The notes under the pieces are model-generated. The model was not told where the DNA came from. It did no database searches and was given only the letters and a program-made list of their open reading frames with translations. A DNA stretch of 54,917 nt from Acidobacteriaceae bacterium (GTDB lineage: Bacteria > Acidobacteriota > Terriglobia > Terriglobales > Acidobacteriaceae), in contig JANYBT010000008.1 of the NCBI GenBank assembly GCA_025360645.1, forward strand, positions 1 through 54,917. Direction: 5' to 3'. The translations under genes were made by a program, and so were the position numbers. Positions 1-54,917 of this stretch are shown here, in pieces. How positions within the stretch are numbered: position 1 is the first letter of the stretch; each line of letters opens with the position of its first letter.

Positions 1-1770
1 TGGGAGTGTTTCGATCGCTTTCAATTTGCGGCGGGAGACATCAGCGCGAGCTGGTCGAATTTGAATCCACCGTTTCCACAGGGCGATATCGAACTGGTGG
101 ATTTCGAGTGGTGGACGGTGCCGAAGATGCGAATCAAGTCGGTTGACGGCCCGAATCACATTGCGTACATGACCGGACCGGTGAAGCAACAGTTGTTGGT
201 GCATGGATTCATACAGAACCACCGCTACTTGGTGGAGAACATAAAAGACAATCTCAATCAGGCGGGACAGTGGTTCCTGGATCGCTCGGCCACTCCCTGG
301 AAGTTGACCTATCTGGCGAACTCGAATGAGTATCCGCCCACCGATACGGTGGTGGTGCCGCAATCGCCGCAGGTGTTGGTGGCGACCGGACTGCAATATG
401 TGACGTTTCAGGGACTGACGTTCGAACACGACAACTATGTGTTGCCGTCCACTGGCTATGTGTCGCTGCAGCAAGAAGTGGGCATTCCCGGAGCAGTGGT
501 ATGCAACAACTGTCTGCACGTCACGTTCGATAGTGACATCGTCGCGGAAACTGCAGGCAGTGGAATTGAATTCAAGACTACGAGCGCGTCGCAGACTACG
601 GCCTACAACGCGTTTCAAAATGGGGCGTTGTATGACATTGGAGGAATTGGGATCCGGGTCGGGCTTTCACCGTCGATCACCGACACCGATGCCAATGTTA
701 CGCAGTTCACCACCATTCAAAACAATCTGATTGAGGGTTTTGCGCGGGTCTTTCCGAGTGCGGTGGGGATTGTGCAAGGCAGCGGGCACGACAACCTTTA
801 TACCCACAATGCAATCTACGACGGATACCACAGCGGAATCGAGATTTGCGTGCCGCCCGCCTGTGCGCCAGGCCCCAGCGCTTCCAAGGGGAGCTTCAAT
901 AATGCGGTGAGTTTTAACCACGTGCACGACCTGTTCGAGGGGGTGACCGACGATGGGGGCGCGATCTACTTTGCCACCGGTGGGAACAGCTTTACCCCGG
1001 CCGGAAATCGGGTGCTGAACAACAAGGTGCACGACACTTCGGATGCTTCAATCATAGATTCGGACGGCTACGGGGGGCACGGAATTTATCTGGACTCGGC
1101 GACCGGCCTGGTGGACATCGAAAACAATCTGGTCTACCGGGTTTCCGGCGAAGACGTGAAGATTACCAACGGCCCCCAAATCGCGAGTCAACAGAACACC
1201 ATCAAGAACAACATCCTGGCGTTTTCGCACTTGGGAATGGTGAGCAACACCGCGCCGTATGCGAACAACGTGTGCCCGTCGTCGCCCGTGAAAACTTTCG
1301 ACGCCACCAACAACCTGTTTTATTTTGACCGAAGCGGCAGCGTGTCGTTTTACGTGCAGCAGGGGTGCGTTTACAGTTGCGGCTTCCCACTGATCGATCT
1401 GCACAACTGGCAGAGCAACTTGTATTGGCGGGTGGATGGGCTGTTTAGTGGAGACCCGCAGGCATTTCATACCCAGCCCACTGCCGGCCGCGGCACGCTG
1501 TGCAGCGGCGCGCCCAGCTATTCGACGTTCAGCGCCTGGCAAGGGATCGGGGAAGATGCGGGGAGCACGGCAACGCTAGATCCGGGATTCAACAATCCGG
1601 CGTACCCGAACGACGACTTCTCTCTGCCTGGAGGATCTCCGGGCGTGGGCTTCTTGGTCTTTGACACCACCCAAGCGGGCCGAGTGAACCCGGTGATCAA
1701 GCCGACGGATCCGATGGATATTCCCGCCACCTTTCCGACCGCAACCTACAACAAAGCGACGGATTACTGA
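1..1770 (+). CDS. Right-handed parallel beta-helix protein, 5' end outside window
   Basis: The frame is open from the first base, so the N-terminus lies off the left edge; 589 residues are visible. The protein has the regular Asn-rich turns of right-handed parallel beta-helix proteins, for example NNLIEGF, NNKVHD, NNLVYRV and KNNILAF, spaced about one coil apart between roughly residues 120 and 430. Such proteins are usually secreted polysaccharide lyases, hydrolases or surface-binding proteins. I see no lyase catalytic signature that would name a substrate. The last 100 residues are less regular and rich in Gly, Pro and Ser. It runs in the same direction as the kelch-repeat gene 160 bases downstream, so both may belong to one set of surface proteins. 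An internal TTG at 61 could be taken as a start, but the upstream codons read as normal protein. The family call is fairly sure; the substrate is unknown. Confidence 0.75.
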   Translation, partial: WECFDRFQFAAGDISASWSNLNPPFPQGDIELVDFEWWTVPKMRIKSVDGPNHIAYMTGPVKQQLLVHGFIQNHRYLVENIKDNLNQAGQWFLDRSATPWKLTYLANSNEYPPTDTVVVPQSPQVLVATGLQYVTFQGLTFEHDNYVLPSTGYVSLQQEVGIPGAVVCNNCLHVTFDSDIVAETAGSGIEFKTTSASQTTAYNAFQNGALYDIGGIGIRVGLSPSITDTDANVTQFTTIQNNLIEGFARVFPSAVGIVQGSGHDNLYTHNAIYDGYHSGIEICVPPACAPGPSASKGSFNNAVSFNHVHDLFEGVTDDGGAIYFATGGNSFTPAGNRVLNNKVHDTSDASIIDSDGYGGHGIYLDSATGLVDIENNLVYRVSGEDVKITNGPQIASQQNTIKNNILAFSHLGMVSNTAPYANNVCPSSPVKTFDATNNLFYFDRSGSVSFYVQQGCVYSCGFPLIDLHNWQSNLYWRVDGLFSGDPQAFHTQPTAGRGTLCSGAPSYSTFSAWQGIGEDAGSTATLDPGFNNPAYPNDDFSLPGGSPGVGFLVFDTTQAGRVNPVIKPTDPMDIPATFPTATYNKATDY

Positions 1771-1929
1771 GAGCGGGCGGACGGTTCAAGACGTGGGCGG
1801 TTCCCGCTCGGGGGGGTGCGGTTTAGTTGATTTTATGGGGTCTTTTGCGATACGGTCAGTCATCGCGGGTTGCAGGGATGCGCCCGCTTTCATCTGATTC
1901 GCCCTAGCGGGCCAGGAGATATTCATACA

Positions 1930-4089
1930 ATGCCACTTGTTGGGAAAGTTCCCTGCGCGTCACGTTGGTTGCTGGTAGGGGTCATAGTTTTCGGTCGGAT
2001 TTTCGGCGGGGTTACGGTTGCCATGGCGCAGACGTCGCCGGTATGGACCCAGTACGGACCGACGGCACGCTATTCCCACAGCGAGGTATTCGATCCGTCA
2101 ACGGAAACAGCGATTGTGTTCGGCGGTACCCAGAACATCACGAGCAACGCTCTGAACGATGTTTGGGTGGGCAGTAGCGATACCCGTTCGCTGGTGTTTT
2201 CGGCATTGCCAGTCACTGGCACCTTGCCGGCAGCACGCTACGGGCACGGGGCCACCTACGACCAAGCTTCGAACCGGATGACCATCTTCGGCGGAGCGGC
2301 CGGAAGTCCCGCGACGTGCATGAGCGACGTTTGGGTTCTGAGTGATGCCAACGGCGCAAGTGGCCAGCCGCAGTGGAGTGCGACTGCGATTCAAGGGGGA
2401 TCCCCCGGGCCGCGGCATTATCATGTTGCCGGTTACGATCCCACCAGCAACACGCTTATCGTTTTCGGGGGGAGTGATTGCAATGGCGGCTTCTTGAATG
2501 ACGTGTGGGTGCTGAGCGCCGCCAATGGCAATGGGGTGTCCACCTGGACCCAGCTGAACCCAACAGGAACACTGCCGCCCGGGCGCGAGAACGCGACCGC
2601 CATCTATGACACGACCAACAATGTCTTGACGGTTTATGGCGGCGATGGGGCGGGCGGCGGCTCGTTGGGCGATGTCTGGACTTTGTCGGGAGCCAACGGG
2701 ATGAGTGGAACCCCAGCCTGGACGCAGCTTTCCCCAGGCGGGACCGCACCCTCGGCGCGGACCGGCCACTCCGCGGTGTATGACGCGGTCAACAACCGGA
2801 TGATCATCTACGGCGGTTTTTCGGGAAGCAAGGGGACTACGTCGGGTGAGACCTGGGTGCTGAGTGCCGCCAATGGCCTGGGACCTGCACAGTGGACGCA
2901 TTTGAGTCCTCAAGGCACGGTTCCGAACGTGGGATTTCAGTCGGCGGTTTACAACCATACCAGCAACGTTCTTTACATCTTCGGCGGCATCAGCAGTTCC
3001 ACCAAGTTGTTGGCCAGCAACCATGTGTTTGAACTGAGCAGCGCCAATGGTCTGGGCGGGAAACCGGCTTGGAATTTGGATGGACCGGGGGTGCGCTACT
3101 CCCAGAGCGCATTCTACGATTCGGGCACCAATACGTTGAACGTGTTTGGCGGGGCACATGCGCAAACCTCGGTGGCCTTTAGCGACTTTTGGCGGCAAAC
3201 AGGAGTGGTGGGTGGTGCGAACCTGAATTGGAGCCGGGTCGACTTCACCGGTTCGATCCCTGCGGCCCGGCAAGGGCACACCGGAGCATTCGATGCCGCG
3301 AGCAATCGGATGATGGTGTTTGGCGGGGCACTAGGTTTCCCTACGCCGTGCACCAATGATTACTGGATCTTGACGAATGCGAATGGGACGGGTGGGACCG
3401 CGCAGTGGACAGCGACCGCCACTCTGGGCACTTCTCCCACCGCCAGATACCGGCAAGCCTCGGTCTATGATCCGGCGAGCAATTCGCTAATGATTTTTGG
3501 CGGTTCAGATTGCAAAGCCGGTTACTTGAATGAGGTGTGGGTGCTGAGTAACGCGAACGGGGTGTCGGGCAGTCCGAGCTGGACGCACTTGCAGCCTACC
3601 GGTGCAATGCCTTCCCGCAGAGAAAGCAGCACGGCGGTATATGATCCGGCAACCAATGTCCTGATCGTGTTCGGAGGCAAGACGAAATCCAATCACTTCG
3701 GCGATGTCTGGCTGCTTTCCCATGCCAATGGACAGGGAGGGGCGCCGAAATGGTCCCAACTTGTGGTAAGCGGATCAACGCCGCTGGCTCGCTCGTGCCA
3801 TACCGCCATCTATGACGCCGTCAACAACCGTATGACCATCCATGGAGGGTATGACTCAACCAATATTTTTTCCGACGCGTGGGTATTGGTAGGAGCGAAT
3901 GGCTCGGGAGGAAGTCCATCCTGGACGATGCTCACACCCTCGGACACAGCGCCGGGGCGGAGGTACCACAACGCAGTGTACGACCCGGTTTCGAATGAGA
4001 TGTTCATTTTCGGGGGGCTGAGCGTCACTATTCCGTGGACTCCGGAAGCGGACATCTACTCGCTTACGGGCGCGAATGGGCTTCCGTAG
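1930..4089 (+). CDS. Secreted kelch-repeat protein with duplicated propeller
   Basis: A 719-residue protein. The ATG at 1930 is chosen because an AGGAGA-like ribosome site lies about ten bases upstream and the next 33 residues form a signal peptide ending near AMAQ. The rest is kelch motifs of the form GHxAxYD...NxxxxFGG followed by LNDVWVLSxANG. Some twelve blades can be counted in two sets. The second half, from about residue 350, repeats the first half motif for motif, including the blade with FGGSDC and the one with AVNNRMTIxGG, so one propeller was probably duplicated in tandem. Kelch propellers of this kind bind partners or sugars outside the cell, and some resemble galactose-oxidase-type folds, but no copper-radical site is evident. 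The function is unknown; the secretion and repeat calls are solid. Confidence 0.85.
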   Translation: MPLVGKVPCASRWLLVGVIVFGRIFGGVTVAMAQTSPVWTQYGPTARYSHSEVFDPSTETAIVFGGTQNITSNALNDVWVGSSDTRSLVFSALPVTGTLPAARYGHGATYDQASNRMTIFGGAAGSPATCMSDVWVLSDANGASGQPQWSATAIQGGSPGPRHYHVAGYDPTSNTLIVFGGSDCNGGFLNDVWVLSAANGNGVSTWTQLNPTGTLPPGRENATAIYDTTNNVLTVYGGDGAGGGSLGDVWTLSGANGMSGTPAWTQLSPGGTAPSARTGHSAVYDAVNNRMIIYGGFSGSKGTTSGETWVLSAANGLGPAQWTHLSPQGTVPNVGFQSAVYNHTSNVLYIFGGISSSTKLLASNHVFELSSANGLGGKPAWNLDGPGVRYSQSAFYDSGTNTLNVFGGAHAQTSVAFSDFWRQTGVVGGANLNWSRVDFTGSIPAARQGHTGAFDAASNRMMVFGGALGFPTPCTNDYWILTNANGTGGTAQWTATATLGTSPTARYRQASVYDPASNSLMIFGGSDCKAGYLNEVWVLSNANGVSGSPSWTHLQPTGAMPSRRESSTAVYDPATNVLIVFGGKTKSNHFGDVWLLSHANGQGGAPKWSQLVVSGSTPLARSCHTAIYDAVNNRMTIHGGYDSTNIFSDAWVLVGANGSGGSPSWTMLTPSDTAPGRRYHNAVYDPVSNEMFIFGGLSVTIPWTPEADIYSLTGANGLP

Positions 4090-4324
4090 AGCGGAGTAAG
4101 ATTTGCGGTGAGCCTGAGGTTGCATTTGGTGCGGCGTGCCAATCTCGCCAGAGTTGTGGCCACGAGCCGGGCCGATGCCGCCGAAACTCTTGACCTTTCC
4201 CCGCCTGGCCCCGGGTCTGCAGGCGACTGGTAATTGCACTTCCCCCAGCCGCAGGCACTCTGTCGCAAATCTCACGAACATTACCCAACGAGGCAATCCC
4301 GTCCCTACTGCTAGAATTTCTGGC

Positions 4325-5071
4325 ATGTGCGGACGGTATCGGCTGTCACGACCGGAACGGGTGGCGGAAGAATTCGATGCGGGGCCATGGGAAAAAGCGA
4401 AGCCATGGGGAAACGTGGAACCACGTGGGATCGCGGGACCCGATCCGTTGAAACCGCGTTATAACATTGCGCCAACGCAGCCAGTGATTACGGTGCGGCA
4501 GGCGGGGTTGGGGCGAGTGCTGGCGGTGGCGCGATGGGGGCTGGTGCCGTCGTGGGCGAAAGACCTTTCGATGGGGGCAAGCCTGATCAATGGGCGCAGC
4601 GAGACGGTGCTGGAGAAGCCGGCGTTTCGCGAGTCGTTTCGGCAGCGCCGGTGCTTGATTCCGGCTGATGGATTTTATGAGTGGAAAAAAGATGGGAAGG
4701 CAAAACGGCCTTTTCACTTCGCTATGAAAGATGGGTCGCTGTTTGGGTTCGCGGGAATCTGGGACCGCTGGAGAGCGCCCGACGGCGAGTGGGTGGAATC
4801 GTGTTCCATCTTGACCACGGCGGCGAACGAGTTGCTGAAGGATGTACATGACCGGATGCCGGCGATCCTGACGAGAGCGCAGTACGACGTTTGGTTGAAA
4901 ACGCCTGCGGGCGAAGCGGAGCGGCTGGTGGATTTGCTGTCGCCGCTGGATGCGGGAGTGATGACGGGGTACGAGGTAAGCAGTTTGGTGAACCGTCCGC
5001 AGAATGACTCGCCGGAGTGTGCGCAGGAAGCGGTGAGCGAGCGAAGCGGGAACCTGGAGTTGTTTAGGTAG
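4325..5071 (+). CDS. SOS response-associated peptidase (SRAP/HMCES family)
   Basis: A 248-residue member of the SRAP family (E. coli YedK, human HMCES), which covalently captures abasic sites in single-stranded DNA and shields them during replication. The ATG at 4325 is the only sensible start because the family needs Cys2 as the N-terminal residue after Met removal: the protein begins MCGRY. The other active-site residues are visible: Asn47 in YNIAPTQP, Glu119 in GFYEW and His175 in VHDRMPAIL. The frame is open upstream to 4136, but that stretch has no family resemblance. There is a short insertion around residues 20-42 rich in Trp, Lys and Pro. It stands alone, with no SOS box that I could recognise and no clear operon partner. 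Confidence 0.93.
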   Translation: MCGRYRLSRPERVAEEFDAGPWEKAKPWGNVEPRGIAGPDPLKPRYNIAPTQPVITVRQAGLGRVLAVARWGLVPSWAKDLSMGASLINGRSETVLEKPAFRESFRQRRCLIPADGFYEWKKDGKAKRPFHFAMKDGSLFGFAGIWDRWRAPDGEWVESCSILTTAANELLKDVHDRMPAILTRAQYDVWLKTPAGEAERLVDLLSPLDAGVMTGYEVSSLVNRPQNDSPECAQEAVSERSGNLELFR

Positions 5072-5084
5072 GAAGCGAGAGGGC

Positions 5085-5180
5085 AGTTTCTAGTTGCTAG
5101 TTGCTAGTTTCTAGTTTCGAGTTTCACGTTTTACTTTTTACGTTTTGAGTTTCTTGTTTCGCGTTTTACGTTTCTCGGTT
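5085..5180. repeat. Degenerate short tandem repeat (AGTTTCTAGTTT-like)
   Basis: Just after the SRAP gene, the sequence is an imperfect series of units such as agttgctag, tagtttc, gagtttc and cgttttac, strongly T-rich on the + strand and unlike the GC-rich surroundings. A related short stretch occurs at 12415-12451, which suggests a dispersed low-complexity repeat of this genome rather than a gene part. It has no hairpin of terminator type. Confidence 0.6.
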
Positions 5181-5651
5181 CCAGGCCGGGGGACGGTTTC
5201 TTTTTCTTATACAGTTTGTCACATCATCGGGTGACTGCGGGCACAGACAGAGGTGTCGAAGAAATGATGAACTGGATTCGACAGCCGCTGGAGCGACGCC
5301 CCGGGTTCGGAGGACCATTCTTAAGACCAACGGTCTTGGGTCTACAAGGAGGAGTTCAGGGGCGCCCGTCGGAAGCTAGCGATTGCCCACCAGGAACGGA
5401 GCGAGCAAGACCCGCCGCTTCTGGCTGAAAACATCAGAAGATTGAGGACGATGCCCGGTATGGCGCATTCGCTTCTCGACGCTGGGTGCGGTTTCCCCAA
5501 CCCACGAGGACCAATCGTATACGCGCGGCCGTCCTCAGTGATTCTGTTTGTCCAAATAAATCTACATCATTCGCGTAAGAGCCTCGGAGGTTGAGAGGCT
5601 ATATGCATATGCACGGGCACGACTATCTTAAAAACACAGAGGGGCATCATC
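5181..5651. other. Intergenic stretch without a recognised gene
   Basis: About 470 bases between the T-rich repeat and the cytochrome gene. A 70-codon open frame at 5216-5428 has no ribosome site, family resemblance or sensible composition, so I do not call it. The stretch presumably carries the promoter of the cytochrome gene, but no convincing -35/-10 pair could be picked. Confidence 0.4.
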
Positions 5652-7211
5652 ATGAACAGGTTTTGGAAATTCGTAGGATCCAGTGCGGCACTGTTGCTTC
5701 TGGGAACAGCGGCATCAGCCCAAATGACTGACAACAATCAAGCGACGAACACGGCGAAGGCGGGCATCCACAAATCGCTGCAGGATGAGATTGGAGCAGG
5801 ACGCGGAGATTTGATGACGGTGCAGTCGTCGGTGTACAACATCAACCGCGATCCGTTCCGCGCGATCCGGCGGGGACGGCAACTTTTCCAGCGCAAGTTT
5901 ACGCACCTGCAGGGGCAGGGGCCGAATGAGAAGGACGGGGTCGGAAACATTGATACGGACGTGGCGATTGGAGCGGGCTTGTCGGATAGTTGCGCGCTGT
6001 GTCACGGGCGTCCGCGTGGATCGGCGGGAGTAGGTGGCAACGTGGTGACCCGACCGGACAGCCGGGATGCCGGCCATCTATTTGGCCTGGGACTGAAGGA
6101 AATGCTGGGCGACGAGATCACGACGGACTTGCGGTCAACGCGGGACCTGGCGATCGCGAAGGCGCAGCAGACTAAACACCCGGTCACGATGAGGCTGTTA
6201 AGCAAGGGAATCAACTATGGGAGCATCACGGCGAAAGCGGATGGTTCGCTGGATACCTCAAAAGTACAAGGGGTGGACAGCGACCTGCGGGTGAAGCCGT
6301 TCTTCGCGGAGGGTTCGACGATTTCGATGCGCGAATTCATCGTGGGCGCGCTGCATGGAGAGATGGGGATGGAAGCTTCCACGGACCCGGATCTGCTGAC
6401 CGCCAGCGCGGGAGGACGGGTGGTGACGCCCTCAGGCATGGTGCTGGACGGATCGAAAGACAAGATCAGCGCCCCGCCGCAACCGGATGACGTGAACGGA
6501 AACGAAGTGGATCCGGCGATTGTGGACTATCTGGAGTTCTACCATCTGAACTACTTTAAACCTGCGCATTCGGTGCAGACCGCCATGACGGATCGCGGGC
6601 GGGCGATATTTAACCGAGTGGGATGCTCGTCTTGCCACATGGCCGATTTGACCATCAACCACGACCGACGGGTGGCTGATGTAGAAACGGTCTATGACCC
6701 GGTGAACGGCGTGTTCAACAGCCTGTTCGCAACTGCCGGTACTCTGTATTACACAAAGGACGATGGCAGCGGACATCCAACACTGAAAGTGCCGCTGGGA
6801 AATTCGTTTGTGGTGAAGGATATTTTCACTGACTTCAAACGCCACGACCTGGGTGCGAAGCTGTACGAGCGCAACTGGGATGGTACGCTGCAGACGATGT
6901 TCGTGACACGACCGTTGTGGGGCGTGGGTTCGACGGCGCCGTATGGCCACGATGGGCGCAGCTTGACACTGCAGGATGTGATTCTGCGGCACGGCGGAGA
7001 AGCCACGAAGGAGCGAAACACCTTCAGTCAACTGAATGCCAAAGAGCAGGAAGCAGTGTTCGCTTTCCTGAATTCGCTGGTTCTGTTTCCGCCGGACGAC
7101 ACTGCATCGAATCTGGAGGGGGCAGATCCCAGCAAAGCCAACTTCCCACAGTTTGGGCACGGCAGCATCAAGTTGACGGTGCTGTTTAACGATCCGACGG
7201 ACTTGGAGTAG
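5652..7211 (+). CDS. Di-haem oxidoreductase (DUF1111 / putative thiol oxidoreductase type)
   Basis: A 519-residue exported c-type cytochrome. The first 23 residues form a signal peptide ending ASA. Two CxxCH haem sites are present: CALCH at residues 114-118 and CSSCH at 325-329. The long spacing and the flanking motifs (RRGRQLFQRKF before the first site, PLWGVGSTAPYGHDGR and RHGGEA near the C-terminus) fit the DUF1111 di-haem oxidoreductase family, distantly related to the MauG and cytochrome c peroxidase group. Members sit in the periplasm and pass electrons to or from an unknown substrate. The ATG at 5652 follows an AGAGGGG-like site. No partner cytochrome is adjacent, so it appears to be a single-gene unit. 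Confidence 0.85.
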   Translation: MNRFWKFVGSSAALLLLGTAASAQMTDNNQATNTAKAGIHKSLQDEIGAGRGDLMTVQSSVYNINRDPFRAIRRGRQLFQRKFTHLQGQGPNEKDGVGNIDTDVAIGAGLSDSCALCHGRPRGSAGVGGNVVTRPDSRDAGHLFGLGLKEMLGDEITTDLRSTRDLAIAKAQQTKHPVTMRLLSKGINYGSITAKADGSLDTSKVQGVDSDLRVKPFFAEGSTISMREFIVGALHGEMGMEASTDPDLLTASAGGRVVTPSGMVLDGSKDKISAPPQPDDVNGNEVDPAIVDYLEFYHLNYFKPAHSVQTAMTDRGRAIFNRVGCSSCHMADLTINHDRRVADVETVYDPVNGVFNSLFATAGTLYYTKDDGSGHPTLKVPLGNSFVVKDIFTDFKRHDLGAKLYERNWDGTLQTMFVTRPLWGVGSTAPYGHDGRSLTLQDVILRHGGEATKERNTFSQLNAKEQEAVFAFLNSLVLFPPDDTASNLEGADPSKANFPQFGHGSIKLTVLFNDPTDLE

Positions 7212-7223
7212 GAAGCGACCGAG

Positions 7224-7256
7224 GGCCGCCGCCGTCGAAACGCGAGGGCGGCGGCC
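7224..7256. terminator. Perfect 10-bp hairpin after the di-haem gene
   Basis: GGCCGCCGCC at 7224-7233 is repeated in inverted form as GGCGGCGGCC at 7247-7256 with a 13-base loop, starting 12 bases after the stop codon. There is no T-run behind it, so it is not a standard intrinsic terminator. It may stabilise the mRNA end or help factor-dependent termination. Confidence 0.45.
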
Positions 7257-7358
7257 AACGGCGAGAACACGGTGAATCCCAGAGTCGAGGCCGGGCTAAC
7301 AACGGGTGTACCAAAATCCCGAATCGCCTCTTGTGCTGGCATATTATGAGGTTGAGAT

Positions 7359-7637
7359 ATGATGCCTCACGCTCACACTAAAGAGCACGCTCACGAACTG
7401 ATCGACCGCATGGCCCCCAGCCAAGTTGCCGCAGCCGTGTGTCTGCTGGAAACCATGCTTGATCCCGTCTCCCGCGCTATCGCCAACGCCCCGTTCGACG
7501 ACGAGCCGGAGAGCTAAGAAGAGCGTCAGGCGGTTGACGCCTCCAAAGCTTGGATGGCGCAGCACCCCGGAGAGGCCATCCCCCTCGAAGACATCCTCGC
7601 CGAGTTCGGCGTCTCCGCCGAAGACCTCAAGCGCTGA
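7359..7637 (+). pseudogene. Small antitoxin gene interrupted by an in-frame TAA
   Basis: Read through, the frame codes for 92 residues typical of the short antitoxins paired with RelE/ParE toxins in this kind of genome. It has an N-terminal helix with HELIDRMAPSQVAAAV, a middle with LDPVSRAIANAPFDDEPES, and a C-terminal part with LEDILAEFGVSAEDLKR. The TAA at 7515-7517 (codon 53) splits it exactly between PES and EERQ, where the family normally continues with a run of acidic residues. Everything after the stop keeps its sense and ends at TGA 7635-7637. A GAGGTTGAG ribosome site precedes the ATG at 7359 (a second ATG follows at 7362). The toxin gene starts 11 bases later. Either the antitoxin is broken, or the 52-residue N-terminal piece still works. 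Confidence 0.75.
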
Positions 7638-7648
7638 CTGGAATCGCT

Positions 7649-7897
7649 GTGAAGAAGATCCTCTTTATCGTACCTGCACGCGCCGATGTCCGCCGCATCG
7701 ACCGCGACACCGCCATGCGCATCCTCACCAGTCTCCACCGCTTCGCCGAGACGTGCGACGGCGACGTCAAGAAGCTGCAAGGAGACTCTGGCGAGCTGCG
7801 ACTCCGCGTCGGCGACTACCGCGTCCGCTTCACCGAAGAACCCCACGGCATCCTCCTCGTCCACTCGGTGAGGCACCGTTCCGAAGCCTACCGCTAA
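7649..7897 (+). CDS. RelE/ParE-family toxin
   Basis: An 82-residue protein starting at GTG 7649. It has the RelE/ParE core: a first strand with KKILFIVPARADVRRID, a helix ending in LHRFAET, the DVKKLQGDSGELRLRVGDYRVRF strand-turn-strand with the conserved LR and YR(V/I)RF, and a C-terminal HSVRHRSEAYR with the basic residues and final Tyr-Arg common in the family. Such toxins cut mRNA on the ribosome (RelE type) or attack gyrase (ParE type); the sequence alone does not decide which. It looks intact, while the antitoxin directly upstream has a nonsense codon, an unusual state for a live toxin. A slightly earlier in-frame region exists upstream but overlaps the antitoxin and shows no family match. 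Confidence 0.8.
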   Translation: MKKILFIVPARADVRRIDRDTAMRILTSLHRFAETCDGDVKKLQGDSGELRLRVGDYRVRFTEEPHGILLVHSVRHRSEAYR

Positions 7898-8128
7898 CCC
7901 GCATCCAACAGCGCCAGACAGAAACCTCGCGTGCTTTGTACGGGGTGGACCACGTGGCGGCATATCGCGTGAGAGAAATCATCCGGCGAGGATTGGACGC
8001 TCGTATCGCGGAGGACAATCCTCTTTTCCTAGATCCCGCGAACAATGGCTCCGAGTAGGCGGACGATATACTGAAAGGTCAGTTGGCAACTCCAGCGGAA
8101 CGGACTCAAAGACTTTGAAGGGGTGGGG

Positions 8129-10378
8129 ATGGGGACACTTCGGGTAGTGGTGCTGTGGCATCAGCATCAGCCGTACTACAAAGACCTGGTGAGCGGAGAG
8201 TATCGGCTGCCATGGACGCGGATGCATGCACTGAAAGACTACTACGGCATGGTGAAACTTCTGGACGAGTTCCCGACTCTGCATCAGACGTTCAACCTGG
8301 TGCCGTCGCTGATGGTGCAGATCCAGGATTATGCGGATGGGACGGCGAGCGATCCGTTTTTGAGAGTGGCGGCCAAGCCGGCGAAGGATTTGACGCCGGA
8401 AGAACGACGCTTTGCGCTGCAGTACCTGTTTCAAGCTAATGCGGTGAACCAGATTGGGCGGTATCCGCGGTACCGGGAGCTGTGGGAGCAGTTTCGGGCG
8501 TCGGGGGACTCGCCAGAAAAGGCGGGAAAATATTTTCAGGCGCAGGAATATACCGACCTGCAAGTGCTGTCGCAACTGGCATGGTTCGACGAATTTTTCC
8601 TGGAAGATCCGGAGGTGGCGGCACTGGTAAAGAAAAAGCGCAATTACACGCTGGAGGACCAGGCGTTTGTGATCGCGCGGGAGCGGGAGTTGATGGGCAG
8701 GATTTTGCCGGCGCATGCGAAGGCGGCGGAGCGAGGGGGCATTGAGATTTCGACCTCGCCGTTCTATCACCCCATTCTGCCGCTGGTGTGCGATACCAAC
8801 GCGGGGGCACAGTCGTCGCCGGGATTGCCGCTACCGCAGAACCGCTACCAACGGCCGGACGACGCACGCGAGCAGATGGTGCGCGGGCTCGACCTGCACG
8901 AAAAGGTGATGGGGAAACGTCCGCGGGGGATGTGGCCGTCGGAGGGCAGCGTATCAGACGAAGTGTTGGCCATCGCGGCGCGCTGCGGGGTGAAGTGGAT
9001 GGCGACGGACGAGGGAGTGCTGGGGCGGAGCCTGGGAGTGTTCTTTGCGCGGGATGGTGGGGGACGATTGCCGCAGGACCAGGCGCACAAGCTGTACAAC
9101 GTGTACCGCTACGAAAAGGCGGGCACGGGGATGAAGATGATCTTCCGCGACCACACCCTGAGCGACCTGATTGGGTTTGTGTATTCGGGGATGAAGCCGA
9201 AGGAAGCGGCGGGGCATTTGCTGCGGAACATCCGGGAAGCGGCGCGGCCGGTGCTGGACAGCGGGCGGGATGCGATGGTGCCGATCATTCTGGATGGCGA
9301 GAACGCGTGGGAATATTATCCGAAATCGGGGCGGGAATTTTTGCGGCGCTTTTACGAGGGGCTGCAGAATGAGCCGGGGCTGGAGGCGGTGACGGTATCG
9401 GAGGCGGTGGAACGACATCGCGATCCGGCGGAGTTGGGCGGGTTAGTGCCGGGATCGTGGATCAGTGCGAACTTCAACGTATGGATTGGAGCGCCGGAAG
9501 ACAACAAGGCCTGGGACTATTTGTATCAGGCACGGAAGTACTACGAGGAGCACGCCGGGGCGGCAAGCGAAGCGCAGCGCAAGCTTGCGTATGAAGAGAT
9601 TCTGATCGCGGAGGGCAGCGACTGGAACTGGTGGTATGGGCCGGAGCATCACTCGGCGAACGACCGGGATTTCGATGCGCTGTATCGGAAGCATCTGTCG
9701 AACGTGTATCAGGCGCTGGGCGGAGTTCCGCCGGATTACCTGGCGCAGCCGATTTCCGGAGAGATGGGGAGGCCGTCGTTCACACCGCAATCGGCATACA
9801 TCCGACCCAAGGTGACGGGCGAGATGATCCGCTACTTCGAGTGGATGGGAGCGGCGCGGTACACCTCAGACCAGCGCTCGGGGGCGATGCACGGGAAACA
9901 GTTCCTGCTGGATTCGGTGTATGCGGGAATCGATGAGAGCAACGTGTATGGACGTCTGGATTTTGCGGGGAAAGTTCCGCAGGAAGACTTCGATGTGGTG
10001 GTGAACCTGGAGGCTTGGGCCAAGCAGGAAACGAAACCACGGCGAGCGTGGAGACTTGGGATGGCGGTGGCAGGAGGGCGAGTGAAGTCGTGGCAGGCGG
10101 AGCAGGAGGGAGAGAAGACGGCGAGCGCGGGCGGAGAGGCCAGGGCTGCATTGGAAAAGAATTTTGAATTCAGCTTACCGTTGGCCTGGCTGGATGCGGT
10201 GCCGATGCCACCGGAGACGTTGATGGCTGCGGCGGAAGGTCAGCCCGCACCGGTGTCGCGAGTGCGGCTGAGGTTTAGCTTGTGGGAGAACGGCCTGCCG
10301 GTGGATGCGTTGCCGCTGGAAGGTTGGATCGAGCTGGCGATGGTTACGGAAGAGAACCTGGAAGCGACGGATTATTAG
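8129..10378 (+). CDS. Glycoside hydrolase family 57 enzyme
   Basis: A 749-residue cytoplasmic protein of the GH57 family, alpha-glucan-acting enzymes such as amylases, amylopullulanases and branching enzymes. Conserved motifs are readable in order: WHQHQPYY near the N-terminus, the SPFYHPILPL segment, MWPSEGSVSDE with the probable nucleophile Glu272, and FRDHTLSDLIGF with the probable acid/base Asp341. A Trp-rich WNWWYG segment near residue 500 resembles those in the long bacterial GH57 subfamily of unknown specificity. There is no signal peptide, which suggests work on storage glycogen or imported glucan. The ATG at 8129 is preferred over the GTG at 8123 because it follows a GAAGGGG-type site at usual distance. 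The gene is monocistronic. Confidence 0.88.
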   Translation: MGTLRVVVLWHQHQPYYKDLVSGEYRLPWTRMHALKDYYGMVKLLDEFPTLHQTFNLVPSLMVQIQDYADGTASDPFLRVAAKPAKDLTPEERRFALQYLFQANAVNQIGRYPRYRELWEQFRASGDSPEKAGKYFQAQEYTDLQVLSQLAWFDEFFLEDPEVAALVKKKRNYTLEDQAFVIARERELMGRILPAHAKAAERGGIEISTSPFYHPILPLVCDTNAGAQSSPGLPLPQNRYQRPDDAREQMVRGLDLHEKVMGKRPRGMWPSEGSVSDEVLAIAARCGVKWMATDEGVLGRSLGVFFARDGGGRLPQDQAHKLYNVYRYEKAGTGMKMIFRDHTLSDLIGFVYSGMKPKEAAGHLLRNIREAARPVLDSGRDAMVPIILDGENAWEYYPKSGREFLRRFYEGLQNEPGLEAVTVSEAVERHRDPAELGGLVPGSWISANFNVWIGAPEDNKAWDYLYQARKYYEEHAGAASEAQRKLAYEEILIAEGSDWNWWYGPEHHSANDRDFDALYRKHLSNVYQALGGVPPDYLAQPISGEMGRPSFTPQSAYIRPKVTGEMIRYFEWMGAARYTSDQRSGAMHGKQFLLDSVYAGIDESNVYGRLDFAGKVPQEDFDVVVNLEAWAKQETKPRRAWRLGMAVAGGRVKSWQAEQEGEKTASAGGEARAALEKNFEFSLPLAWLDAVPMPPETLMAAAEGQPAPVSRVRLRFSLWENGLPVDALPLEGWIELAMVTEENLEATDY

Positions 10379-10459
10379 CGGAGCTTACGGTTTGGGGTCG
10401 ACGCGATGGAGATTGGCGGGCGACCCATCGCGCTGAGGTTCCGGTCGGCACTGCATTTT

Positions 10460-11140
10460 TTAAGTGAGTGGACTGGCCCAGGAGTCGGCGAAAACTGTGC
10501 GGTTCATGGGGAAGCGTCCGGCGAAAGGTTTGTCGGGACCGCTGAGGCGACCGATGGCGAGCAGGGCGACTACCCTAACGTGATCGGGAATGCCGAGCGT
10601 GGCGCGTACTTTGTCTTCGTAGAAACCTTCCATGGGGGCGGTGTCATAGCCGAGGACTTCGGCCATCCACATCATGGTGGTGAAGGCGAGCATGGTTTGG
10701 CGGTTGACCCAGACCGCAAAATCGGGCGCTGCGCCACTCGCCACACCCGGTGCCGACTCAAAAAAATTGGTTACCGTGGCGCGGATGCTCTCGAGTCTTT
10801 TTTCGTCGTGGAAACCATAGTGGCGGGAGAGCTGGAGAACTTCGTCGAGGTCGCCGTTGCGCCAGGCTTCGGGATCTCCGCAGGCGACGATGACGACGGG
10901 GGCTTCTTCCACTTTGGGCTGGGACATGGCGGCCTCGCGGAGGCGCTTGCGCTGCGCAGGGTCGCGAACGACAACGAAGCGCCAGGGTTGCAGGTTGTAA
11001 CCGCTGGGGGCTGCTAGACCGGCCTGGAGAATCTTTTTGAGGTCGGAATCGGGGACGGGGTCGGAGAGGAAATGGGGAGTGGCGCGGCGGTCGCGGACAG
11101 CTTCAGAAAAAGTTTTCTCGGTGGGAATCGGTTGAGACAT
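10460..11140 (-). CDS. Nitroreductase-family FMN oxidoreductase
   Basis: A 226-residue nitroreductase-fold protein. Recognisable are the FMN phosphate-binding start (VRDRRATPHF), the helix with PSGYNLQPWRFVVV that packs on the flavin, the VNRQTMLAFTTMMWMAEVLGYDT helix and the C-terminal VVALLAIGR strand. These enzymes reduce nitro groups, quinones or enals with NAD(P)H in the cytoplasm. It lies 26 bases downstream of the LLM flavin oxidoreductase gene and is very likely in its operon. In the E. coli rut operon a nitroreductase-like reductase (RutE) accompanies the RutA monooxygenase, but the other rut genes are absent here, so no pathway is assigned. Confidence 0.88.
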   Translation of the reverse strand: MSQPIPTEKTFSEAVRDRRATPHFLSDPVPDSDLKKILQAGLAAPSGYNLQPWRFVVVRDPAQRKRLREAAMSQPKVEEAPVVIVACGDPEAWRNGDLDEVLQLSRHYGFHDEKRLESIRATVTNFFESAPGVASGAAPDFAVWVNRQTMLAFTTMMWMAEVLGYDTAPMEGFYEDKVRATLGIPDHVRVVALLAIGRLSGPDKPFAGRFPMNRTVFADSWASPLT

Positions 11141-11166
11141 TCGTTGTAGTCCTCGACTTCAGTATC

Positions 11167-12279
11167 TCAGCTTTTAAATTTCTGGCGCAGGCCCTTCTTT
11201 TCCAGGCGGGGGATGACTTCGTCGCGGAAGTAGGGAAATTCCTGGACGTAATCGACGAAGCTGAGGGTGGTGCCAGCGAAGCCGGAGGCGGTGATCTTTT
11301 CCATTTCAGCAGCGATGGAGTCGGGGTCGCCGATGAGCGGGTAGGTGCCGTGTCCAGCGGCGAAGCGGCCACGAAGAGTTTTGAGGGCTTGTGCGGGGAA
11401 AGACTGAGCGTGCATGCCCTGCAGGCGCATCAGGTTGTCAACCGCGCCCCAGTCGGCGAGCTCTTCGGCATAGTAGTGAAGATAGTCTTCGGCTTCTTTT
11501 TTGGTGGGGCGGCAAACCACGTGGCAAAGAGTGAATACGCCAGTGTTGCGGCCCATGGCGGCGGCTTTGGCCTTGATGTCGTCCACCTCAATTTTGGATT
11601 GTTCGAGATCGACAGAGATGGCGAAGAGGAAATCGGCGTTGCGAGTAGCGAACTGGCGGCCTTCGCCGGAACCAGCGGCGTTCATGATGGGCGGGTTACC
11701 GTCAAAGGGGCGGGGAAATCCGTAAACGCCTTTCAGATGAAAGAAGGCGCCGTCCCAATCGAAGGGACCGTTGTGATTCCAGATGCGAGTGACGACGTCG
11801 AACCACTCCTGGGCTAAGGCGTAGCGGTCGGAGTGCTTTTCAGGGAGGTTGACGCCGAAGGCATCATACTCGGGCTTGTTCCATCCCGCGACGACGTTGA
11901 GACCGAGGCGGCCGTGGCCAAGCTGGTCGGCGGTGGCACACTGCTTGGCGGCAACGACCGGGTGGATGAAAGCGGTGTGGACGGTCGCGAAAATGTTGAT
12001 GCGCTTGGTGTGGGCGAGGAGCCCTGTGGCCCAGGTGATGGTTTCCAATACGCTGCCGTGGAAGTCGGTCTCGCCGCCATAGCCGATCCAGCGGGCTATG
12101 GGGAGCAGGAACTCGATGCCAGCGTCATCGGCGAGTTGAGCGAGACGGATGTTGTTGTCCCAGGAATTGACCCAGCGCTCGGGAGCTTTGGTGACGGACA
12201 TTCCACCAGAGCAGTTGGGGGAAAAGAAGCCGAGCTTGAGCTGGTTGGAATTCAGGATTGGAGATTGGTTGCGACCCAT
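11167..12279 (-). CDS. LLM-class flavin-dependent monooxygenase (RutA/SfnG-like)
   Basis: A 370-residue luciferase-like (TIM-barrel) flavin monooxygenase. The segments GYGGETDFHGSVLETITW, ATVHTAFIHPVVAAKQCAT, GRLGLNVVAGWNKPEYDAFG and MNAAGSGEGRQFATRNADF match the group holding RutA (pyrimidine ring opening) and SfnG (dimethylsulfone monooxygenase), whose members insert oxygen through a flavin-N5-oxide or peroxide. They need reduced FMN from a partner reductase, and the nitroreductase-family gene just downstream is a candidate supplier. The ATG at 12279 is the first in frame. There is no flavin reductase of the RutF type nearby. The substrate is open; sulfonate, sulfone or heterocycle are all possible. 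Confidence 0.87.
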   Translation of the reverse strand: MGRNQSPILNSNQLKLGFFSPNCSGGMSVTKAPERWVNSWDNNIRLAQLADDAGIEFLLPIARWIGYGGETDFHGSVLETITWATGLLAHTKRINIFATVHTAFIHPVVAAKQCATADQLGHGRLGLNVVAGWNKPEYDAFGVNLPEKHSDRYALAQEWFDVVTRIWNHNGPFDWDGAFFHLKGVYGFPRPFDGNPPIMNAAGSGEGRQFATRNADFLFAISVDLEQSKIEVDDIKAKAAAMGRNTGVFTLCHVVCRPTKKEAEDYLHYYAEELADWGAVDNLMRLQGMHAQSFPAQALKTLRGRFAAGHGTYPLIGDPDSIAAEMEKITASGFAGTTLSFVDYVQEFPYFRDEVIPRLEKKGLRQKFKS

Positions 12280-12358
12280 GGGTCCTCGCTATTTCCAGTT
12301 CGAAAGCAACGTAAGAAAATATACCAGAGGGAGGGGCGGGGTTTAGGAGGGTGCAATT

Positions 12359-12410
12359 GACCACCGAGGACACGGGGGAAAGCAGGTCCTTCGCTGCGAT
12401 CAGGATGACA
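12359..12410. repeat. Dispersed repeat, copy 1 (CAGGTCCTTCGCTGC element)
   Basis: The sequence gaccaccgagga...gcaggtccttcgctgcgatcaggatgaca. It shares its order of parts with the copy at 12506-12566: a GACCAC(A/C)..GGA head, a G-rich AGCAGGTCC centre and the tail TTCGCTGCGxTCAGGATGACA. I recall such TCCTGAGCG...AAGGACCTG elements as scattered noncoding repeats in soil acidobacterial genomes. Confidence 0.75.
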
Positions 12411-12414
12411 AGAG

Positions 12415-12451
12415 CAGTTTCGAGTTGCGAGTTTCGAGTTTCGGGTTTCAA
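12415..12451. repeat. Short GTTTCGAGTTTCG repeat tract
   Basis: Four imperfect copies of a cgagtttcg-like unit in a row between the two larger dispersed repeat copies. It resembles the T-rich tract at 5085-5180, so the two may be examples of one genome-wide low-complexity repeat. Confidence 0.5.
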
Positions 12452-12505
12452 AACCGCGTGGGGGGATGAATCAGAGGCTCTGCCTGGTTCAGAAGCTTGT
12501 TTTTT

Positions 12506-12566
12506 GACCACAAAGGGCGCGGAGGACGCAGGGGGAAGCAGGTCCTTCGCTGCGCTCAGGATGACA
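12506..12566. repeat. Dispersed repeat, copy 2 (CAGGTCCTTCGCTGC element)
   Basis: Second copy of the element at 12359-12410, same orientation, with an extra eight or so bases in the head (gaccacaaagggcgcgga) and an almost identical tail from AGCAGGTCC to GGATGACA. Together with the short tract between them, the two copies fill most of the gap between the LLM gene and the glycine-zipper protein; no coding sequence is seen there. Confidence 0.75.
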
Positions 12567-12625
12567 ACACAGATGCGAGCGAGGCTGGGGCGTCGTCGAG
12601 ACTTTGGCGTCTCTGATGGATTCGA

Positions 12626-13249
12626 CTATTGGCCGACGACTGGGGCCAGGATTGCCATGGGCCGGTTGAGTTCGAAAATGAGCTCGGTGCCTTCTGGAAC
12701 TGTGACAGAGCGGCGACGGACAAGCCATTGGGTGATGGTAGCGCCGCCGCCGATGGCGCCGCCGATCAGCACGCCGGGGCCGGAGGCGATGAGGCCGCCA
12801 ATCAGCATGCCACCGCCGGTTCCCATCCCGATCTTGGTGAGGTCTTTGCCGTCATGGCCGGGACCCTTGATCTGGCCTTCTTCATTGACGTCGAGGCCGT
12901 GGCGAACGTTAGTGTCCACCAGAGTGGCGGTGAGCAAGAGGCGAGTGCCATCGGGCAGGACGAGGGCTTCGGGAAGGATGCCGATGGCAGGCTTGCCGCG
13001 GAAACGTCGGGGCTGAGACAGAGTGGTGATGCGGCCAGTCAGCAGGGATCCCACGGGAACGACGGTCTTGCCGTCGAGCGCAACCGCCTCGGTGATTTGT
13101 CCCTGAAAGCGGTCGCCGGCCTTGTTCTGGGCGGTGGAGATCCTGCTCTCCAGACGCATGCGGAGGGCGGTTCCCTCGGGGAGACTGGTCTGGGCAAACG
13201 CGATTGAGGTAAGAAGGAACGAACCCAAGAGCAAGAGAAGTTTTTTCAT
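12626..13249 (-). CDS. Exported glycine-zipper protein, unknown function
   Basis: A 207-residue protein. The start at 13249 is chosen because AGAGGTGC precedes it and the first 20 residues (KKLLLLLGSFLLTSIAFAQ) form a signal peptide; the frame is open further upstream without meaning. The mature part begins LPEGTALRMRLESRISTAQNKAGDRFQGQI, a pattern of exported beta-rich domains in acidobacteria that contain a promise of pairs of (V/L)P.G(T/S) strands. A glycine zipper with repeated GGxxGG (residues about 145-170) may span or pack against a membrane. The C-terminus has VPEGTELIFELNRP, echoing the N-terminal strand. I do not recognise a function. The gene runs toward the repeat-rich gap and away from the redox gene behind it. 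Confidence 0.75.
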   Translation of the reverse strand: MKKLLLLLGSFLLTSIAFAQTSLPEGTALRMRLESRISTAQNKAGDRFQGQITEAVALDGKTVVPVGSLLTGRITTLSQPRRFRGKPAIGILPEALVLPDGTRLLLTATLVDTNVRHGLDVNEEGQIKGPGHDGKDLTKIGMGTGGGMLIGGLIASGPGVLIGGAIGGGATITQWLVRRRSVTVPEGTELIFELNRPMAILAPVVGQ

Positions 13250-13280
13250 AGCACCTCTAAAATGTGTGGCGACCGCAGAG

Positions 13281-13880
13281 TCAGGATTTTGCCGATTGCA
13301 CTGCTTCCAATACTGGTTCGATGGGAGCGCGGTCGTGCTGGTTGTCGCCGCGATAGATGACCACAATGGTTCCGGCTGAGTTCACGACGAGGGTCGCCGG
13401 ATGAGCGATGTTCAAAGCGTCGGTGCCGACGCGGTGGTAGAGGCCGTAGGCTTTGGTGACGGCGCGGTCTTCGTCGAGCAGGAAGGGAAAGGAAATTGGG
13501 TGTTTGGCGAGAAAGGCAGGGGGCTGGAAGACACCTTCGCGTTTCTCGGCAGCGATGAAGATCCATTGGGCCCCAGACTCGACGATTTGTTTTTTGTAGG
13601 ACTCCACCTGAGCCATGCGTTTGGCGCAGTTGGGTCACCAGGTGCCACGCAGAAACTCGATTACCACAGGACCGCGAGGCATCATGGCAGCGAGGGAAAA
13701 GTCGCCGTCGAAGTTCGCCGCGCTCAGTATGAACGGGGGCGCGGGCGAGCCAGCCTGAAGCGTATCCGTGTGATCTATCACCTGGAGAGAAGAATAAAGC
13801 AGGGGAAGCGACCGAACAACGGAGAATGCAGCCGAGAACCAGAGAAGGTACGGGAGCGGAAGCGCGAGGTTGAGGGCCAT
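13281..13880 (-). CDS. Peroxiredoxin/thioredoxin-fold protein with in-frame UGA at the redox Cys (candidate selenoprotein)
   Basis: Reading through one TGA at 13635-13637 gives a continuous 199-residue protein. It has a hydrophobic N-terminal anchor (residues 1-34), an AGSPAPPF segment typical of AhpC/TSA and thioredoxin-like proteins, and the strand VVIEFLRGTW, followed by the TGA as residue 82, then PNCAKRM. Relatives have GxWCPxC here, so the TGA stands exactly where the first Cys of the CxxC redox motif belongs; the second Cys (85) is kept. The 117 codons after the TGA remain a normal redoxin (FPFLLDEDRAVTKAYG, HPATLVVNSAGTIVVIYRG) and stop at 13281-13283. Bacterial selenoproteins of the peroxiredoxin-like UxxC type are known. 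A simple nonsense mutation is the alternative. The gene is divergent from the Spy-like gene at 13985. Confidence 0.65.
13600..13614 (-). promoter_or_regulatory. SECIS-like hairpin downstream of the in-frame UGA
   Basis: In the mRNA, bases 21-35 after the UGA can form a five-pair stem, GGCUC with GAGUC including one G-U pair, closed by the loop AGGUG. The loop begins 26 bases after the UGA and has G as its second base. Bacterial SECIS elements are described as hairpins whose apical loop lies about 16-37 bases after the UGA with a G among the first loop bases, so position and loop fit. The short stem is a weak point, and a competing pairing (UGCG with CGCA at bases 7-19) exists. Confidence 0.45.
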
Positions 13881-13984
13881 TTACAAATCTTTACTGCGGT
13901 TGACCGACTCTTTACTGCACGAGGAGGAGAGAAGTGTTCTGATATAAGGACAGGCGATTCGGACTGAATGCCTGAGGAGGAAAA

Positions 13985-14494
13985 ATGAAATTCAAGATAA
14001 ACAAGTCTGTAGTGATGGGCTTGGTGCTGGTAGTGGCTGGGGCGGTCGCGTTTTCGCAGACCGCGATGAAAACTCATGGCGACCACGAGCATGGGTTCGG
14101 CGAACACATGCTGCATTTCTTCACCGATTACCTGGACCTGACGGCCGACCAGCAAACGCAGGTGAAGGCCATCATGGACAAAGAGATGCCAACCATCAAA
14201 CCGTTGATGGAGCAGATGAAACAGGGACATGAGCAACTGAATCAACTGACGTTCAGCGGCCCCTTCGATGAAGCCAAGGCGCGCGCGGTGGCTTCCCAGA
14301 TCGGACAGACCACGACCGAAATGGCAGTGCTGCACGCCCGGATGCAATCGGAGATGATCCAAGTGCTGACGCCAGAACAGAAGACAAAGTTGCAGAAGTT
14401 CATGAGCGAGAACGAAGGCGGAATGATGCACAAAATGATGCACGGCGGGATGCACGACATGCATGGCGCGCCTCCTCCGGAGGGCGTGAAGTAA
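13985..14494 (+). CDS. Spy/CpxP-like periplasmic protein with His/Met-rich tail
   Basis: A 169-residue exported protein with a perfect AGGAGG ribosome site and a signal peptide (residues 1-25). It has two LTxxQ motifs, LTADQQTQ and LTPEQKTK, spaced as in the CpxP/Spy/ZraP family of envelope-stress chaperones and metal-responsive regulators, which form small helical cradles in the periplasm. Both ends of the mature chain hold possible metal ligands: HGDHEHGFGEH at the start and a run of Met and His (GGMMHKMMHGGMHDMHG) at the end, as in zinc- or copper-binding relatives. It is divergently oriented from the candidate selenoprotein with 104 bases between starts, so the two may share control during redox or metal stress. 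A good terminator follows. Confidence 0.85.
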   Translation: MKFKINKSVVMGLVLVVAGAVAFSQTAMKTHGDHEHGFGEHMLHFFTDYLDLTADQQTQVKAIMDKEMPTIKPLMEQMKQGHEQLNQLTFSGPFDEAKARAVASQIGQTTTEMAVLHARMQSEMIQVLTPEQKTKLQKFMSENEGGMMHKMMHGGMHDMHGAPPPEGVK

Positions 14495-14512
14495 GACTGC
14501 TTTCCCCACGGG

Positions 14513-14539
14513 GCGGCGGAGATCGCCGCTCCTTTTTTT
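14513..14539 (+). terminator. Intrinsic terminator of the Spy-like gene
   Basis: GCGGCG at 14513-14518 pairs with CGCCGC at 14524-14529 around a GAGAT loop, and a run of seven T follows three bases later. It starts 18 bases after the stop codon. Confidence 0.8.
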
Positions 14540-14660
14540 GGCCCGCATTGGCCCCAGAAGACGGGGAGACTCCTCTCCTCCACCACCCGACGCGTGCTGG
14601 GCGCGGGCGTGACTCCGGGTTGAAACTTGAGTTGGTACAATCGCATCTAGTTACCAGCGC

Positions 14661-16403
14661 ATGCGATTCAAGAGCCTGAAGCCCCTATTCCCCTACCTGA
14701 AGCGGCACCGCCTTGCGCTGGCGCTGGGTGGACTGTGCGTGCTGTTGAGCAACGGCATCTGGGTATGGTTCCCGCAGGTGACGGCGCGGGCAGTCGGACA
14801 CTTGCGGGTGGGTACAACCCACCGGCAGTTGGCGTGGGATGCGGCGCTGGTGATCACGGTGGCGGTGGGACGCGGGATATTTCTTTTCCTTACGCGCTGG
14901 GTGTTGATCGGGATCTCGCGCGACATCGAGTTCGACCTGCGCAATGACTTGTTCGAGCATCTGGAAAGCCTGTCGTATTCGTATTACCAGCGGAACCGAA
15001 CTGGCGACCTAATGGCGCGGGCCACCAATGACTTGAATGCAGTGCGCATGCTGCTGGGCCCGGCCATCATGTATTCAGCCAACACGCTGGTGTTCACGGC
15101 GGCGGCACTGCCCTTAATGCTGACCATCAGCCACAAGCTGACCCTGTTGGCATTTCTGCCGCTGCCGATCGCCAGCGTTGTGATCCAGTATTTTGGCAAG
15201 CGGATTCACCATCGGTTTGAGAAGATCCAGGCGATGTTCTCGGATATTTCGGCGCGGGCGCAGGAGAATTTTTCGGGGGCGCGGGTGATCCGAGCCTATG
15301 CCCAGGAAGCAGCGGAAATCGCGAGCTTTGAAACCGCGAACCAGGAGTACATCAAGCGCAGCATGAAACTGGTGCGGCTGATGGGAATGCTGTGGCCGAC
15401 GCTGCAGTTGATGCTGGGCTGCGCGGTGGCGATTGTGCTGTGGGTGGGCGGGCGGACGGTGTTGCAGGGCAAGATGGCGGTGGAGGATTTTGCGAAATTT
15501 CTGTTCTACATCGCCCAACTCACCTGGCCGGTGATCGCGTTGGGGTGGGTGATCAACATTTTTCAGCGCGGAACGGCATCGATGGGGAGGATCAACGAGA
15601 TCCTGACGGCGAAACCCGAGATTGACGACCGCGAAGCGGTGCTGGGGGAAGTGGAGATCCGCGGGGACATCGAGTTCCGCAACCTGACTTTTTCGCACCA
15701 CGGCACGCTGGTGCTGCAGGAGGTGAACCTGAGCATTGCGGCGGGGACCAGCCTGGCGATTGTGGGGCCGACAGGATCGGGGAAGACGACGCTGGTCAAC
15801 CTGATTCCGCGCATTTACGATGCGGAACCGGGGACTGTGCTGATTGACGGCAGGCCGATCCGGGACTACCGGCTGGCCACATTGCGGCGAGAGATTGGAT
15901 TTGTGCCGCAGGAGACATTCCTGTTCAGCGACACGATCCGGGAGAACATCGGATTCGGGGCGGACCAGGCGACGATGGAAGAAGTGGAGAGGGCGGCGCG
16001 GGCGGCAAACATTGCGCATGACATTGAGGGGTTCCCGGACCGCTACAGCACGATGGTGGGCGAGCGCGGTCTGACGCTTTCGGGCGGACAGAAGCAACGG
16101 ACCGCGATCGCGCGGGCGCTGCTGCGCAATCCGCGAATTCTGGTGTTGGATGACGCTCTGTCGAGCGTGGACACGCAGACCGAAGACAAGATCCTGAACC
16201 ATCTGCGAGAAGTGATGCAGGGGCGGACGACGATCTTCATTTCGCACCGGGTTTCGACGGTGAGGAATGCGGATTGCATCGCAGTGCTGGATGGCGGGCG
16301 CATTGTGGAGACGGGCACGCACGACGAGTTGATTGCGCTGGACGGCTACTACACCGACCTCTACAACAAGCAGATGCTGGAGGAAGAGCTGGAGCAGGTG
16401 TAA
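14661..16403 (+). CDS. ABC exporter half-transporter (fused membrane and ATPase domains)
   Basis: A 580-residue type-IV ABC exporter subunit: about six membrane spans in residues 15-310, then the ATPase domain. Walker A is GPTGSGKTT near residue 370, the signature LSGGQKQR near 473, Walker B LVLDD at 494-498 and the switch His in FISHRVSTVRNAD. The residue after the Walker B Asp497 is Asp498 instead of the catalytic Glu, as in MdlA, YheI/YheH-like and other exporters that often pair with a second half-transporter. No second half is adjacent, so it either forms a homodimer with weakened sites or finds its partner elsewhere. Likely substrates of this broad group are lipids, drugs or peptides. 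The methyltransferase gene follows after 22 bases, and FAD reductase after that, so an operon is probable. Confidence 0.9.
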   Translation: MRFKSLKPLFPYLKRHRLALALGGLCVLLSNGIWVWFPQVTARAVGHLRVGTTHRQLAWDAALVITVAVGRGIFLFLTRWVLIGISRDIEFDLRNDLFEHLESLSYSYYQRNRTGDLMARATNDLNAVRMLLGPAIMYSANTLVFTAAALPLMLTISHKLTLLAFLPLPIASVVIQYFGKRIHHRFEKIQAMFSDISARAQENFSGARVIRAYAQEAAEIASFETANQEYIKRSMKLVRLMGMLWPTLQLMLGCAVAIVLWVGGRTVLQGKMAVEDFAKFLFYIAQLTWPVIALGWVINIFQRGTASMGRINEILTAKPEIDDREAVLGEVEIRGDIEFRNLTFSHHGTLVLQEVNLSIAAGTSLAIVGPTGSGKTTLVNLIPRIYDAEPGTVLIDGRPIRDYRLATLRREIGFVPQETFLFSDTIRENIGFGADQATMEEVERAARAANIAHDIEGFPDRYSTMVGERGLTLSGGQKQRTAIARALLRNPRILVLDDALSSVDTQTEDKILNHLREVMQGRTTIFISHRVSTVRNADCIAVLDGGRIVETGTHDELIALDGYYTDLYNKQMLEEELEQV

Positions 16404-16425
16404 CTGCGGCTCCGGAGATTTTGCG

Positions 16426-17088
16426 ATGAAGCGTATTCCCCAAAATGAGCTGCTCGACTCGGACCAGGAAACGGCGCGCGAGGTCAATGCCAGCCTAGCC
16501 GACCTGGAGATGTTCAATACGTGGTTCGGAGGGGTGCGGACCACGATGAAGATCGCGCGGCGGGCAGTGGAACGAGCGGGCAGGCGGCAGTGTTCGTACC
16601 TGGAGGTGGCGGCGGGGCGAGGCTATGTCTGCAACAAGGTACGCAAGCAGATGGCAAAAGAGGGAGTGGAACTAAAGATCACGTTATTGGATCGGGCCCA
16701 ATCGCACCTAGGGACTGGGCACCCGCGAGTGGTGGCCGATGCACGGCTGCTTCCCTTCCCTAACGAGAGTTTTGATTTTGTGGCGTGCAATTTATTTGTG
16801 CATCATCTTTCTCCGGACGGGGTGGGCCACTTTGCGAGTGAGGCGCTGAGAGTGTGTCGAGTAGGGTTGTTGATCAACGACCTGATCCGCAACCCGCTGC
16901 ACCTGGCGATTGCATATGCCGGAATTCCCATCTATCGCAGCCGGCTGACGCGATTCGACGCACCGGCATCGGTGAAACAGGCTTACACGACGGACGAAAT
17001 GAGGGAGATGCTGGCGCGAAGCGGGGCGCGTGGCATCGAAATTCATAAGGGCTACCTTTATCGCATGGGAGTGATTGCGTGGAAGTAA
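16426..17088 (+). CDS. Class I SAM-dependent methyltransferase
   Basis: A 220-residue protein. The start at 16426 has a CCGGAGA site and gives MKRIPQNELLDSD; the frame extends upstream into the ABC gene but without sense. Motif I is YLEVAAGRGYVCNKV, and the acidic end of strand 2 is LLDRAQ. The strand-4 region DFVACNLFVHHLSPDGVGHF is typical of the methyltransferase-11/UbiE-like group. The C-terminal part after LLINDLIRNPLH (residues 145-220) has the YTTDEMREMLARSG pattern of methyltransferases found beside FAD-dependent reductases in polyketide or quinone-type pathways. It overlaps the next gene by ten bases, implying coupled translation and work on the same molecule. The substrate cannot be read from the sequence. 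Confidence 0.85.
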   Translation: MKRIPQNELLDSDQETAREVNASLADLEMFNTWFGGVRTTMKIARRAVERAGRRQCSYLEVAAGRGYVCNKVRKQMAKEGVELKITLLDRAQSHLGTGHPRVVADARLLPFPNESFDFVACNLFVHHLSPDGVGHFASEALRVCRVGLLINDLIRNPLHLAIAYAGIPIYRSRLTRFDAPASVKQAYTTDEMREMLARSGARGIEIHKGYLYRMGVIAWK

Positions 17089-18179
17089 CCAGAGAATACG
17101 ATTTGGCGGTAGTGGGAGCGGGGCCGGCAGGGCTGGCAGCGGCGATCACGGCGGCGCGCGCGGGAGCCCGGGTGGTGTTGTTGGAGCGCGGAAAGTTTCC
17201 CCGGCACAAAGTGTGTGGAGAGTTTGTTTCGGGGGAAGCACTGGGACTGCTGGCGTCGCTGCTGGGGGAGCGGGAGAGTTTGATTGCGGAGAGCGTGCCG
17301 GTGGGAGTGGCGCGGCTGAACCTGGACGGCCGGGTGGTGAACGTTGAGGTGAACCCGGCGGCGGCGAGCATCACGCGCTACGACATGGATTATGCGTTGT
17401 GGCGAGCGGCGGAAGCGGCTGGGGCAGAGACGCGATCCTCCACCGCGGTGCAGACGATAGTTGGAGATGGCCCGTTTCAGATTCATACCGACAGGGGAAA
17501 GCTTAGTGCACGAGCGTTGGTGGATGCCACGGGACGGTGGTCGAACTTGCGGGCAGGACGTCCTGTTCCGCGAGACAAGTGGATCGGAGTGAAAGGCTTT
17601 TTCGAGGAGGCGACTCCGGCGCCGGGACTCGATTTGTATTTTTTCAAGGGCGGATATTGCGGGGTGCAACCGATTCGCATGGTGGACGATGAGGCAGGGG
17701 TATCGCGGATCCATGCATGCGCGCTAGTGCGGGCGGAAGCGGCGAGGACGATATATGAAGTACTGACACTGCATCCGGCGCTGGCGGAGCGGAGCCGGAG
17801 TTGGCGGGCGCTGGGCGGGCCGTTATCGACATCGCCGGTGGTATTTGAGAGGGCGGGCCCGGCGCGGGAGCATGTGCTGGTGTGCGGGGATGCGGCGGGA
17901 TTTGTGGATCCGTTTGTGGGAGACGGGATTTCGCTGGCGTTGCGCAGCGGAGCGATGGCAGCGAAGAACCTGGAAGCGTTTTTTCGCGGCGAGGGCAGTT
18001 TGGCAGCGGCGGTGGAGAGTTACGCGAGGGTGTACGGGAGAGAGTTGAGTCCGGTGCACCGGGCGTCGTCGAAATTGCGGCAGTTGTTGGGGTTGCCGAG
18101 GATAGTAAGGAGCGGCTTGCTCGGGATGGTGGAACACAGCGCATTTTTGCGGCGGAAAATGGTGGAAGCGACGCGGTAG
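17079..18179 (+). CDS. FAD-dependent oxidoreductase (geranylgeranyl reductase-like)
   Basis: A 366-residue flavoprotein starting at GTG 17079, inside the end of the methyltransferase gene. The N-terminal dinucleotide-binding motif is VVGAGPAGLAAAI (residues 11-23), followed by LLERGKFPRHKVCGEFVS, which is characteristic of the geranylgeranyl reductase/tryptophan halogenase-like branch. The second FAD motif GDAAGFVDPFVGDGI lies near residue 270. Such enzymes hydrogenate isoprenoid chains or oxidise aromatic or polyketide products. Methyltransferase plus this type of oxidoreductase is a common pair in type III polyketide clusters, but no ketosynthase is in the window. It ends 12 bases before the convergent methyltransferase-like gene at 18192. 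Confidence 0.85.
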   Translation: MEVTREYDLAVVGAGPAGLAAAITAARAGARVVLLERGKFPRHKVCGEFVSGEALGLLASLLGERESLIAESVPVGVARLNLDGRVVNVEVNPAAASITRYDMDYALWRAAEAAGAETRSSTAVQTIVGDGPFQIHTDRGKLSARALVDATGRWSNLRAGRPVPRDKWIGVKGFFEEATPAPGLDLYFFKGGYCGVQPIRMVDDEAGVSRIHACALVRAEAARTIYEVLTLHPALAERSRSWRALGGPLSTSPVVFERAGPAREHVLVCGDAAGFVDPFVGDGISLALRSGAMAAKNLEAFFRGEGSLAAAVESYARVYGRELSPVHRASSKLRQLLGLPRIVRSGLLGMVEHSAFLRRKMVEATR

Positions 18180-18191
18180 GGGTTGGGGTGG

Positions 18192-18839
18192 TTAGCGGAT
18201 GGCCAGGACTTCGCGGATGTGATCGCGTGCGATGAAGAAGCGGATGGAAGCAAAGTCGCGAAATAGGTTCTCAATGTGGCGGTTCTGGAAGACGCGCTGC
18301 AGGGGTAAGGAAGCGGAGCCAGCATGCTGCGTCTGAACTTGCAGACTGTCGTCGCTCACAATATGGTACCGAGGACAGGGCATGTTGGGACCGGCCTCCT
18401 GGGTGTGGAAGAAAGCCAGCAGCATGCCGCCCGGCCTCATGAGCGACCAGAGGCGGGCTACCGCGGGCTTGACCAAACTCTCTTCCATGTAGTCGGCGAG
18501 ATTCCAGCACACCACCAGATCGAAGGTCACCCCCGAATAAGCCAAATTTTCAGCGAGGAAGCGCTTGCCATCGACGACGGGAGGGCCGTCTTCGGCGGGC
18601 AGGAGCAGGGCGGGATCGGCGGAGGCGCGCAGGAGGTCCTCAGAGTAGATGCGATGGCCGCGCTCGGCAAAGTAGTGGAGGTTCAAGGTCGAAGTGGGAC
18701 CGAGGTCGAGGATGGAGAGGGCGGGATTGGCGGCGCAATAGCGGGAGACCTCAGCCAAACCGCTGGAGTGGCGAGTAAGTGGCGCCGAGGCGACGCCGGG
18801 AGCCGGGACTGGATCAGTGGAGCTGCGAAAAAAGGCCAT
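18192..18839 (-). CDS. Putative SAM-dependent methyltransferase
   Basis: A 215-residue protein with a Rossmann-like methyltransferase core: LSILDLGPTSTLNLHYFAERGHRIYSEDL (motif I region, though the usual GxGxG is replaced by GPTSTLN), FDLVVCWNLADYM as motif IV, and MRPGGMLLAFFH as motif V. The loss of the glycine-rich loop means SAM binding is uncertain; the family is recurrent in acidobacteria. The N-terminus before residue 30 is probably disordered. No partners are adjacent; it is convergent with the FAD reductase and divergent from the exported protein at 19010. Confidence 0.65.
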   Translation of the reverse strand: MAFFRSSTDPVPAPGVASAPLTRHSSGLAEVSRYCAANPALSILDLGPTSTLNLHYFAERGHRIYSEDLLRASADPALLLPAEDGPPVVDGKRFLAENLAYSGVTFDLVVCWNLADYMEESLVKPAVARLWSLMRPGGMLLAFFHTQEAGPNMPCPRYHIVSDDSLQVQTQHAGSASLPLQRVFQNRHIENLFRDFASIRFFIARDHIREVLAIR

Positions 18840-19009
18840 GAAACGGGTGCACCGCGATCAGAGAATCATTTTAGCTTAGGAGAGGCAAGCACGCGGAGGG
18901 CGGCTGGTTGGGATCATGGAAGCGGGTGTTCGGCTCGGATGGGGAGCTCCGATGCGGCGTTTCGAGGCGAGAGGCATGGCGAGGGAGGCGTTACAATTCA
19001 GGCGTGAGG

Positions 19010-19888
19010 ATGAGAAGCAAAGTGCTGGCGAGAGCGGTCGTGATCGTTGCCCTGGCGGTGCCGGGCTGGGCGCAAACTAATATCGGCGCGGCCCCCGTGG
19101 AGGCCGGGCAACTGGTGCAGCGAGTGGTGGAGCATGAACTGGCGGACGCGCGTTCGAAGCAGGCGCACTTGATGTTCACGGCGGTGAAGCAAACGCCGAA
19201 TGGGGCCACCACGCATCGCTATGTGCAGACCAAGGACGCGATGGCGGGAATGGTCATCGCTTACAACGGCATTCCGTTGACAGCGGAGCAGAGGCAGGCC
19301 GAAGACGCTCGGATTCGCAGGTTCATTGGCAACCCTGACGAGTTGGCTAAGAAGCAGAGCAAAGAGCGGGAGAATGCGCATCGGATTCAGGCCATCACCA
19401 AAGCCATGCCAGACGCATTCCTGTACGAGTACGACGGGAAGGCAGTGGGCACGAATGGAGTGGGCGAGGAGGGAGCGGATCTGATCCGATTGAAGTTCCG
19501 GCCGAATCCAAAGTACGAACCACCCGGACGAGTAGAACAGATGCTGACCGGGATGGTGGGGACGGTCTTGATCGACGCGCAGCATGAGCGGATGGCGCAA
19601 CTGGAAGGGACGCTGATGCAGGATGTGGGATTCGGCTGGGGCATCCTGGGAAGGCTGGATAAGGGGGGTCACTTCCTGTTGCAGCAGGGAATGGTGGCGG
19701 GAGACAAGTGGGCACCTACGCGGACGGACCTGGACATGACCGGCACGCTGCTGTGGTTCAAGAAACTGAAGGCGAAGTTCAGCGAGGTGTACAGCGACCA
19801 TCAGGTAGTGGCAAGCGACTTGACGTACGCGCAAGGCGTGGAACTGCTGGAAAAGCAAGCGCCGGTAGCGCGGGAGCAGGGGCCGTAG
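19010..19888 (+). CDS. Exported protein of unknown function
   Basis: A 292-residue protein with a signal peptide (RSKVLARAVVIVALAVPGWAQ). ATG 19010 is used; a GTG at 19004 is an alternative, slightly better placed behind AGGGAGG. After a helical N-terminal part (LVQRVVEHELADARSKQAHLMF), the chain has alternating strands such as AFLYEYDGKAVG and LIRLKFRPNPKYEPP. This layout, including MVGTVLIDAQHERMAQLEGTL, resembles the LolA/outer-membrane-lipoprotein-sorting-type half-barrels often seen in acidobacteria, but that is only a fold guess. No catalytic motif is visible. It is convergent with the enolase-family gene. Confidence 0.65.
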   Translation: MRSKVLARAVVIVALAVPGWAQTNIGAAPVEAGQLVQRVVEHELADARSKQAHLMFTAVKQTPNGATTHRYVQTKDAMAGMVIAYNGIPLTAEQRQAEDARIRRFIGNPDELAKKQSKERENAHRIQAITKAMPDAFLYEYDGKAVGTNGVGEEGADLIRLKFRPNPKYEPPGRVEQMLTGMVGTVLIDAQHERMAQLEGTLMQDVGFGWGILGRLDKGGHFLLQQGMVAGDKWAPTRTDLDMTGTLLWFKKLKAKFSEVYSDHQVVASDLTYAQGVELLEKQAPVAREQGP

Positions 19889-19931
19889 CGGGGACCAGGC
19901 AGGTCGGTCAGGCAGGCGGGCCGAAGTAGCA

Positions 19932-21044
19932 TCATGCGGCGCGAATGGTCTGCTGGCGCACCGTTAGTTTTTCGATCAGGTCTTCACGGACGCGGTAACC
20001 GGTGCCAGGCACATCGGCAATAGGGATGAAGCCATCGGCGGACACGGTGACTTCGGGCTCGATGATGTCTTCTTTCCAGTAGCGCTGCGATGCGGAGACG
20101 TCGCCGGGCAGTTGGAACCCGGGCAGAGATGAAAGCGCGATGTTGTGGACGCGACCGACCCCGGACTCGAGCATTCCGCCGCACCAGACGGGGATGTTGC
20201 GCTGGCGGCAGACTTGGTGAACGGCCAAGGCCTGAGTGAAGCCGCCGACGCGGCCGACTTTGATGTTGATGATGCGGCAGGCGTCGACGTCGAGGGCAAA
20301 GGCGGCATCGCGGGCCTGGCGAATGGATTCGTCCAGGCAGATGGAGGTCTTCAGCTCTTTCTGCAAGCGGGCATGGTTGTAGATGTCGTCGTACCAGAGT
20401 GGCTGCTCGATCATGAGCAGGTGAAACTGGTCGAACAAGCGAAGGTGTTCGAGCTGGTCAAGGCGGTAAGCGGAGTTGGCGTCCACACTGAGCAGGATGT
20501 CAGGCCAGCGGGAGCGGATCTTTTCGAGCACGTTGATGTCCCAGCCGGGCTTGACCTTGACCTTGATGCGTTGGTAGCCAGCGGCGAGTTCGGTTTCGAT
20601 TTTCTGCAACAACTGTTGGTGCGAGTCTTGGATCCCAATGGAGACGCCGCAGGCAATGCGGGTGCGGGTGCCGCCGAGCATCTTCCATAGCGGCTGCTGA
20701 GTTAGCCGGGCTTCGAGGTCCCAGATGGCGTTTTCGACGGCGGCTTTGGCCATGCGATGGCCGCGCACCTTGGCGACGAGAGGGACCACGTCGCGGGCCT
20801 GGGCGAGTTCCTGGCCGAGCACCGGCGGCGCGATGTACTGGGTGATGGTGGGCCAGGCGGAATCAATCCACTCATCGCTGTAGAAGGGGTCTTCGCCGGC
20901 CACGCACTCGGCCCAGCCCTGGACTCCCTGGGAGTGAGCGGTGATGAGCAGGATGCGGCGGGTGTAGATGCGGCCGAAACTGGTCTCGAAAAAATGGACC
21001 AGGGGCATCTGGATTTCGCGCAGGGTAATGGCTTCGATTTTCAT
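19932..21044 (-). CDS. Enolase-superfamily enzyme: OSBS (MenC) or N-succinylamino acid racemase
   Basis: A 370-residue member of the MenC/NSAR branch. The acid-base lysines and metal ligands are all present: KxK in IKVKVKPG (Lys161/163), Asp188 in SVDAN, Glu213 in MIEQP, Asp238 in CLDES and Lys262 in NIKVGR. In this family the same fold serves o-succinylbenzoate synthase (menaquinone route) or racemisation of N-succinyl amino acids, and some do both. No other men gene is in the window; instead the gene overlaps (ATGA) a GNAT gene of the kind that in Geobacillus makes N-succinyl-D-amino acids. This favours, but does not prove, the racemase role. It is the last gene of the mazG-GNAT-enolase operon. 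Confidence 0.88.
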   Translation of the reverse strand: MKIEAITLREIQMPLVHFFETSFGRIYTRRILLITAHSQGVQGWAECVAGEDPFYSDEWIDSAWPTITQYIAPPVLGQELAQARDVVPLVAKVRGHRMAKAAVENAIWDLEARLTQQPLWKMLGGTRTRIACGVSIGIQDSHQQLLQKIETELAAGYQRIKVKVKPGWDINVLEKIRSRWPDILLSVDANSAYRLDQLEHLRLFDQFHLLMIEQPLWYDDIYNHARLQKELKTSICLDESIRQARDAAFALDVDACRIINIKVGRVGGFTQALAVHQVCRQRNIPVWCGGMLESGVGRVHNIALSSLPGFQLPGDVSASQRYWKEDIIEPEVTVSADGFIPIADVPGTGYRVREDLIEKLTVRQQTIRAA

Positions 21045-21823
21045 GCTGGGTGGTCTCCTCCCTCGTAGGCAAGGTTTTCGGACCAGTGGCCGAGTAGGAA
21101 TTTGCCGTTGCCGTGCTGGTCGCGCTGGTAGCCGAGGGCGGCGAGGCCGCGGCTGAAGGCATCGAGAAACTGGCTGCGGATTGCATTTTGAACTTGGGCG
21201 GCGCGCGGCTTGGTCTCAGCGGACGACTTCCAGGCCGACACTTCCGCGGGCACAACAATTTCGGCTTCGGGATCGAAGGGCGGGGAGGGGCTGGCGGTGA
21301 GCAACCGGGACACGCGTTCTGAATTCATCCACCATTCGGCTACCAGGCGGTCCGTGGGCAAGCCACCCTGCAGCGGCGAGGTGGTGATGCCGTATTGGTT
21401 GATGTTGTAGCGGCGGGCAATGGCGCCAAGCTTTTCGAGGTTGAGATAAGCGTTCTTAATTTCGAGGGGGTCGAAGGTCCACTCCATGAGGGCGAAGCCA
21501 CGGGCGAGGGCGTCATCGCGCTGGAACAGCTTAAGGCGGCGGCCGACTCCGGAATTTCGGTGGTCATCGCGGACGGCGAGCATGTGGGAGTGAAGATAGG
21601 GATGGCCGCCGCGATAGCCGGGGATGGCGAGGGCAAAGCCAACCAGGTCAGGGCCGTCGAATGCGCCCATGACTTGCCCGCCGATTTTGCCGGCCAGCAC
21701 GAACAGGCGGACGGGAACGAGTTCGACGTCGGAGAAGCACCAGACTTCTTTCTGCAAGGCGAAGCAAGCGCTAATATCGTCGAGGCTTTCGCACTTGCGG
21801 AATGCGAGGGAGGGGGAGGTCAT
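21041..21823 (-). CDS. GNAT-family acyltransferase (possible N-succinyltransferase)
   Basis: A 260-residue GNAT protein, longer than usual. The start at 21823 forms an ATGA overlap with the mazG stop and an ATGA overlap with the enolase-family start at its own end. The acyl-CoA-binding segment is SHMLAVRDDHRNSGVGRRLKLFQRD (Arg/Gly-x-Gly loop near residue 100), followed by WTFDPLEIKNAYLNLEKLGAIARRY. This is the pattern of the COG3375-type predicted acetyltransferases that sit beside NSAR/MenC-like enzymes. In Geobacillus such a neighbour is reported to be a succinyl-CoA:D-amino acid N-succinyltransferase, so a role in D- to L-amino acid conversion is inferred here. A deacylase that would finish that pathway is not seen. 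Confidence 0.75.
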   Translation of the reverse strand: MTSPSLAFRKCESLDDISACFALQKEVWCFSDVELVPVRLFVLAGKIGGQVMGAFDGPDLVGFALAIPGYRGGHPYLHSHMLAVRDDHRNSGVGRRLKLFQRDDALARGFALMEWTFDPLEIKNAYLNLEKLGAIARRYNINQYGITTSPLQGGLPTDRLVAEWWMNSERVSRLLTASPSPPFDPEAEIVVPAEVSAWKSSAETKPRAAQVQNAIRSQFLDAFSRGLAALGYQRDQHGNGKFLLGHWSENLAYEGGDHPA

Positions 21824-22704
21824 GCGTCTTTCTCCGCCTGCTTGGCTTGTTGCCAGAGGGATTCCAACTCTTCCATTGAGGCGGCTTGGGGAGTGCGGCC
21901 GGACTGATGCAACTTGTCTTCGACCCATTGAAAGCGGCGCTTGAACTTGCGGTTGGACTTGCGCAGGGCGGACTCGGGGTCAAGAGAAAGGTAGCGCGCG
22001 ATGTTCACCATGACGAAGAAAAGATCGCCGACTTCGTCTTCCATGCGGTCCTGCAAGGCCTGCGGGATGGCTTGACCGCTGGCGCCGGCGATGCCGCGAC
22101 TTTGAGGTTGAGGGCCGGGCGCGGGAAAGGCGTGCAGCTCCGCCTTGAGCTCGTGAGTTTCTTCTTCCAACTTTTCGAATAAGCCTTCGATGTTGGGCCA
22201 GTCAAAACCGGCAGTGGCAGCGCGGGAACTGAGCTTGCAGGCCTCCATCAAAGAAGGAACCGAGGAAGAGACACCCGCCAGCACGGAGTGTGGGGCTGCT
22301 GAGGATTGGCCAGAGCTTTTCTTTTTCTCGACCGCCTTGAGGGCCTGCCAGTTGCGGAGGACTTCTGCGGGCGTATCGGCGGTGGCGTCGCCAAACACAT
22401 GGGGATGACGATCCACCAGCTTGTTGCACAGCCGGTCGAGCACGTCGTCAATGGAGAAGGACCCGTCTTCCTGGGCCATCTGCGAGTAGAAGAGGATTTG
22501 CAGCAGGAGGTCGCCGAGCTCGCCGGTGAGCTCGTTCCAATCGCGGCTATCGATGGCCTCCAAAACTTCGTAGGCCTCTTCGAGGGTGTAGGGCTTGATG
22601 GTGTCGAACGTTTGCTCGCGGTCCCAGGGACAGCCGCCGGGGCCGCGCAGCCGCGCCATGATCTGGACGGCGCGCTCAAAACGTTCTCCAGTGGTAAGGG
22701 GCAT
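21820..22704 (-). CDS. mazG: Nucleoside triphosphate pyrophosphohydrolase MazG
   Basis: A 294-residue MazG with both tandem all-alpha NTP-PPase domains. Domain 1 (about 1-125) has the usual RLRGPGGCPWDREQTFDTIKPY start and the metal-binding helices EEAYEVLEAI and ELGDLLLQILFYSQ. Domain 2 (about 165-280) carries EELEEETHELKAEL-like and DEVGDLFFVMVNIARYL helices. The enzyme hydrolyses (d)NTPs to NMP and pyrophosphate, cleaning nucleotide pools. A spacer of about 30 residues between the domains is rich in Ser and Ala. It heads a three-gene operon through an ATGA overlap with the GNAT gene. The functional tie between MazG and the other two is unclear and may be only housekeeping linkage. Confidence 0.95.
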   Translation of the reverse strand: MPLTTGERFERAVQIMARLRGPGGCPWDREQTFDTIKPYTLEEAYEVLEAIDSRDWNELTGELGDLLLQILFYSQMAQEDGSFSIDDVLDRLCNKLVDRHPHVFGDATADTPAEVLRNWQALKAVEKKKSSGQSSAAPHSVLAGVSSSVPSLMEACKLSSRAATAGFDWPNIEGLFEKLEEETHELKAELHAFPAPGPQPQSRGIAGASGQAIPQALQDRMEDEVGDLFFVMVNIARYLSLDPESALRKSNRKFKRRFQWVEDKLHQSGRTPQAASMEELESLWQQAKQAEKDA

Positions 22705-22747
22705 GAAGAACTAATGTAATTCAGCTTGCGCGTGGCGGCAATTGTCT

Positions 22748-23437
22748 CTAGCGCGGGAGGGGATGAAGGGTGGAGACGAGGAGCGCTGTCTCGTCGGAAA
22801 TAATTCCGTCCACGCCCCAGCTTGCGAAGGAACGCATCTGGTCGGGAGCATTGACCGTCCAAGTGATGCACTGAAGGCCAGCGACGTGGAACTCGGCGAT
22901 CAGTTCCCTGCTGAGCAGAGAATGATGGGGGATGACGTATTGGACGGGCCATTCGCGCCAGGTGTTTAGGCTGGCTTGGGTGTCGCAGAGAAAGCCGAGA
23001 AGCAGAGCGGGAGCAAGTTGACGCAGCGTGACCAACACTTGCGGAAGAAACGAGGACACGACGCATCCGCCGGATAGATCGCTGAATAGATCATGGCAGC
23101 GCAAGGTTGCGGTCAGCAGATTCTCCAAGCCGGGCACTTTCAATTCGATGTTGAGAAAGGCGCGGCTGCCATAACGTGTAAGAACATCGTCGAGGAGTGG
23201 CATTTGTGGTAGCTGGTCGACGGTCGCGGTGGCGATCTCGAGACCTGCGAAGATGGGATCGTGACAGATGACGGCACGACCATCCGCGGAGAGGCGCAGG
23301 TCGAATTCTAAGCCGTCGCAGCCATGTTGCAGGGCGAGGTCAAACGAGGCTAGGGAGTTTTCAGGAATGGAGCGGTGAGAGCGGGCACCGCGATGGCCGA
23401 GAAGCAGAGGGCGGGGCGGGTTGAGCGGGGAGTTCAA
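22748..23437 (-). CDS. Glycerophosphodiester phosphodiesterase family protein
   Basis: A 229-residue GDPD TIM-barrel enzyme that splits glycerophosphodiesters into glycerol 3-phosphate and alcohol. The active-site pieces are GHRGARSHRSIPENSLASF (catalytic His, Glu of PEN), EFDLRLSADGRAVICHDP (Glu-x-Asp metal ligands and second catalytic His) and LNIELKVP (third metal-site Glu). The C-terminal WTVNAPDQMRSFASWGVDGIISD is typical. The start is TTG at 23437, whose last two bases overlap the TGA stop of the zinc-ribbon gene upstream, a form of translational coupling. There is no signal peptide, so it is cytoplasmic, of the UgpQ type. Confidence 0.9.
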   Translation of the reverse strand: MNSPLNPPRPLLLGHRGARSHRSIPENSLASFDLALQHGCDGLEFDLRLSADGRAVICHDPIFAGLEIATATVDQLPQMPLLDDVLTRYGSRAFLNIELKVPGLENLLTATLRCHDLFSDLSGGCVVSSFLPQVLVTLRQLAPALLLGFLCDTQASLNTWREWPVQYVIPHHSLLSRELIAEFHVAGLQCITWTVNAPDQMRSFASWGVDGIISDETALLVSTLHPLPR

Positions 23438-23742
23438 TCGAGGTCGAAATCGCGAATCGGGCGACCGGTGTCGGGAGTCTCTTTGGCTTTCTTGACCGCT
23501 TCCTGAAATTTCTTGTCGAGCAGTTCAGAGGAGTGCTTTTGGGCTTCGACCGACTGCTGAAAGATCGAGTCGCGGCGGCTGTCGCGCTCCTTCATGGCGC
23601 GGGCGGCCTCTTCCATGTCGTTATAAGTCCTGGGCTTGACCGGGGAGACATGCGAAATCACCTCGGCAGTGCCGGTGTCGACTTTCATGGCGGCGCCGCA
23701 ACACGGGCAGGTGACTTCAATGGTGTCGGAGAGCTTGGCCAT
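23434..23742 (-). CDS. Small protein with a zinc-ribbon-like CPCC motif
   Basis: A 102-residue protein, starting at 23742 (MAKLSDTIEV). The N-terminal part has TCPCCGAAMKVD, a single CPxCG knuckle, and the rest is highly charged and helical (EEAARAMKERDSRRD...LDKKFQEAVKKAKE), predicted to be a coiled coil. Only one pair of Cys is visible, so a full zinc site would need a second molecule. The frame is open 26 codons further upstream, with a second possible start at 23769, but no ribosome site supports either strongly. It is coupled to the phosphodiesterase gene. Unknown function. Confidence 0.7.
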   Translation of the reverse strand: MAKLSDTIEVTCPCCGAAMKVDTGTAEVISHVSPVKPRTYNDMEEAARAMKERDSRRDSIFQQSVEAQKHSSELLDKKFQEAVKKAKETPDTGRPIRDFDLD

Positions 23743-23765
23743 AGGCGAATGATACCGCAAATCAA

Positions 23766-24002
23766 TCATCGGGGGGCAATTTGGATGGGCAGAATGTGGA
23801 ACTGGTGGAGCAATTCCCAAGCGAGCAGACCCAACGCGGTGATGGCAATCAGGACCGCCAGGATTTCTCCGAGACGAAACCGGGGGCGGGTAGAACGCAA
23901 CTGAGAGCGGCTCAAGCTTAGGATATTAAGAGTGGCAAAGCCAAACACCAATCCCCAGAGCATGGTGTAAAAGTTTTCGTTGGCCGTGGAGAACCGCACC
24001 AT
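23766..24002 (-). CDS. Small two-span membrane protein
   Basis: A 78-residue protein read from ATG 24002, preceded closely by GGAG. Two hydrophobic stretches, TMLWGLVFGFATLNILSL (residues 12-29) and ILAVLIAITALGLLAWELL (about 46-64), are joined by a basic loop (RSQLRSTRPRFR), so both ends probably face outward or periplasmic side. Nothing identifies a function. It precedes the zinc-ribbon gene by 23 bases and may be the first gene of that operon. The longer upstream frame to 24179 overlaps the HAD gene in antisense and is not believed. Confidence 0.55.
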   Translation of the reverse strand: MVRFSTANENFYTMLWGLVFGFATLNILSLSRSQLRSTRPRFRLGEILAVLIAITALGLLAWELLHQFHILPIQIAPR

Positions 24003-24135
24003 CTCGCTCCGTTGTTCGCTTGGAATTTCAAGGATACTCCGGGAGACAATGGCGCGGGACGTGAAGGCACGGGGACGGGTTAGAATCTTTAGTCGCGGCA
24101 AGATTGGTTTTGTGCGGCACGCAACGATTGCGAAT

Positions 24136-24819
24136 ATGCCCTCTCCTCTGCGAACTATCTTTTTCGACGTTGGGAACACGTTGCTGTTTGCAAATCATGC
24201 AGTGATTCTGCAGCCGCTGCGGGAGCGTGGGATTGAGCCCGGCACCGAATTGCTGGACGCGGTCTTGCGCCGCTGCAAGAACGAATTTGACGAGCAGCTC
24301 AGGCCGGGTCACAAGCCCGACCACAGTTTCTGGTGGATGTATTACGAACTCCTGCTGAAGGAGCTGGAACTGAAGGACGCCGGGGTGCACGAACGGCTGG
24401 TGCAGGCAGCGCGGAATTCGCAGAACTGGGACCAACCGCGTGAGGGGACGCGCGAGCGGCTGCAAGAACTGGGGCAGCGGTACCGGATGGCGGTGATCTC
24501 CAACGCGGATGGAACGGTGAGAGAGCTGCTGGGGCGGTGCGGGATTGCCGACTGTTTTGAGAGCGTCACGGACTCGGGGATGGTGGGCTGCGAAAAGCCG
24601 GACGCGGCGATTTTTCAGATGGCGCTGGAGAGCATGTCGGCCCGTGCGGAGGAGAGTCTGTACGTCGGAGATGTGTACTCGGTGGATTACGCGGGAGCAA
24701 CAGGAGCTGGCATGCAGGCGGTGCTTCTGGATGTCGCAGGGGCTTATCGTGAGAAGGGTGTGCCTCGGGTGGAATCGCTGGAGGAGTTGGCGGAACGTCT
24801 CAACCGGACCGCGTGGTAG
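24136..24819 (+). CDS. HAD-family hydrolase, DxGNT variant
   Basis: A 227-residue haloacid dehalogenase-type hydrolase with a helical cap between motifs I and II (subfamily IA). Motif I is FFDVGNTLL, so the nucleophile Asp is present, but the second Asp that usually acts as acid/base is Gly. Motif II is AVISNADG, motif III GCEKPDAAIF and motif IV LYVGDVYSVDYAGATGAGMQ. Proteins with DxGxT are known among IA members (the HDHD3-like and DVGxTL group) and may have other chemistry or reduced phosphatase activity. ATG 24136 starts directly before the domain; the upstream frame to 23980 is not needed. It is convergent with bshC, the stops being six bases apart. Confidence 0.85.
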   Translation: MPSPLRTIFFDVGNTLLFANHAVILQPLRERGIEPGTELLDAVLRRCKNEFDEQLRPGHKPDHSFWWMYYELLLKELELKDAGVHERLVQAARNSQNWDQPREGTRERLQELGQRYRMAVISNADGTVRELLGRCGIADCFESVTDSGMVGCEKPDAAIFQMALESMSARAEESLYVGDVYSVDYAGATGAGMQAVLLDVAGAYREKGVPRVESLEELAERLNRTAW

Positions 24820-24824
24820 AGTCG

Positions 24825-26480
24825 CTACTCGATCGTCAGGACATGATGATCGTGGCAACTGGTTTCGATGGCGGAGTAAATGTCGTTAAGCAAGCTGCGG
24901 CCATAGCGGGAAATAAAATAAATTCCTGCAATCTCGCGTTCTTGCAAAGCGTTTTTGGGGAACAGTGACTGGCTCAGGGAATCGGCATGGCGAGTGAGAA
25001 TGACCTGGCGGCGCAACTCGGCGCGTGCGGCGCGCGACTGCAGGCGCTTTAACTGATAGTTCATTTTGGCTGAAGCATTCGCGGCGGCGCCGAGCAAAGT
25101 CGGATCTAACAGGGTAAGCGACTCTTGCAGGCCGGCGAGCGATTCAGCCACTCGCGTGCGCGCCGCTTCAAATCCCTGTTGCACATCGGTTGGAAACGCC
25201 CGCACCGCAACGTTCTCGCGCAAGGCATCCGCGCCGTGGAACAGGTCTTCCAGGTCCAGAGAGTATTTCTTCAACAGACGTTGCGACTTGGGTTCGACCA
25301 AGGTGGCGGAGAAGCGCGGCAGGATTGGCGTGATCCTTCCAAGCAGCGCCTGATAAACCACCGCCGCCTGTGCGAAATACGCCACTTCCGCCGCTCCGCC
25401 GACATACGCCAGCGTCGGCAGCAAGTAGTCTTGCACCACGGGGCGCAGCAGCGCGTTGGGGCTGAAGGCTTGCGGGGCGGCGGCGAGTCGCTCCAGCAAC
25501 TGCGCGGCGGTGAAGGTATTGGCTCCTGCGATAAATTCCGGCTGCGCGGAGGCATTCCGGTTGCCGTTGGAGGGTTTGCGGCGAAGTGGCAGGCGCGCGC
25601 CGTCTTGCAATAGAAACAACAGCGTAGAGAGCGGAGTGACTTTGACCTGCTGATGGTATCCGGCGGACTGGAGCGCCTTGCCGCGGGCCAGCAGCGCGTC
25701 GTCGAGCGCGGCGGCGTCTTCAATTACGCGGCGGTAAAGCGGGGCGGCGATGGCATCGAACGCGGGGTCGGCGCCGTCGAGCAAGATCACGCCGAAGTCG
25801 GCGGCCAGACGCGCCATCAGACGCGCGAATGCGGTGCCTAGAGTTTCGCCGGGCTGATATGCGTCGCGCAATAATTCGGCGGCCTCGGAGCTGCCCAGAA
25901 GGTCGGTAGCCTCCTGCAACACGGTTTCGATTTCAGGACCCAGCGTGACGGCGGCGACGGGAGCCTCCGGCACGCCGTGTGATGACGTGGAGAGTGCGGC
26001 CAGGGTGCCGTCGGGATAAAGAAACGAAGTGTGGTTGACCTCGGCGAGGTCGTGGTCTTCGGTGGCGAGCCAGAACACAGGGACGCAGTCCACGCCCGCG
26101 GCGGTGGCTTCGGCGGCCAGCTTGGCGGCGTGCACTAGTTTGAGAATTGAGTACAGCGGACCGCCGAACAATCCGACCTGCTGGCCGGTGACGATCGCCA
26201 AGGCGCCGTTCTGCAGGCGAGCGATGTTGGCGAGGGTTTTCTCGCCGGAACCGAAGCGCTGGTTCTGCGCGGTCAGGATGGCGGCGACCTTCGCGCGAAG
26301 GGCGTGGTCGTAAGCGATGCGCCCGCGCTCATCCTGAAACCATTCAGCAAATGCGGCGTTGCGCGGATAGAAGGGCTGAAGGGCGGGAGATGCGGCGAGG
26401 AAATCCGCAAAGAGGCGGGTGGTGTGGGGGATGCGGGTGAACGGGAGACACTCCGCCTTCACCGGACCTCCGCACGACAT
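24825..26480 (-). CDS. bshC: Bacillithiol biosynthesis cysteine-adding enzyme BshC
   Basis: A 551-residue BshC, which joins cysteine to glucosaminyl malate in the last step of bacillithiol synthesis. The N-terminus CLPFTRIPHTTRLFADFL and the blocks AIVTGQQVGLFGGPLYSILKLV and FWLATEDHDLAEVNHTSF are hallmarks of the family. A helical stalk near the C-terminus (residues about 430-500) is also typical. The length is near the family norm (530-550). The ATG at 26480 lacks a clear ribosome site. Bacillithiol would be the low-molecular-weight thiol of this organism, which is relevant for the redox proteins at 13.3-14.5 kb. bshA and bshB are not in the window. Confidence 0.95.
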   Translation of the reverse strand: MSCGGPVKAECLPFTRIPHTTRLFADFLAASPALQPFYPRNAAFAEWFQDERGRIAYDHALRAKVAAILTAQNQRFGSGEKTLANIARLQNGALAIVTGQQVGLFGGPLYSILKLVHAAKLAAEATAAGVDCVPVFWLATEDHDLAEVNHTSFLYPDGTLAALSTSSHGVPEAPVAAVTLGPEIETVLQEATDLLGSSEAAELLRDAYQPGETLGTAFARLMARLAADFGVILLDGADPAFDAIAAPLYRRVIEDAAALDDALLARGKALQSAGYHQQVKVTPLSTLLFLLQDGARLPLRRKPSNGNRNASAQPEFIAGANTFTAAQLLERLAAAPQAFSPNALLRPVVQDYLLPTLAYVGGAAEVAYFAQAAVVYQALLGRITPILPRFSATLVEPKSQRLLKKYSLDLEDLFHGADALRENVAVRAFPTDVQQGFEAARTRVAESLAGLQESLTLLDPTLLGAAANASAKMNYQLKRLQSRAARAELRRQVILTRHADSLSQSLFPKNALQEREIAGIYFISRYGRSLLNDIYSAIETSCHDHHVLTIE

Positions 26481-26821
26481 GGGATGGGTGTGAACATGGA
26501 TATCAGGCGCAGCTTTCCGCTGCCAGCATCAACATTGTACAAAGGAACGCCTTGTCATCAGATGACTGAGGCGCGGGGAGGGTGCAGGGAAGGGCCGATG
26601 GAGTGCATGCTGGTCGCAGGACGCGGATCCGAAAGAGGAGCGGTGCGCCGGGAGGGGGCGAGACGGAGCGGGAAGGTACGGTGAGATGACAGGCACTGCG
26701 GAGCGGGTTTCGGACGCTCGCCCCAGCTGCGGCTCACGAAGCATCTGCAGAAGGGGATCACCCCATCTGGAGTTAGCGTAAATTTCTGGCCGCACCTCTG
26801 GATCAGTAGTAGGATTTCGGT
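26481..26821. other. Gap without recognised gene between bshC and the TA relic
   Basis: About 340 bases. Open frames here are short, antisense-like and without family resemblance. No repeat or terminator stands out. Confidence 0.35.
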
Positions 26822-27088
26822 ATGGGAACCAATGCGACACAAGAACGTGAGCAAGCGCACGCGCTGCTCGACTTGCTGTCAGCCGAAAAGCTAGCCGCCA
26901 TGCGCAGCTTGCTTGCGGTGATGGTGGAACCGTTGTCGCGTTCGCTGGCGTCCGTCCCGGTGGAAGAAGAAGAGATCACCGCCGACACCGCGGTGGCGCT
27001 GGACCGCGCCCGGAATTCCACTGCACGCGGAGAGGCCATTGCCCACGAGGACCTGCTGCGCGAGTTCGGCCTGGACAGTGTTCTTTGA
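26822..27088 (+). CDS. Antitoxin of a toxin-antitoxin pair whose toxin is mostly deleted
   Basis: An 88-residue protein beginning MGTNATQEREQAHALLD, with AGGA about eight bases upstream of ATG 26822. The layout matches the antitoxin at 7359: an N-terminal helix that binds near the operator (LLDLLSAEKLAAMRSLLAVM), a central LSRSLASVPVEEEEITADTAVAL, and the C-terminal EDLLREFGLDSVL that corresponds to EDILAEFGVSAEDLKR in the other copy. The final residues are altered because the frame now runs into toxin-derived sequence. Without a toxin the product would have no partner from this locus, although it might neutralise related toxins such as the one at 7649. It looks intact apart from its last four residues. 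Confidence 0.7.
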   Translation: MGTNATQEREQAHALLDLLSAEKLAAMRSLLAVMVEPLSRSLASVPVEEEEITADTAVALDRARNSTARGEAIAHEDLLREFGLDSVL

Positions 27089-27152
27089 TCTCAAGGAGGA
27101 GAACGCAATCGTCATCACCGGCGTCCGGCACCGGCGAGAAGCCTACCGCTAG
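27081..27152 (+). pseudogene. C-terminal remnant of a RelE/ParE toxin
   Basis: In the frame one base away from the antitoxin, 23 codons read FFDLKEENAIVITGVRHRREAYR before a TAG. The final part GVRHRREAYR equals the ending SVRHRSEAYR of the toxin at 7649-7897, including the closing Tyr-Arg, and the preceding strand also fits. The first 50 or so toxin codons are gone, apparently by a deletion joining the antitoxin end to the middle of the toxin. Confidence 0.8.
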
Positions 27153-27207
27153 AGCGAACACGGCTGAAATCACTATTCCGCGCGCTCATGGAATCGCTTC
27201 CTTCGGT

Positions 27208-27236
27208 TTGACTTCCCTCCCGCCACGCCCTACCCT
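27208..27236 (+). promoter_or_regulatory. Probable ssrA promoter
   Basis: TTGACT at 27208-27213 and TACCCT at 27231-27236 are separated by exactly 17 bases. Transcription would begin near 27243, giving a precursor about 30 bases longer than mature tmRNA at its 5' end. Confidence 0.45.
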
Positions 27237-27272
27237 AGAAGCAGTTCTTTACAGTTGGCTAAACCCACTAGT

Positions 27273-27641
27273 GGGGGCGTCACGGTTTCGACGGGGATGC
27301 TTGCGGCCAGGAGGCATGTCGGGGTGCACACACCCGCAATCGCGTGCAAAATGATAATTGCCAATCAACAAATGGCATACGCAGCCTAATTAGTTAGGCA
27401 GCCGTTCTCCACCGCTTTGCTCATGGGCGGTGAGCAGAACGTCACACAGTGAGCCGCTCTTCTCCGCTACGTCTGGGCGGGGAGGCTAAGACCTCAGGCT
27501 AGCGAGAGGCGTTTCTTGTCCGTTCTGAGCGTCGACCGCGAACGTTCCCGGTGAAGGCCGGGAGCATGAACGCGACTACGCATGTAGACTCCTGACCAGT
27601 AACTTTTTCGGACGCGGGTTCGACTCCCGCCGCCTCCACCA
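27273..27641 (+). ncRNA. ssrA: Transfer-messenger RNA (tmRNA)
   Basis: A 369-base one-piece tmRNA. The 5' end GGGGGCGTCACGGTTTCGAC and the 3' end GGTTCGACTCCCGCCGCCTCC plus encoded CCA are diagnostic, and GGGGGCG at 27273-27279 pairs with CGCCTCC at 27631-27637 as a seven-pair acceptor stem. The tag frame is best read from GCC at 27360 as Ala-Asn-Gln-Gln-Met-Ala-Tyr-Ala-Ala, stop TAA at 27387-27389, which ends in the Ala-Ala recognised by ClpXP-type proteases and is of the AN.Q.AYAA kind I recall from other acidobacteria. It rescues stalled ribosomes together with SmpB. Pseudoknot details were not checked base by base. Both flanks hold TA relics. Confidence 0.95.
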
Positions 27642-27659
27642 GATCTTTCCCCCATCACA

Positions 27660-27899
27660 TCAGAAGAACTGGCTGTCCAGTGTAGCAATGAACTGGATGC
27701 CGGGAATGATCTTTCCGACGAGTCGCTTATCGTTGGTCAGGAATAGGTCGGTGCCCGCCTGGGCATTGCAAGCCAAATGCACTGCGTCCGCAGGGGGAAT
27801 GCCAAGGCTGCCCCGGATCCGCGCATAGTGGCCGGCGGCATCGAGGGCGAAAACGCCTCCGCTTCGGCTGACTTGCAGAAGTGCCGGCGTCCCACCCAT
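27660..27899 (-). pseudogene. C-terminal fragment of a PIN-domain (VapC-type) toxin
   Basis: The frame ends at 27660, only 18 bases after ssrA. Its last 50 codons read IRGSLGIPPADAVHLACNAQAG, then TDLFLTNDKRLVGKIIPGI, then QFIATLDSQF, the C-terminal half of a PIN RNase: the Asp of ADAVHLA and the (T/S)ND of LTNDKRL are the third and fourth acidic site residues. The N-terminal half with the first catalytic Asp is missing; the upstream 25 codons (MGGTPALLQVSRSG) do not belong to the fold. The missing part is not found in other frames nearby, so this is a decayed relic. Confidence 0.75.
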
Positions 27900-28134
27900 C
27901 TCCTCACTCCATCACTTGCGCTCGAGAACTTTCCTTTCGCGCGATGATTGCGGCACCCCTTCCCTTCTTGTTCTTTTCTCGCCGCACCTTCTGACAGTTT
28001 CTCTACAAGATGTTTACTTGACCTCGACCGGGGCGTGACACCTGGTGGCGATGGCTCTCGTAGGCTCGGTCTAGTAAAGCAAATTCGAGATATGTCGGAA
28101 CACAAGTTCCCGGCATTGTCCCTAGGAGGTACTG

Positions 28135-28902
28135 ATGAAGACGAACAGAACGAAGTCGAACAGACGCATGAGACTGATTGGTTTGCTAGTGGTGACGCTC
28201 GGTTGGCTGGGTGTGGGTACAGTGAAAAACCTGAGCGGAGATGCTCCAGCGAAGGCGAGCGCGGTTGCGGGAACGGTGAAGCTGGTGGGCGCAGCCCCGC
28301 GAAGCAAGGGCATGAGCATGACGGCAGATCCAGTTTGCGCGAAACAACATCCGGGAGGGATGCCTGCGCAGGATGTGGTGGAGGGGGTCAACGGTCAACT
28401 GAGCAACGTCATTGTATTTGTATCGAAAGGCCTGGAAGGTAAAACTTTTGACCCGCCCATCGGCTCGGCGGTCATCGAACAAAAGGGTTGCGTTTACGAG
28501 CCGCACGTGGTCGCGTTGCGGGTGAATCAGAAGCTAAGAGTAGTCAACGAAGACACCACGTCCCACAACATTCACCCGTTTCCGGCCAACAACCGCGAGT
28601 GGAACCGCGCCCAGCCTCCTGGAGCGTTGGTGGAGGAGAGTTTCTCGCGCGAGGAGATTGCGATACCAGTGCGGTGCAACATCCATCCCTGGATGCGGGC
28701 GTATGTCGCGGTGTTCCAGCATCCTTACTTCCAGGTGACAGGAAAGGACGGCGCCTTCGACCTCAGCAATCTACCGCCCGGCGACTACAACATCACGGCC
28801 TGGCACGAAAAGCTGGGCAGTTTGACTCAGCAAGTGCACGTGGCGCAGGGAGAAACCCAGAAGATGGAGTTCGTGTTCAAGAGCCAAGCCGGAAGCATGT
28901 AA
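28135..28902 (+). CDS. Exported cupredoxin with carboxypeptidase-regulatory-like domain (copy A)
   Basis: A 255-residue protein behind a perfect AGGAGGT site. Residues 1-33 form an N-terminal membrane signal. The centre is a cupredoxin-like domain with a full set of type 1 copper ligands: His144 in TSHNIHPF, and Cys181, His184 and Met187 in CNIHPWM. From about residue 195 follows a strand-rich domain (VTGKDGAFDLSNLPPGDYNITAWHEKLG) of the carboxypeptidase-regulatory or MauL-like type. Such proteins carry electrons or bind copper in the periplasm. A second protein of identical architecture (33133) closes the same gene group, with a two-component system and a porin between. The operon head position of this gene suggests it is the most strongly expressed member. 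Confidence 0.85.
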   Translation: MKTNRTKSNRRMRLIGLLVVTLGWLGVGTVKNLSGDAPAKASAVAGTVKLVGAAPRSKGMSMTADPVCAKQHPGGMPAQDVVEGVNGQLSNVIVFVSKGLEGKTFDPPIGSAVIEQKGCVYEPHVVALRVNQKLRVVNEDTTSHNIHPFPANNREWNRAQPPGALVEESFSREEIAIPVRCNIHPWMRAYVAVFQHPYFQVTGKDGAFDLSNLPPGDYNITAWHEKLGSLTQQVHVAQGETQKMEFVFKSQAGSM

Positions 28903-29011
28903 ACAAATGGTCATGGGAGTGTCACAGTTTCGCTGGAGCCGCTCCTGAGGCCCCGCATCTGGTAATTTGTAGGAGAGCCGTGCCCCCGAATCCCGAGGGA
29001 AGGCGGAGTGC

Positions 29012-29704
29012 ATGGCATCTCCTGCGATGGAAAACATTCTTATTATTGAAGACGACCACGCGGTGCAAAAAGCTCTGACCCGGCTATTTGAAGCGGAGGA
29101 GTATGGGGTGAGGGTTGCCTCCAACGGCACAGCGGGACTGGAAATGTTCCGAGAGGCGCTTCCCTCGGCAGTGGTGTTGGACTTACGGATCCCGGGCATG
29201 CAGGGTCAGGAGGTGTGCCGTCAGATGAAGGAGGCGGTGCCAGGCCTGCCGGTGATCATTCTTAGCGCGAAGTCCGAAGTGAGCGACAAAGTGCTGCTGC
29301 TGGAGCTGGGCGCGGACGATTACGTGACCAAGCCGTTCAGCCCGCGGGAATTGCTGGCGCGGGTGCAGGCTGCGATCCGCCGGTCGACTCGCGCCAGCGT
29401 CGGCGACAGCTATGGTTTTGGCGATGTCGTGGTGGATTTCTCCAAGATGGAGTTAAGCCGCGGCGGGAACCCGGTGTCGCTGACGGCGCAAGAATTCAAA
29501 GTGCTAAAGTTCATGAGCGGCAATCCCGGGCGAGTGATCTCGCGTGAGGAACTGCTCAACGAAGTGTGGGGTTATCAAAACTATCCTTCCACGCGCACGG
29601 TGGACAACCACATCCTGCGGCTGCGCCAGAAATTGGAAAAAGACCCGTCGAATCCGCTGCATTTTCGCACCGTACACAGTGCCGGATACAAATTTGTGCC
29701 CTAA
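29012..29704 (+). CDS. OmpR/PhoB-family response regulator
   Basis: A 230-residue response regulator. The receiver domain (1-120) has the acidic pocket IIEDD, the phosphorylation site Asp57 in VVLDLRIPG, the Ser/Thr of ILSAKSE and the Lys of YVTKPFSP. The C-terminal winged helix (about 135-230) has the OmpR-type LTAQEFKVLKFMSGNPGRVISREEL and TRTVDNHILRLRQKLEKDP, so it binds DNA. It starts at ATG 29012 after AAGGCGGAG. It precedes the histidine kinase by 56 bases and lies inside the cupredoxin-porin group, which it probably controls. No direct-repeat operator was identified upstream of 28135. Confidence 0.93.
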   Translation: MASPAMENILIIEDDHAVQKALTRLFEAEEYGVRVASNGTAGLEMFREALPSAVVLDLRIPGMQGQEVCRQMKEAVPGLPVIILSAKSEVSDKVLLLELGADDYVTKPFSPRELLARVQAAIRRSTRASVGDSYGFGDVVVDFSKMELSRGGNPVSLTAQEFKVLKFMSGNPGRVISREELLNEVWGYQNYPSTRTVDNHILRLRQKLEKDPSNPLHFRTVHSAGYKFVP

Positions 29705-29760
29705 CCAGCTGTGATCAAGACTGCGGGGACGCCGCCAGCAGCGGAACGCGGAAAAGCATT

Positions 29761-31500
29761 GTGAAGGACTTGCGGTTACGAACGAAGTTCCTGTTTTCCA
29801 TGGTCCTGGTCTCCGCAGGGCTGACGGGGACAACCCTGCTCCTGGTGCGCCGCACCGTCACCGCGCACGTGCGCGAACAAGTGGCAGAAGACTTGCGGAC
29901 CTCGGTCGCGGCGTTCCGCAACACACAGGAAGAGCGCGGGAATACCCTGCAGCACGCGGCCCAACTCCTGGCCGACCTGCCCAACGTGCGCGCCCTGATG
30001 ACGACCCGGGATGCTCCCACGATTCAAGATGCGTCGCAGCCGGTCTGGCAACTGGTAGGAAGCGATCTGCTGGCGCTAGCCGAACCGAGCGGCAAGGTGC
30101 TAGCCCTGCACGCGGCGGCGGCGGACTTCACCGTGGAAATGGCCGAGGCATCGTTCCAGAAGACGCTGGCGGAGGACCAACCCAGGCGCTGGTGGTATGG
30201 CCCGGGACATTTGTACGAAGTATTCGTCCAACCGGTGTACTTTGGCAGCGCGGGCGCCCACCGGTTACTGGGCTATGCGGCGCTGGGATACGAAATTGAT
30301 GACAAGATTGCCCAGGAAGCGAGCCGCGTGGCCGCGAGCCAGGTAGTGTTCCTATACTCGGGGCAAGCGGTGCGGGGTACCCTAAGTGCGCCCCAGCAAA
30401 AGGCTTTGCTCGCGTCTGGCGAGCTCGGCATGGAAAGGGGTTCCACCCCACGCCTGGTGCAACTGGGCCAAGAACGGTTCCTGATGACCACGGTGGCGCT
30501 CACCCAGGGTTCGCAACCGGCGGTGCAGTTGGTGGTGTTGAAGTCGTTCGACCAAGCCACTGCCTTTCTCGACCGCTTGAATCGCATGCTGCTGGGGATG
30601 GGGCTGGCAGCGGTGTTTGTGGGGAGCCTGCTGGTCTTGCTGATCGCCCACACCTTCACCCGCCCTCTCGAAACCCTGGTGGAGGGGGTACGGGCCTTGG
30701 GCCGGGGGGACTATTCCTATCCTCTGGAAGCTCGGGGTGAAGATGAGGTGGCGGAAGTGACCAGCGCCTTCGGACGCATGCGGCAAGACCTGCAGAAGAC
30801 ACAGCAGGAGCTATTGGAAGCCGAGCGTCTGGCCACGATCGGGCGCATGGCAAGTTCGATTTCCCATGACCTGCGGCACTCGCTGGCCGCGATCGTGGCC
30901 AATGCGGAGTTCTTGTGCGAGGCGAGTCTATCGCCGGCGCAACGGGAAGAGCTGTATGGCGAGATTCGAGTCGCGGTGAATCAAATGACGGACCTGATTG
31001 AATCGTTGTTGGAATTCTCCCGGACTCGCGAGTCGCTGCACCCGTCTTATGGAAGCCTGAAGAATACGATCCAAAAAGCGATCCATTCAGTGCAGGCGCA
31101 TCCTGGCTATCAGGGAGTGCAGATCAGCATTTCCAACAACGGATCCACCGAAGGGTGGTTCGACCACAAGAAGCTGGAAAGGGTGTTCTACAACCTGCTG
31201 TTAAACGCATGCGAGGCGTTGCGGCCCCCTACCGGCAAGGTGAACGTGGTCTTGCGGCGGGCGGAGCTGTATTGGGACATCCGGGTAGAAGACAATGGTG
31301 GCGGGGTCTCCGCACTGGTGCAGAACAAGATTTTTGAGCCATTCTTCAGCGTGGGAAAAGAAAACGGTGCTGGCATGGGATTGACGGTGGTCCAGAAAAT
31401 CGTGCAGGACCACGGGGGGAATGTAGTACTGGAGAAAACTTCTCCGGCAGGGACGGTGTTCACGGTCAGGTTGCCTTGTCAGTCGCCGCCCGGCGCGTGA
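29761..31500 (+). CDS. Sensor histidine kinase with periplasmic domain
   Basis: A 579-residue kinase starting at GTG 29761. It has a first membrane span (about 8-30), a periplasmic domain of some 250 residues with cache-like composition, a second span (about 275-300, MLLGMGLAAVFVGSLLVLLIA) and a HAMP segment (RPLETLVEGVRALGRGDYSYPL). The dimerisation helix carries His369 in SISHDLRHSLAAI; the DLRHSL form instead of ELRTPL recalls NtrB-like kinases. The ATPase domain has the N box NLLLNACEAL, DNGGGV and GAGMGLTVVQKIV. It would sense something in the periplasm, plausibly copper, redox state or the porin substrate given the neighbours. The frame is open back into the regulator gene without meaning. 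Confidence 0.92.
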   Translation: MKDLRLRTKFLFSMVLVSAGLTGTTLLLVRRTVTAHVREQVAEDLRTSVAAFRNTQEERGNTLQHAAQLLADLPNVRALMTTRDAPTIQDASQPVWQLVGSDLLALAEPSGKVLALHAAAADFTVEMAEASFQKTLAEDQPRRWWYGPGHLYEVFVQPVYFGSAGAHRLLGYAALGYEIDDKIAQEASRVAASQVVFLYSGQAVRGTLSAPQQKALLASGELGMERGSTPRLVQLGQERFLMTTVALTQGSQPAVQLVVLKSFDQATAFLDRLNRMLLGMGLAAVFVGSLLVLLIAHTFTRPLETLVEGVRALGRGDYSYPLEARGEDEVAEVTSAFGRMRQDLQKTQQELLEAERLATIGRMASSISHDLRHSLAAIVANAEFLCEASLSPAQREELYGEIRVAVNQMTDLIESLLEFSRTRESLHPSYGSLKNTIQKAIHSVQAHPGYQGVQISISNNGSTEGWFDHKKLERVFYNLLLNACEALRPPTGKVNVVLRRAELYWDIRVEDNGGGVSALVQNKIFEPFFSVGKENGAGMGLTVVQKIVQDHGGNVVLEKTSPAGTVFTVRLPCQSPPGA

Positions 31501-31522
31501 GCCGGGCCAAGGGGAGTGTAGG

Positions 31523-33127
31523 ATGCTTTGCAGCAGAAGCAGCGAAAGGTTCAAGTCAGGGCTTCAGCTAGCCGGTTGGATGTTAGCGCTTTCCAGCCTG
31601 AGTTTGGCGCAAGCGCCAGGCCAGCCGACGCAAGAGCCGGCGGCAGTTACCGAAGCGGTGCGGAGTTTGCAGCAGGAAGTGCAGCTATTGCGCGCGGCGG
31701 TTGAGGAAGTGCGGTCGCAAGCGGCTGCGGCGCGCGAGGAGACCCAGGAGTTGCGGCAAGCGCTGGAGCACACGCAAGCGGAACTCAGGCAAGAGCGCGG
31801 AGCACCTGCCCCAGCGGCCGCGGTGCTGCCTACGTCGCTGGCCACTCCCGAGGCGGAAGCGGCTGCGCCGGAGGCCGATGTGTCTTCCGCGGGAAGTGTC
31901 GAGGCGCGGCTGGCAAAACTGTGGGAGCAGTTCCAGTTCCTCACCAGCGTGGTGGATGAACAACATCAGACGAAAATCGAGAGTGCGTCGAAATACCGCA
32001 TGCGGCTGTCGGGGATCGTGCTGCTGAGTGTATTCAGCAATCGGGGGCTGTCCGACAATCTGGACATCCCGACCTACGCGCTGCAGCGCAGTCCGGGGGA
32101 CCCGGCGGGAAGTTTTGGGGCGTCGTTGCGGCAATCGCAAATAGGGCTGGAGGTGTTTGGGCCACGACTGCTGGGAGCGCGCACCAGCGGCGACGTGCAA
32201 CTAGACTTCGCCGGGGGTTTCCCGAATACAGCCAACGGAGCGAATTCAGGACTGGTCAGGCTGCGGACCGGAACATTCCGTGTGGATTGGGAGCGGACGT
32301 CGATTGTCGCGGGACAGGACCAGCTTTTCTTCTCGCCCCGAGCACCCACTTCGTTCGCGTCGCTGGCCGTTCCCGCGCTCTCCTATGCGGGCAACCTGTG
32401 GAGCTGGACCCCTCAGGTGAGAGTGGAGCGGCGGCTGTGGAGTTCGGAAGCATCCGAAGTAAAGGTGCAGGCCGGAATTTTAGACAATCTGACCGGCGAG
32501 CCGCCCTTGTACTCTTCCTACCGCGCCGCCCAGGCCGGGGAACAATCGCGGCAACCGGCATATGCCACTCGAATCGGCTGGCAGCATCGCGCCGGCGAAC
32601 GACTCTGGAGTATAGGGAGCGGTGGTTACTACAGCCGCCAGAACTACGGCTACAATCGCAAGCAGGATGGCTGGGCAGGCACCCTGGATTGGGACTTGTC
32701 GCTGGCCAGAAAATGGGCGCTGAGCGGGGCATTCTATAGGGGCCGGGCAATCGGAGGAATTGGTGGCGGCCTGGGCCGCAGCGTGATCTTCAGCGACTAT
32801 CCCAATCTGCCTTCGGCGAAGGTTCGTGGCTTGAATGCGATCGGAGGCTGGTCACAGTTGAAATACCAGTTCTCGCCCACGCTGGAATTCAACCTGGCGT
32901 TCGGGCAGGACAGCACTTTTGCTAAGGATTTGAGAGCGTTTCAGAATCCCATGGCCTACTTCGATCCGAATTTGAATCGCAACCTCGGGTCCTTCACCAA
33001 CTTCATCTATCGCCCGCGTTCCAACCTGCTATTCTCAGGCGAGTATCGGTACTTCAGGTCGTCCTACCTTACGTATGCAGCTCAGACAACGGGCCAATTG
33101 AACTTGAGCATGGGAATCCTGTTCTAG
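31523..33127 (+). CDS. Outer-membrane porin with N-terminal coiled coil
   Basis: A 534-residue protein with a signal peptide (cleavage near SLAQA, residue 30) and an AGGGGAG site before ATG 31523. Residues 40-100 form a coiled coil (LQQEVQLLRAAVEEVRSQ, EETQELRQALEHTQAEL), then an Ala/Pro-rich linker, then from about 150 a beta-barrel with alternating strands (LRQSQIGLEVFGP, GTFRVDWERTSIVAGQDQLFF, ATRIGWQHRAGERLWSIG) ending in LNLSMGILF, a terminal Phe as needed for outer-membrane insertion. The plan matches phosphate-selective porin O-like and related putative porins of acidobacteria, where the coiled coil tethers the trimer to peptidoglycan. It follows the kinase by 22 bases and precedes the second cupredoxin by five. 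Confidence 0.85.
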   Translation: MLCSRSSERFKSGLQLAGWMLALSSLSLAQAPGQPTQEPAAVTEAVRSLQQEVQLLRAAVEEVRSQAAAAREETQELRQALEHTQAELRQERGAPAPAAAVLPTSLATPEAEAAAPEADVSSAGSVEARLAKLWEQFQFLTSVVDEQHQTKIESASKYRMRLSGIVLLSVFSNRGLSDNLDIPTYALQRSPGDPAGSFGASLRQSQIGLEVFGPRLLGARTSGDVQLDFAGGFPNTANGANSGLVRLRTGTFRVDWERTSIVAGQDQLFFSPRAPTSFASLAVPALSYAGNLWSWTPQVRVERRLWSSEASEVKVQAGILDNLTGEPPLYSSYRAAQAGEQSRQPAYATRIGWQHRAGERLWSIGSGGYYSRQNYGYNRKQDGWAGTLDWDLSLARKWALSGAFYRGRAIGGIGGGLGRSVIFSDYPNLPSAKVRGLNAIGGWSQLKYQFSPTLEFNLAFGQDSTFAKDLRAFQNPMAYFDPNLNRNLGSFTNFIYRPRSNLLFSGEYRYFRSSYLTYAAQTTGQLNLSMGILF

Positions 33128-33132
33128 TCAAG

Positions 33133-33867
33133 ATGATTTCGTCCTCCCCAAAGCTACGATACAGTCTGGCGGCGGTGGTGCTGGCGTGTTTGTATGCGGC
33201 ACCCCTCTGGAGTCAGGAACTTCTGACCGTCACAGGCAGAGTGGAAGTGGCGGTAGTCGGCAAAGCGCGCGGAGTGGAGAACAGAAGCGCAGTGGTGTGG
33301 CTCACCCCACTCAACAATTCTGGGGTGAAGTTTCGGGACAATCCGGATTCGCACCTGCGTCTGGTGCAGCACGGCAAGGCGTTCGAGCCCCACTTACTGG
33401 TGGTGCCAGTGGGGGCGGAGGTCGAGTTTCCCAACCATGACCCATTCTTCCATAATGTGTTTTCTCTATTTGAGGGTAAGCGCTTCGACTTGGGCCTCTA
33501 CGAGGCGGGGGGCTCACGGCTGGTTCACTTTGACCGGCTTGGCATTAGTTATATCTTCTGCAACATCCATCCCGAAATGAGCGCGGTGGTCATCGCGTTG
33601 AGCACGCCGTATTATGCGGTTTCCAACCGAAGCGGCGAGTTTTCGATTGGGGAGGTTCCGCCGGGACGGTACATGCTTCAGATCTGGGACGAAGCGGCCA
33701 TCCCGGAGTCATTGAAATCGGGGTCGCGGGAAGTGACTCTCTCTGCGGCAGCCCAATCGCTGGGAGTCATCCATCTGACCGCGGCGGCCCCAGTTCGGCC
33801 GCCGCATAAAGACAAGTACGGACGAGACTACGACGCGCCGAAACCGGGAAACCCCATCTATCATTAG
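33133..33867 (+). CDS. Exported cupredoxin with regulatory-like domain (copy B)
   Basis: A 244-residue protein with a signal peptide (residues 1-28) starting six bases after the porin stop. The cupredoxin ligands are His107 in DPFFHNVFS, and Cys143, His146 and Met149 in FCNIHPEM, the same Cys-x-x-His-x-x-Met loop as in copy A. A short strand domain follows (YAVSNRSGEFSIGEVPPGRYMLQIWDE), similar to the C-terminal domain of copy A, and the tail is Pro- and Lys-rich. Overall identity with copy A appears low, so they are old paralogues or bind different partners. It is the last gene of the 28.1-33.9 kb group. Confidence 0.85.
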   Translation: MISSSPKLRYSLAAVVLACLYAAPLWSQELLTVTGRVEVAVVGKARGVENRSAVVWLTPLNNSGVKFRDNPDSHLRLVQHGKAFEPHLLVVPVGAEVEFPNHDPFFHNVFSLFEGKRFDLGLYEAGGSRLVHFDRLGISYIFCNIHPEMSAVVIALSTPYYAVSNRSGEFSIGEVPPGRYMLQIWDEAAIPESLKSGSREVTLSAAAQSLGVIHLTAAAPVRPPHKDKYGRDYDAPKPGNPIYH

Positions 33868-33927
33868 GCCGAAGCCGACGGGCCGGAGTCGACGGGCCGG
33901 AGCGCTGCGGCGTCTTCAGGCGGCTGT

Positions 33928-34548
33928 TCAGTTTCGATCGGCTGGATCTTTGGTCGGCTTCGGGTTAATCACGAGATGAAAAAGGTTGCTGAGCAGCCGC
34001 TGACCGTGGGTAGTGAGAATTGACTCGGGATGAAACTGGACACCGTACACGGGCAATTTCTTGTGGGCCACGGCCATGACGATTGAGCCGCAATTCGCGA
34101 TGACCTCCAGTTCGCTGGGCAGAGTGAGCGCGGCCAGCGAGTGATAACGCCCGACTTCGATTTCTTCGGGAAGGCCATCAAACAGCGGATGTTGAGTGTG
34201 TCGAATCCGAGATTTCTTGCCGTGAACAATCTCGCCGGCGGGGCCCACCACACCCCCCAGAGCGGTCACAATGGCCTGGTGGCCGAGGCACACACCGAAC
34301 AGCGGAAACCTTCCGGCAGCAGCACGAATCAGATCCACGCAGCAGCCCGCATCCTCGGGCGCGCCTGGGCCGGGAGACAAGACAATCAGCCGGGTTTGCC
34401 GGGCTGCGGCAATCGCCACTGCGTCGGGCGCTGTAATGCTGTTGCGATGGACTTCGACCTCCGCTCCCAGGACGCACAACGCGTCCACCAGATTGAAGGT
34501 GAAGGAGTCGAAGTTATCGATGAACAGCAGATGAGGTTTACCGGCCAT
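33928..34548 (-). CDS. trpG: Anthranilate synthase glutaminase subunit TrpG
   Basis: A 206-residue class I glutamine amidotransferase that gives ammonia to TrpE. The start at 34548 (MAGKPHLLFIDNFDSF) overlaps the trpE end by 11 bases. The nucleophile Cys is in FGVCLGHQAIV, and the His-Glu pair is in VQFHPESILTT. GPGAPEDAGCC and the HGKKSRI and YHSLAAL motifs are typical for TrpG/PabA. It could also serve folate (PabA role), as in species with one shared subunit, because no other pab gene is visible. It is the last gene of the attenuated aroF-trpE-trpG operon. Confidence 0.93.
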   Translation of the reverse strand: MAGKPHLLFIDNFDSFTFNLVDALCVLGAEVEVHRNSITAPDAVAIAAARQTRLIVLSPGPGAPEDAGCCVDLIRAAAGRFPLFGVCLGHQAIVTALGGVVGPAGEIVHGKKSRIRHTQHPLFDGLPEEIEVGRYHSLAALTLPSELEVIANCGSIVMAVAHKKLPVYGVQFHPESILTTHGQRLLSNLFHLVINPKPTKDPADRN

Positions 34549-36157
34549 GGTCGCTTCCAGCGCTAGGTGTCGCGCTCTGACGATTGGCGCGGGCGATGGC
34601 ACGGAGCACCGCTTCGGCTTTGCGGCGAGTTTCATCGGCTTCGAGAGCGGGGACCGAGTCATAGACTACGCCAGCCCCGGCGCGCACCCGAGCCACCCCG
34701 TCCTTTACCAAAGCTGAGCGAATCACAATCGCCGTATCAAAACTGCCATCACCGCGCAGATAGCCGACCGCGCCGCCATAAGGACCGCGGCGACCTAGTT
34801 CATATTTGCGCAAGAGTTGCATGGCGCAAATCTTGGGTGCGCCGGTGAGCGTCCCCATGTTCATGCTGGCCTGGTAAGCATGAAGAGCGTCGAGGCCATC
34901 GCGCAACTCGCCGCACACGCGCGATACCAGATGCATGACGTGCGAATATCGCCCGACGCGCAGCAACTCGGCGACGAAGCGAGTGCCGGGCTTGCTGACC
35001 CGGGCCACATCGTTGCGGGCCAGGTCCACCAGCATCATGTGCTCGGCATTTTCCTTGGTGTCAAGACGGAGTTCCACTTCCAATCGGCTGTCCAGATCCG
35101 GGTTCACGGACCCATCGGGATGCAATCCCCGGGGGCGGGTTCCGGCGATAGGCGAGATTTCCACCTGGCGGGAGTGACCGTCCACCTTTACTGCCGACTC
35201 AGGAGAAGCACCGAACAAAACAAAGTCGCCCGCGTTGACATAGAAGAGGTAAGGGCTGGGATTGAGCGTGCGAAGCGATTCGTACGACAAAAAGGGGTCG
35301 GCACAAGGCAGGGAGAAGGTTCGTGAAGGCACGATTTGAAAAACGTCTCCAACCACGATGTGCTGCTGCAAGGCTTGGACGGTGCGCTCAAACTCCTCGT
35401 CGGAGTGATCCACGTGGACTGCGGCCAAGCTGTCAGCTGCTCCCGAGCCAATTGTCGGCAGAGGATCCTCCACTTTGACTTCGCTGGCGGCGTCACTTAT
35501 GGCGGTCACCGTTTGCACGGCTGAATAATAGTTCGCACCGGCAAATTCGCCGCCAAAGACGTTCACCACCACGAATGCTCGTTGCGCCAGATGGTCAATC
35601 ACCAGCAGTTGATCGGCGAGATAGAAGAGGAAATCTGGAAAGCTGTCGCCAGAGTTAGGTTCGGGCAGCGGCTCGAACTGTTCCACGAGATCGTAAGCGA
35701 AGATGCCAGCGAGAAAAACGGCCTCGGGGAGATCCGAGGTCTCCGGCGTCAATGCCTGGGCGATGGTCCGCAGAACCGTGAGCACGGAGGGCGCGTGAAG
35801 GCGTTCCTGCTCGTCGCTCAGGCCGATTACCTTTGACACCATCAGGCACAACTCATCACGAGAGAGTTGCGGGGTGAACGTCGCCAATTCTTGTTGCAAG
35901 AACGGCAGGACGCTCCGGCCATTGCTGTTCAACGCCCTTACCATCACGGAGGGCCCGCGGCAGATGATTTCTAGCGCAGAGGACAGCACCAGCAGGCTTT
36001 TCTGCGTCTGGCGGCTGCTGGGTTCGGCAGACTCCAGCAGGACGGTGTGGGGCCGCCGGCCACCTTGGGTCAGCCGGCGAAACACGGCGAGCAGCGAAGG
36101 CACGGTATCCAGCCGCTTGACCAGCGACCGCACTCCACCCTCAGCGAGCGGCGTCAT
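34538..36157 (-). CDS. trpE: Anthranilate synthase component I TrpE
   Basis: A 539-residue chorismate-using subunit that forms anthranilate with ammonia from TrpG. The N-terminal region has the tryptophan-feedback motif LLESAE, followed by a stretch (KSLLVLSSALEIICRGPSV) that closely follows the enterobacterial type of TrpE. The catalytic region has IVPSRTFSLPC, LFGASPES, PIAGTRPRG, ENAEHMMLVDLARND, MNMGTLTGAPK and YGGAVGYLRGDGSFDTAIVIR. The ATG at 36157 shares one base with the aroF stop (TGATG), so translation is coupled. The long open frame upstream is antisense-like and not used. Regulation: feedback by Trp at the enzyme and transcription attenuation at 37.2 kb. Confidence 0.95.
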   Translation of the reverse strand: MTPLAEGGVRSLVKRLDTVPSLLAVFRRLTQGGRRPHTVLLESAEPSSRQTQKSLLVLSSALEIICRGPSVMVRALNSNGRSVLPFLQQELATFTPQLSRDELCLMVSKVIGLSDEQERLHAPSVLTVLRTIAQALTPETSDLPEAVFLAGIFAYDLVEQFEPLPEPNSGDSFPDFLFYLADQLLVIDHLAQRAFVVVNVFGGEFAGANYYSAVQTVTAISDAASEVKVEDPLPTIGSGAADSLAAVHVDHSDEEFERTVQALQQHIVVGDVFQIVPSRTFSLPCADPFLSYESLRTLNPSPYLFYVNAGDFVLFGASPESAVKVDGHSRQVEISPIAGTRPRGLHPDGSVNPDLDSRLEVELRLDTKENAEHMMLVDLARNDVARVSKPGTRFVAELLRVGRYSHVMHLVSRVCGELRDGLDALHAYQASMNMGTLTGAPKICAMQLLRKYELGRRGPYGGAVGYLRGDGSFDTAIVIRSALVKDGVARVRAGAGVVYDSVPALEADETRRKAEAVLRAIARANRQSATPSAGSDHGR

Positions 36158-37173
36158 CAGGCGAGAACCTTTCCCGCAGCTTCTACAAAGGGTTTGATGG
36201 AGGCCATCAAAGCGGCAAACTCGTGGGGATAGAGCGATTGGTGACCGTCGGACAAAGCCTTGCGCGGGTCGGGATGAACTTCGACGATGATACCGTCGGC
36301 ACCTACAGCCGCGGCAGCTCGCGCCAGAGGAATGACCAGCTCGCGCACGCCAGTACCGTGACTGGGATCCACTAACACAGGCAGATGCGACTTCCACTTG
36401 ATATAAGCGACAGCATTCAGGTCGAGGGTGTTACGCGTAGCCGTCTCGAAGGTGCGAATACCACGCTCGCAGAGAATTACATTCTCGTTGCCAGCGGCGA
36501 CAATGTACTCGGCGGCGAGCAAAAACTCCTCAATGGTGGCCGCCAGACCGCGCTTGAGGATGACAGGCTTGCGAGTCCGCCCGAGCGCCTTCAGTAAGGT
36601 GAAATTATGCATGTTGCGAGCCCCCACCTGATAAGCAGCGACGTAGGGCTCCATCAAGTCGACATCGTGGCCATCCACGATCTCAGAGACGACGGGCAAG
36701 CCGGTTTGCTCGGAGACCGACTTCAGCATCTTCAGGCCGTCTTCGCCGTGACCCTGGAAGCTGTAGGGACTGCTACGCGGCTTGAAGGCGCCGCCCCGCA
36801 TCAAGTGCGCGCCGTTGGCCTTGACCGCCTGGGCCGCAGCCAGAAGTTGTTCCGGCGTCTCCACTGCACACGGCCCCGCAATGACGACGAAGCGCTGGCC
36901 TCCGATCGGGACGTTGCCGACATTCACGACTGAATCGTGGGGATGGAGCTCGCGACCGACGAGCTTGTAAGGAGTCAGAATGGGCTTGAGCGACTCGACC
37001 GCGGGATGGCTGGCCAAGTTAAGCTCGCGCAGGACGCGTTCGTCGCCGAGAGCACCGATGACCACTCGTTCCACTCCGGGCATATGGAGCGGCTTCAGAC
37101 CGAGGCGCTCGATGTCGGCGAGAATTTCTTGAGCGTCAGCTTCGGTAGCCGTAGGCTTCAGTACGATAATCAT
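36157..37173 (-). CDS. aroF: 3-Deoxy-7-phosphoheptulonate (DAHP) synthase, class I-beta
   Basis: A 338-residue DAHP synthase, the first step of aromatic amino acid synthesis from PEP and erythrose 4-phosphate. Residues 1-75 ([18 protein letters not shown]...GDER) form a ferredoxin-like regulatory domain as in the Thermotoga enzyme; the barrel has GPCAVE (metal-binding Cys), [24 protein letters not shown] and DPSHGTG. With its placement before trpE and behind a Trp-reading attenuator, this isozyme is presumably controlled by tryptophan at transcription. An AAAGGGA site precedes ATG 37173. It is the first structural gene of the operon. Confidence 0.95.
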
Positions 37174-37194
37174 GCAATTCCCTTTCGATAAGGC

Positions 37195-37227
37195 TGCAAA
37201 AATGGAAAAGCCCGCACGAGGCGGGCT
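37195..37227 (-). terminator. Attenuator terminator before aroF
   Basis: In the RNA the stem AGCCCGC and GCGGGCU (37209-37227) closes a five-base loop and is followed by UUUUCCAUUUUUG, an intrinsic terminator 22 bases upstream of the aroF start. Its 5' arm, GCCCGC at 37221-37226, is exactly complementary to GCGGGC at 37260-37265 inside the leader peptide gene, so an antiterminator can form. UUCACAG just before the terminator also matches CUGUGAA at the leader start. Confidence 0.85.
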
Positions 37228-37248
37228 GTGAAATCATTCCTGACGTAG

Positions 37249-37314
37249 TTACGCGCAGGGCCCGCTATGCTTGTCGGGACACCACCACTGGCGCTGAGTG
37301 GGCTTCACAGTCAT
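37249..37314 (-). CDS. trpL: trp leader peptide, 21 residues with tandem Trp
   Basis: The frame ATG 37314 to TAA 37249 codes for 21 residues that begin MTVKPTQRQ, then have two Trp codons in tandem (residues 10-11) and then CPDKHSGPCA. It lies between a good promoter and the attenuator terminator of aroF-trpE-trpG, which is the classical arrangement for ribosome-mediated attenuation. When Trp-tRNA is short, a ribosome stalled on codons 10-11 leaves the GCGGGC at 37260-37265 free to pair with the terminator arm and transcription goes on. There is no Shine-Dalgarno site: the promoter puts the transcript start at or a few bases before the ATG, as in the leaderless trpL of Sinorhizobium. Too short for usual gene finders. 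Confidence 0.8.
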   Translation of the reverse strand: MTVKPTQRQWWCPDKHSGPCA

Positions 37315-37322
37315 GAATCTTG

Positions 37323-37351
37323 AAAGTACCCGGTGGCAGGCGGGATGTCAA
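37323..37351 (-). promoter_or_regulatory. Promoter of the trpL-aroF-trpE-trpG transcript
   Basis: On the minus strand, TTGACA (37346-37351) and TACTTT (37323-37328) are separated by exactly 17 bases. Eight bases lie between the -10 box and the leader ATG at 37314, so the mRNA begins zero to a few bases before the start codon. Confidence 0.7.
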
Positions 37352-37370
37352 CAAGCCACGAGGGAGTGTA

Positions 37371-37410
37371 GACAAAAAGAAGCCCGCAATCCTTGTGGAC
37401 TGCGGGCTTC
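37371..37410 (-). terminator. Intrinsic terminator of cspA
   Basis: The inverted repeat GAAGCCCGCA (37379-37388) and TGCGGGCTTC (37401-37410) makes a ten-pair stem followed on the minus strand by TCTTTTTGTC. It separates cspA from the trp promoter 20 bases further on. Confidence 0.85.
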
Positions 37411-37436
37411 GGTGCTTGCGTTAGGGCTGGAGCGAA

Positions 37437-37637
37437 CTACACAGCCTGAACGTTTTCGGCCTGGAAACCTTTCGGCCCCTTGGTCACTTCGAACTGCACG
37501 GTCTGGCCCTCTTGCAGGCTGCGGAAGCCGCCCGCCTGAATCGCCGAGAAGTGCACAAATACGTCTTCGCCGGTCTGACGGCTGATGAAGCCAAAGCCTT
37601 TGGCGTCGTTAAACCATTTCACTGTTCCTTGTTCCAT
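37437..37637 (-). CDS. cspA: Cold-shock protein (CspA family)
   Basis: A 66-residue single cold-shock domain, an RNA chaperone that melts mRNA structure. Both RNA-binding motifs are present: KGFGFI and VFVHF, with the KWFND start and the ENVQ end typical of the family. An AGGA site precedes ATG 37637. A promoter candidate at 37757-37785 would give a 5' leader of over 100 bases, as is usual for cold-induced csp mRNAs. A strong terminator follows. Confidence 0.96.
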
Positions 37638-37756
37638 TGTTGTTCCTATTTCTGTGTTAAATTTCTGCCGAGAAGATCTTGGGCGGTGAGAAGAGGTGTC
37701 GCCGGTTAGCGGAACCGATTGTCAACTGCGTGGAATCAAACTTAGCTGATACCGAT

Positions 37757-37785
37757 AAGATACACCGTTGCGCGAAAAGATTCAA
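37757..37785 (-). promoter_or_regulatory. Candidate cspA promoter
   Basis: On the minus strand, TTGAAT (37780-37785) and TATCTT (37757-37762) lie 17 bases apart. Transcription from about 37750 would give a leader of roughly 113 bases before the cspA start. Confidence 0.4.
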
Positions 37786-37931
37786 GTTTTTTCAGGCCAG
37801 GACTGGCGATGAGGACACCTGCTTCCCCCTCCTCAATCCTTGCCGACTCTGCCTATGTCACATTTTGCACGACGGCCATCACATAATATATTGTCGCTTC
37901 GGTGCGACACTGGGATTATCTTCGCTGACAG

Positions 37932-40106
37932 ATGGGAAGATCTGCCCCTCGAGGGACGATGATTTTGCCCCTTACCAAGGCGACGACCGGAGGCTGCGTG
38001 GCGGCGATCACAATCCAACCAGACCCGAAAGATGCCGCACTGGAGCTATTGCGCACGGCTGTAGGCTCAAACGTTGCCGATTTTCGCCTTGGTCAGTGGG
38101 AGGCCATCGAAGCACTTCTTCGCCGGGAGCGGCTGCTGGTCGTGCAGAGAACCGGCTGGGGCAAAAGTGTTGTGTATTTTCTGGCGTCCCGACTGTTGCG
38201 GCAACGCGGAGCGGGATGCACTTTGCTGGTTTCGCCGCTGCTCTCGCTCATGCGCAATCAGATCGAAGCGGCAAAGCGGATCGGGGTTCGCGCAGAAACC
38301 ATCAACTCCGAAAACAGCGCCGAGTGGGAAACCATTAAGAGGGACCTATCCCAGAACCGCGTCGACGTCCTCCTTATTTCTCCGGAGCGGCTTGCCAATG
38401 ACGATTTCGTCCGTCGCTGTCTTTTGCCAATCGCAGGCCGAGCTGGTCTGCTGGTGGTGGACGAGGCACACTGCATCTCCGATTGGGGACACGACTTTCG
38501 TCCGGACTATCAACGAATCGTCCGCCTGTTGCAGGCGCTTCCGAAAAACGTTCCGGTATTAGCGACCACGGCCACCGCGAACCGTCGCGTAGTGGCCGAT
38601 GTCGAAAAACAGATGGGGCCGAATTTGCGAACGATGCGCGGCCCGCTGGCCCGGACCAGTCTGAGTCTGCAGAACATCATGCTTCCTGCGCCAGAGGCGC
38701 GGATGGCGTGGATTGCGGACCAGGTGCCGAACTTCGCCGGAACTGGCATCATCTATGTATTGACCAAGCGAGATGCACGCACTTTGGCTGGCTGGCTGCA
38801 ATCGAGAGGGATTGATGCGCAGCCTTATCACAGCGGCTTGAAGCCGCACGAGCGGCTGGATATGGAAGATGCTTTACTGCAGAATCGAGTGAAAGCGCTA
38901 GTCGCCACAGTGGCCCTGGGGATGGGATTTGACAAGCCGGATCTAGGGTTTGTCATTCACTTTCAAAGACCCGCGTCGGTGATCCACTACTACCAGCAGG
39001 TAGGGCGCGCGGGACGAGCTCTCGAACATGCGCATGGAATCCTGCTAGGCGGCGAAGAAGATGACGAAATTGCGGATTACTTTATTCGCACCGCATTTCC
39101 GACAGAGGATGAAATCGAAGAAGTTCTGTGGATCTTGCGTGATTCCGATGGTCCCGTGAAGTTGGGGGCCCTTGAAAATCGGGTGAATTTGAGCTCAGGC
39201 ACGCTGCGGAATGTTCTGAAGTTTCTGCTCGTCGAGTCGCCTTCGCCCATTCGAAAATCGGAAGCTGGATTTGTTTTGAATCCGGTGCGCTGGACCATCC
39301 CCGCAGTGAGGATGGAGCAGATCACATCGCTGCGGCGCATTGAACAGAAGCGCATGCAAGAATACATGGCAACCAGCGAATGCTTGATGCAATTTCTCGT
39401 GCGAGAATTGGATGACCGCAGCGCCGCTCGGTGCGGCAAATGCGTGAACTGCCGTGGCCAGGGTCTACCCACGCAACCGCCTGAGGAGTTGGAAAAAGCA
39501 GCCCTTGCATTCTTAAGCGGCGATGCATTCCATATCGTTCCGAGACAGAGATGGCCGGGCGCACCAGGCTTTGAAGGCCAGCGCGGGATGATTGCCGAGG
39601 AACTGCGGACGAGCCCCGGGCGCGCGCTGTGCCACTGGGGCGATCCCGATCTTGGCAAACTGGTTCGAACAGCCAAGTGGCAAACCGGAAAGTTCTCAGA
39701 ACGGTTGGTGGAGGCGGCTGCGGAGTTGATCCGCCAGCAGTGGTGCCCCCAGCCTCCACCTCTGTGGGTCACCTGCGTACCGTCCCAGCGTCACCCAACC
39801 CTTGTGCCCGATTTCGCGCGGAGATTGGCCGAAGCGCTAGGCATTTCGTTCGTTGAATGCATTCGACAGATCAAAGAGACAGCGCCCCAGAAAACTCTGC
39901 AAAACACGAGCCATCAAGCACACAATCTGGAGCATTCCTTCGAAGTGGATCGACGACTCACGCGACATGAGCCAGTCTTGTTGGTGGATGATATGGTGGA
40001 TTCGCGGTGGACCATGACCGTGCTGGGAGCGAAACTACGGCAGGCGGGAAGCGGGCCGGTGTATCCTTTTGCTCTCGCCGACAGTTCCCATGAAGGAGAC
40101 AACTAA
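37932..40106 (+). CDS. RecQ-type helicase fused to a ComF-like phosphoribosyltransferase domain
   Basis: A 724-residue protein. Residues 40-385 are a RecQ helicase core: motif 0 FRLGQWEAI, a Walker A of unusual form RTGWGKS (72-78), DEAH at 177-180 within VVDEAHCISDWGHDFRPDY, ATTATA, and the arginine-finger motif QQVGRAGR (356-362). A zinc-binding part follows (CGKCVNC, 501-507). There is no HRDC domain. Instead residues about 560-720 resemble a type I phosphoribosyltransferase of the ComF kind: WVTCVPSQRHPTLVPDFARRLAEALG and the PRPP loop PVLLVDDMVDSRWTMT (681-696). ATG 37932 is used; ATG 37959 and GTG 37998 (behind GGAGG) are possible. The dprA gene begins four bases after the stop. A helicase plus PRTase plus DprA recalls the competence set ComFA, ComFC, DprA. 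The gene may serve DNA uptake, repair or defence. Confidence 0.85.
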   Translation: MGRSAPRGTMILPLTKATTGGCVAAITIQPDPKDAALELLRTAVGSNVADFRLGQWEAIEALLRRERLLVVQRTGWGKSVVYFLASRLLRQRGAGCTLLVSPLLSLMRNQIEAAKRIGVRAETINSENSAEWETIKRDLSQNRVDVLLISPERLANDDFVRRCLLPIAGRAGLLVVDEAHCISDWGHDFRPDYQRIVRLLQALPKNVPVLATTATANRRVVADVEKQMGPNLRTMRGPLARTSLSLQNIMLPAPEARMAWIADQVPNFAGTGIIYVLTKRDARTLAGWLQSRGIDAQPYHSGLKPHERLDMEDALLQNRVKALVATVALGMGFDKPDLGFVIHFQRPASVIHYYQQVGRAGRALEHAHGILLGGEEDDEIADYFIRTAFPTEDEIEEVLWILRDSDGPVKLGALENRVNLSSGTLRNVLKFLLVESPSPIRKSEAGFVLNPVRWTIPAVRMEQITSLRRIEQKRMQEYMATSECLMQFLVRELDDRSAARCGKCVNCRGQGLPTQPPEELEKAALAFLSGDAFHIVPRQRWPGAPGFEGQRGMIAEELRTSPGRALCHWGDPDLGKLVRTAKWQTGKFSERLVEAAAELIRQQWCPQPPPLWVTCVPSQRHPTLVPDFARRLAEALGISFVECIRQIKETAPQKTLQNTSHQAHNLEHSFEVDRRLTRHEPVLLVDDMVDSRWTMTVLGAKLRQAGSGPVYPFALADSSHEGDN

Positions 40107-40109
40107 GCA

Positions 40110-41666
40110 ATGCCTGCACTGACCCCGGAAACGCAGGTCGCCCTGCTATTGTGCTCGCGCCTGGGACAGCGGGAAGGGGAACTGGATTCCGCTAAGCCGC
40201 TCACCGCTCGGCAGTATTCTCTGCTGGAGGATTGGCTGCGCGATCGGTCACTGCAACCGAGCGATTTCCTTCATCAAGCGGGACGAGACCAGGTCGCTAA
40301 TATCGAGTTGAATGGCATCTTGCCGGAAAAGTTGGAGCTGCTGCTCGACCGCGGCGCTGCGCTGGCACTGCTAGTGGAGCGGTGGACGAGTCAAGGATTA
40401 TGGGTAATCTGCCGCAATGATCCGGAATACCCGACCCGCTACCTGACATATCTGGAGAAGCTCGCGCCGCCGGTGCTTTACGGTGTGGGAGAAGTGTCGC
40501 TTCTCAACAGCGGGGGCCTCGCTATCGTGGGATCCAGGAACATATCCGAGGAGGAACGTGAGTTCGCGCAACGGGCGGGCCGCTCGTGTGCAGAACAGGG
40601 AATCTGTGTCGTCTCCGGTGCAGCCAAGGGCATCGATGCTGAGGCGATGCAGTCGGCAGTGGACCAGGGGGGGCACTCGGTGGGCGTGCTGGCGGAAGGA
40701 CTGGGTCGAGCCTCAGTTTCTGCCCTCTATCGCAATGCATTATTGGACGGCCACCTTACTCTAACCTCACCGTACGAGCCGGATGCAAGATGGTTGATCT
40801 ACGCGGCGATGGATCGAAACAAGTTGGTGTATGGTCTTGCCGAAGCCGCCCTCGTGGTTTCCTCCGGGGATGAAGACGGAGGCACCTGGACCGGCGCTAA
40901 AGAAGCTCTGAAGCGAAAGCGAATACCTGTGTATGTGCGGGACGGAGACGAAGTGCCCCCCGGGAATCGAAAGCTGATCCAAGCGGGGGCGCGTGCGTTC
41001 TCCGACGAGAGATGGAGTGACCTCTCCACACTATTTCAGTACGCTCCAGTTTCCGCACCTCTCTTTGAACAAGGTTCCCGGCATAGTGAAGCTTGTGAAA
41101 AGGCGTTGGACGGGGCGATCACTGACACGAGCACCCAGGCAGGCAATCTTGAGGAAGTTGAATCGATCATCGAGGATTCACCCGCAACCTGCCTTGGATC
41201 GCCCAAGCTCGATCTTTATGCTTGCGTAGTCCAAGCCACTCCGCGACTGCTTCGGGAACCGCAGAGCGAGAGATCTTTCGCCGAGACGCTCCTTCTTGTA
41301 CCAGCTCAATCCAAGGCGTGGCTGAAGCGACTGGTTGAGGATGGCCAAGTGCAGCGTTTAAAAAAACCGATTCGGTATGTCGCAGAATCGGCGGTAGCCT
41401 CGCTGTTCGTGATGGCGACGCATGAATTGGCCAGCGAAATTCCACCGTTGGATCTCTATGCCTGTGTGCTTCAGGAAATTCCTCGATTGTTGTCAAGGCC
41501 ACAAAACGCAGACGCATTTGCCCGAGTCCTCGGCGTGGTTCGAGCCCAAGCCCAGGTATGGCTCAAGCGAGCCCTTGCCGAGGGCGCAGTACGGAAGCTG
41601 AAGAGCTCTTGTTATGTAGCCGCTTTGGGCGGGAATGCGTCCATCCCAAGGCAGGAAGTACTCTGA
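40110..41666 (+). CDS. dprA: DprA-family DNA-processing protein with duplicated C-terminal domain
   Basis: A 518-residue DprA-like protein, well above the common 290-380. The Rossmann-type core has LAIVGSRNISEEER (138-150), VVSGAAKGIDAEAM (167-180; the usual form is SGLARGID), VGVLAEGLGR and the GTWTGAKEALKRKRIPVYV end. DprA loads RecA on incoming single-stranded DNA during transformation. After residue 360 two copies of one 58-residue unit follow: LDLYACVVQATPRLL...AQSKAWLKRLVEDGQVQRLKKPIRYV (367-424) and LDLYACVLQEIPRLL...AQAQVWLKRALAEGAVRKLKSSCYV (447-504). They look like winged helices in tandem and may bind DNA or the partner. AAGGAG at 40093-40098 precedes the ATG. The gene is coupled to the RecQ-PRTase gene, so the pair acts together. 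A defence role is possible. Confidence 0.87.
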   Translation: MPALTPETQVALLLCSRLGQREGELDSAKPLTARQYSLLEDWLRDRSLQPSDFLHQAGRDQVANIELNGILPEKLELLLDRGAALALLVERWTSQGLWVICRNDPEYPTRYLTYLEKLAPPVLYGVGEVSLLNSGGLAIVGSRNISEEEREFAQRAGRSCAEQGICVVSGAAKGIDAEAMQSAVDQGGHSVGVLAEGLGRASVSALYRNALLDGHLTLTSPYEPDARWLIYAAMDRNKLVYGLAEAALVVSSGDEDGGTWTGAKEALKRKRIPVYVRDGDEVPPGNRKLIQAGARAFSDERWSDLSTLFQYAPVSAPLFEQGSRHSEACEKALDGAITDTSTQAGNLEEVESIIEDSPATCLGSPKLDLYACVVQATPRLLREPQSERSFAETLLLVPAQSKAWLKRLVEDGQVQRLKKPIRYVAESAVASLFVMATHELASEIPPLDLYACVLQEIPRLLSRPQNADAFARVLGVVRAQAQVWLKRALAEGAVRKLKSSCYVAALGGNASIPRQEVL

Positions 41667-41800
41667 GCTATGAGCGAACTCCTTGCCAGCAATGGTGCAG
41701 CGAGGCGGCTGTGAGTTCTGCAGCTATCGCAACCAACGATGGCCAATGTGTCGGAAATGTAAGGCTGATGAACCCACCCTTGGGCCGCCAGCCAGGAGTT

Positions 41801-41846
41801 TGGTGAGCGCGGTAGAAATCGAACCTAAAACCTACTGATTAAGAGT
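41801..41846 (-). other. tRNA-Lys(CUU)-like 3'-half fragment
   Basis: Read on the minus strand, the stretch goes from the anticodon loop CTCTTAA (anticodon CTT) through a variable region and the T-arm with GGTTCGATTTC to an acceptor strand ending ACCA. Four of five T-stem pairs can form. The 5' half is not present, so it is not a tRNA gene. Fragments of just this extent are left as attachment sites by integrases that insert into tRNA genes. Confidence 0.45.
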
Positions 41847-42160
41847 ACTTATGGAACGAAGAATCAACAGTTTAGCGAAGTTTGTAAAGCTTGAGTTTCA
41901 CCAGTAGAAATGAGGGTTTACGGGGTTCGTTCCAGCTCGCATACGAAGGCGAACAAACCGGCACTGGGCACAATTTTAGGCACAGTAGTTTTTCTCTTCC
42001 AGCCTGAGACTCGGCGGCGAGCGCCGGCCGAGCGGCGTCCTCGCCCGTTGCTCTATTTCATCATGTCGGTGGCTAAGGGCCGCGTTTTCGAATGCCCGTC
42101 GGTGTTACGCAGGCGCGACACCAGAAAATGTGGTCACAACCGAGCGCCCAGAATCAGCTT

Positions 42161-42328
42161 CGGCGTGGTGTCTTCCGCGATCTGGACGAACTCATCACCG
42201 CCATCGGCACCTACATCGACCGCCACAATCAAAGTCCTAAACCATTCATCTGTACCGCCCGAGCCGCCGACACCCTGGAAAAAGTCAAACGCGCCGTCCG
42301 CACCCTCAATACAGGTCAATTTGTTTGA
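42161..42328 (+). pseudogene. C-terminal remnant of an IS630-type transposase
   Basis: About 55 codons, RRGVFRDLDELITAIGTYIDRHN, then QSPKPFICTARAADTLEKVKRAVRTL, correspond to the C-terminal end of IS630-family transposases, with the well-conserved (Y/H)xxxHNxxPKPFxWT segment; here Trp is replaced by Cys. The catalytic DDE core and the terminal inverted repeats are missing. The remaining bases between 41667 and 42491 hold no recognised gene; the start region of the following gene has weak or no ribosome site. Confidence 0.75.
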
Positions 42329-42491
42329 CGCACTACACTAGCAGCGCATTGTAGCTGTAAAGCTCAGAATCGTCATGTGGCGCGCCACCGCGAAGGGAAG
42401 CAGCTGGCGCAAGTCCTGGGCGTGCTGCTGGCGCTTCCGGTCGAGCGAGGACACCGGACACGATGAGTTTGCCAGTGATACTATTTGGCAA

Positions 42492-44003
42492 ATGAAACGT
42501 CGAGCCTTTCTGGAAACCTTTGTCGGTCTGGGCGCCGCTGTTGCTTCCCTCGTCTGGCCAGCGTCTGCACTGGATCGCGATGAAAAACCACCCTGTGCTG
42601 CTCCCCCCTTCCCGCATGTCGAAGGCTTGACGCATCAGGTTGCCGAATTTGTTCAGAAAACGCAGTATCCCGACCTTCCTCCCGATGTGGTCGAGCTGGG
42701 CAAGAAATCAATCTTGGACGGGCTCGGTCTGGCGCTGGCCGGTTCGAAAGCCGAAAACGGGAAACTGTTCCGAGAGTACATCGGCACATGGGGTCTTCCC
42801 CCGCGCGGCGCTACCGTCATGGGAACGGCTCTGAAACTGCCGCTGCGGTTTGCGGCGTTTGCCAACGGCTTGGCAATTCACGTCGAAGACTTCGACGACA
42901 CCCAGCTGGCAGTGGCCAAGGATCGTCAGTATGGGCTGTTGGTTCATCCCACGGTGCCGGTGTTGCCCGCCGCGCTCGCGGTTGGCGAGACCATCTTGTG
43001 CGGCGGAAAAGATTTGATGCTTGCCTACCATCTGGGGGTCGAGGTCGAGTGCAAAATCGCGGAGTCGATTTCGCCTCGCCACTATGAGGATGGCTTCCAT
43101 TCCACGGGGACGTGCGGCGTGTTTGGCGGCGCCGCAGCCGCAGCCAAACTGCGTGGGTTTGACGCGGCCAGGATTGCGCGCGCCTTCGGCATTGCCGCAA
43201 GCCAGGCCGCTGGGTTGCGAGAAAATTTCGGCACCATGATGAAGTCCTTCCATGCCGGCCATGCGGCGGAAACCGGGGTGTTCTCCACCGACCTGGCCTC
43301 GCTTGGGTGGACTGCAGCGGACCAGATACTGGAGGCCAACCGCGGCTTTTTCCACGCCGCCGGCGGCAGCTATGATCCTGCAGTGATGCTGCGTCTGGGC
43401 CAGCCGTGGACGTTCGCTACGCCGGGAATATCGATCAAGCCTTTCCCCTGCGGCTCGTTGACCCATCCCGCCATGACCGAGATGCAGCGCTTGATCCGCA
43501 ACGACAAAATTACCGCTTCCGACGTGGCACTGGTGGAAGTCGGGACCAACCGCAATCTCCCCAATACGCTGATCCATCACCAGCCCAAAGACAACTTGCA
43601 AGCCAAGTTCAGCATGGAATTCAGCATGGCGATCCTGCTCATCGATGGCAAGGCAGGCCTGAGCCAGTTCACCGACGCCGTGGTCAACCGCCAAGACGTA
43701 CAAGAGATGATGCGGCGAGTAAGATTTTACATCGACCCGGAAGCCGAAGCGGCGGGATACGACAAGATGACGAGCATTCTCAAGATTCACCTCAAAGACG
43801 GCCGCATCATTGCCGGTCGGGCCGATTTTGGCAAGGGTAGTCCGGCCAATCCCATGAGCTACGACGAAGTGGCGGAGAAGTTCCAAGGCTGCGCCGACTA
43901 TGCGGGATGGCCGCCGGTCAAGGCAGTGAAGATCATTGCGATGGTGAAGGATCTGGAGTCCGTGCAGGACATTCGCACCCTGACCGCGCTCTGCAGCAGT
44001 TAA
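42492..44003 (+). CDS. MmgE/PrpD-family protein with Tat-type leader (copy A)
   Basis: A 503-residue protein. The ATG at 42492 gives MKRRAFLETFVGLGAAVASLVWPASA, a twin-arginine signal (KRRAFLE). The mature part from about residue 45 is the MmgE/PrpD fold of dehydratases, isomerases and decarboxylases such as 2-methylcitrate dehydratase and cis-aconitate decarboxylase. Seen are LDGLGLALAGS, HVEDFDD, HPTVPVLPAALAVGE, YHLGVEVECKIAE, GVFGGAAAAAKLRGFD, FGTMMKSFHAGHAAETGV and IKPFPCGSLTHPAM. The active-site regions (HxxDFDD, KSFHAGHA) are kept, so an active enzyme is likely. PrpD enzymes are normally cytoplasmic; export is unusual. Two transporters follow in the same direction, and a second Tat-type PrpD lies at 48830. 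Confidence 0.87.
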   Translation: MKRRAFLETFVGLGAAVASLVWPASALDRDEKPPCAAPPFPHVEGLTHQVAEFVQKTQYPDLPPDVVELGKKSILDGLGLALAGSKAENGKLFREYIGTWGLPPRGATVMGTALKLPLRFAAFANGLAIHVEDFDDTQLAVAKDRQYGLLVHPTVPVLPAALAVGETILCGGKDLMLAYHLGVEVECKIAESISPRHYEDGFHSTGTCGVFGGAAAAAKLRGFDAARIARAFGIAASQAAGLRENFGTMMKSFHAGHAAETGVFSTDLASLGWTAADQILEANRGFFHAAGGSYDPAVMLRLGQPWTFATPGISIKPFPCGSLTHPAMTEMQRLIRNDKITASDVALVEVGTNRNLPNTLIHHQPKDNLQAKFSMEFSMAILLIDGKAGLSQFTDAVVNRQDVQEMMRRVRFYIDPEAEAAGYDKMTSILKIHLKDGRIIAGRADFGKGSPANPMSYDEVAEKFQGCADYAGWPPVKAVKIIAMVKDLESVQDIRTLTALCSS

Positions 44004-44119
44004 GGGACTCGTACTTGGGGAGGCCGGGCTCGGTTGTCAGTCCGCCCCAAGGCACTGGATCGCATTCTTGTCCACGCTAAAGTCGCCTGGGTTCGGGAAA
44101 GCATCCCACCGGGGACTCC

Positions 44120-45388
44120 ATGCAGGTCCAAGACTTTGAGAATGCCAAGGAAACCAGCTTGACTCTCGCTTCGGCTACAATCACGGTCATTGATCCCATC
44201 CGGCCCCCGACCGACGATCACCGTGCCGCTGTTTTCGCCGGTTTTATGGGTTGGACCCTCGACGCCTTTGATTTCTTCCTGGTGGTGTTTGCTCTCACCA
44301 CCATCGCGCAAGAGTTTCACAAGTCAGATGCGCAGGTTGCGCTTTCCATCACCCTGACGCTGGTCTTTCGTCCGGTGGGCGCGTTTATCTTCGGGCTGCT
44401 GGCGGACCGCTATGGACGCCGCCTGCCCTTGATGATTGATCTGGTTTTTTACTCCGTTGTCGAAGTGGCCACCGGTTTCGCCCATAGTTTCACTACCTTC
44501 CTGGTGCTGCGCGCCTTGTTTGGGATTGGCATGGGCGGCGAGTGGGGGGTGGGCGCATCCCTGGCGATGGAGAAAGTTCCACCCAAACTTCGTGGCTTGC
44601 TCTCCGGCATGTTGCAGCAGGGTTATGCGCTCGGCTATCTACTGGCTGCGGTCTGCTTCTTCTTTGTCTTTCCGCGATGGGGATGGCGGCCCATGTTTTT
44701 TATCGGTGGACTCCCGGCGCTGCTCGGCCTGTATGTCCGCTTCCATGTGAAAGAGTCGGCCGTTTGGGAGCAGCAGCAGAAGCGTAGCTGGGCCAACCTG
44801 GGTCGCGAGATCGCTTCCCACTGGAAACTGTTTCTGTACTTGACGGTGCTTATGATGATGATGAGCTTCACTTCTCACGGTACCCAGGACATGTATCCAA
44901 CATTTCTACAGCGTCACTGGGGAATGGGTTCCACCCAGCGGGCAGGGATCACTGCCATCTCGATGGTGGGTGCCATCCTGGGCGGCCTGGTGTTCGGGTT
45001 TTTTTCCGACCGTTTCGGGCGTCGCCGCGCCATGATCGTGGCCTTGCTCAGTGCGATTCTGATGATTCCACTGTGGGCCTATGCCCCCTCCATCCCGCTT
45101 CTGGTGACCGGCGCATTCCTTATCCAGTTCATGGTGCAAGGCGCCTGGGGCATTATCCCGGCGCACCTTTCCGAGCTGTCGCCCGACTCGGTCCGTGGCT
45201 TCCTACCCGGATTTGCTTATCAATGCGGCGTGCTGCTGGCTGGTTCGGTGGGTTATGTGGAGGCGCTTCTGGCTCAGAAGATCAGTTATGCGAATGCCAT
45301 GGCGATCACGGCGTTGGTAGTGTTCGCGCTGGCCGCGCTGGTCACCGCACTGGGGCGCGAGAAAGCCGGCATTCATTTTGGTAGCTAG
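44120..45388 (+). CDS. MFS transporter, carboxylate-type (lactate/aromatic acid symporter-like)
   Basis: A 422-residue transporter with about 12 membrane spans. The first span reads AAVFAGFMGWTLDAFDFFLVV, the acidic residue pattern (DxxDxF) of the SHS/AHS carboxylate:proton symporters. The conserved loop 2-3 motif is LADRYGRRLP, and the loop 8-9 copy is FFSDRFGRRRAM. It probably takes up an organic acid, matching the PrpD-like enzymes around it. GGGGA precedes ATG 44120. A second MFS gene begins nine bases after the stop. Confidence 0.88.
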   Translation: MQVQDFENAKETSLTLASATITVIDPIRPPTDDHRAAVFAGFMGWTLDAFDFFLVVFALTTIAQEFHKSDAQVALSITLTLVFRPVGAFIFGLLADRYGRRLPLMIDLVFYSVVEVATGFAHSFTTFLVLRALFGIGMGGEWGVGASLAMEKVPPKLRGLLSGMLQQGYALGYLLAAVCFFFVFPRWGWRPMFFIGGLPALLGLYVRFHVKESAVWEQQQKRSWANLGREIASHWKLFLYLTVLMMMMSFTSHGTQDMYPTFLQRHWGMGSTQRAGITAISMVGAILGGLVFGFFSDRFGRRRAMIVALLSAILMIPLWAYAPSIPLLVTGAFLIQFMVQGAWGIIPAHLSELSPDSVRGFLPGFAYQCGVLLAGSVGYVEALLAQKISYANAMAITALVVFALAALVTALGREKAGIHFGS

Positions 45389-45397
45389 GGGAAATGC

Positions 45398-46813
45398 GTG
45401 AAGACGCCCGAGATCGTAGTTGCGAATCCCGGCGGTTGTAACACAACCGCCGCGGCCATCAGTGCCCGCCTCGACCGGCTGCCAGCCACGCGCTACGTCT
45501 GGAAGCTGGTCCTCCTGCTTTCTTTGGGCGGATGCTTTGAAGTGTACGACCTGTTTTTTACCGCCTACATTGGTCCGGGTCTGGTGCGCAGCGGATTGTT
45601 CACCGCCGCCTCCGCCTCCGTTTTCGGATTCAGCGGCTTGGCCAGCTTTGTGGCCGCCACCTTCGCCGGCCTGTTTCTGGGGACCATGGTGTTCGGGTTC
45701 GCTGCAGACAAGTTTGGACGGCAGATGGTATTTACCTGCTCCTTGTTGTGGTACACCGCCGCGACCATCATCATGGCCTTCCAGTGGACGGCGCTCGGCA
45801 TCATCGCCTGGCGCATGATCGCTGGCATTGGCATCGGTGTCGAACTGGTGACCATCGACACCTATATCACTGAATTGGTCCCCAAACACCTGCGCGGCCG
45901 CGCCTTTGCCGTCAATCAGGTGATCCAGTTCAGCGTGGTCCCTTTGGTCGCTTTGTTGGCGTGGCTGCTGGTCCCGCGGCAGCCCTTTGGCTTAGATGGA
46001 TGGCGATGGGTCGTGCTTATCGGGGCGGTCGGCGCCATCTTCGTGTGGTTCATCCGGCGAGCCGTGCCGGAGAGCCCGCGCTGGTTGATTACGCACGGCA
46101 AGCTGGAGCAGGCGGAAATCGTCACGGCGGCCATGGAGCAACGGGTCGCAGCCGAGTTTGGCGGACCCTTACCTCCGCTCGGCCCGCTTCCCATCGAAGA
46201 GACCCACGGAAGGTTTTCCGACATCTGGCGCGCGCCCTATTTGAGCCGCACTTCGATGCTGATGGTCTTCAACACTTTCCAGACCATCGGCTACTACGGT
46301 TTCGCTTCCTGGGTGCCAACCCTGTTGATTGCAGCCGGTGTCAACACCACCAACAGCCTGCATTATTCCTTCATCATTGCCATCGCGGCTCCGGTCGGAC
46401 CCATCGTCGCCATGAAATACGCGGATCGCTTCGAGCGTAAGTGGCAGATCGTCGGCGCCGCCATTGCCATCGGCATCTTCGGCCTGGCGTTTGCTCAACA
46501 GACCCAGGCGGCTGGGCTGATCGCCTTCGGCGTGCTGTTGACCTGTTCCAACAATTGGATGTCGCAAGCCTTCCACGCCTACCAGCCGGAACTGTTTCCC
46601 ACCCGGGTGCGGGCCCAAGCGGTTGGCTTCGTCTATTCGTGGAGCCGCCTCAGCGCCATTTTCAGCAGCTTTCTGATTGGGTTTTTCCTCCGCGATTTTG
46701 GCGTGGCAGGCGTCTTCGCCTTTATTGCCGCCTCCATGGTGGTCGTGGTGCTCTCCATCGGAATCCTCGGTCCGCGCACCCGCGGGCTTGCGTTGGAAGA
46801 CATTTCGCACTGA
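45398..46813 (+). CDS. MFS transporter, sugar-porter-like
   Basis: A 471-residue transporter with 12 predicted spans, starting at GTG 45398 behind GGGGAA. The first loop motif is ADKFGRQMVF, and RMIAGIGIGVELVTIDTYITELVPKHLRGRAFAV is the sugar-porter/metabolite:H+ symporter signature including the PESPRW loop (AVPESPRWLI). Sequence identity to the preceding MFS gene seems low, so they are not recent duplicates; two different substrates or import plus export is plausible. It ends in the convergent gap with the haem-propeller gene. Confidence 0.88.
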   Translation: MKTPEIVVANPGGCNTTAAAISARLDRLPATRYVWKLVLLLSLGGCFEVYDLFFTAYIGPGLVRSGLFTAASASVFGFSGLASFVAATFAGLFLGTMVFGFAADKFGRQMVFTCSLLWYTAATIIMAFQWTALGIIAWRMIAGIGIGVELVTIDTYITELVPKHLRGRAFAVNQVIQFSVVPLVALLAWLLVPRQPFGLDGWRWVVLIGAVGAIFVWFIRRAVPESPRWLITHGKLEQAEIVTAAMEQRVAAEFGGPLPPLGPLPIEETHGRFSDIWRAPYLSRTSMLMVFNTFQTIGYYGFASWVPTLLIAAGVNTTNSLHYSFIIAIAAPVGPIVAMKYADRFERKWQIVGAAIAIGIFGLAFAQQTQAAGLIAFGVLLTCSNNWMSQAFHAYQPELFPTRVRAQAVGFVYSWSRLSAIFSSFLIGFFLRDFGVAGVFAFIAASMVVVVLSIGILGPRTRGLALEDISH

Positions 46814-46840
46814 GGCCGCGTGCCAGCCTGGCTCCGATCT

Positions 46841-46876
46841 AAAAAAGCGGCCCGACCAGGGGTTGGCCGGAACCGC
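46841..46876 (-). terminator. Intrinsic terminator of the haem-propeller gene
   Basis: On the minus strand GCGG...CCGGCCA pairs with TGGTCGG...CCGC around an ACCCC loop, and TTTTTT follows. It lies 58 bases after the haem-propeller stop at 46935. Confidence 0.7.
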
Positions 46877-46934
46877 GAAGCACTCATACAATTTGGGGAT
46901 AGGCTGACAAGAATGTGAGCTGGCTCCCTCTGGG

Positions 46935-48803
46935 TCAGTGAATCACTAAGGTATTGATCCGCTTCGGTACCTCTCCGACAGGTATCAAGGCTATTCCCTT
47001 CAAGGTTTCGGTGTTGATGGCGGATACCGACCCCGCTCCCGAATTCGACACATACACCACCTTGCCGTCGGGCGAAAAGGTGATCCACTCGGGCACGGCG
47101 CCGGATGGTGGATGGTTCATCGCGTGAACCTCGGGCAAAGCCGCGTATCCAACCAACTGGAGATCTGGCAGTGAATACTTGAAGACGGCGTTAGCAAAGG
47201 TGCTGTTGACCCAAAGCGATTTCTGATCGGGGCTTACGGCAATGCCGTGAGACGGTGTGCCGGTGCGCCCTTCTGCGATTCCGAAGCCGCCGGGTTGATC
47301 AGGCAATTGGACCCTTGCCACTTCGGTGCGTTTCGCGAAATCCACGATCGCGAATCCATTCAGCCCTGATAGCTGAACAAAAATTCGCCGTGTCGACCCG
47401 TCCGCATTCGTCTCGAAGGTCATGGGTCGCACTGCGCGGTCGAATTTCACTTCCCAAATCACTCGTTCGGTTTGCAGATCGACGACCGTAGCTGCCTTGC
47501 TTTCAATGGAGCCACTGACCGCAAACTTTCCGTCGGGGGTGACGAAGACGTTGTGGACGCTACCGTCCACGGGAATGCTCTTCACTCGAGTGAGGGAAGC
47601 CGCGTCAATGACGTCGATGATGCCCGGCTCCGCCCGTATGCCCACAAGGATTCGGCCTCCGTCTTTAGTAATCGCCAGGTTGTTTGGCCGGCTAGAGAGA
47701 GGCACTTTTTTGAGGACCTCGCCACTCTTTCGATCCACCACATCGAGGACATTTTCGGACTCGTTGCTGATGTAGATTCTGGCCCCCTCCGGGGAGAATA
47801 CAATACCGTGGGGCAGTTCGATTCCGCGGACTACGTCAACGACATGGTTGGACGCGGGATCGATCACGTCAATTGTATTGCCGGCGCTGTTGGTGACGTA
47901 GATCCGCGCCATCGAGTTCGGTAACGGGTGCGCGACAGGTGGACGGCCCTCGCCACGTACCCAGTCTGCGAGCGCCAGCCAGTCAGCGTCGTCCTGAGAT
48001 GCAAACTGCCTGCCCCCGGAATGAAAAGGGTCGCCACCTGCTTCCGGAGCCAAGGGATGAATCAAGAGAGGACTGAGGTTCGGGTCTCCAGGGACTACCT
48101 GTTGGACAGCATTATCAAAATTCTGTCGCGATTGTTCGTCCGTCCATTCCTTGCTTCCCGGCGTCAACGTCACCAGACGGAAGGCTCGGTTCGACAGCGT
48201 GTGACAACCGTAACATCGGGCATGGCCGGCACGCTCCTTCAAAAAAATAGGCTGGATTTTAGTCTGGAAGAATTGGAAATCGAGGGTGCTGGTTATGGCG
48301 GACGATGGAACTGATGGGGAGCCTGGCGCCCCGTGGCTGGAGCCGACCCAGTCGGCGACCATCTTCCATTCCGGGTCGTTCTGCGATGCCCAGAACTTGC
48401 CACCCCTGTGGGTGGGGTCTCCGCCGGCACCTTGTGCTAGAGGGTGAAGAAGTAAGCGGGATTGTAGCGGCTGCGAAGGGATCACCAACCGGGAGACGAC
48501 CTGGAAGTTTCGACGCGATTGTTCTTCTGTCCAGGAAGAATCGCCGTTCGGCAACGACTCCAACCGGAAGCGCGTTGCCAGAACCGAATGGCAATCGTAA
48601 CAACGCACGCCGCCTGCCCGGCGCTTGAGGAAGATCGGTTCGATACGGGAGCGATAGGTCCCAAAGTCGAGGCGACGTGGCGGTATAGAAGCTTGACTGG
48701 ACGGGTCGTCTGGCGAGCAAGCCGCAACCGTTCTGGCAGGCGAAATCAGGCCCGTCACGGCCATCACCAGCAACGCCAGACTGGTTTTCATCAGATGCTT
48801 CAT
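46935..48803 (-). CDS. Exported di-haem YVTN beta-propeller protein
   Basis: A 622-residue protein with a signal peptide (about 1-28). Two homologous planctomycete-type cytochrome modules follow, each with an (R/K)IxPIFLK(R/E)RAG prelude and a CxxCH site: CYDCH at 68-72 and CYGCH at 197-201. The modules share PLLxHPLAxxAGGDPxH(R/S)GG blocks, so the domain was duplicated. From residue 300 onward the chain is a YVTN-type seven-bladed propeller (RIYVTNSAGNTIDVIDP, ARIYISNESENVLDVVD, KVVYVSNSGAGSVSAINTE). Such combinations occur in periplasmic electron-transfer or dehydrogenase partner proteins. It points toward the MFS genes and shares direction with the PrpD copy B upstream (26 bases between them), so both form one transcript. 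Confidence 0.87.
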   Translation of the reverse strand: MKHLMKTSLALLVMAVTGLISPARTVAACSPDDPSSQASIPPRRLDFGTYRSRIEPIFLKRRAGGVRCYDCHSVLATRFRLESLPNGDSSWTEEQSRRNFQVVSRLVIPSQPLQSRLLLHPLAQGAGGDPTHRGGKFWASQNDPEWKMVADWVGSSHGAPGSPSVPSSAITSTLDFQFFQTKIQPIFLKERAGHARCYGCHTLSNRAFRLVTLTPGSKEWTDEQSRQNFDNAVQQVVPGDPNLSPLLIHPLAPEAGGDPFHSGGRQFASQDDADWLALADWVRGEGRPPVAHPLPNSMARIYVTNSAGNTIDVIDPASNHVVDVVRGIELPHGIVFSPEGARIYISNESENVLDVVDRKSGEVLKKVPLSSRPNNLAITKDGGRILVGIRAEPGIIDVIDAASLTRVKSIPVDGSVHNVFVTPDGKFAVSGSIESKAATVVDLQTERVIWEVKFDRAVRPMTFETNADGSTRRIFVQLSGLNGFAIVDFAKRTEVARVQLPDQPGGFGIAEGRTGTPSHGIAVSPDQKSLWVNSTFANAVFKYSLPDLQLVGYAALPEVHAMNHPPSGAVPEWITFSPDGKVVYVSNSGAGSVSAINTETLKGIALIPVGEVPKRINTLVIH

Positions 48804-48829
48804 CTCATGGTCCTCGCGATTCGGAATGG

Positions 48830-50317
48830 CTAAGACGCAACAAGGCGCTGGAGCAAGGGTCGAAGTTCGCGAATATCCTTGGCATTCTCGAGTCCAAGCA
48901 CGCGCTCGATCAACTTGGCGTTGTTCGCGACGCCGAGTACAGGCGTCATCAATTCGCGGGCCTTGGCCACCACCTCTTCCGTCGTCATTGGATTTTCAGG
49001 AGTGCCGCGCACGTGCTCGACCCGCTCACTCAAATGCGTGCCGTCATTGAGCGTGACCTCCACGATAGCGACTCGCAACGGGATCAGCTTTTCCAACTCC
49101 TCATCGGGGACCAGATTCACCTTAACGCGCTCCCGCAGAACCGATGCGTCCTCCATGCGAGCCTTGTCATGGGCTGCGCGGAAGGAGACGGTATGGTCGA
49201 GCAGCATCACCGCGACCAGGTGTTGCAAGCAAATATCCGGCATGTCACGGTTATTGACCGTATAGCCCGCGCTGGTCGCGACTCGAACCAGAACTTGTTT
49301 CACTTGATTGGCCTGGAAGGGATGGCGCTGGAGAATTTTCTGCAGCGCGTCCAGCGGCGCCTGGATGGGGCCTCCCGTGGTCCACTTCTTGAGGGTGGTC
49401 GAAGTCACGCCATATACTTCGCCCAACTTGTCGATCATCCCAGCTGGATCAGCTTTGGAGTTGTAGGATTCAATAAAATTATTGGGGCCAGAGAGAACGT
49501 CATCCACCCCAGTCCAACCGGAATGGACCACCAACGCGGCATTCACGCCATTGCGTGCTCCCATGCCGCCGAATACGAAGGCTTTCTCAATGTGGTCGGT
49601 GTCCCGCCGCCACGAGCCAATGCCGGCCCCAGCTTGTTGCACGGCATAATCGAGAAGCCACCGCATTTGCTGGGCGTTGAGACTGACGGCGCAACCGGCG
49701 GCCGCCGCAGCCCCGACCGTACCGACTAGCGGGTGAGTCTCTTTCATTCCCGGTCCGACGGTCTTCATGGCCCGCATGGCAACGTCATAGCCGAGCGCTA
49801 CCGCACGCAAAAAGTGAGCTCCACTAATGCCGAACTGCTCGCCAGCCGCAAGCGCCGCCGGCACGACCGCACAGCCGGGATGCGCTCCTCCGGTGGTGAA
49901 GTCATCGTCGGTTTCGTCCGAGTGCGCCAATTGGCCGTTGGCCAACGCGGCCTCGATGGGGCCGCACAAAATTTTCGACGCCACGACTGTGGCAACTTTC
50001 TCGCCTCCGTAGGCGCGGGCGAACTCAATGGCCTTACGGCCGGGTAGCAATTCTGAGCCTGAGACCATGGCGGCGATCGTGTCGAGCACGTGATGCTTGG
50101 TCTCCATCAGGACATGGTCAGGAAGCGCGCGGTTGCGGGCCTCCGCCATGTACGCGCTCAGCTTTTCCATCACCGGGCTGACGTCATGGGCGCCTGCGAA
50201 TGCCAGGCGCGGAAACATAGCAGCCGCGGCAATCCAAGCGGAGTTTTGCAACAGGCCTCGCCGGGTAAGGGTTCGCGGTTGGAGCACTCTCGGCTGTGCG
50301 GGTCGATCTGAGCTCAC
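48830..50317 (-). CDS. MmgE/PrpD-family protein with Tat-type leader (copy B)
   Basis: A 495-residue protein starting at GTG 50317. The leader LTRRGLLQNSAWIAAAAMFPRLAFA carries a twin-arginine (TRRGLLQ) motif before a hydrophobic stretch. The mature domain shows the PrpD landmarks: HHVLDTIAAMVSGSELLPG, LANGQLAHSDETDDDFTTGGAHPGCAVVPAALAAGE, KETHPLVGTVGAAAAAG, MGARNGVNAALVVHSGWTGVDDVLSG and KKWTTGGPIQAPLDAL. The substrate is unknown; identity to copy A looks low. It is first in a transcript with the haem-propeller gene, and convergent to the copy A-transporter row, so the whole 42.5-50.3 kb stretch looks like one functional cluster. Confidence 0.87.
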   Translation of the reverse strand: MSSDRPAQPRVLQPRTLTRRGLLQNSAWIAAAAMFPRLAFAGAHDVSPVMEKLSAYMAEARNRALPDHVLMETKHHVLDTIAAMVSGSELLPGRKAIEFARAYGGEKVATVVASKILCGPIEAALANGQLAHSDETDDDFTTGGAHPGCAVVPAALAAGEQFGISGAHFLRAVALGYDVAMRAMKTVGPGMKETHPLVGTVGAAAAAGCAVSLNAQQMRWLLDYAVQQAGAGIGSWRRDTDHIEKAFVFGGMGARNGVNAALVVHSGWTGVDDVLSGPNNFIESYNSKADPAGMIDKLGEVYGVTSTTLKKWTTGGPIQAPLDALQKILQRHPFQANQVKQVLVRVATSAGYTVNNRDMPDICLQHLVAVMLLDHTVSFRAAHDKARMEDASVLRERVKVNLVPDEELEKLIPLRVAIVEVTLNDGTHLSERVEHVRGTPENPMTTEEVVAKARELMTPVLGVANNAKLIERVLGLENAKDIRELRPLLQRLVAS

Positions 50318-50459
50318 GTCTTCTGCCTCGGAATAAAGATCTTATCGATACTTGGTGACCACGGATTCTAGCGCGCCGGGGCCGTTACAAGCCAGGGGAA
50401 GGAGGGGAGATCTGCGTAGTCGGCCCGACACTTTCTCCGACACCGAGACCTCCCTAACC

Positions 50460-53400
50460 CTAGAAGGTCACTTTGACCGCGAGCTGTATCTCCCGAGCGG
50501 TCGTGGTGGTCTTCGACAGCAACCCTGGTGCAGCGAGGACCCCAGTTCCGTTGAAAATATCGGTGTTGTCGGGGGTGGTGGGCGGCGCGAAGTTGGGGTG
50601 ATTGAGAATATTGAAAATCTCAGCGCGGAACTGAACGTTGAAACGTTCCGAGATTCTCTTGATCGGCATATTCTTGAACAAAGAGAAATCCAACGATGTC
50701 AGTCCAGGACCAATTAAGCTATTGCGACCGGCATTCCCGCGAAGGTTGAAACAAGGCAGAGCAGGGAGCCAGGGCGCTCCGTCCAACGCCGGGTTTAACG
50801 GGTGGTTCAAAGTAATTTGGTTATTGTTTGAGTCCACCAGGCTCAATGGCGATACGTTACAGTTGGCCGTCCAGAAATCAAGATTCGGGGCGGTCGGAAC
50901 TTGAAAGCATTGCGTCTTGATGTAATCGGTTCGACTCCCTGGATTGGTAAGCGTCTTGCATCCAGAGCCACTCAGGCGCGTAGGGAACGCCCAATCGTCG
51001 CTGCTGAGTGAGCCTTGGGGATCCGCGCCAGTCCCCCAGGTAGGGCTGAAAGGAACTCCACCGCTGGCGCTGAAGATGAGACCCAACTGCCAACCTCCGA
51101 GGACCCATCGCGCGGGAGCGGAGAGTGACTTGGGCGTGGGCACTTCCCATTCGCCGTTCATGACAAATGTGCGGCCCACGTTGAAATCCGAGAGGCCGCG
51201 GCTCAGCCGGGTGTCAAACCAAGCCAGACTCGAGATTGAATTTCCGAAAGTGTCTCCGGCAACCGATGCCGAACTGGTATCGATGCTCTTACTCCAGGTG
51301 AAGGTGCCTTGCAGTTGCAGACCGTGACTCATGCGCTTGGCCAACTGGGCTTGTAGGGCGTTGTAGGAGGAGTGTCCCACGTAAAACAATCCGCGAACCG
51401 AACCAAAGTTCGGATTGATGGGATTGGGAGGGCTCCCCGCGCCGGGTCCCGTGGTCAGATTGCCGCTGGCATCGACCTGCGGGAAGAGATATCCATAAGT
51501 CGTCTTCGTGGGGAGGACCAGATTCGCTTCATCAACCCGAAAGGGTTGATGCACGCCGCGCGAGCCTACGTATGCGATCAGGGCAGTCACGTTCGGCGTA
51601 AACTGCTGCTGTATGTTCAGGTTCCACTGCATCACATAGTTGCGCTTGGGTTGAGAATCGACAAATGTGGAGCGCAGGGTATTTGCCGGGAAGGTCGTAT
51701 TCACTCCCTTGAAATTGTAGAACTCGCCCTGCCCAGGGTTGTTGACCGCGGTGTACTGGAAAAAGGGAAACGCTTGGGTGGTAAGCAGGACAAACTGGTA
51801 CAACAGTGGCTGTACGTCGAACATCCCGATGCCGCCGCGGATCGCCGTCTTGCCATTGTGGAGCGGGTCCCAGGCAAAGCCGATGCGCGGTTCAAAATTC
51901 TTCAGGGTGGGATTGCTGAAGAACGGGCTGCCGGTGTGGGCCACGGGGTCTGAAAGATTGCGCAAATTAGCGAGTTTTCCGGACGTCTCGCCGGGCACAG
52001 AGGAGATCTCATAGCGCAGTCCGAGGTTGAGCGTCAGGTTTGGCCGAAAGCGCCAGTCGTCTTGCAAGTAGAGCCCGAAGATATTCTGTCGCAGATTGCG
52101 CGGTGACAGGGTACTTGCGATTCCGCCTTGGAACTTGGTTGGATTATTCGTTAAGAAACCAGCCAAATCTGCGAATTTCCAAATTCCGTTGGGGTCCGTG
52201 TCCGCAAGTACGTTGAGCAACAAACGCTCGAAAGCAGCGCCAAACTTCAAAGAGTGCGTACCCTTCGTAAGCAAGGCGTCGTCATAAGCCTGCAACGAGT
52301 TCCAATGGTACAAGTATGTTGGGCTGCCTCCCACCCCCCCGGAAAACGGCGAGGCTCCACCTCCGATAATCACCTGGGACGCGGCCCGCCCGGCGAACGC
52401 TGTGCCTCCCGTGCCTAGATCGGTTCTGGCCGCGTCGGGATTGATCGCTTTCTGGCTCTGGTTGTTGTTCACCGCCTCATGGTTCCCCCCCAGCCGGATC
52501 GAATTCGCCAGGTTAGGTGTGAAGAGGTGGGTTTCTTCGATCGCAACAATCTGCCTCGATGTGAGGGTGTCGAACTGAACGTTGTTCAGGCCGTCCGGCG
52601 ACGAGTAGGGAGTCTTGTCATACACGTAGGTGCCGAACAGGCGGTCCTTCTCGGAAAAGTTGTGGTCGACGCGGGTGGTGAAGAAATTTTCGTTGACGAC
52701 TTGCTGGCCGGAGAAAGAGTAGGTCCCAAGATCGCCGTTTCCCACCAAAGGAGTGTTTGGGGGAGAATTCGGAAGATGGAAGAACGTGAAGTACGCCTGC
52801 GCCGCGGGATCGACTGTGACTTGCGTCGTGCTGCTACAGACCGCAGGATTGGTACACAACGTGCCCGCCCTGGCGGCAGCGGAAGGCACTAACGCGACGG
52901 TGGTAATTCCCTTGGACTGCCGAATCCCCTCATAGTCAGCGAAAAAGAACGTCCGGTCTCTGAAAATCGGACCGCCGATCGTTCCCCCAAACTGATTCCG
53001 CGTAAACGGCGGAATGCCAGCCTGATCGAAAAAATTCCTGGCATCCAACGCGCTATTTCGGACGAACTCATATCCACTCCCGTGAAACTGGTTAGCTCCC
53101 GACCGCGTGATGGCGTTGATGACTCCCCCAGACGTCTTGCCGTATTCCGCAGAATAATTGCTGGTGAGGACGGAGAACTCTTGAATCGCATCCACGCCCA
53201 GACTCCCTCCCAGCACGCTGCCTGGGGCGCCGTTGGCGTAATCGTTGAGGCTGATCCCGTCCAGACGATAATTATTCTGCTGTGGTCGCGCACCCGAGAT
53301 AGTCAGCTGTTGTCCAAACCCGCGATTGCCGCGATCCGTGCCTGCCGCGAAGTTGGGCTGAGTCTGGATGGCATTTACGCCCGGCTGAAGAGTCGCAAGG

Positions 53401-53891
53401 TCGGTCCAACTGCGGCCGTTCAGAGGCAGTTCTCGCACCGTGGTAGCGTTCACCACCGCGCTGATGTCGGAACTGCTGAGCTGGATGGCAGGTGCCTCGG
53501 AGGTCACCTCGACAGAGACTTTGGATGCGCCGACCTTGAGTGCCAGGTCAAAGACTTGCAGGCCGCCGACCGTAAGCTCAATGCCGGTACGTTCCTCAGT
53601 ATTGAAGCCCGGCGAGGAAATGGAAACTGAGTAGTCCCCAGGCAGCAAATTGCCGGCGGTGTAAAGCCCGTTGGAGTTGGTGACAACTTTGGTAACGACC
53701 CCGGTCGCTTCATTCGTAATTACGATTTGCACCCCCGGAATCACACGTCCCGCGGGATCCGTGATCGATCCCGTCAGCGTCGCTCCTGCAACCTGAGTCG
53801 GCGCCGGAACCGAAAGTAGCATCACTCCCATCGCAACAATTGCGGCGGAAAGCAAAATCGAATGGGTCTTGGGAAAGTTTTGCCTGTACAA
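50460..53891 (-). CDS. Oar-like TonB-dependent outer-membrane receptor
   Basis: A 1143-residue receptor. The TTG at 53891 is taken as start because GAGGTGATC lies just upstream; a signal sequence follows (LLSAAIVAMGVMLLSVPAPTQVAGA). Residues about 35-115 are a carboxypeptidase-regulatory-like domain (LTGSITDPAGRVIPGVQIVITNEATGVV), then a plug (ELPLNGRSWTDLATLQPGVNA, SGGVINAITRSGANQFHGSGYEFVRNS) and a large barrel ending in ...ARTIQLAVKVTF-type strand with a terminal Phe. Such proteins are abundant in Acidobacteriota, and import glycans, oligopeptides or chelates, or bind the surface. No SusD partner is adjacent. The substrate is unknown; it is near, but not clearly part of, the PrpD/MFS cluster. 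Confidence 0.93.
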   Translation of the reverse strand: MYRQNFPKTHSILLSAAIVAMGVMLLSVPAPTQVAGATLTGSITDPAGRVIPGVQIVITNEATGVVTKVVTNSNGLYTAGNLLPGDYSVSISSPGFNTEERTGIELTVGGLQVFDLALKVGASKVSVEVTSEAPAIQLSSSDISAVVNATTVRELPLNGRSWTDLATLQPGVNAIQTQPNFAAGTDRGNRGFGQQLTISGARPQQNNYRLDGISLNDYANGAPGSVLGGSLGVDAIQEFSVLTSNYSAEYGKTSGGVINAITRSGANQFHGSGYEFVRNSALDARNFFDQAGIPPFTRNQFGGTIGGPIFRDRTFFFADYEGIRQSKGITTVALVPSAAARAGTLCTNPAVCSSTTQVTVDPAAQAYFTFFHLPNSPPNTPLVGNGDLGTYSFSGQQVVNENFFTTRVDHNFSEKDRLFGTYVYDKTPYSSPDGLNNVQFDTLTSRQIVAIEETHLFTPNLANSIRLGGNHEAVNNNQSQKAINPDAARTDLGTGGTAFAGRAASQVIIGGGASPFSGGVGGSPTYLYHWNSLQAYDDALLTKGTHSLKFGAAFERLLLNVLADTDPNGIWKFADLAGFLTNNPTKFQGGIASTLSPRNLRQNIFGLYLQDDWRFRPNLTLNLGLRYEISSVPGETSGKLANLRNLSDPVAHTGSPFFSNPTLKNFEPRIGFAWDPLHNGKTAIRGGIGMFDVQPLLYQFVLLTTQAFPFFQYTAVNNPGQGEFYNFKGVNTTFPANTLRSTFVDSQPKRNYVMQWNLNIQQQFTPNVTALIAYVGSRGVHQPFRVDEANLVLPTKTTYGYLFPQVDASGNLTTGPGAGSPPNPINPNFGSVRGLFYVGHSSYNALQAQLAKRMSHGLQLQGTFTWSKSIDTSSASVAGDTFGNSISSLAWFDTRLSRGLSDFNVGRTFVMNGEWEVPTPKSLSAPARWVLGGWQLGLIFSASGGVPFSPTWGTGADPQGSLSSDDWAFPTRLSGSGCKTLTNPGSRTDYIKTQCFQVPTAPNLDFWTANCNVSPLSLVDSNNNQITLNHPLNPALDGAPWLPALPCFNLRGNAGRNSLIGPGLTSLDFSLFKNMPIKRISERFNVQFRAEIFNILNHPNFAPPTTPDNTDIFNGTGVLAAPGLLSKTTTTAREIQLAVKVTF

Positions 53892-53970
53892 AGATCACCT
53901 CGGATAGCCGCGGTTGCCAATGTACGCCCGTTCGCCCTTAAGTCAACATTAATTTCTGTTTAGGTTGTTT

Positions 53971-54917
53971 TTATAGATTCAAAACGGGATACGCAATGGG
54001 CAGGAGGACCGTGAAAACCGACCCAACGCCCGGACTGCTCTGACACTCAATCGATCCGCCTTGCGCTTTCGCAATCGCCTGGGCAATGGCCAAACCCAGT
54101 CCTCCGCTGTGAGCTTCTCCATTGCCGCGCGGCGCGGCGCGGTAAAATCGCTCAAATATCAGCCCAATGTGATCGCTCGCAATTCCGATGCCTTGATCTT
54201 CGAAGCGCGCCTGGATCATGCCATCCTGCTGGGATAAGGTCACATGCACTTGCGTGCCGTCGGACGAATATTTGACGGCATTGTCGAGAAGAATCAGGAA
54301 CATTTGATGCAGGAAGGCCTCATCGCCGAACGAGGCAATCTCCGCGCTGAGTTCCCGCAGAATGACGATATTTTTGGTGCGCGCCCGGAAGGTCGCCAAC
54401 GCGCACGCCTCTTCCAGAATTTCGTTCACGTACAACGGTTCCCACATCAGGTGGAGTTGTCCGGCATCGGCCATAGACAGAGTAAAAAGGCCTTCCACAA
54501 TCCGCGTGAGCTTTTTGAATTCGTCGTCAAAAACGTAGAGAACCTTCTGGTAGTCTTCGGCGCTCCGAGGTTTGGACAGCAGCAGTTGCGTTTCGCCGTG
54601 CAGAACGGCAAGCGGGGTCCGCAGCTCGTGCGAAGCATCCGTCACAAACTGACGTAACTGGCGAACCGAGGAATCGATTCCCCGCAGCAGATCGTTGAAG
54701 GTCGCAGCCAGACGTCCCAGCTCGTCGTCGGGAGTGGCAATCGGTAGCGGCGTCCAAAATCCCTTGGGGTTTTTGACCTGTTGAGCCATGGCAGCCGCGT
54801 GCTCGGTCAGAGCCCGAATCGGCGCCAAGCTTCGGCCGACGTAGAGGGCGGAGATCCCTGCCGTCAACAATAAGCTCAGCGGGAAAAAAAGAAGGGCAAT
54901 GCGGTTAAGACTGTCAT
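53971..54917 (-). CDS. Sensor histidine kinase, 5' end outside window
   Basis: About 315 residues are visible; the frame stays open to the right edge, so the N-terminus (periplasmic part and first span) is missing. The visible part begins with a membrane span (LLFFPLSLLLTAGISALYV), a HAMP-like segment (RSLAPIRALTEHAAAMA), the dimerisation helix with FVTDASHELRTPLAVLHGE (phosphoacceptor His) and an ATPase domain with the N box FLILLDNAVKYSSDGT, FEDQGIGI, FERFYRA and GGLGLAIAQAIAKAQGG. It is a classical OmpR-partner type. A regulator would be expected just to the right of the window. The TonB receptor gene starts 79 bases downstream. Confidence 0.92.
   Translation of the reverse strand, partial: DSLNRIALLFFPLSLLLTAGISALYVGRSLAPIRALTEHAAAMAQQVKNPKGFWTPLPIATPDDELGRLAATFNDLLRGIDSSVRQLRQFVTDASHELRTPLAVLHGETQLLLSKPRSAEDYQKVLYVFDDEFKKLTRIVEGLFTLSMADAGQLHLMWEPLYVNEILEEACALATFRARTKNIVILRELSAEIASFGDEAFLHQMFLILLDNAVKYSSDGTQVHVTLSQQDGMIQARFEDQGIGIASDHIGLIFERFYRAAPRGNGEAHSGGLGLAIAQAIAKAQGGSIECQSSPGVGSVFTVLLPIAYPVLNL

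Follow-up and report, generated by a model that had tools for sequence, protein, structure and literature searches.

The DNA analysed here, hereafter the window, is the whole 54,917-nucleotide contig JANYBT010000008.1 of an Acidobacteriaceae bacterium (assembly GCA_025360645.1). Translation of its minus strand showed that the frame 13880..13281 contains a single internal UGA, at codon 82 (13637..13635), in the context VVIEFLRGTW*PNCAKRMAQ. As the first-pass annotation of this DNA had claimed, the UGA of this redoxin frame sits where GTW[C]PNC would have its first Cys; beyond it the second Cys is kept, and 117 more intact codons precede the stop. The readthrough product matched Pfam Redoxin (PF08534, E 5.1e-21) and AhpC-TSA (PF00578, E 2.2e-18), both matches spanning the UGA, so that the window protein combines these families with a UxxC motif.

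In 31 of 41 orthologues a start codon lies exactly 48 codons 5' of the UGA, and in six more one lies 47–50 codons 5' of it; 16 of the 41 have an in-frame stop 48–59 codons 5' of the UGA, shortly before the conserved start. The conserved start distance and these upstream stops point to GTG 13781 as the most likely start. The predicted redoxin-family selenoprotein gene would then occupy 13281..13781 (minus strand; stop TGA at 13283-13281) and encode 166 aa, with selenocysteine (Sec) as residue 49 and the second Cys of UxxC as Cys52 (13626..13628, minus strand), and the upstream extension of the open frame (13782..13880, minus strand) is probably untranslated. By eye, neither of the two candidate starts in the window has a clear Shine-Dalgarno sequence before it. 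The number 82 given to the UGA in the first-pass annotation is thus correct for the open frame, but the likely start makes it residue 49.

Downstream on the same strand lies a gene for a 207-aa protein (12626..13249) with a signal-like N terminus and a glycine-rich stretch, whose product is apparently exported. No Pfam or NCBIfam model scored over its cut-off for this protein. By tblastn, its homologue adjoins 31 of 40 other orthologues of the redoxin gene, including the one Acidobacteriota form with Cys at the site. The gene is a probable operon partner of the selenoprotein gene, and its product is possibly a functional partner.

A redox setting had been argued from a neighbouring Spy-like gene and the bacillithiol pathway. 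Both genes are real: the Spy-like gene matched Metal_resist (7.4e-20) and LTXXQ (5.3e-14), and bshC (BshC, bacillithiol biosynthesis; 24825-26480) scored 460.5 bits against a cut-off of 265.8. However, a search of 82 overlapping orthologue loci with 1.5-3 kb of flanking sequence revealed no Spy homologue, so the Spy-like gene lends no support and a Spy-linked redox cluster was rejected. The bshC gene lies ∼11 kb away, and a link between bacillithiol and electron donation to the selenoprotein is possible. The window also contains a tmRNA gene (27273-27641; Rfam RF00023, 175.2 bits).

Conservation of the UGA and selection on the frame

An orthologue is present in at least 41 of the 298 genomes of the order, the source genome included; 40 were grouped at E below 1e-34, together with a contig-end fragment at 3.1e-16. 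Because a protein of another group (in G070, with FYRGEWCPYC and 34% identity) scores as high as this fragment, the group is delimited by motif and identity. Among the matches listed, TGA occupies the site in all 41 orthologues that show it, and TGAC does so in 40; the carriers span 24 genera of one family. The same codon being UGA in 41 of 41 orthologues argues that it did not arise by chance. Cys52 is encoded by TGC in all 40 orthologues and forms an invariant alignment column.

A second sample, which overlaps the 298-genome set, consisted of 56 named loci on GTDB contigs; of the 50 that could be read by motif, 42 had TGA and eight had Cys. The Cys forms comprise four from Brevibacillus, three from Chloroflexi and one from the Acidobacteriota clade, L111, which is labelled Edaphobacter aggregans, has TGC at the site and is the only Cys orthologue found inside that clade. 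A tree of 42 rows, whose bootstrap was not fully settled, placed L111 inside the clade with support of 96/93 and requires at least two changes between Sec and Cys; among its rows, the window protein has its closest relative at 66% identity. In the genome of L111 (completeness not stated), no SelB over the cut-off and no tRNA-Sec were found, the only match over the gathering score being a tRNA-Ser by ARAGORN, and by eye only two of the five core pairs of the hairpin described below could form. The UGA is thus conserved within the group and exchanges with Cys in homologues, the pattern by which selenoproteins are recognised. The pattern that the first-pass annotation had set against its own reading, an intact Cys in relatives and decay in this copy, did not appear among relatives from other genera, the source genome being the only one of its genus analysed.

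Two further UGA forms with FFRGTW*PRC (L122 and L128), which fall outside the Acidobacteriota clade of the tree, come from unclassified bacteria (FW021 bins). No relative was found in the viral contigs scanned; 50 plasmid records matched, all below 60% identity, and the ten listed were below 30%.

The frame runs on past the UGA in 38 of the 40 orthologues that could be followed. In the other two, the frame is shifted before the UGA (L060) or after it (L061), either by assembly errors or by true decay. In the region 3' of the UGA, Nei-Gojobori dN/dS was 0.07-0.21 in 10 of 12 pairs (0.578, 0.129, 0.147, 0.21, 0.114, 0.212, 0.071, 0.098, 0.142, saturated, 0.128 and 0.185); the value of 0.578 belongs to the closest pair, which has few changes. 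In the region 5' of the UGA, dN/dS was 0.05-0.46, with the same one pair saturated, and comparison of the two regions indicates that in most pairs constraint is no weaker 3' of the UGA than 5' of it. The region after the UGA is under purifying selection.

Selenocysteine machinery in the source genome and its relatives

The first-pass annotation had proposed a search of the full genome for selA, selB, selD and a tRNA-Sec, and had taken absence of selB or tRNA-Sec as refuting its reading; all four are present. The source genome, a draft of 3.8 Mb in 158 contigs, is 99.89% complete. Its tRNA-Sec scored 71.2 bits against a gathering score of 47, and ARAGORN assigned it the anticodon TCA (UCA); SelB, SelA and SelD scored 366.8, 543.3 and 361.5 bits against cut-offs of 242.25, 267.9 and 125, respectively.

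Across the order, SelB scored above the cut-off in 133 of the 298 genomes, a survey in which only four candidates were scored per genome. These comprised 37 of the 41 UGA carriers versus 96 of the 257 non-carriers (Fisher p 7e-11, uncorrected for kinship). A second search, which scored every candidate, covered only the four carriers without SelB over the cut-off: in one, pieces of SelB lie on two contigs, and in the draft assemblies of the other three no SelB above the cut-off was found. All four have a tRNA-Sec. Three further UGA-carrying genomes, reached through the named loci, all have SelB over the cut-off; in two of them (G299 and G300, both drafts) no tRNA-Sec over the cut-off was found among 150 candidates scored per genome.

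A conserved hairpin downstream of the UGA

A bacterial SECIS-like hairpin lies at 13600..13614 (minus strand). Its 5-bp stem (GGCUC/GAGUC, with one G-U pair) joins 13614-13610 with 13604-13600 around the loop AGGUG (13609-13605), which has G at its second position. A hairpin with a G-containing loop, starting 26 bases after the UGA, had been proposed in the first-pass annotation. Such a hairpin is present and conserved; its stem starts at the 21st base after the UGA and its loop at the 26th, at a spacing of 25 nt.

Forty orthologues align without gaps after the UGA, and columns 23-28 pair with columns 34-39 around a 5-nt loop AGNNN. Over these 40 sequences, 95.4% of the cells are paired, compared with 93.0% in letter shuffles, 0 of 500 of which were as high, and at most 41.3% when the partner was slid by 1-3 columns. 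Two-sided changes occur in nine cells at two pairs (GC to AU and UA to CG), a count that 0 of 500 shuffles reached. The number of pairs with a two-sided change and the number of pair types are both unsupported, since 158 and 496 of 500 letter shuffles, respectively, were as high. With these results on two-sided pairs and pair types, three of six pairs invariant and a C-A mismatch in the stem of five of the 40 sequences, covariation alone is modest. A pairing GAACUG/CAGUUC from +5 was rejected on inspection by eye, its third pair being broken in several sequences, including the window, and a 3-bp helix that RNAalifold adds at +9 was set aside.

Synonymous resampling, which keeps every amino acid, is a stronger control than letter shuffles. 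All five core pairs are present in 35 of the 40 orthologues; resampled sequences had them in 6% of cases on average and 20% at most, and 0 of 1000 draws reached the observed count. Codon choice in the hairpin is correspondingly biased: Ala is encoded by GCT in 26 of 33 cases against a background of 12%, Glu by GAG in 38 of 38 and Gln by CAG in 40 of 40, and all 16 Ser codons are TCN, although AGC or AGT account for 86 of 240 Ser codons in the rest of these genes. The hairpin is therefore conserved beyond what the amino acids require, i.e. it is under selection.

The limits for bacterial SECIS elements given in a 2026 review are a loop of 3-9 nt, a stem of 4-16 bp, a spacing of 16-37 nt and a G in the first two loop positions (PMC13188914), and the hairpin, with its 5-nt loop AGNNN, stem of 5-6 bp and 25-nt spacing, falls within them. 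The window hairpin alone has a folding energy of -5.0 kcal/mol, weaker than the limit of -7.5 kcal/mol set by one published SECIS model (Figure 2 legend in PMC13188914). The stretch +14..+50 reaches -7.5 kcal/mol in 31 of the 40 sequences, whatever structure forms, and in 35 of 40, the window included, the minimum-energy fold of +18..+45 contains the core stem; in longer stretches, the minimum-energy fold of the window differs from the hairpin.

Proposed function of the gene product and its known relatives

The conserved UGA, the machinery, the hairpin and the purifying selection all support the selenoprotein reading. We have little doubt that Sec is inserted at the UGA, as predicted from these data, and consider it very likely that the redoxin gene is a selenoprotein gene with a redox function. 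SelB carrying Sec-tRNA-Sec would bind the hairpin just 3' of the UGA, and Sec would be inserted at residue 49 of a 166-aa, probably cytoplasmic product with a peroxiredoxin fold and a UxxC active site. Sec49 would most likely act as the nucleophile that attacks a disulfide or oxidised thiol, and Cys52 would resolve the resulting Se-S bond, so that the protein as a whole would be a thiol:disulfide oxidoreductase on a peroxiredoxin scaffold. With the "stop" decoded as the active-site selenocysteine, the seemingly broken gene almost certainly makes an intact redox protein, apparently likewise in dozens of related species.

The fold and the active site bear differently on the chemistry. The AlphaFold2 model (pLDDT 92.9, pTM 0.90) has as its closest solved folds, among the matches listed, peroxiredoxins and not oxidoreductases, the best being Bcp4 3hjp (Z 23.8, rmsd 1.8, 156 aligned), with AhpE 4x0x also among them (Z 23.2, rmsd 1.7, 152 aligned). 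In profile alignments, Sec49 corresponds to the S/T of the peroxiredoxin S/TxxC and to the first Cys of the ResA CxxC, and Cys52 to the peroxidatic Cys of PrxQ 2cx3 and the second Cys of ResA. R45 aligns with the Pro of 2cx3, and the invariant Pro (P128) aligns with an Arg of 2cx3 and with the Pro of the Trx-family protein 3kcm. PxxxTxxC together with an Arg goes with peroxidase activity, and CxxC together with a cis-Pro goes with thiol:disulfide oxidoreductase activity.

Alternatively, the protein could be a true peroxidase, either with Cys52 as the peroxidatic and Sec49 as the resolving residue or with Sec49 attacking the peroxide. Its fold, closest to Bcp/PrxQ, AhpE and typical 2-Cys peroxiredoxins, the alignment of Cys52 with the peroxidatic Cys of 2cx3 and the matches to Redoxin and AhpC-TSA are all consistent with such an enzyme. 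However, of the four universal residues of the peroxiredoxin motif as generally given (PxxxTxxC...R), only the Cys is kept; R45, Sec49 and the invariant Pro take the places of the Pro, Thr and Arg, and a peroxidase is accordingly the less likely outcome. These replacements favour the thiol:disulfide oxidoreductase, which from the active-site residues appears the more probable chemistry.

Other rivals concern the UGA itself. Readthrough as Trp or Cys without SelB is possible in principle, and four carriers have no SelB over the cut-off; yet those four have a tRNA-Sec, the hairpin fits SelB recruitment, and the selenoprotein gene itself terminates in UGA, which indicates that UGA also serves as a stop in the source genome. 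We regard this readthrough as highly unlikely. The plain alternative in the first-pass annotation, a Cys-to-stop point mutation in a dying gene, would need only one base, TGA differing by one from TGC or TGT. It is contradicted by the same UGA in all 41 orthologues from 24 genera, by the intact frame in 38 of 40, by dN/dS and by the conserved hairpin, which together leave it a very slight chance. A sequencing or assembly error in a draft of 158 contigs has a negligible probability, for assemblies made separately from various soils, bogs and groundwaters share this UGA. Pseudogene, sequencing error and readthrough without Sec were thus rejected in favour of selenocysteine.

UxxC peroxiredoxin-like proteins are indeed, as the first-pass annotation had stated, a known group of bacterial selenoproteins: the Sargasso Sea and GOS surveys report them (PMC1088965, PMC2398784), and Table 1 of the 2026 review lists a Prx-like thiol:disulfide oxidoreductase (PF00578) and a Redoxin family protein (PF08534; example HEU0032618.1), both UxxC (PMC13188914). 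As described there, the former are, like the window protein, distant peroxiredoxin homologues with UxxC and Sec first (PMC13188914, PMC1088965), their named members coming from Geobacter, other Deltaproteobacteria, Syntrophomonas and marine metagenomes. The latter, also termed Prx-like 3, share with the window protein the family of its best Pfam match and the UxxC motif (PMC13188914, PMC2398784). By the description in the marine survey, however, Prx-like 3 gave an E-value above 0.001 against pfam08534, compared with 5.1e-21 for the window protein, and had 2,608 Cys homologues versus 68 Sec forms (PMC2398784), whereas the subfamily of the window protein is nearly Sec-only.

Oxidoreductases of the ResA/TlpA type share GTW[C/U]PxC and the position of the Trx-family Pro with the window protein, which, unlike them, would lack a membrane anchor provided that translation starts at the GTG, and has a fold nearer to peroxiredoxins. 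The Sec peroxiredoxin PrxU/Prx (TxxU) shares the peroxiredoxin fold, but the Sec of the window protein lies three residues earlier, at the Thr position. No NCBIfam model reached its cut-off for the window protein, the scores being 44.8 of 170 for ResA, 31.9 of 120 for a SelL-related model, 26.3 of 140 for thiol peroxidase and 13 of 270 for PrxU, so a new family model could be made.

A 2006 survey reports four selenoproteins of three families in Acidobacteria (PMC1794560), and a study using deep-Sep reports three selenoproteins in Occallatibacter riparius (PMC12013277); the main text of PMC5029168 does not mention Acidobacteria. Our literature search, confined to main texts of mainly open-access papers, found no listing that names the subfamily of the window protein. 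The gene adds a member to the known UxxC Prx-like and redoxin selenoproteins, in a nearly Sec-only Acidobacteriota subfamily with a conserved, apparently exported neighbour. It is an even question whether this is a distinct, almost obligately Sec redoxin subfamily of Terriglobales, in which the Pro, Thr and Arg have given way to a Trx-like Sec/Cys site, with an exported partner next door and no curated model.

An annotation that reads the UGA as a stop would end the protein at residue 48 and lose the redox site, and the same loss would be expected in dozens of related genomes. The group, with its 41 Sec forms and a single Cys form whose genome yielded no Sec machinery in the searches, offers a natural series for asking why Sec is kept. 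These soil bacteria probably use selenium in several redox enzymes.

Other in-frame UGAs were seen during the searches. The SelD gene of the source genome (L018, G000:C103:10512-11441) has one in AAG*ASK, close to the start of the SelD match. In three more redox genes of the same genome a UGA falls within a redox motif. Two of these, both Prx-like, contain it in RGNW*PFC (L148, G000:C129:26086-26460) and RGYW*PFC (L150, G000:C37:12307-12756), and similar genes with RG[YH]W*PFC occur in other genomes (L064-L067). The third, a peroxiredoxin-like gene (L154, G000:C33:35488-35898), has its UGA in FTGG*TQEM, at what looks like the peroxidatic position of the TxxU type.
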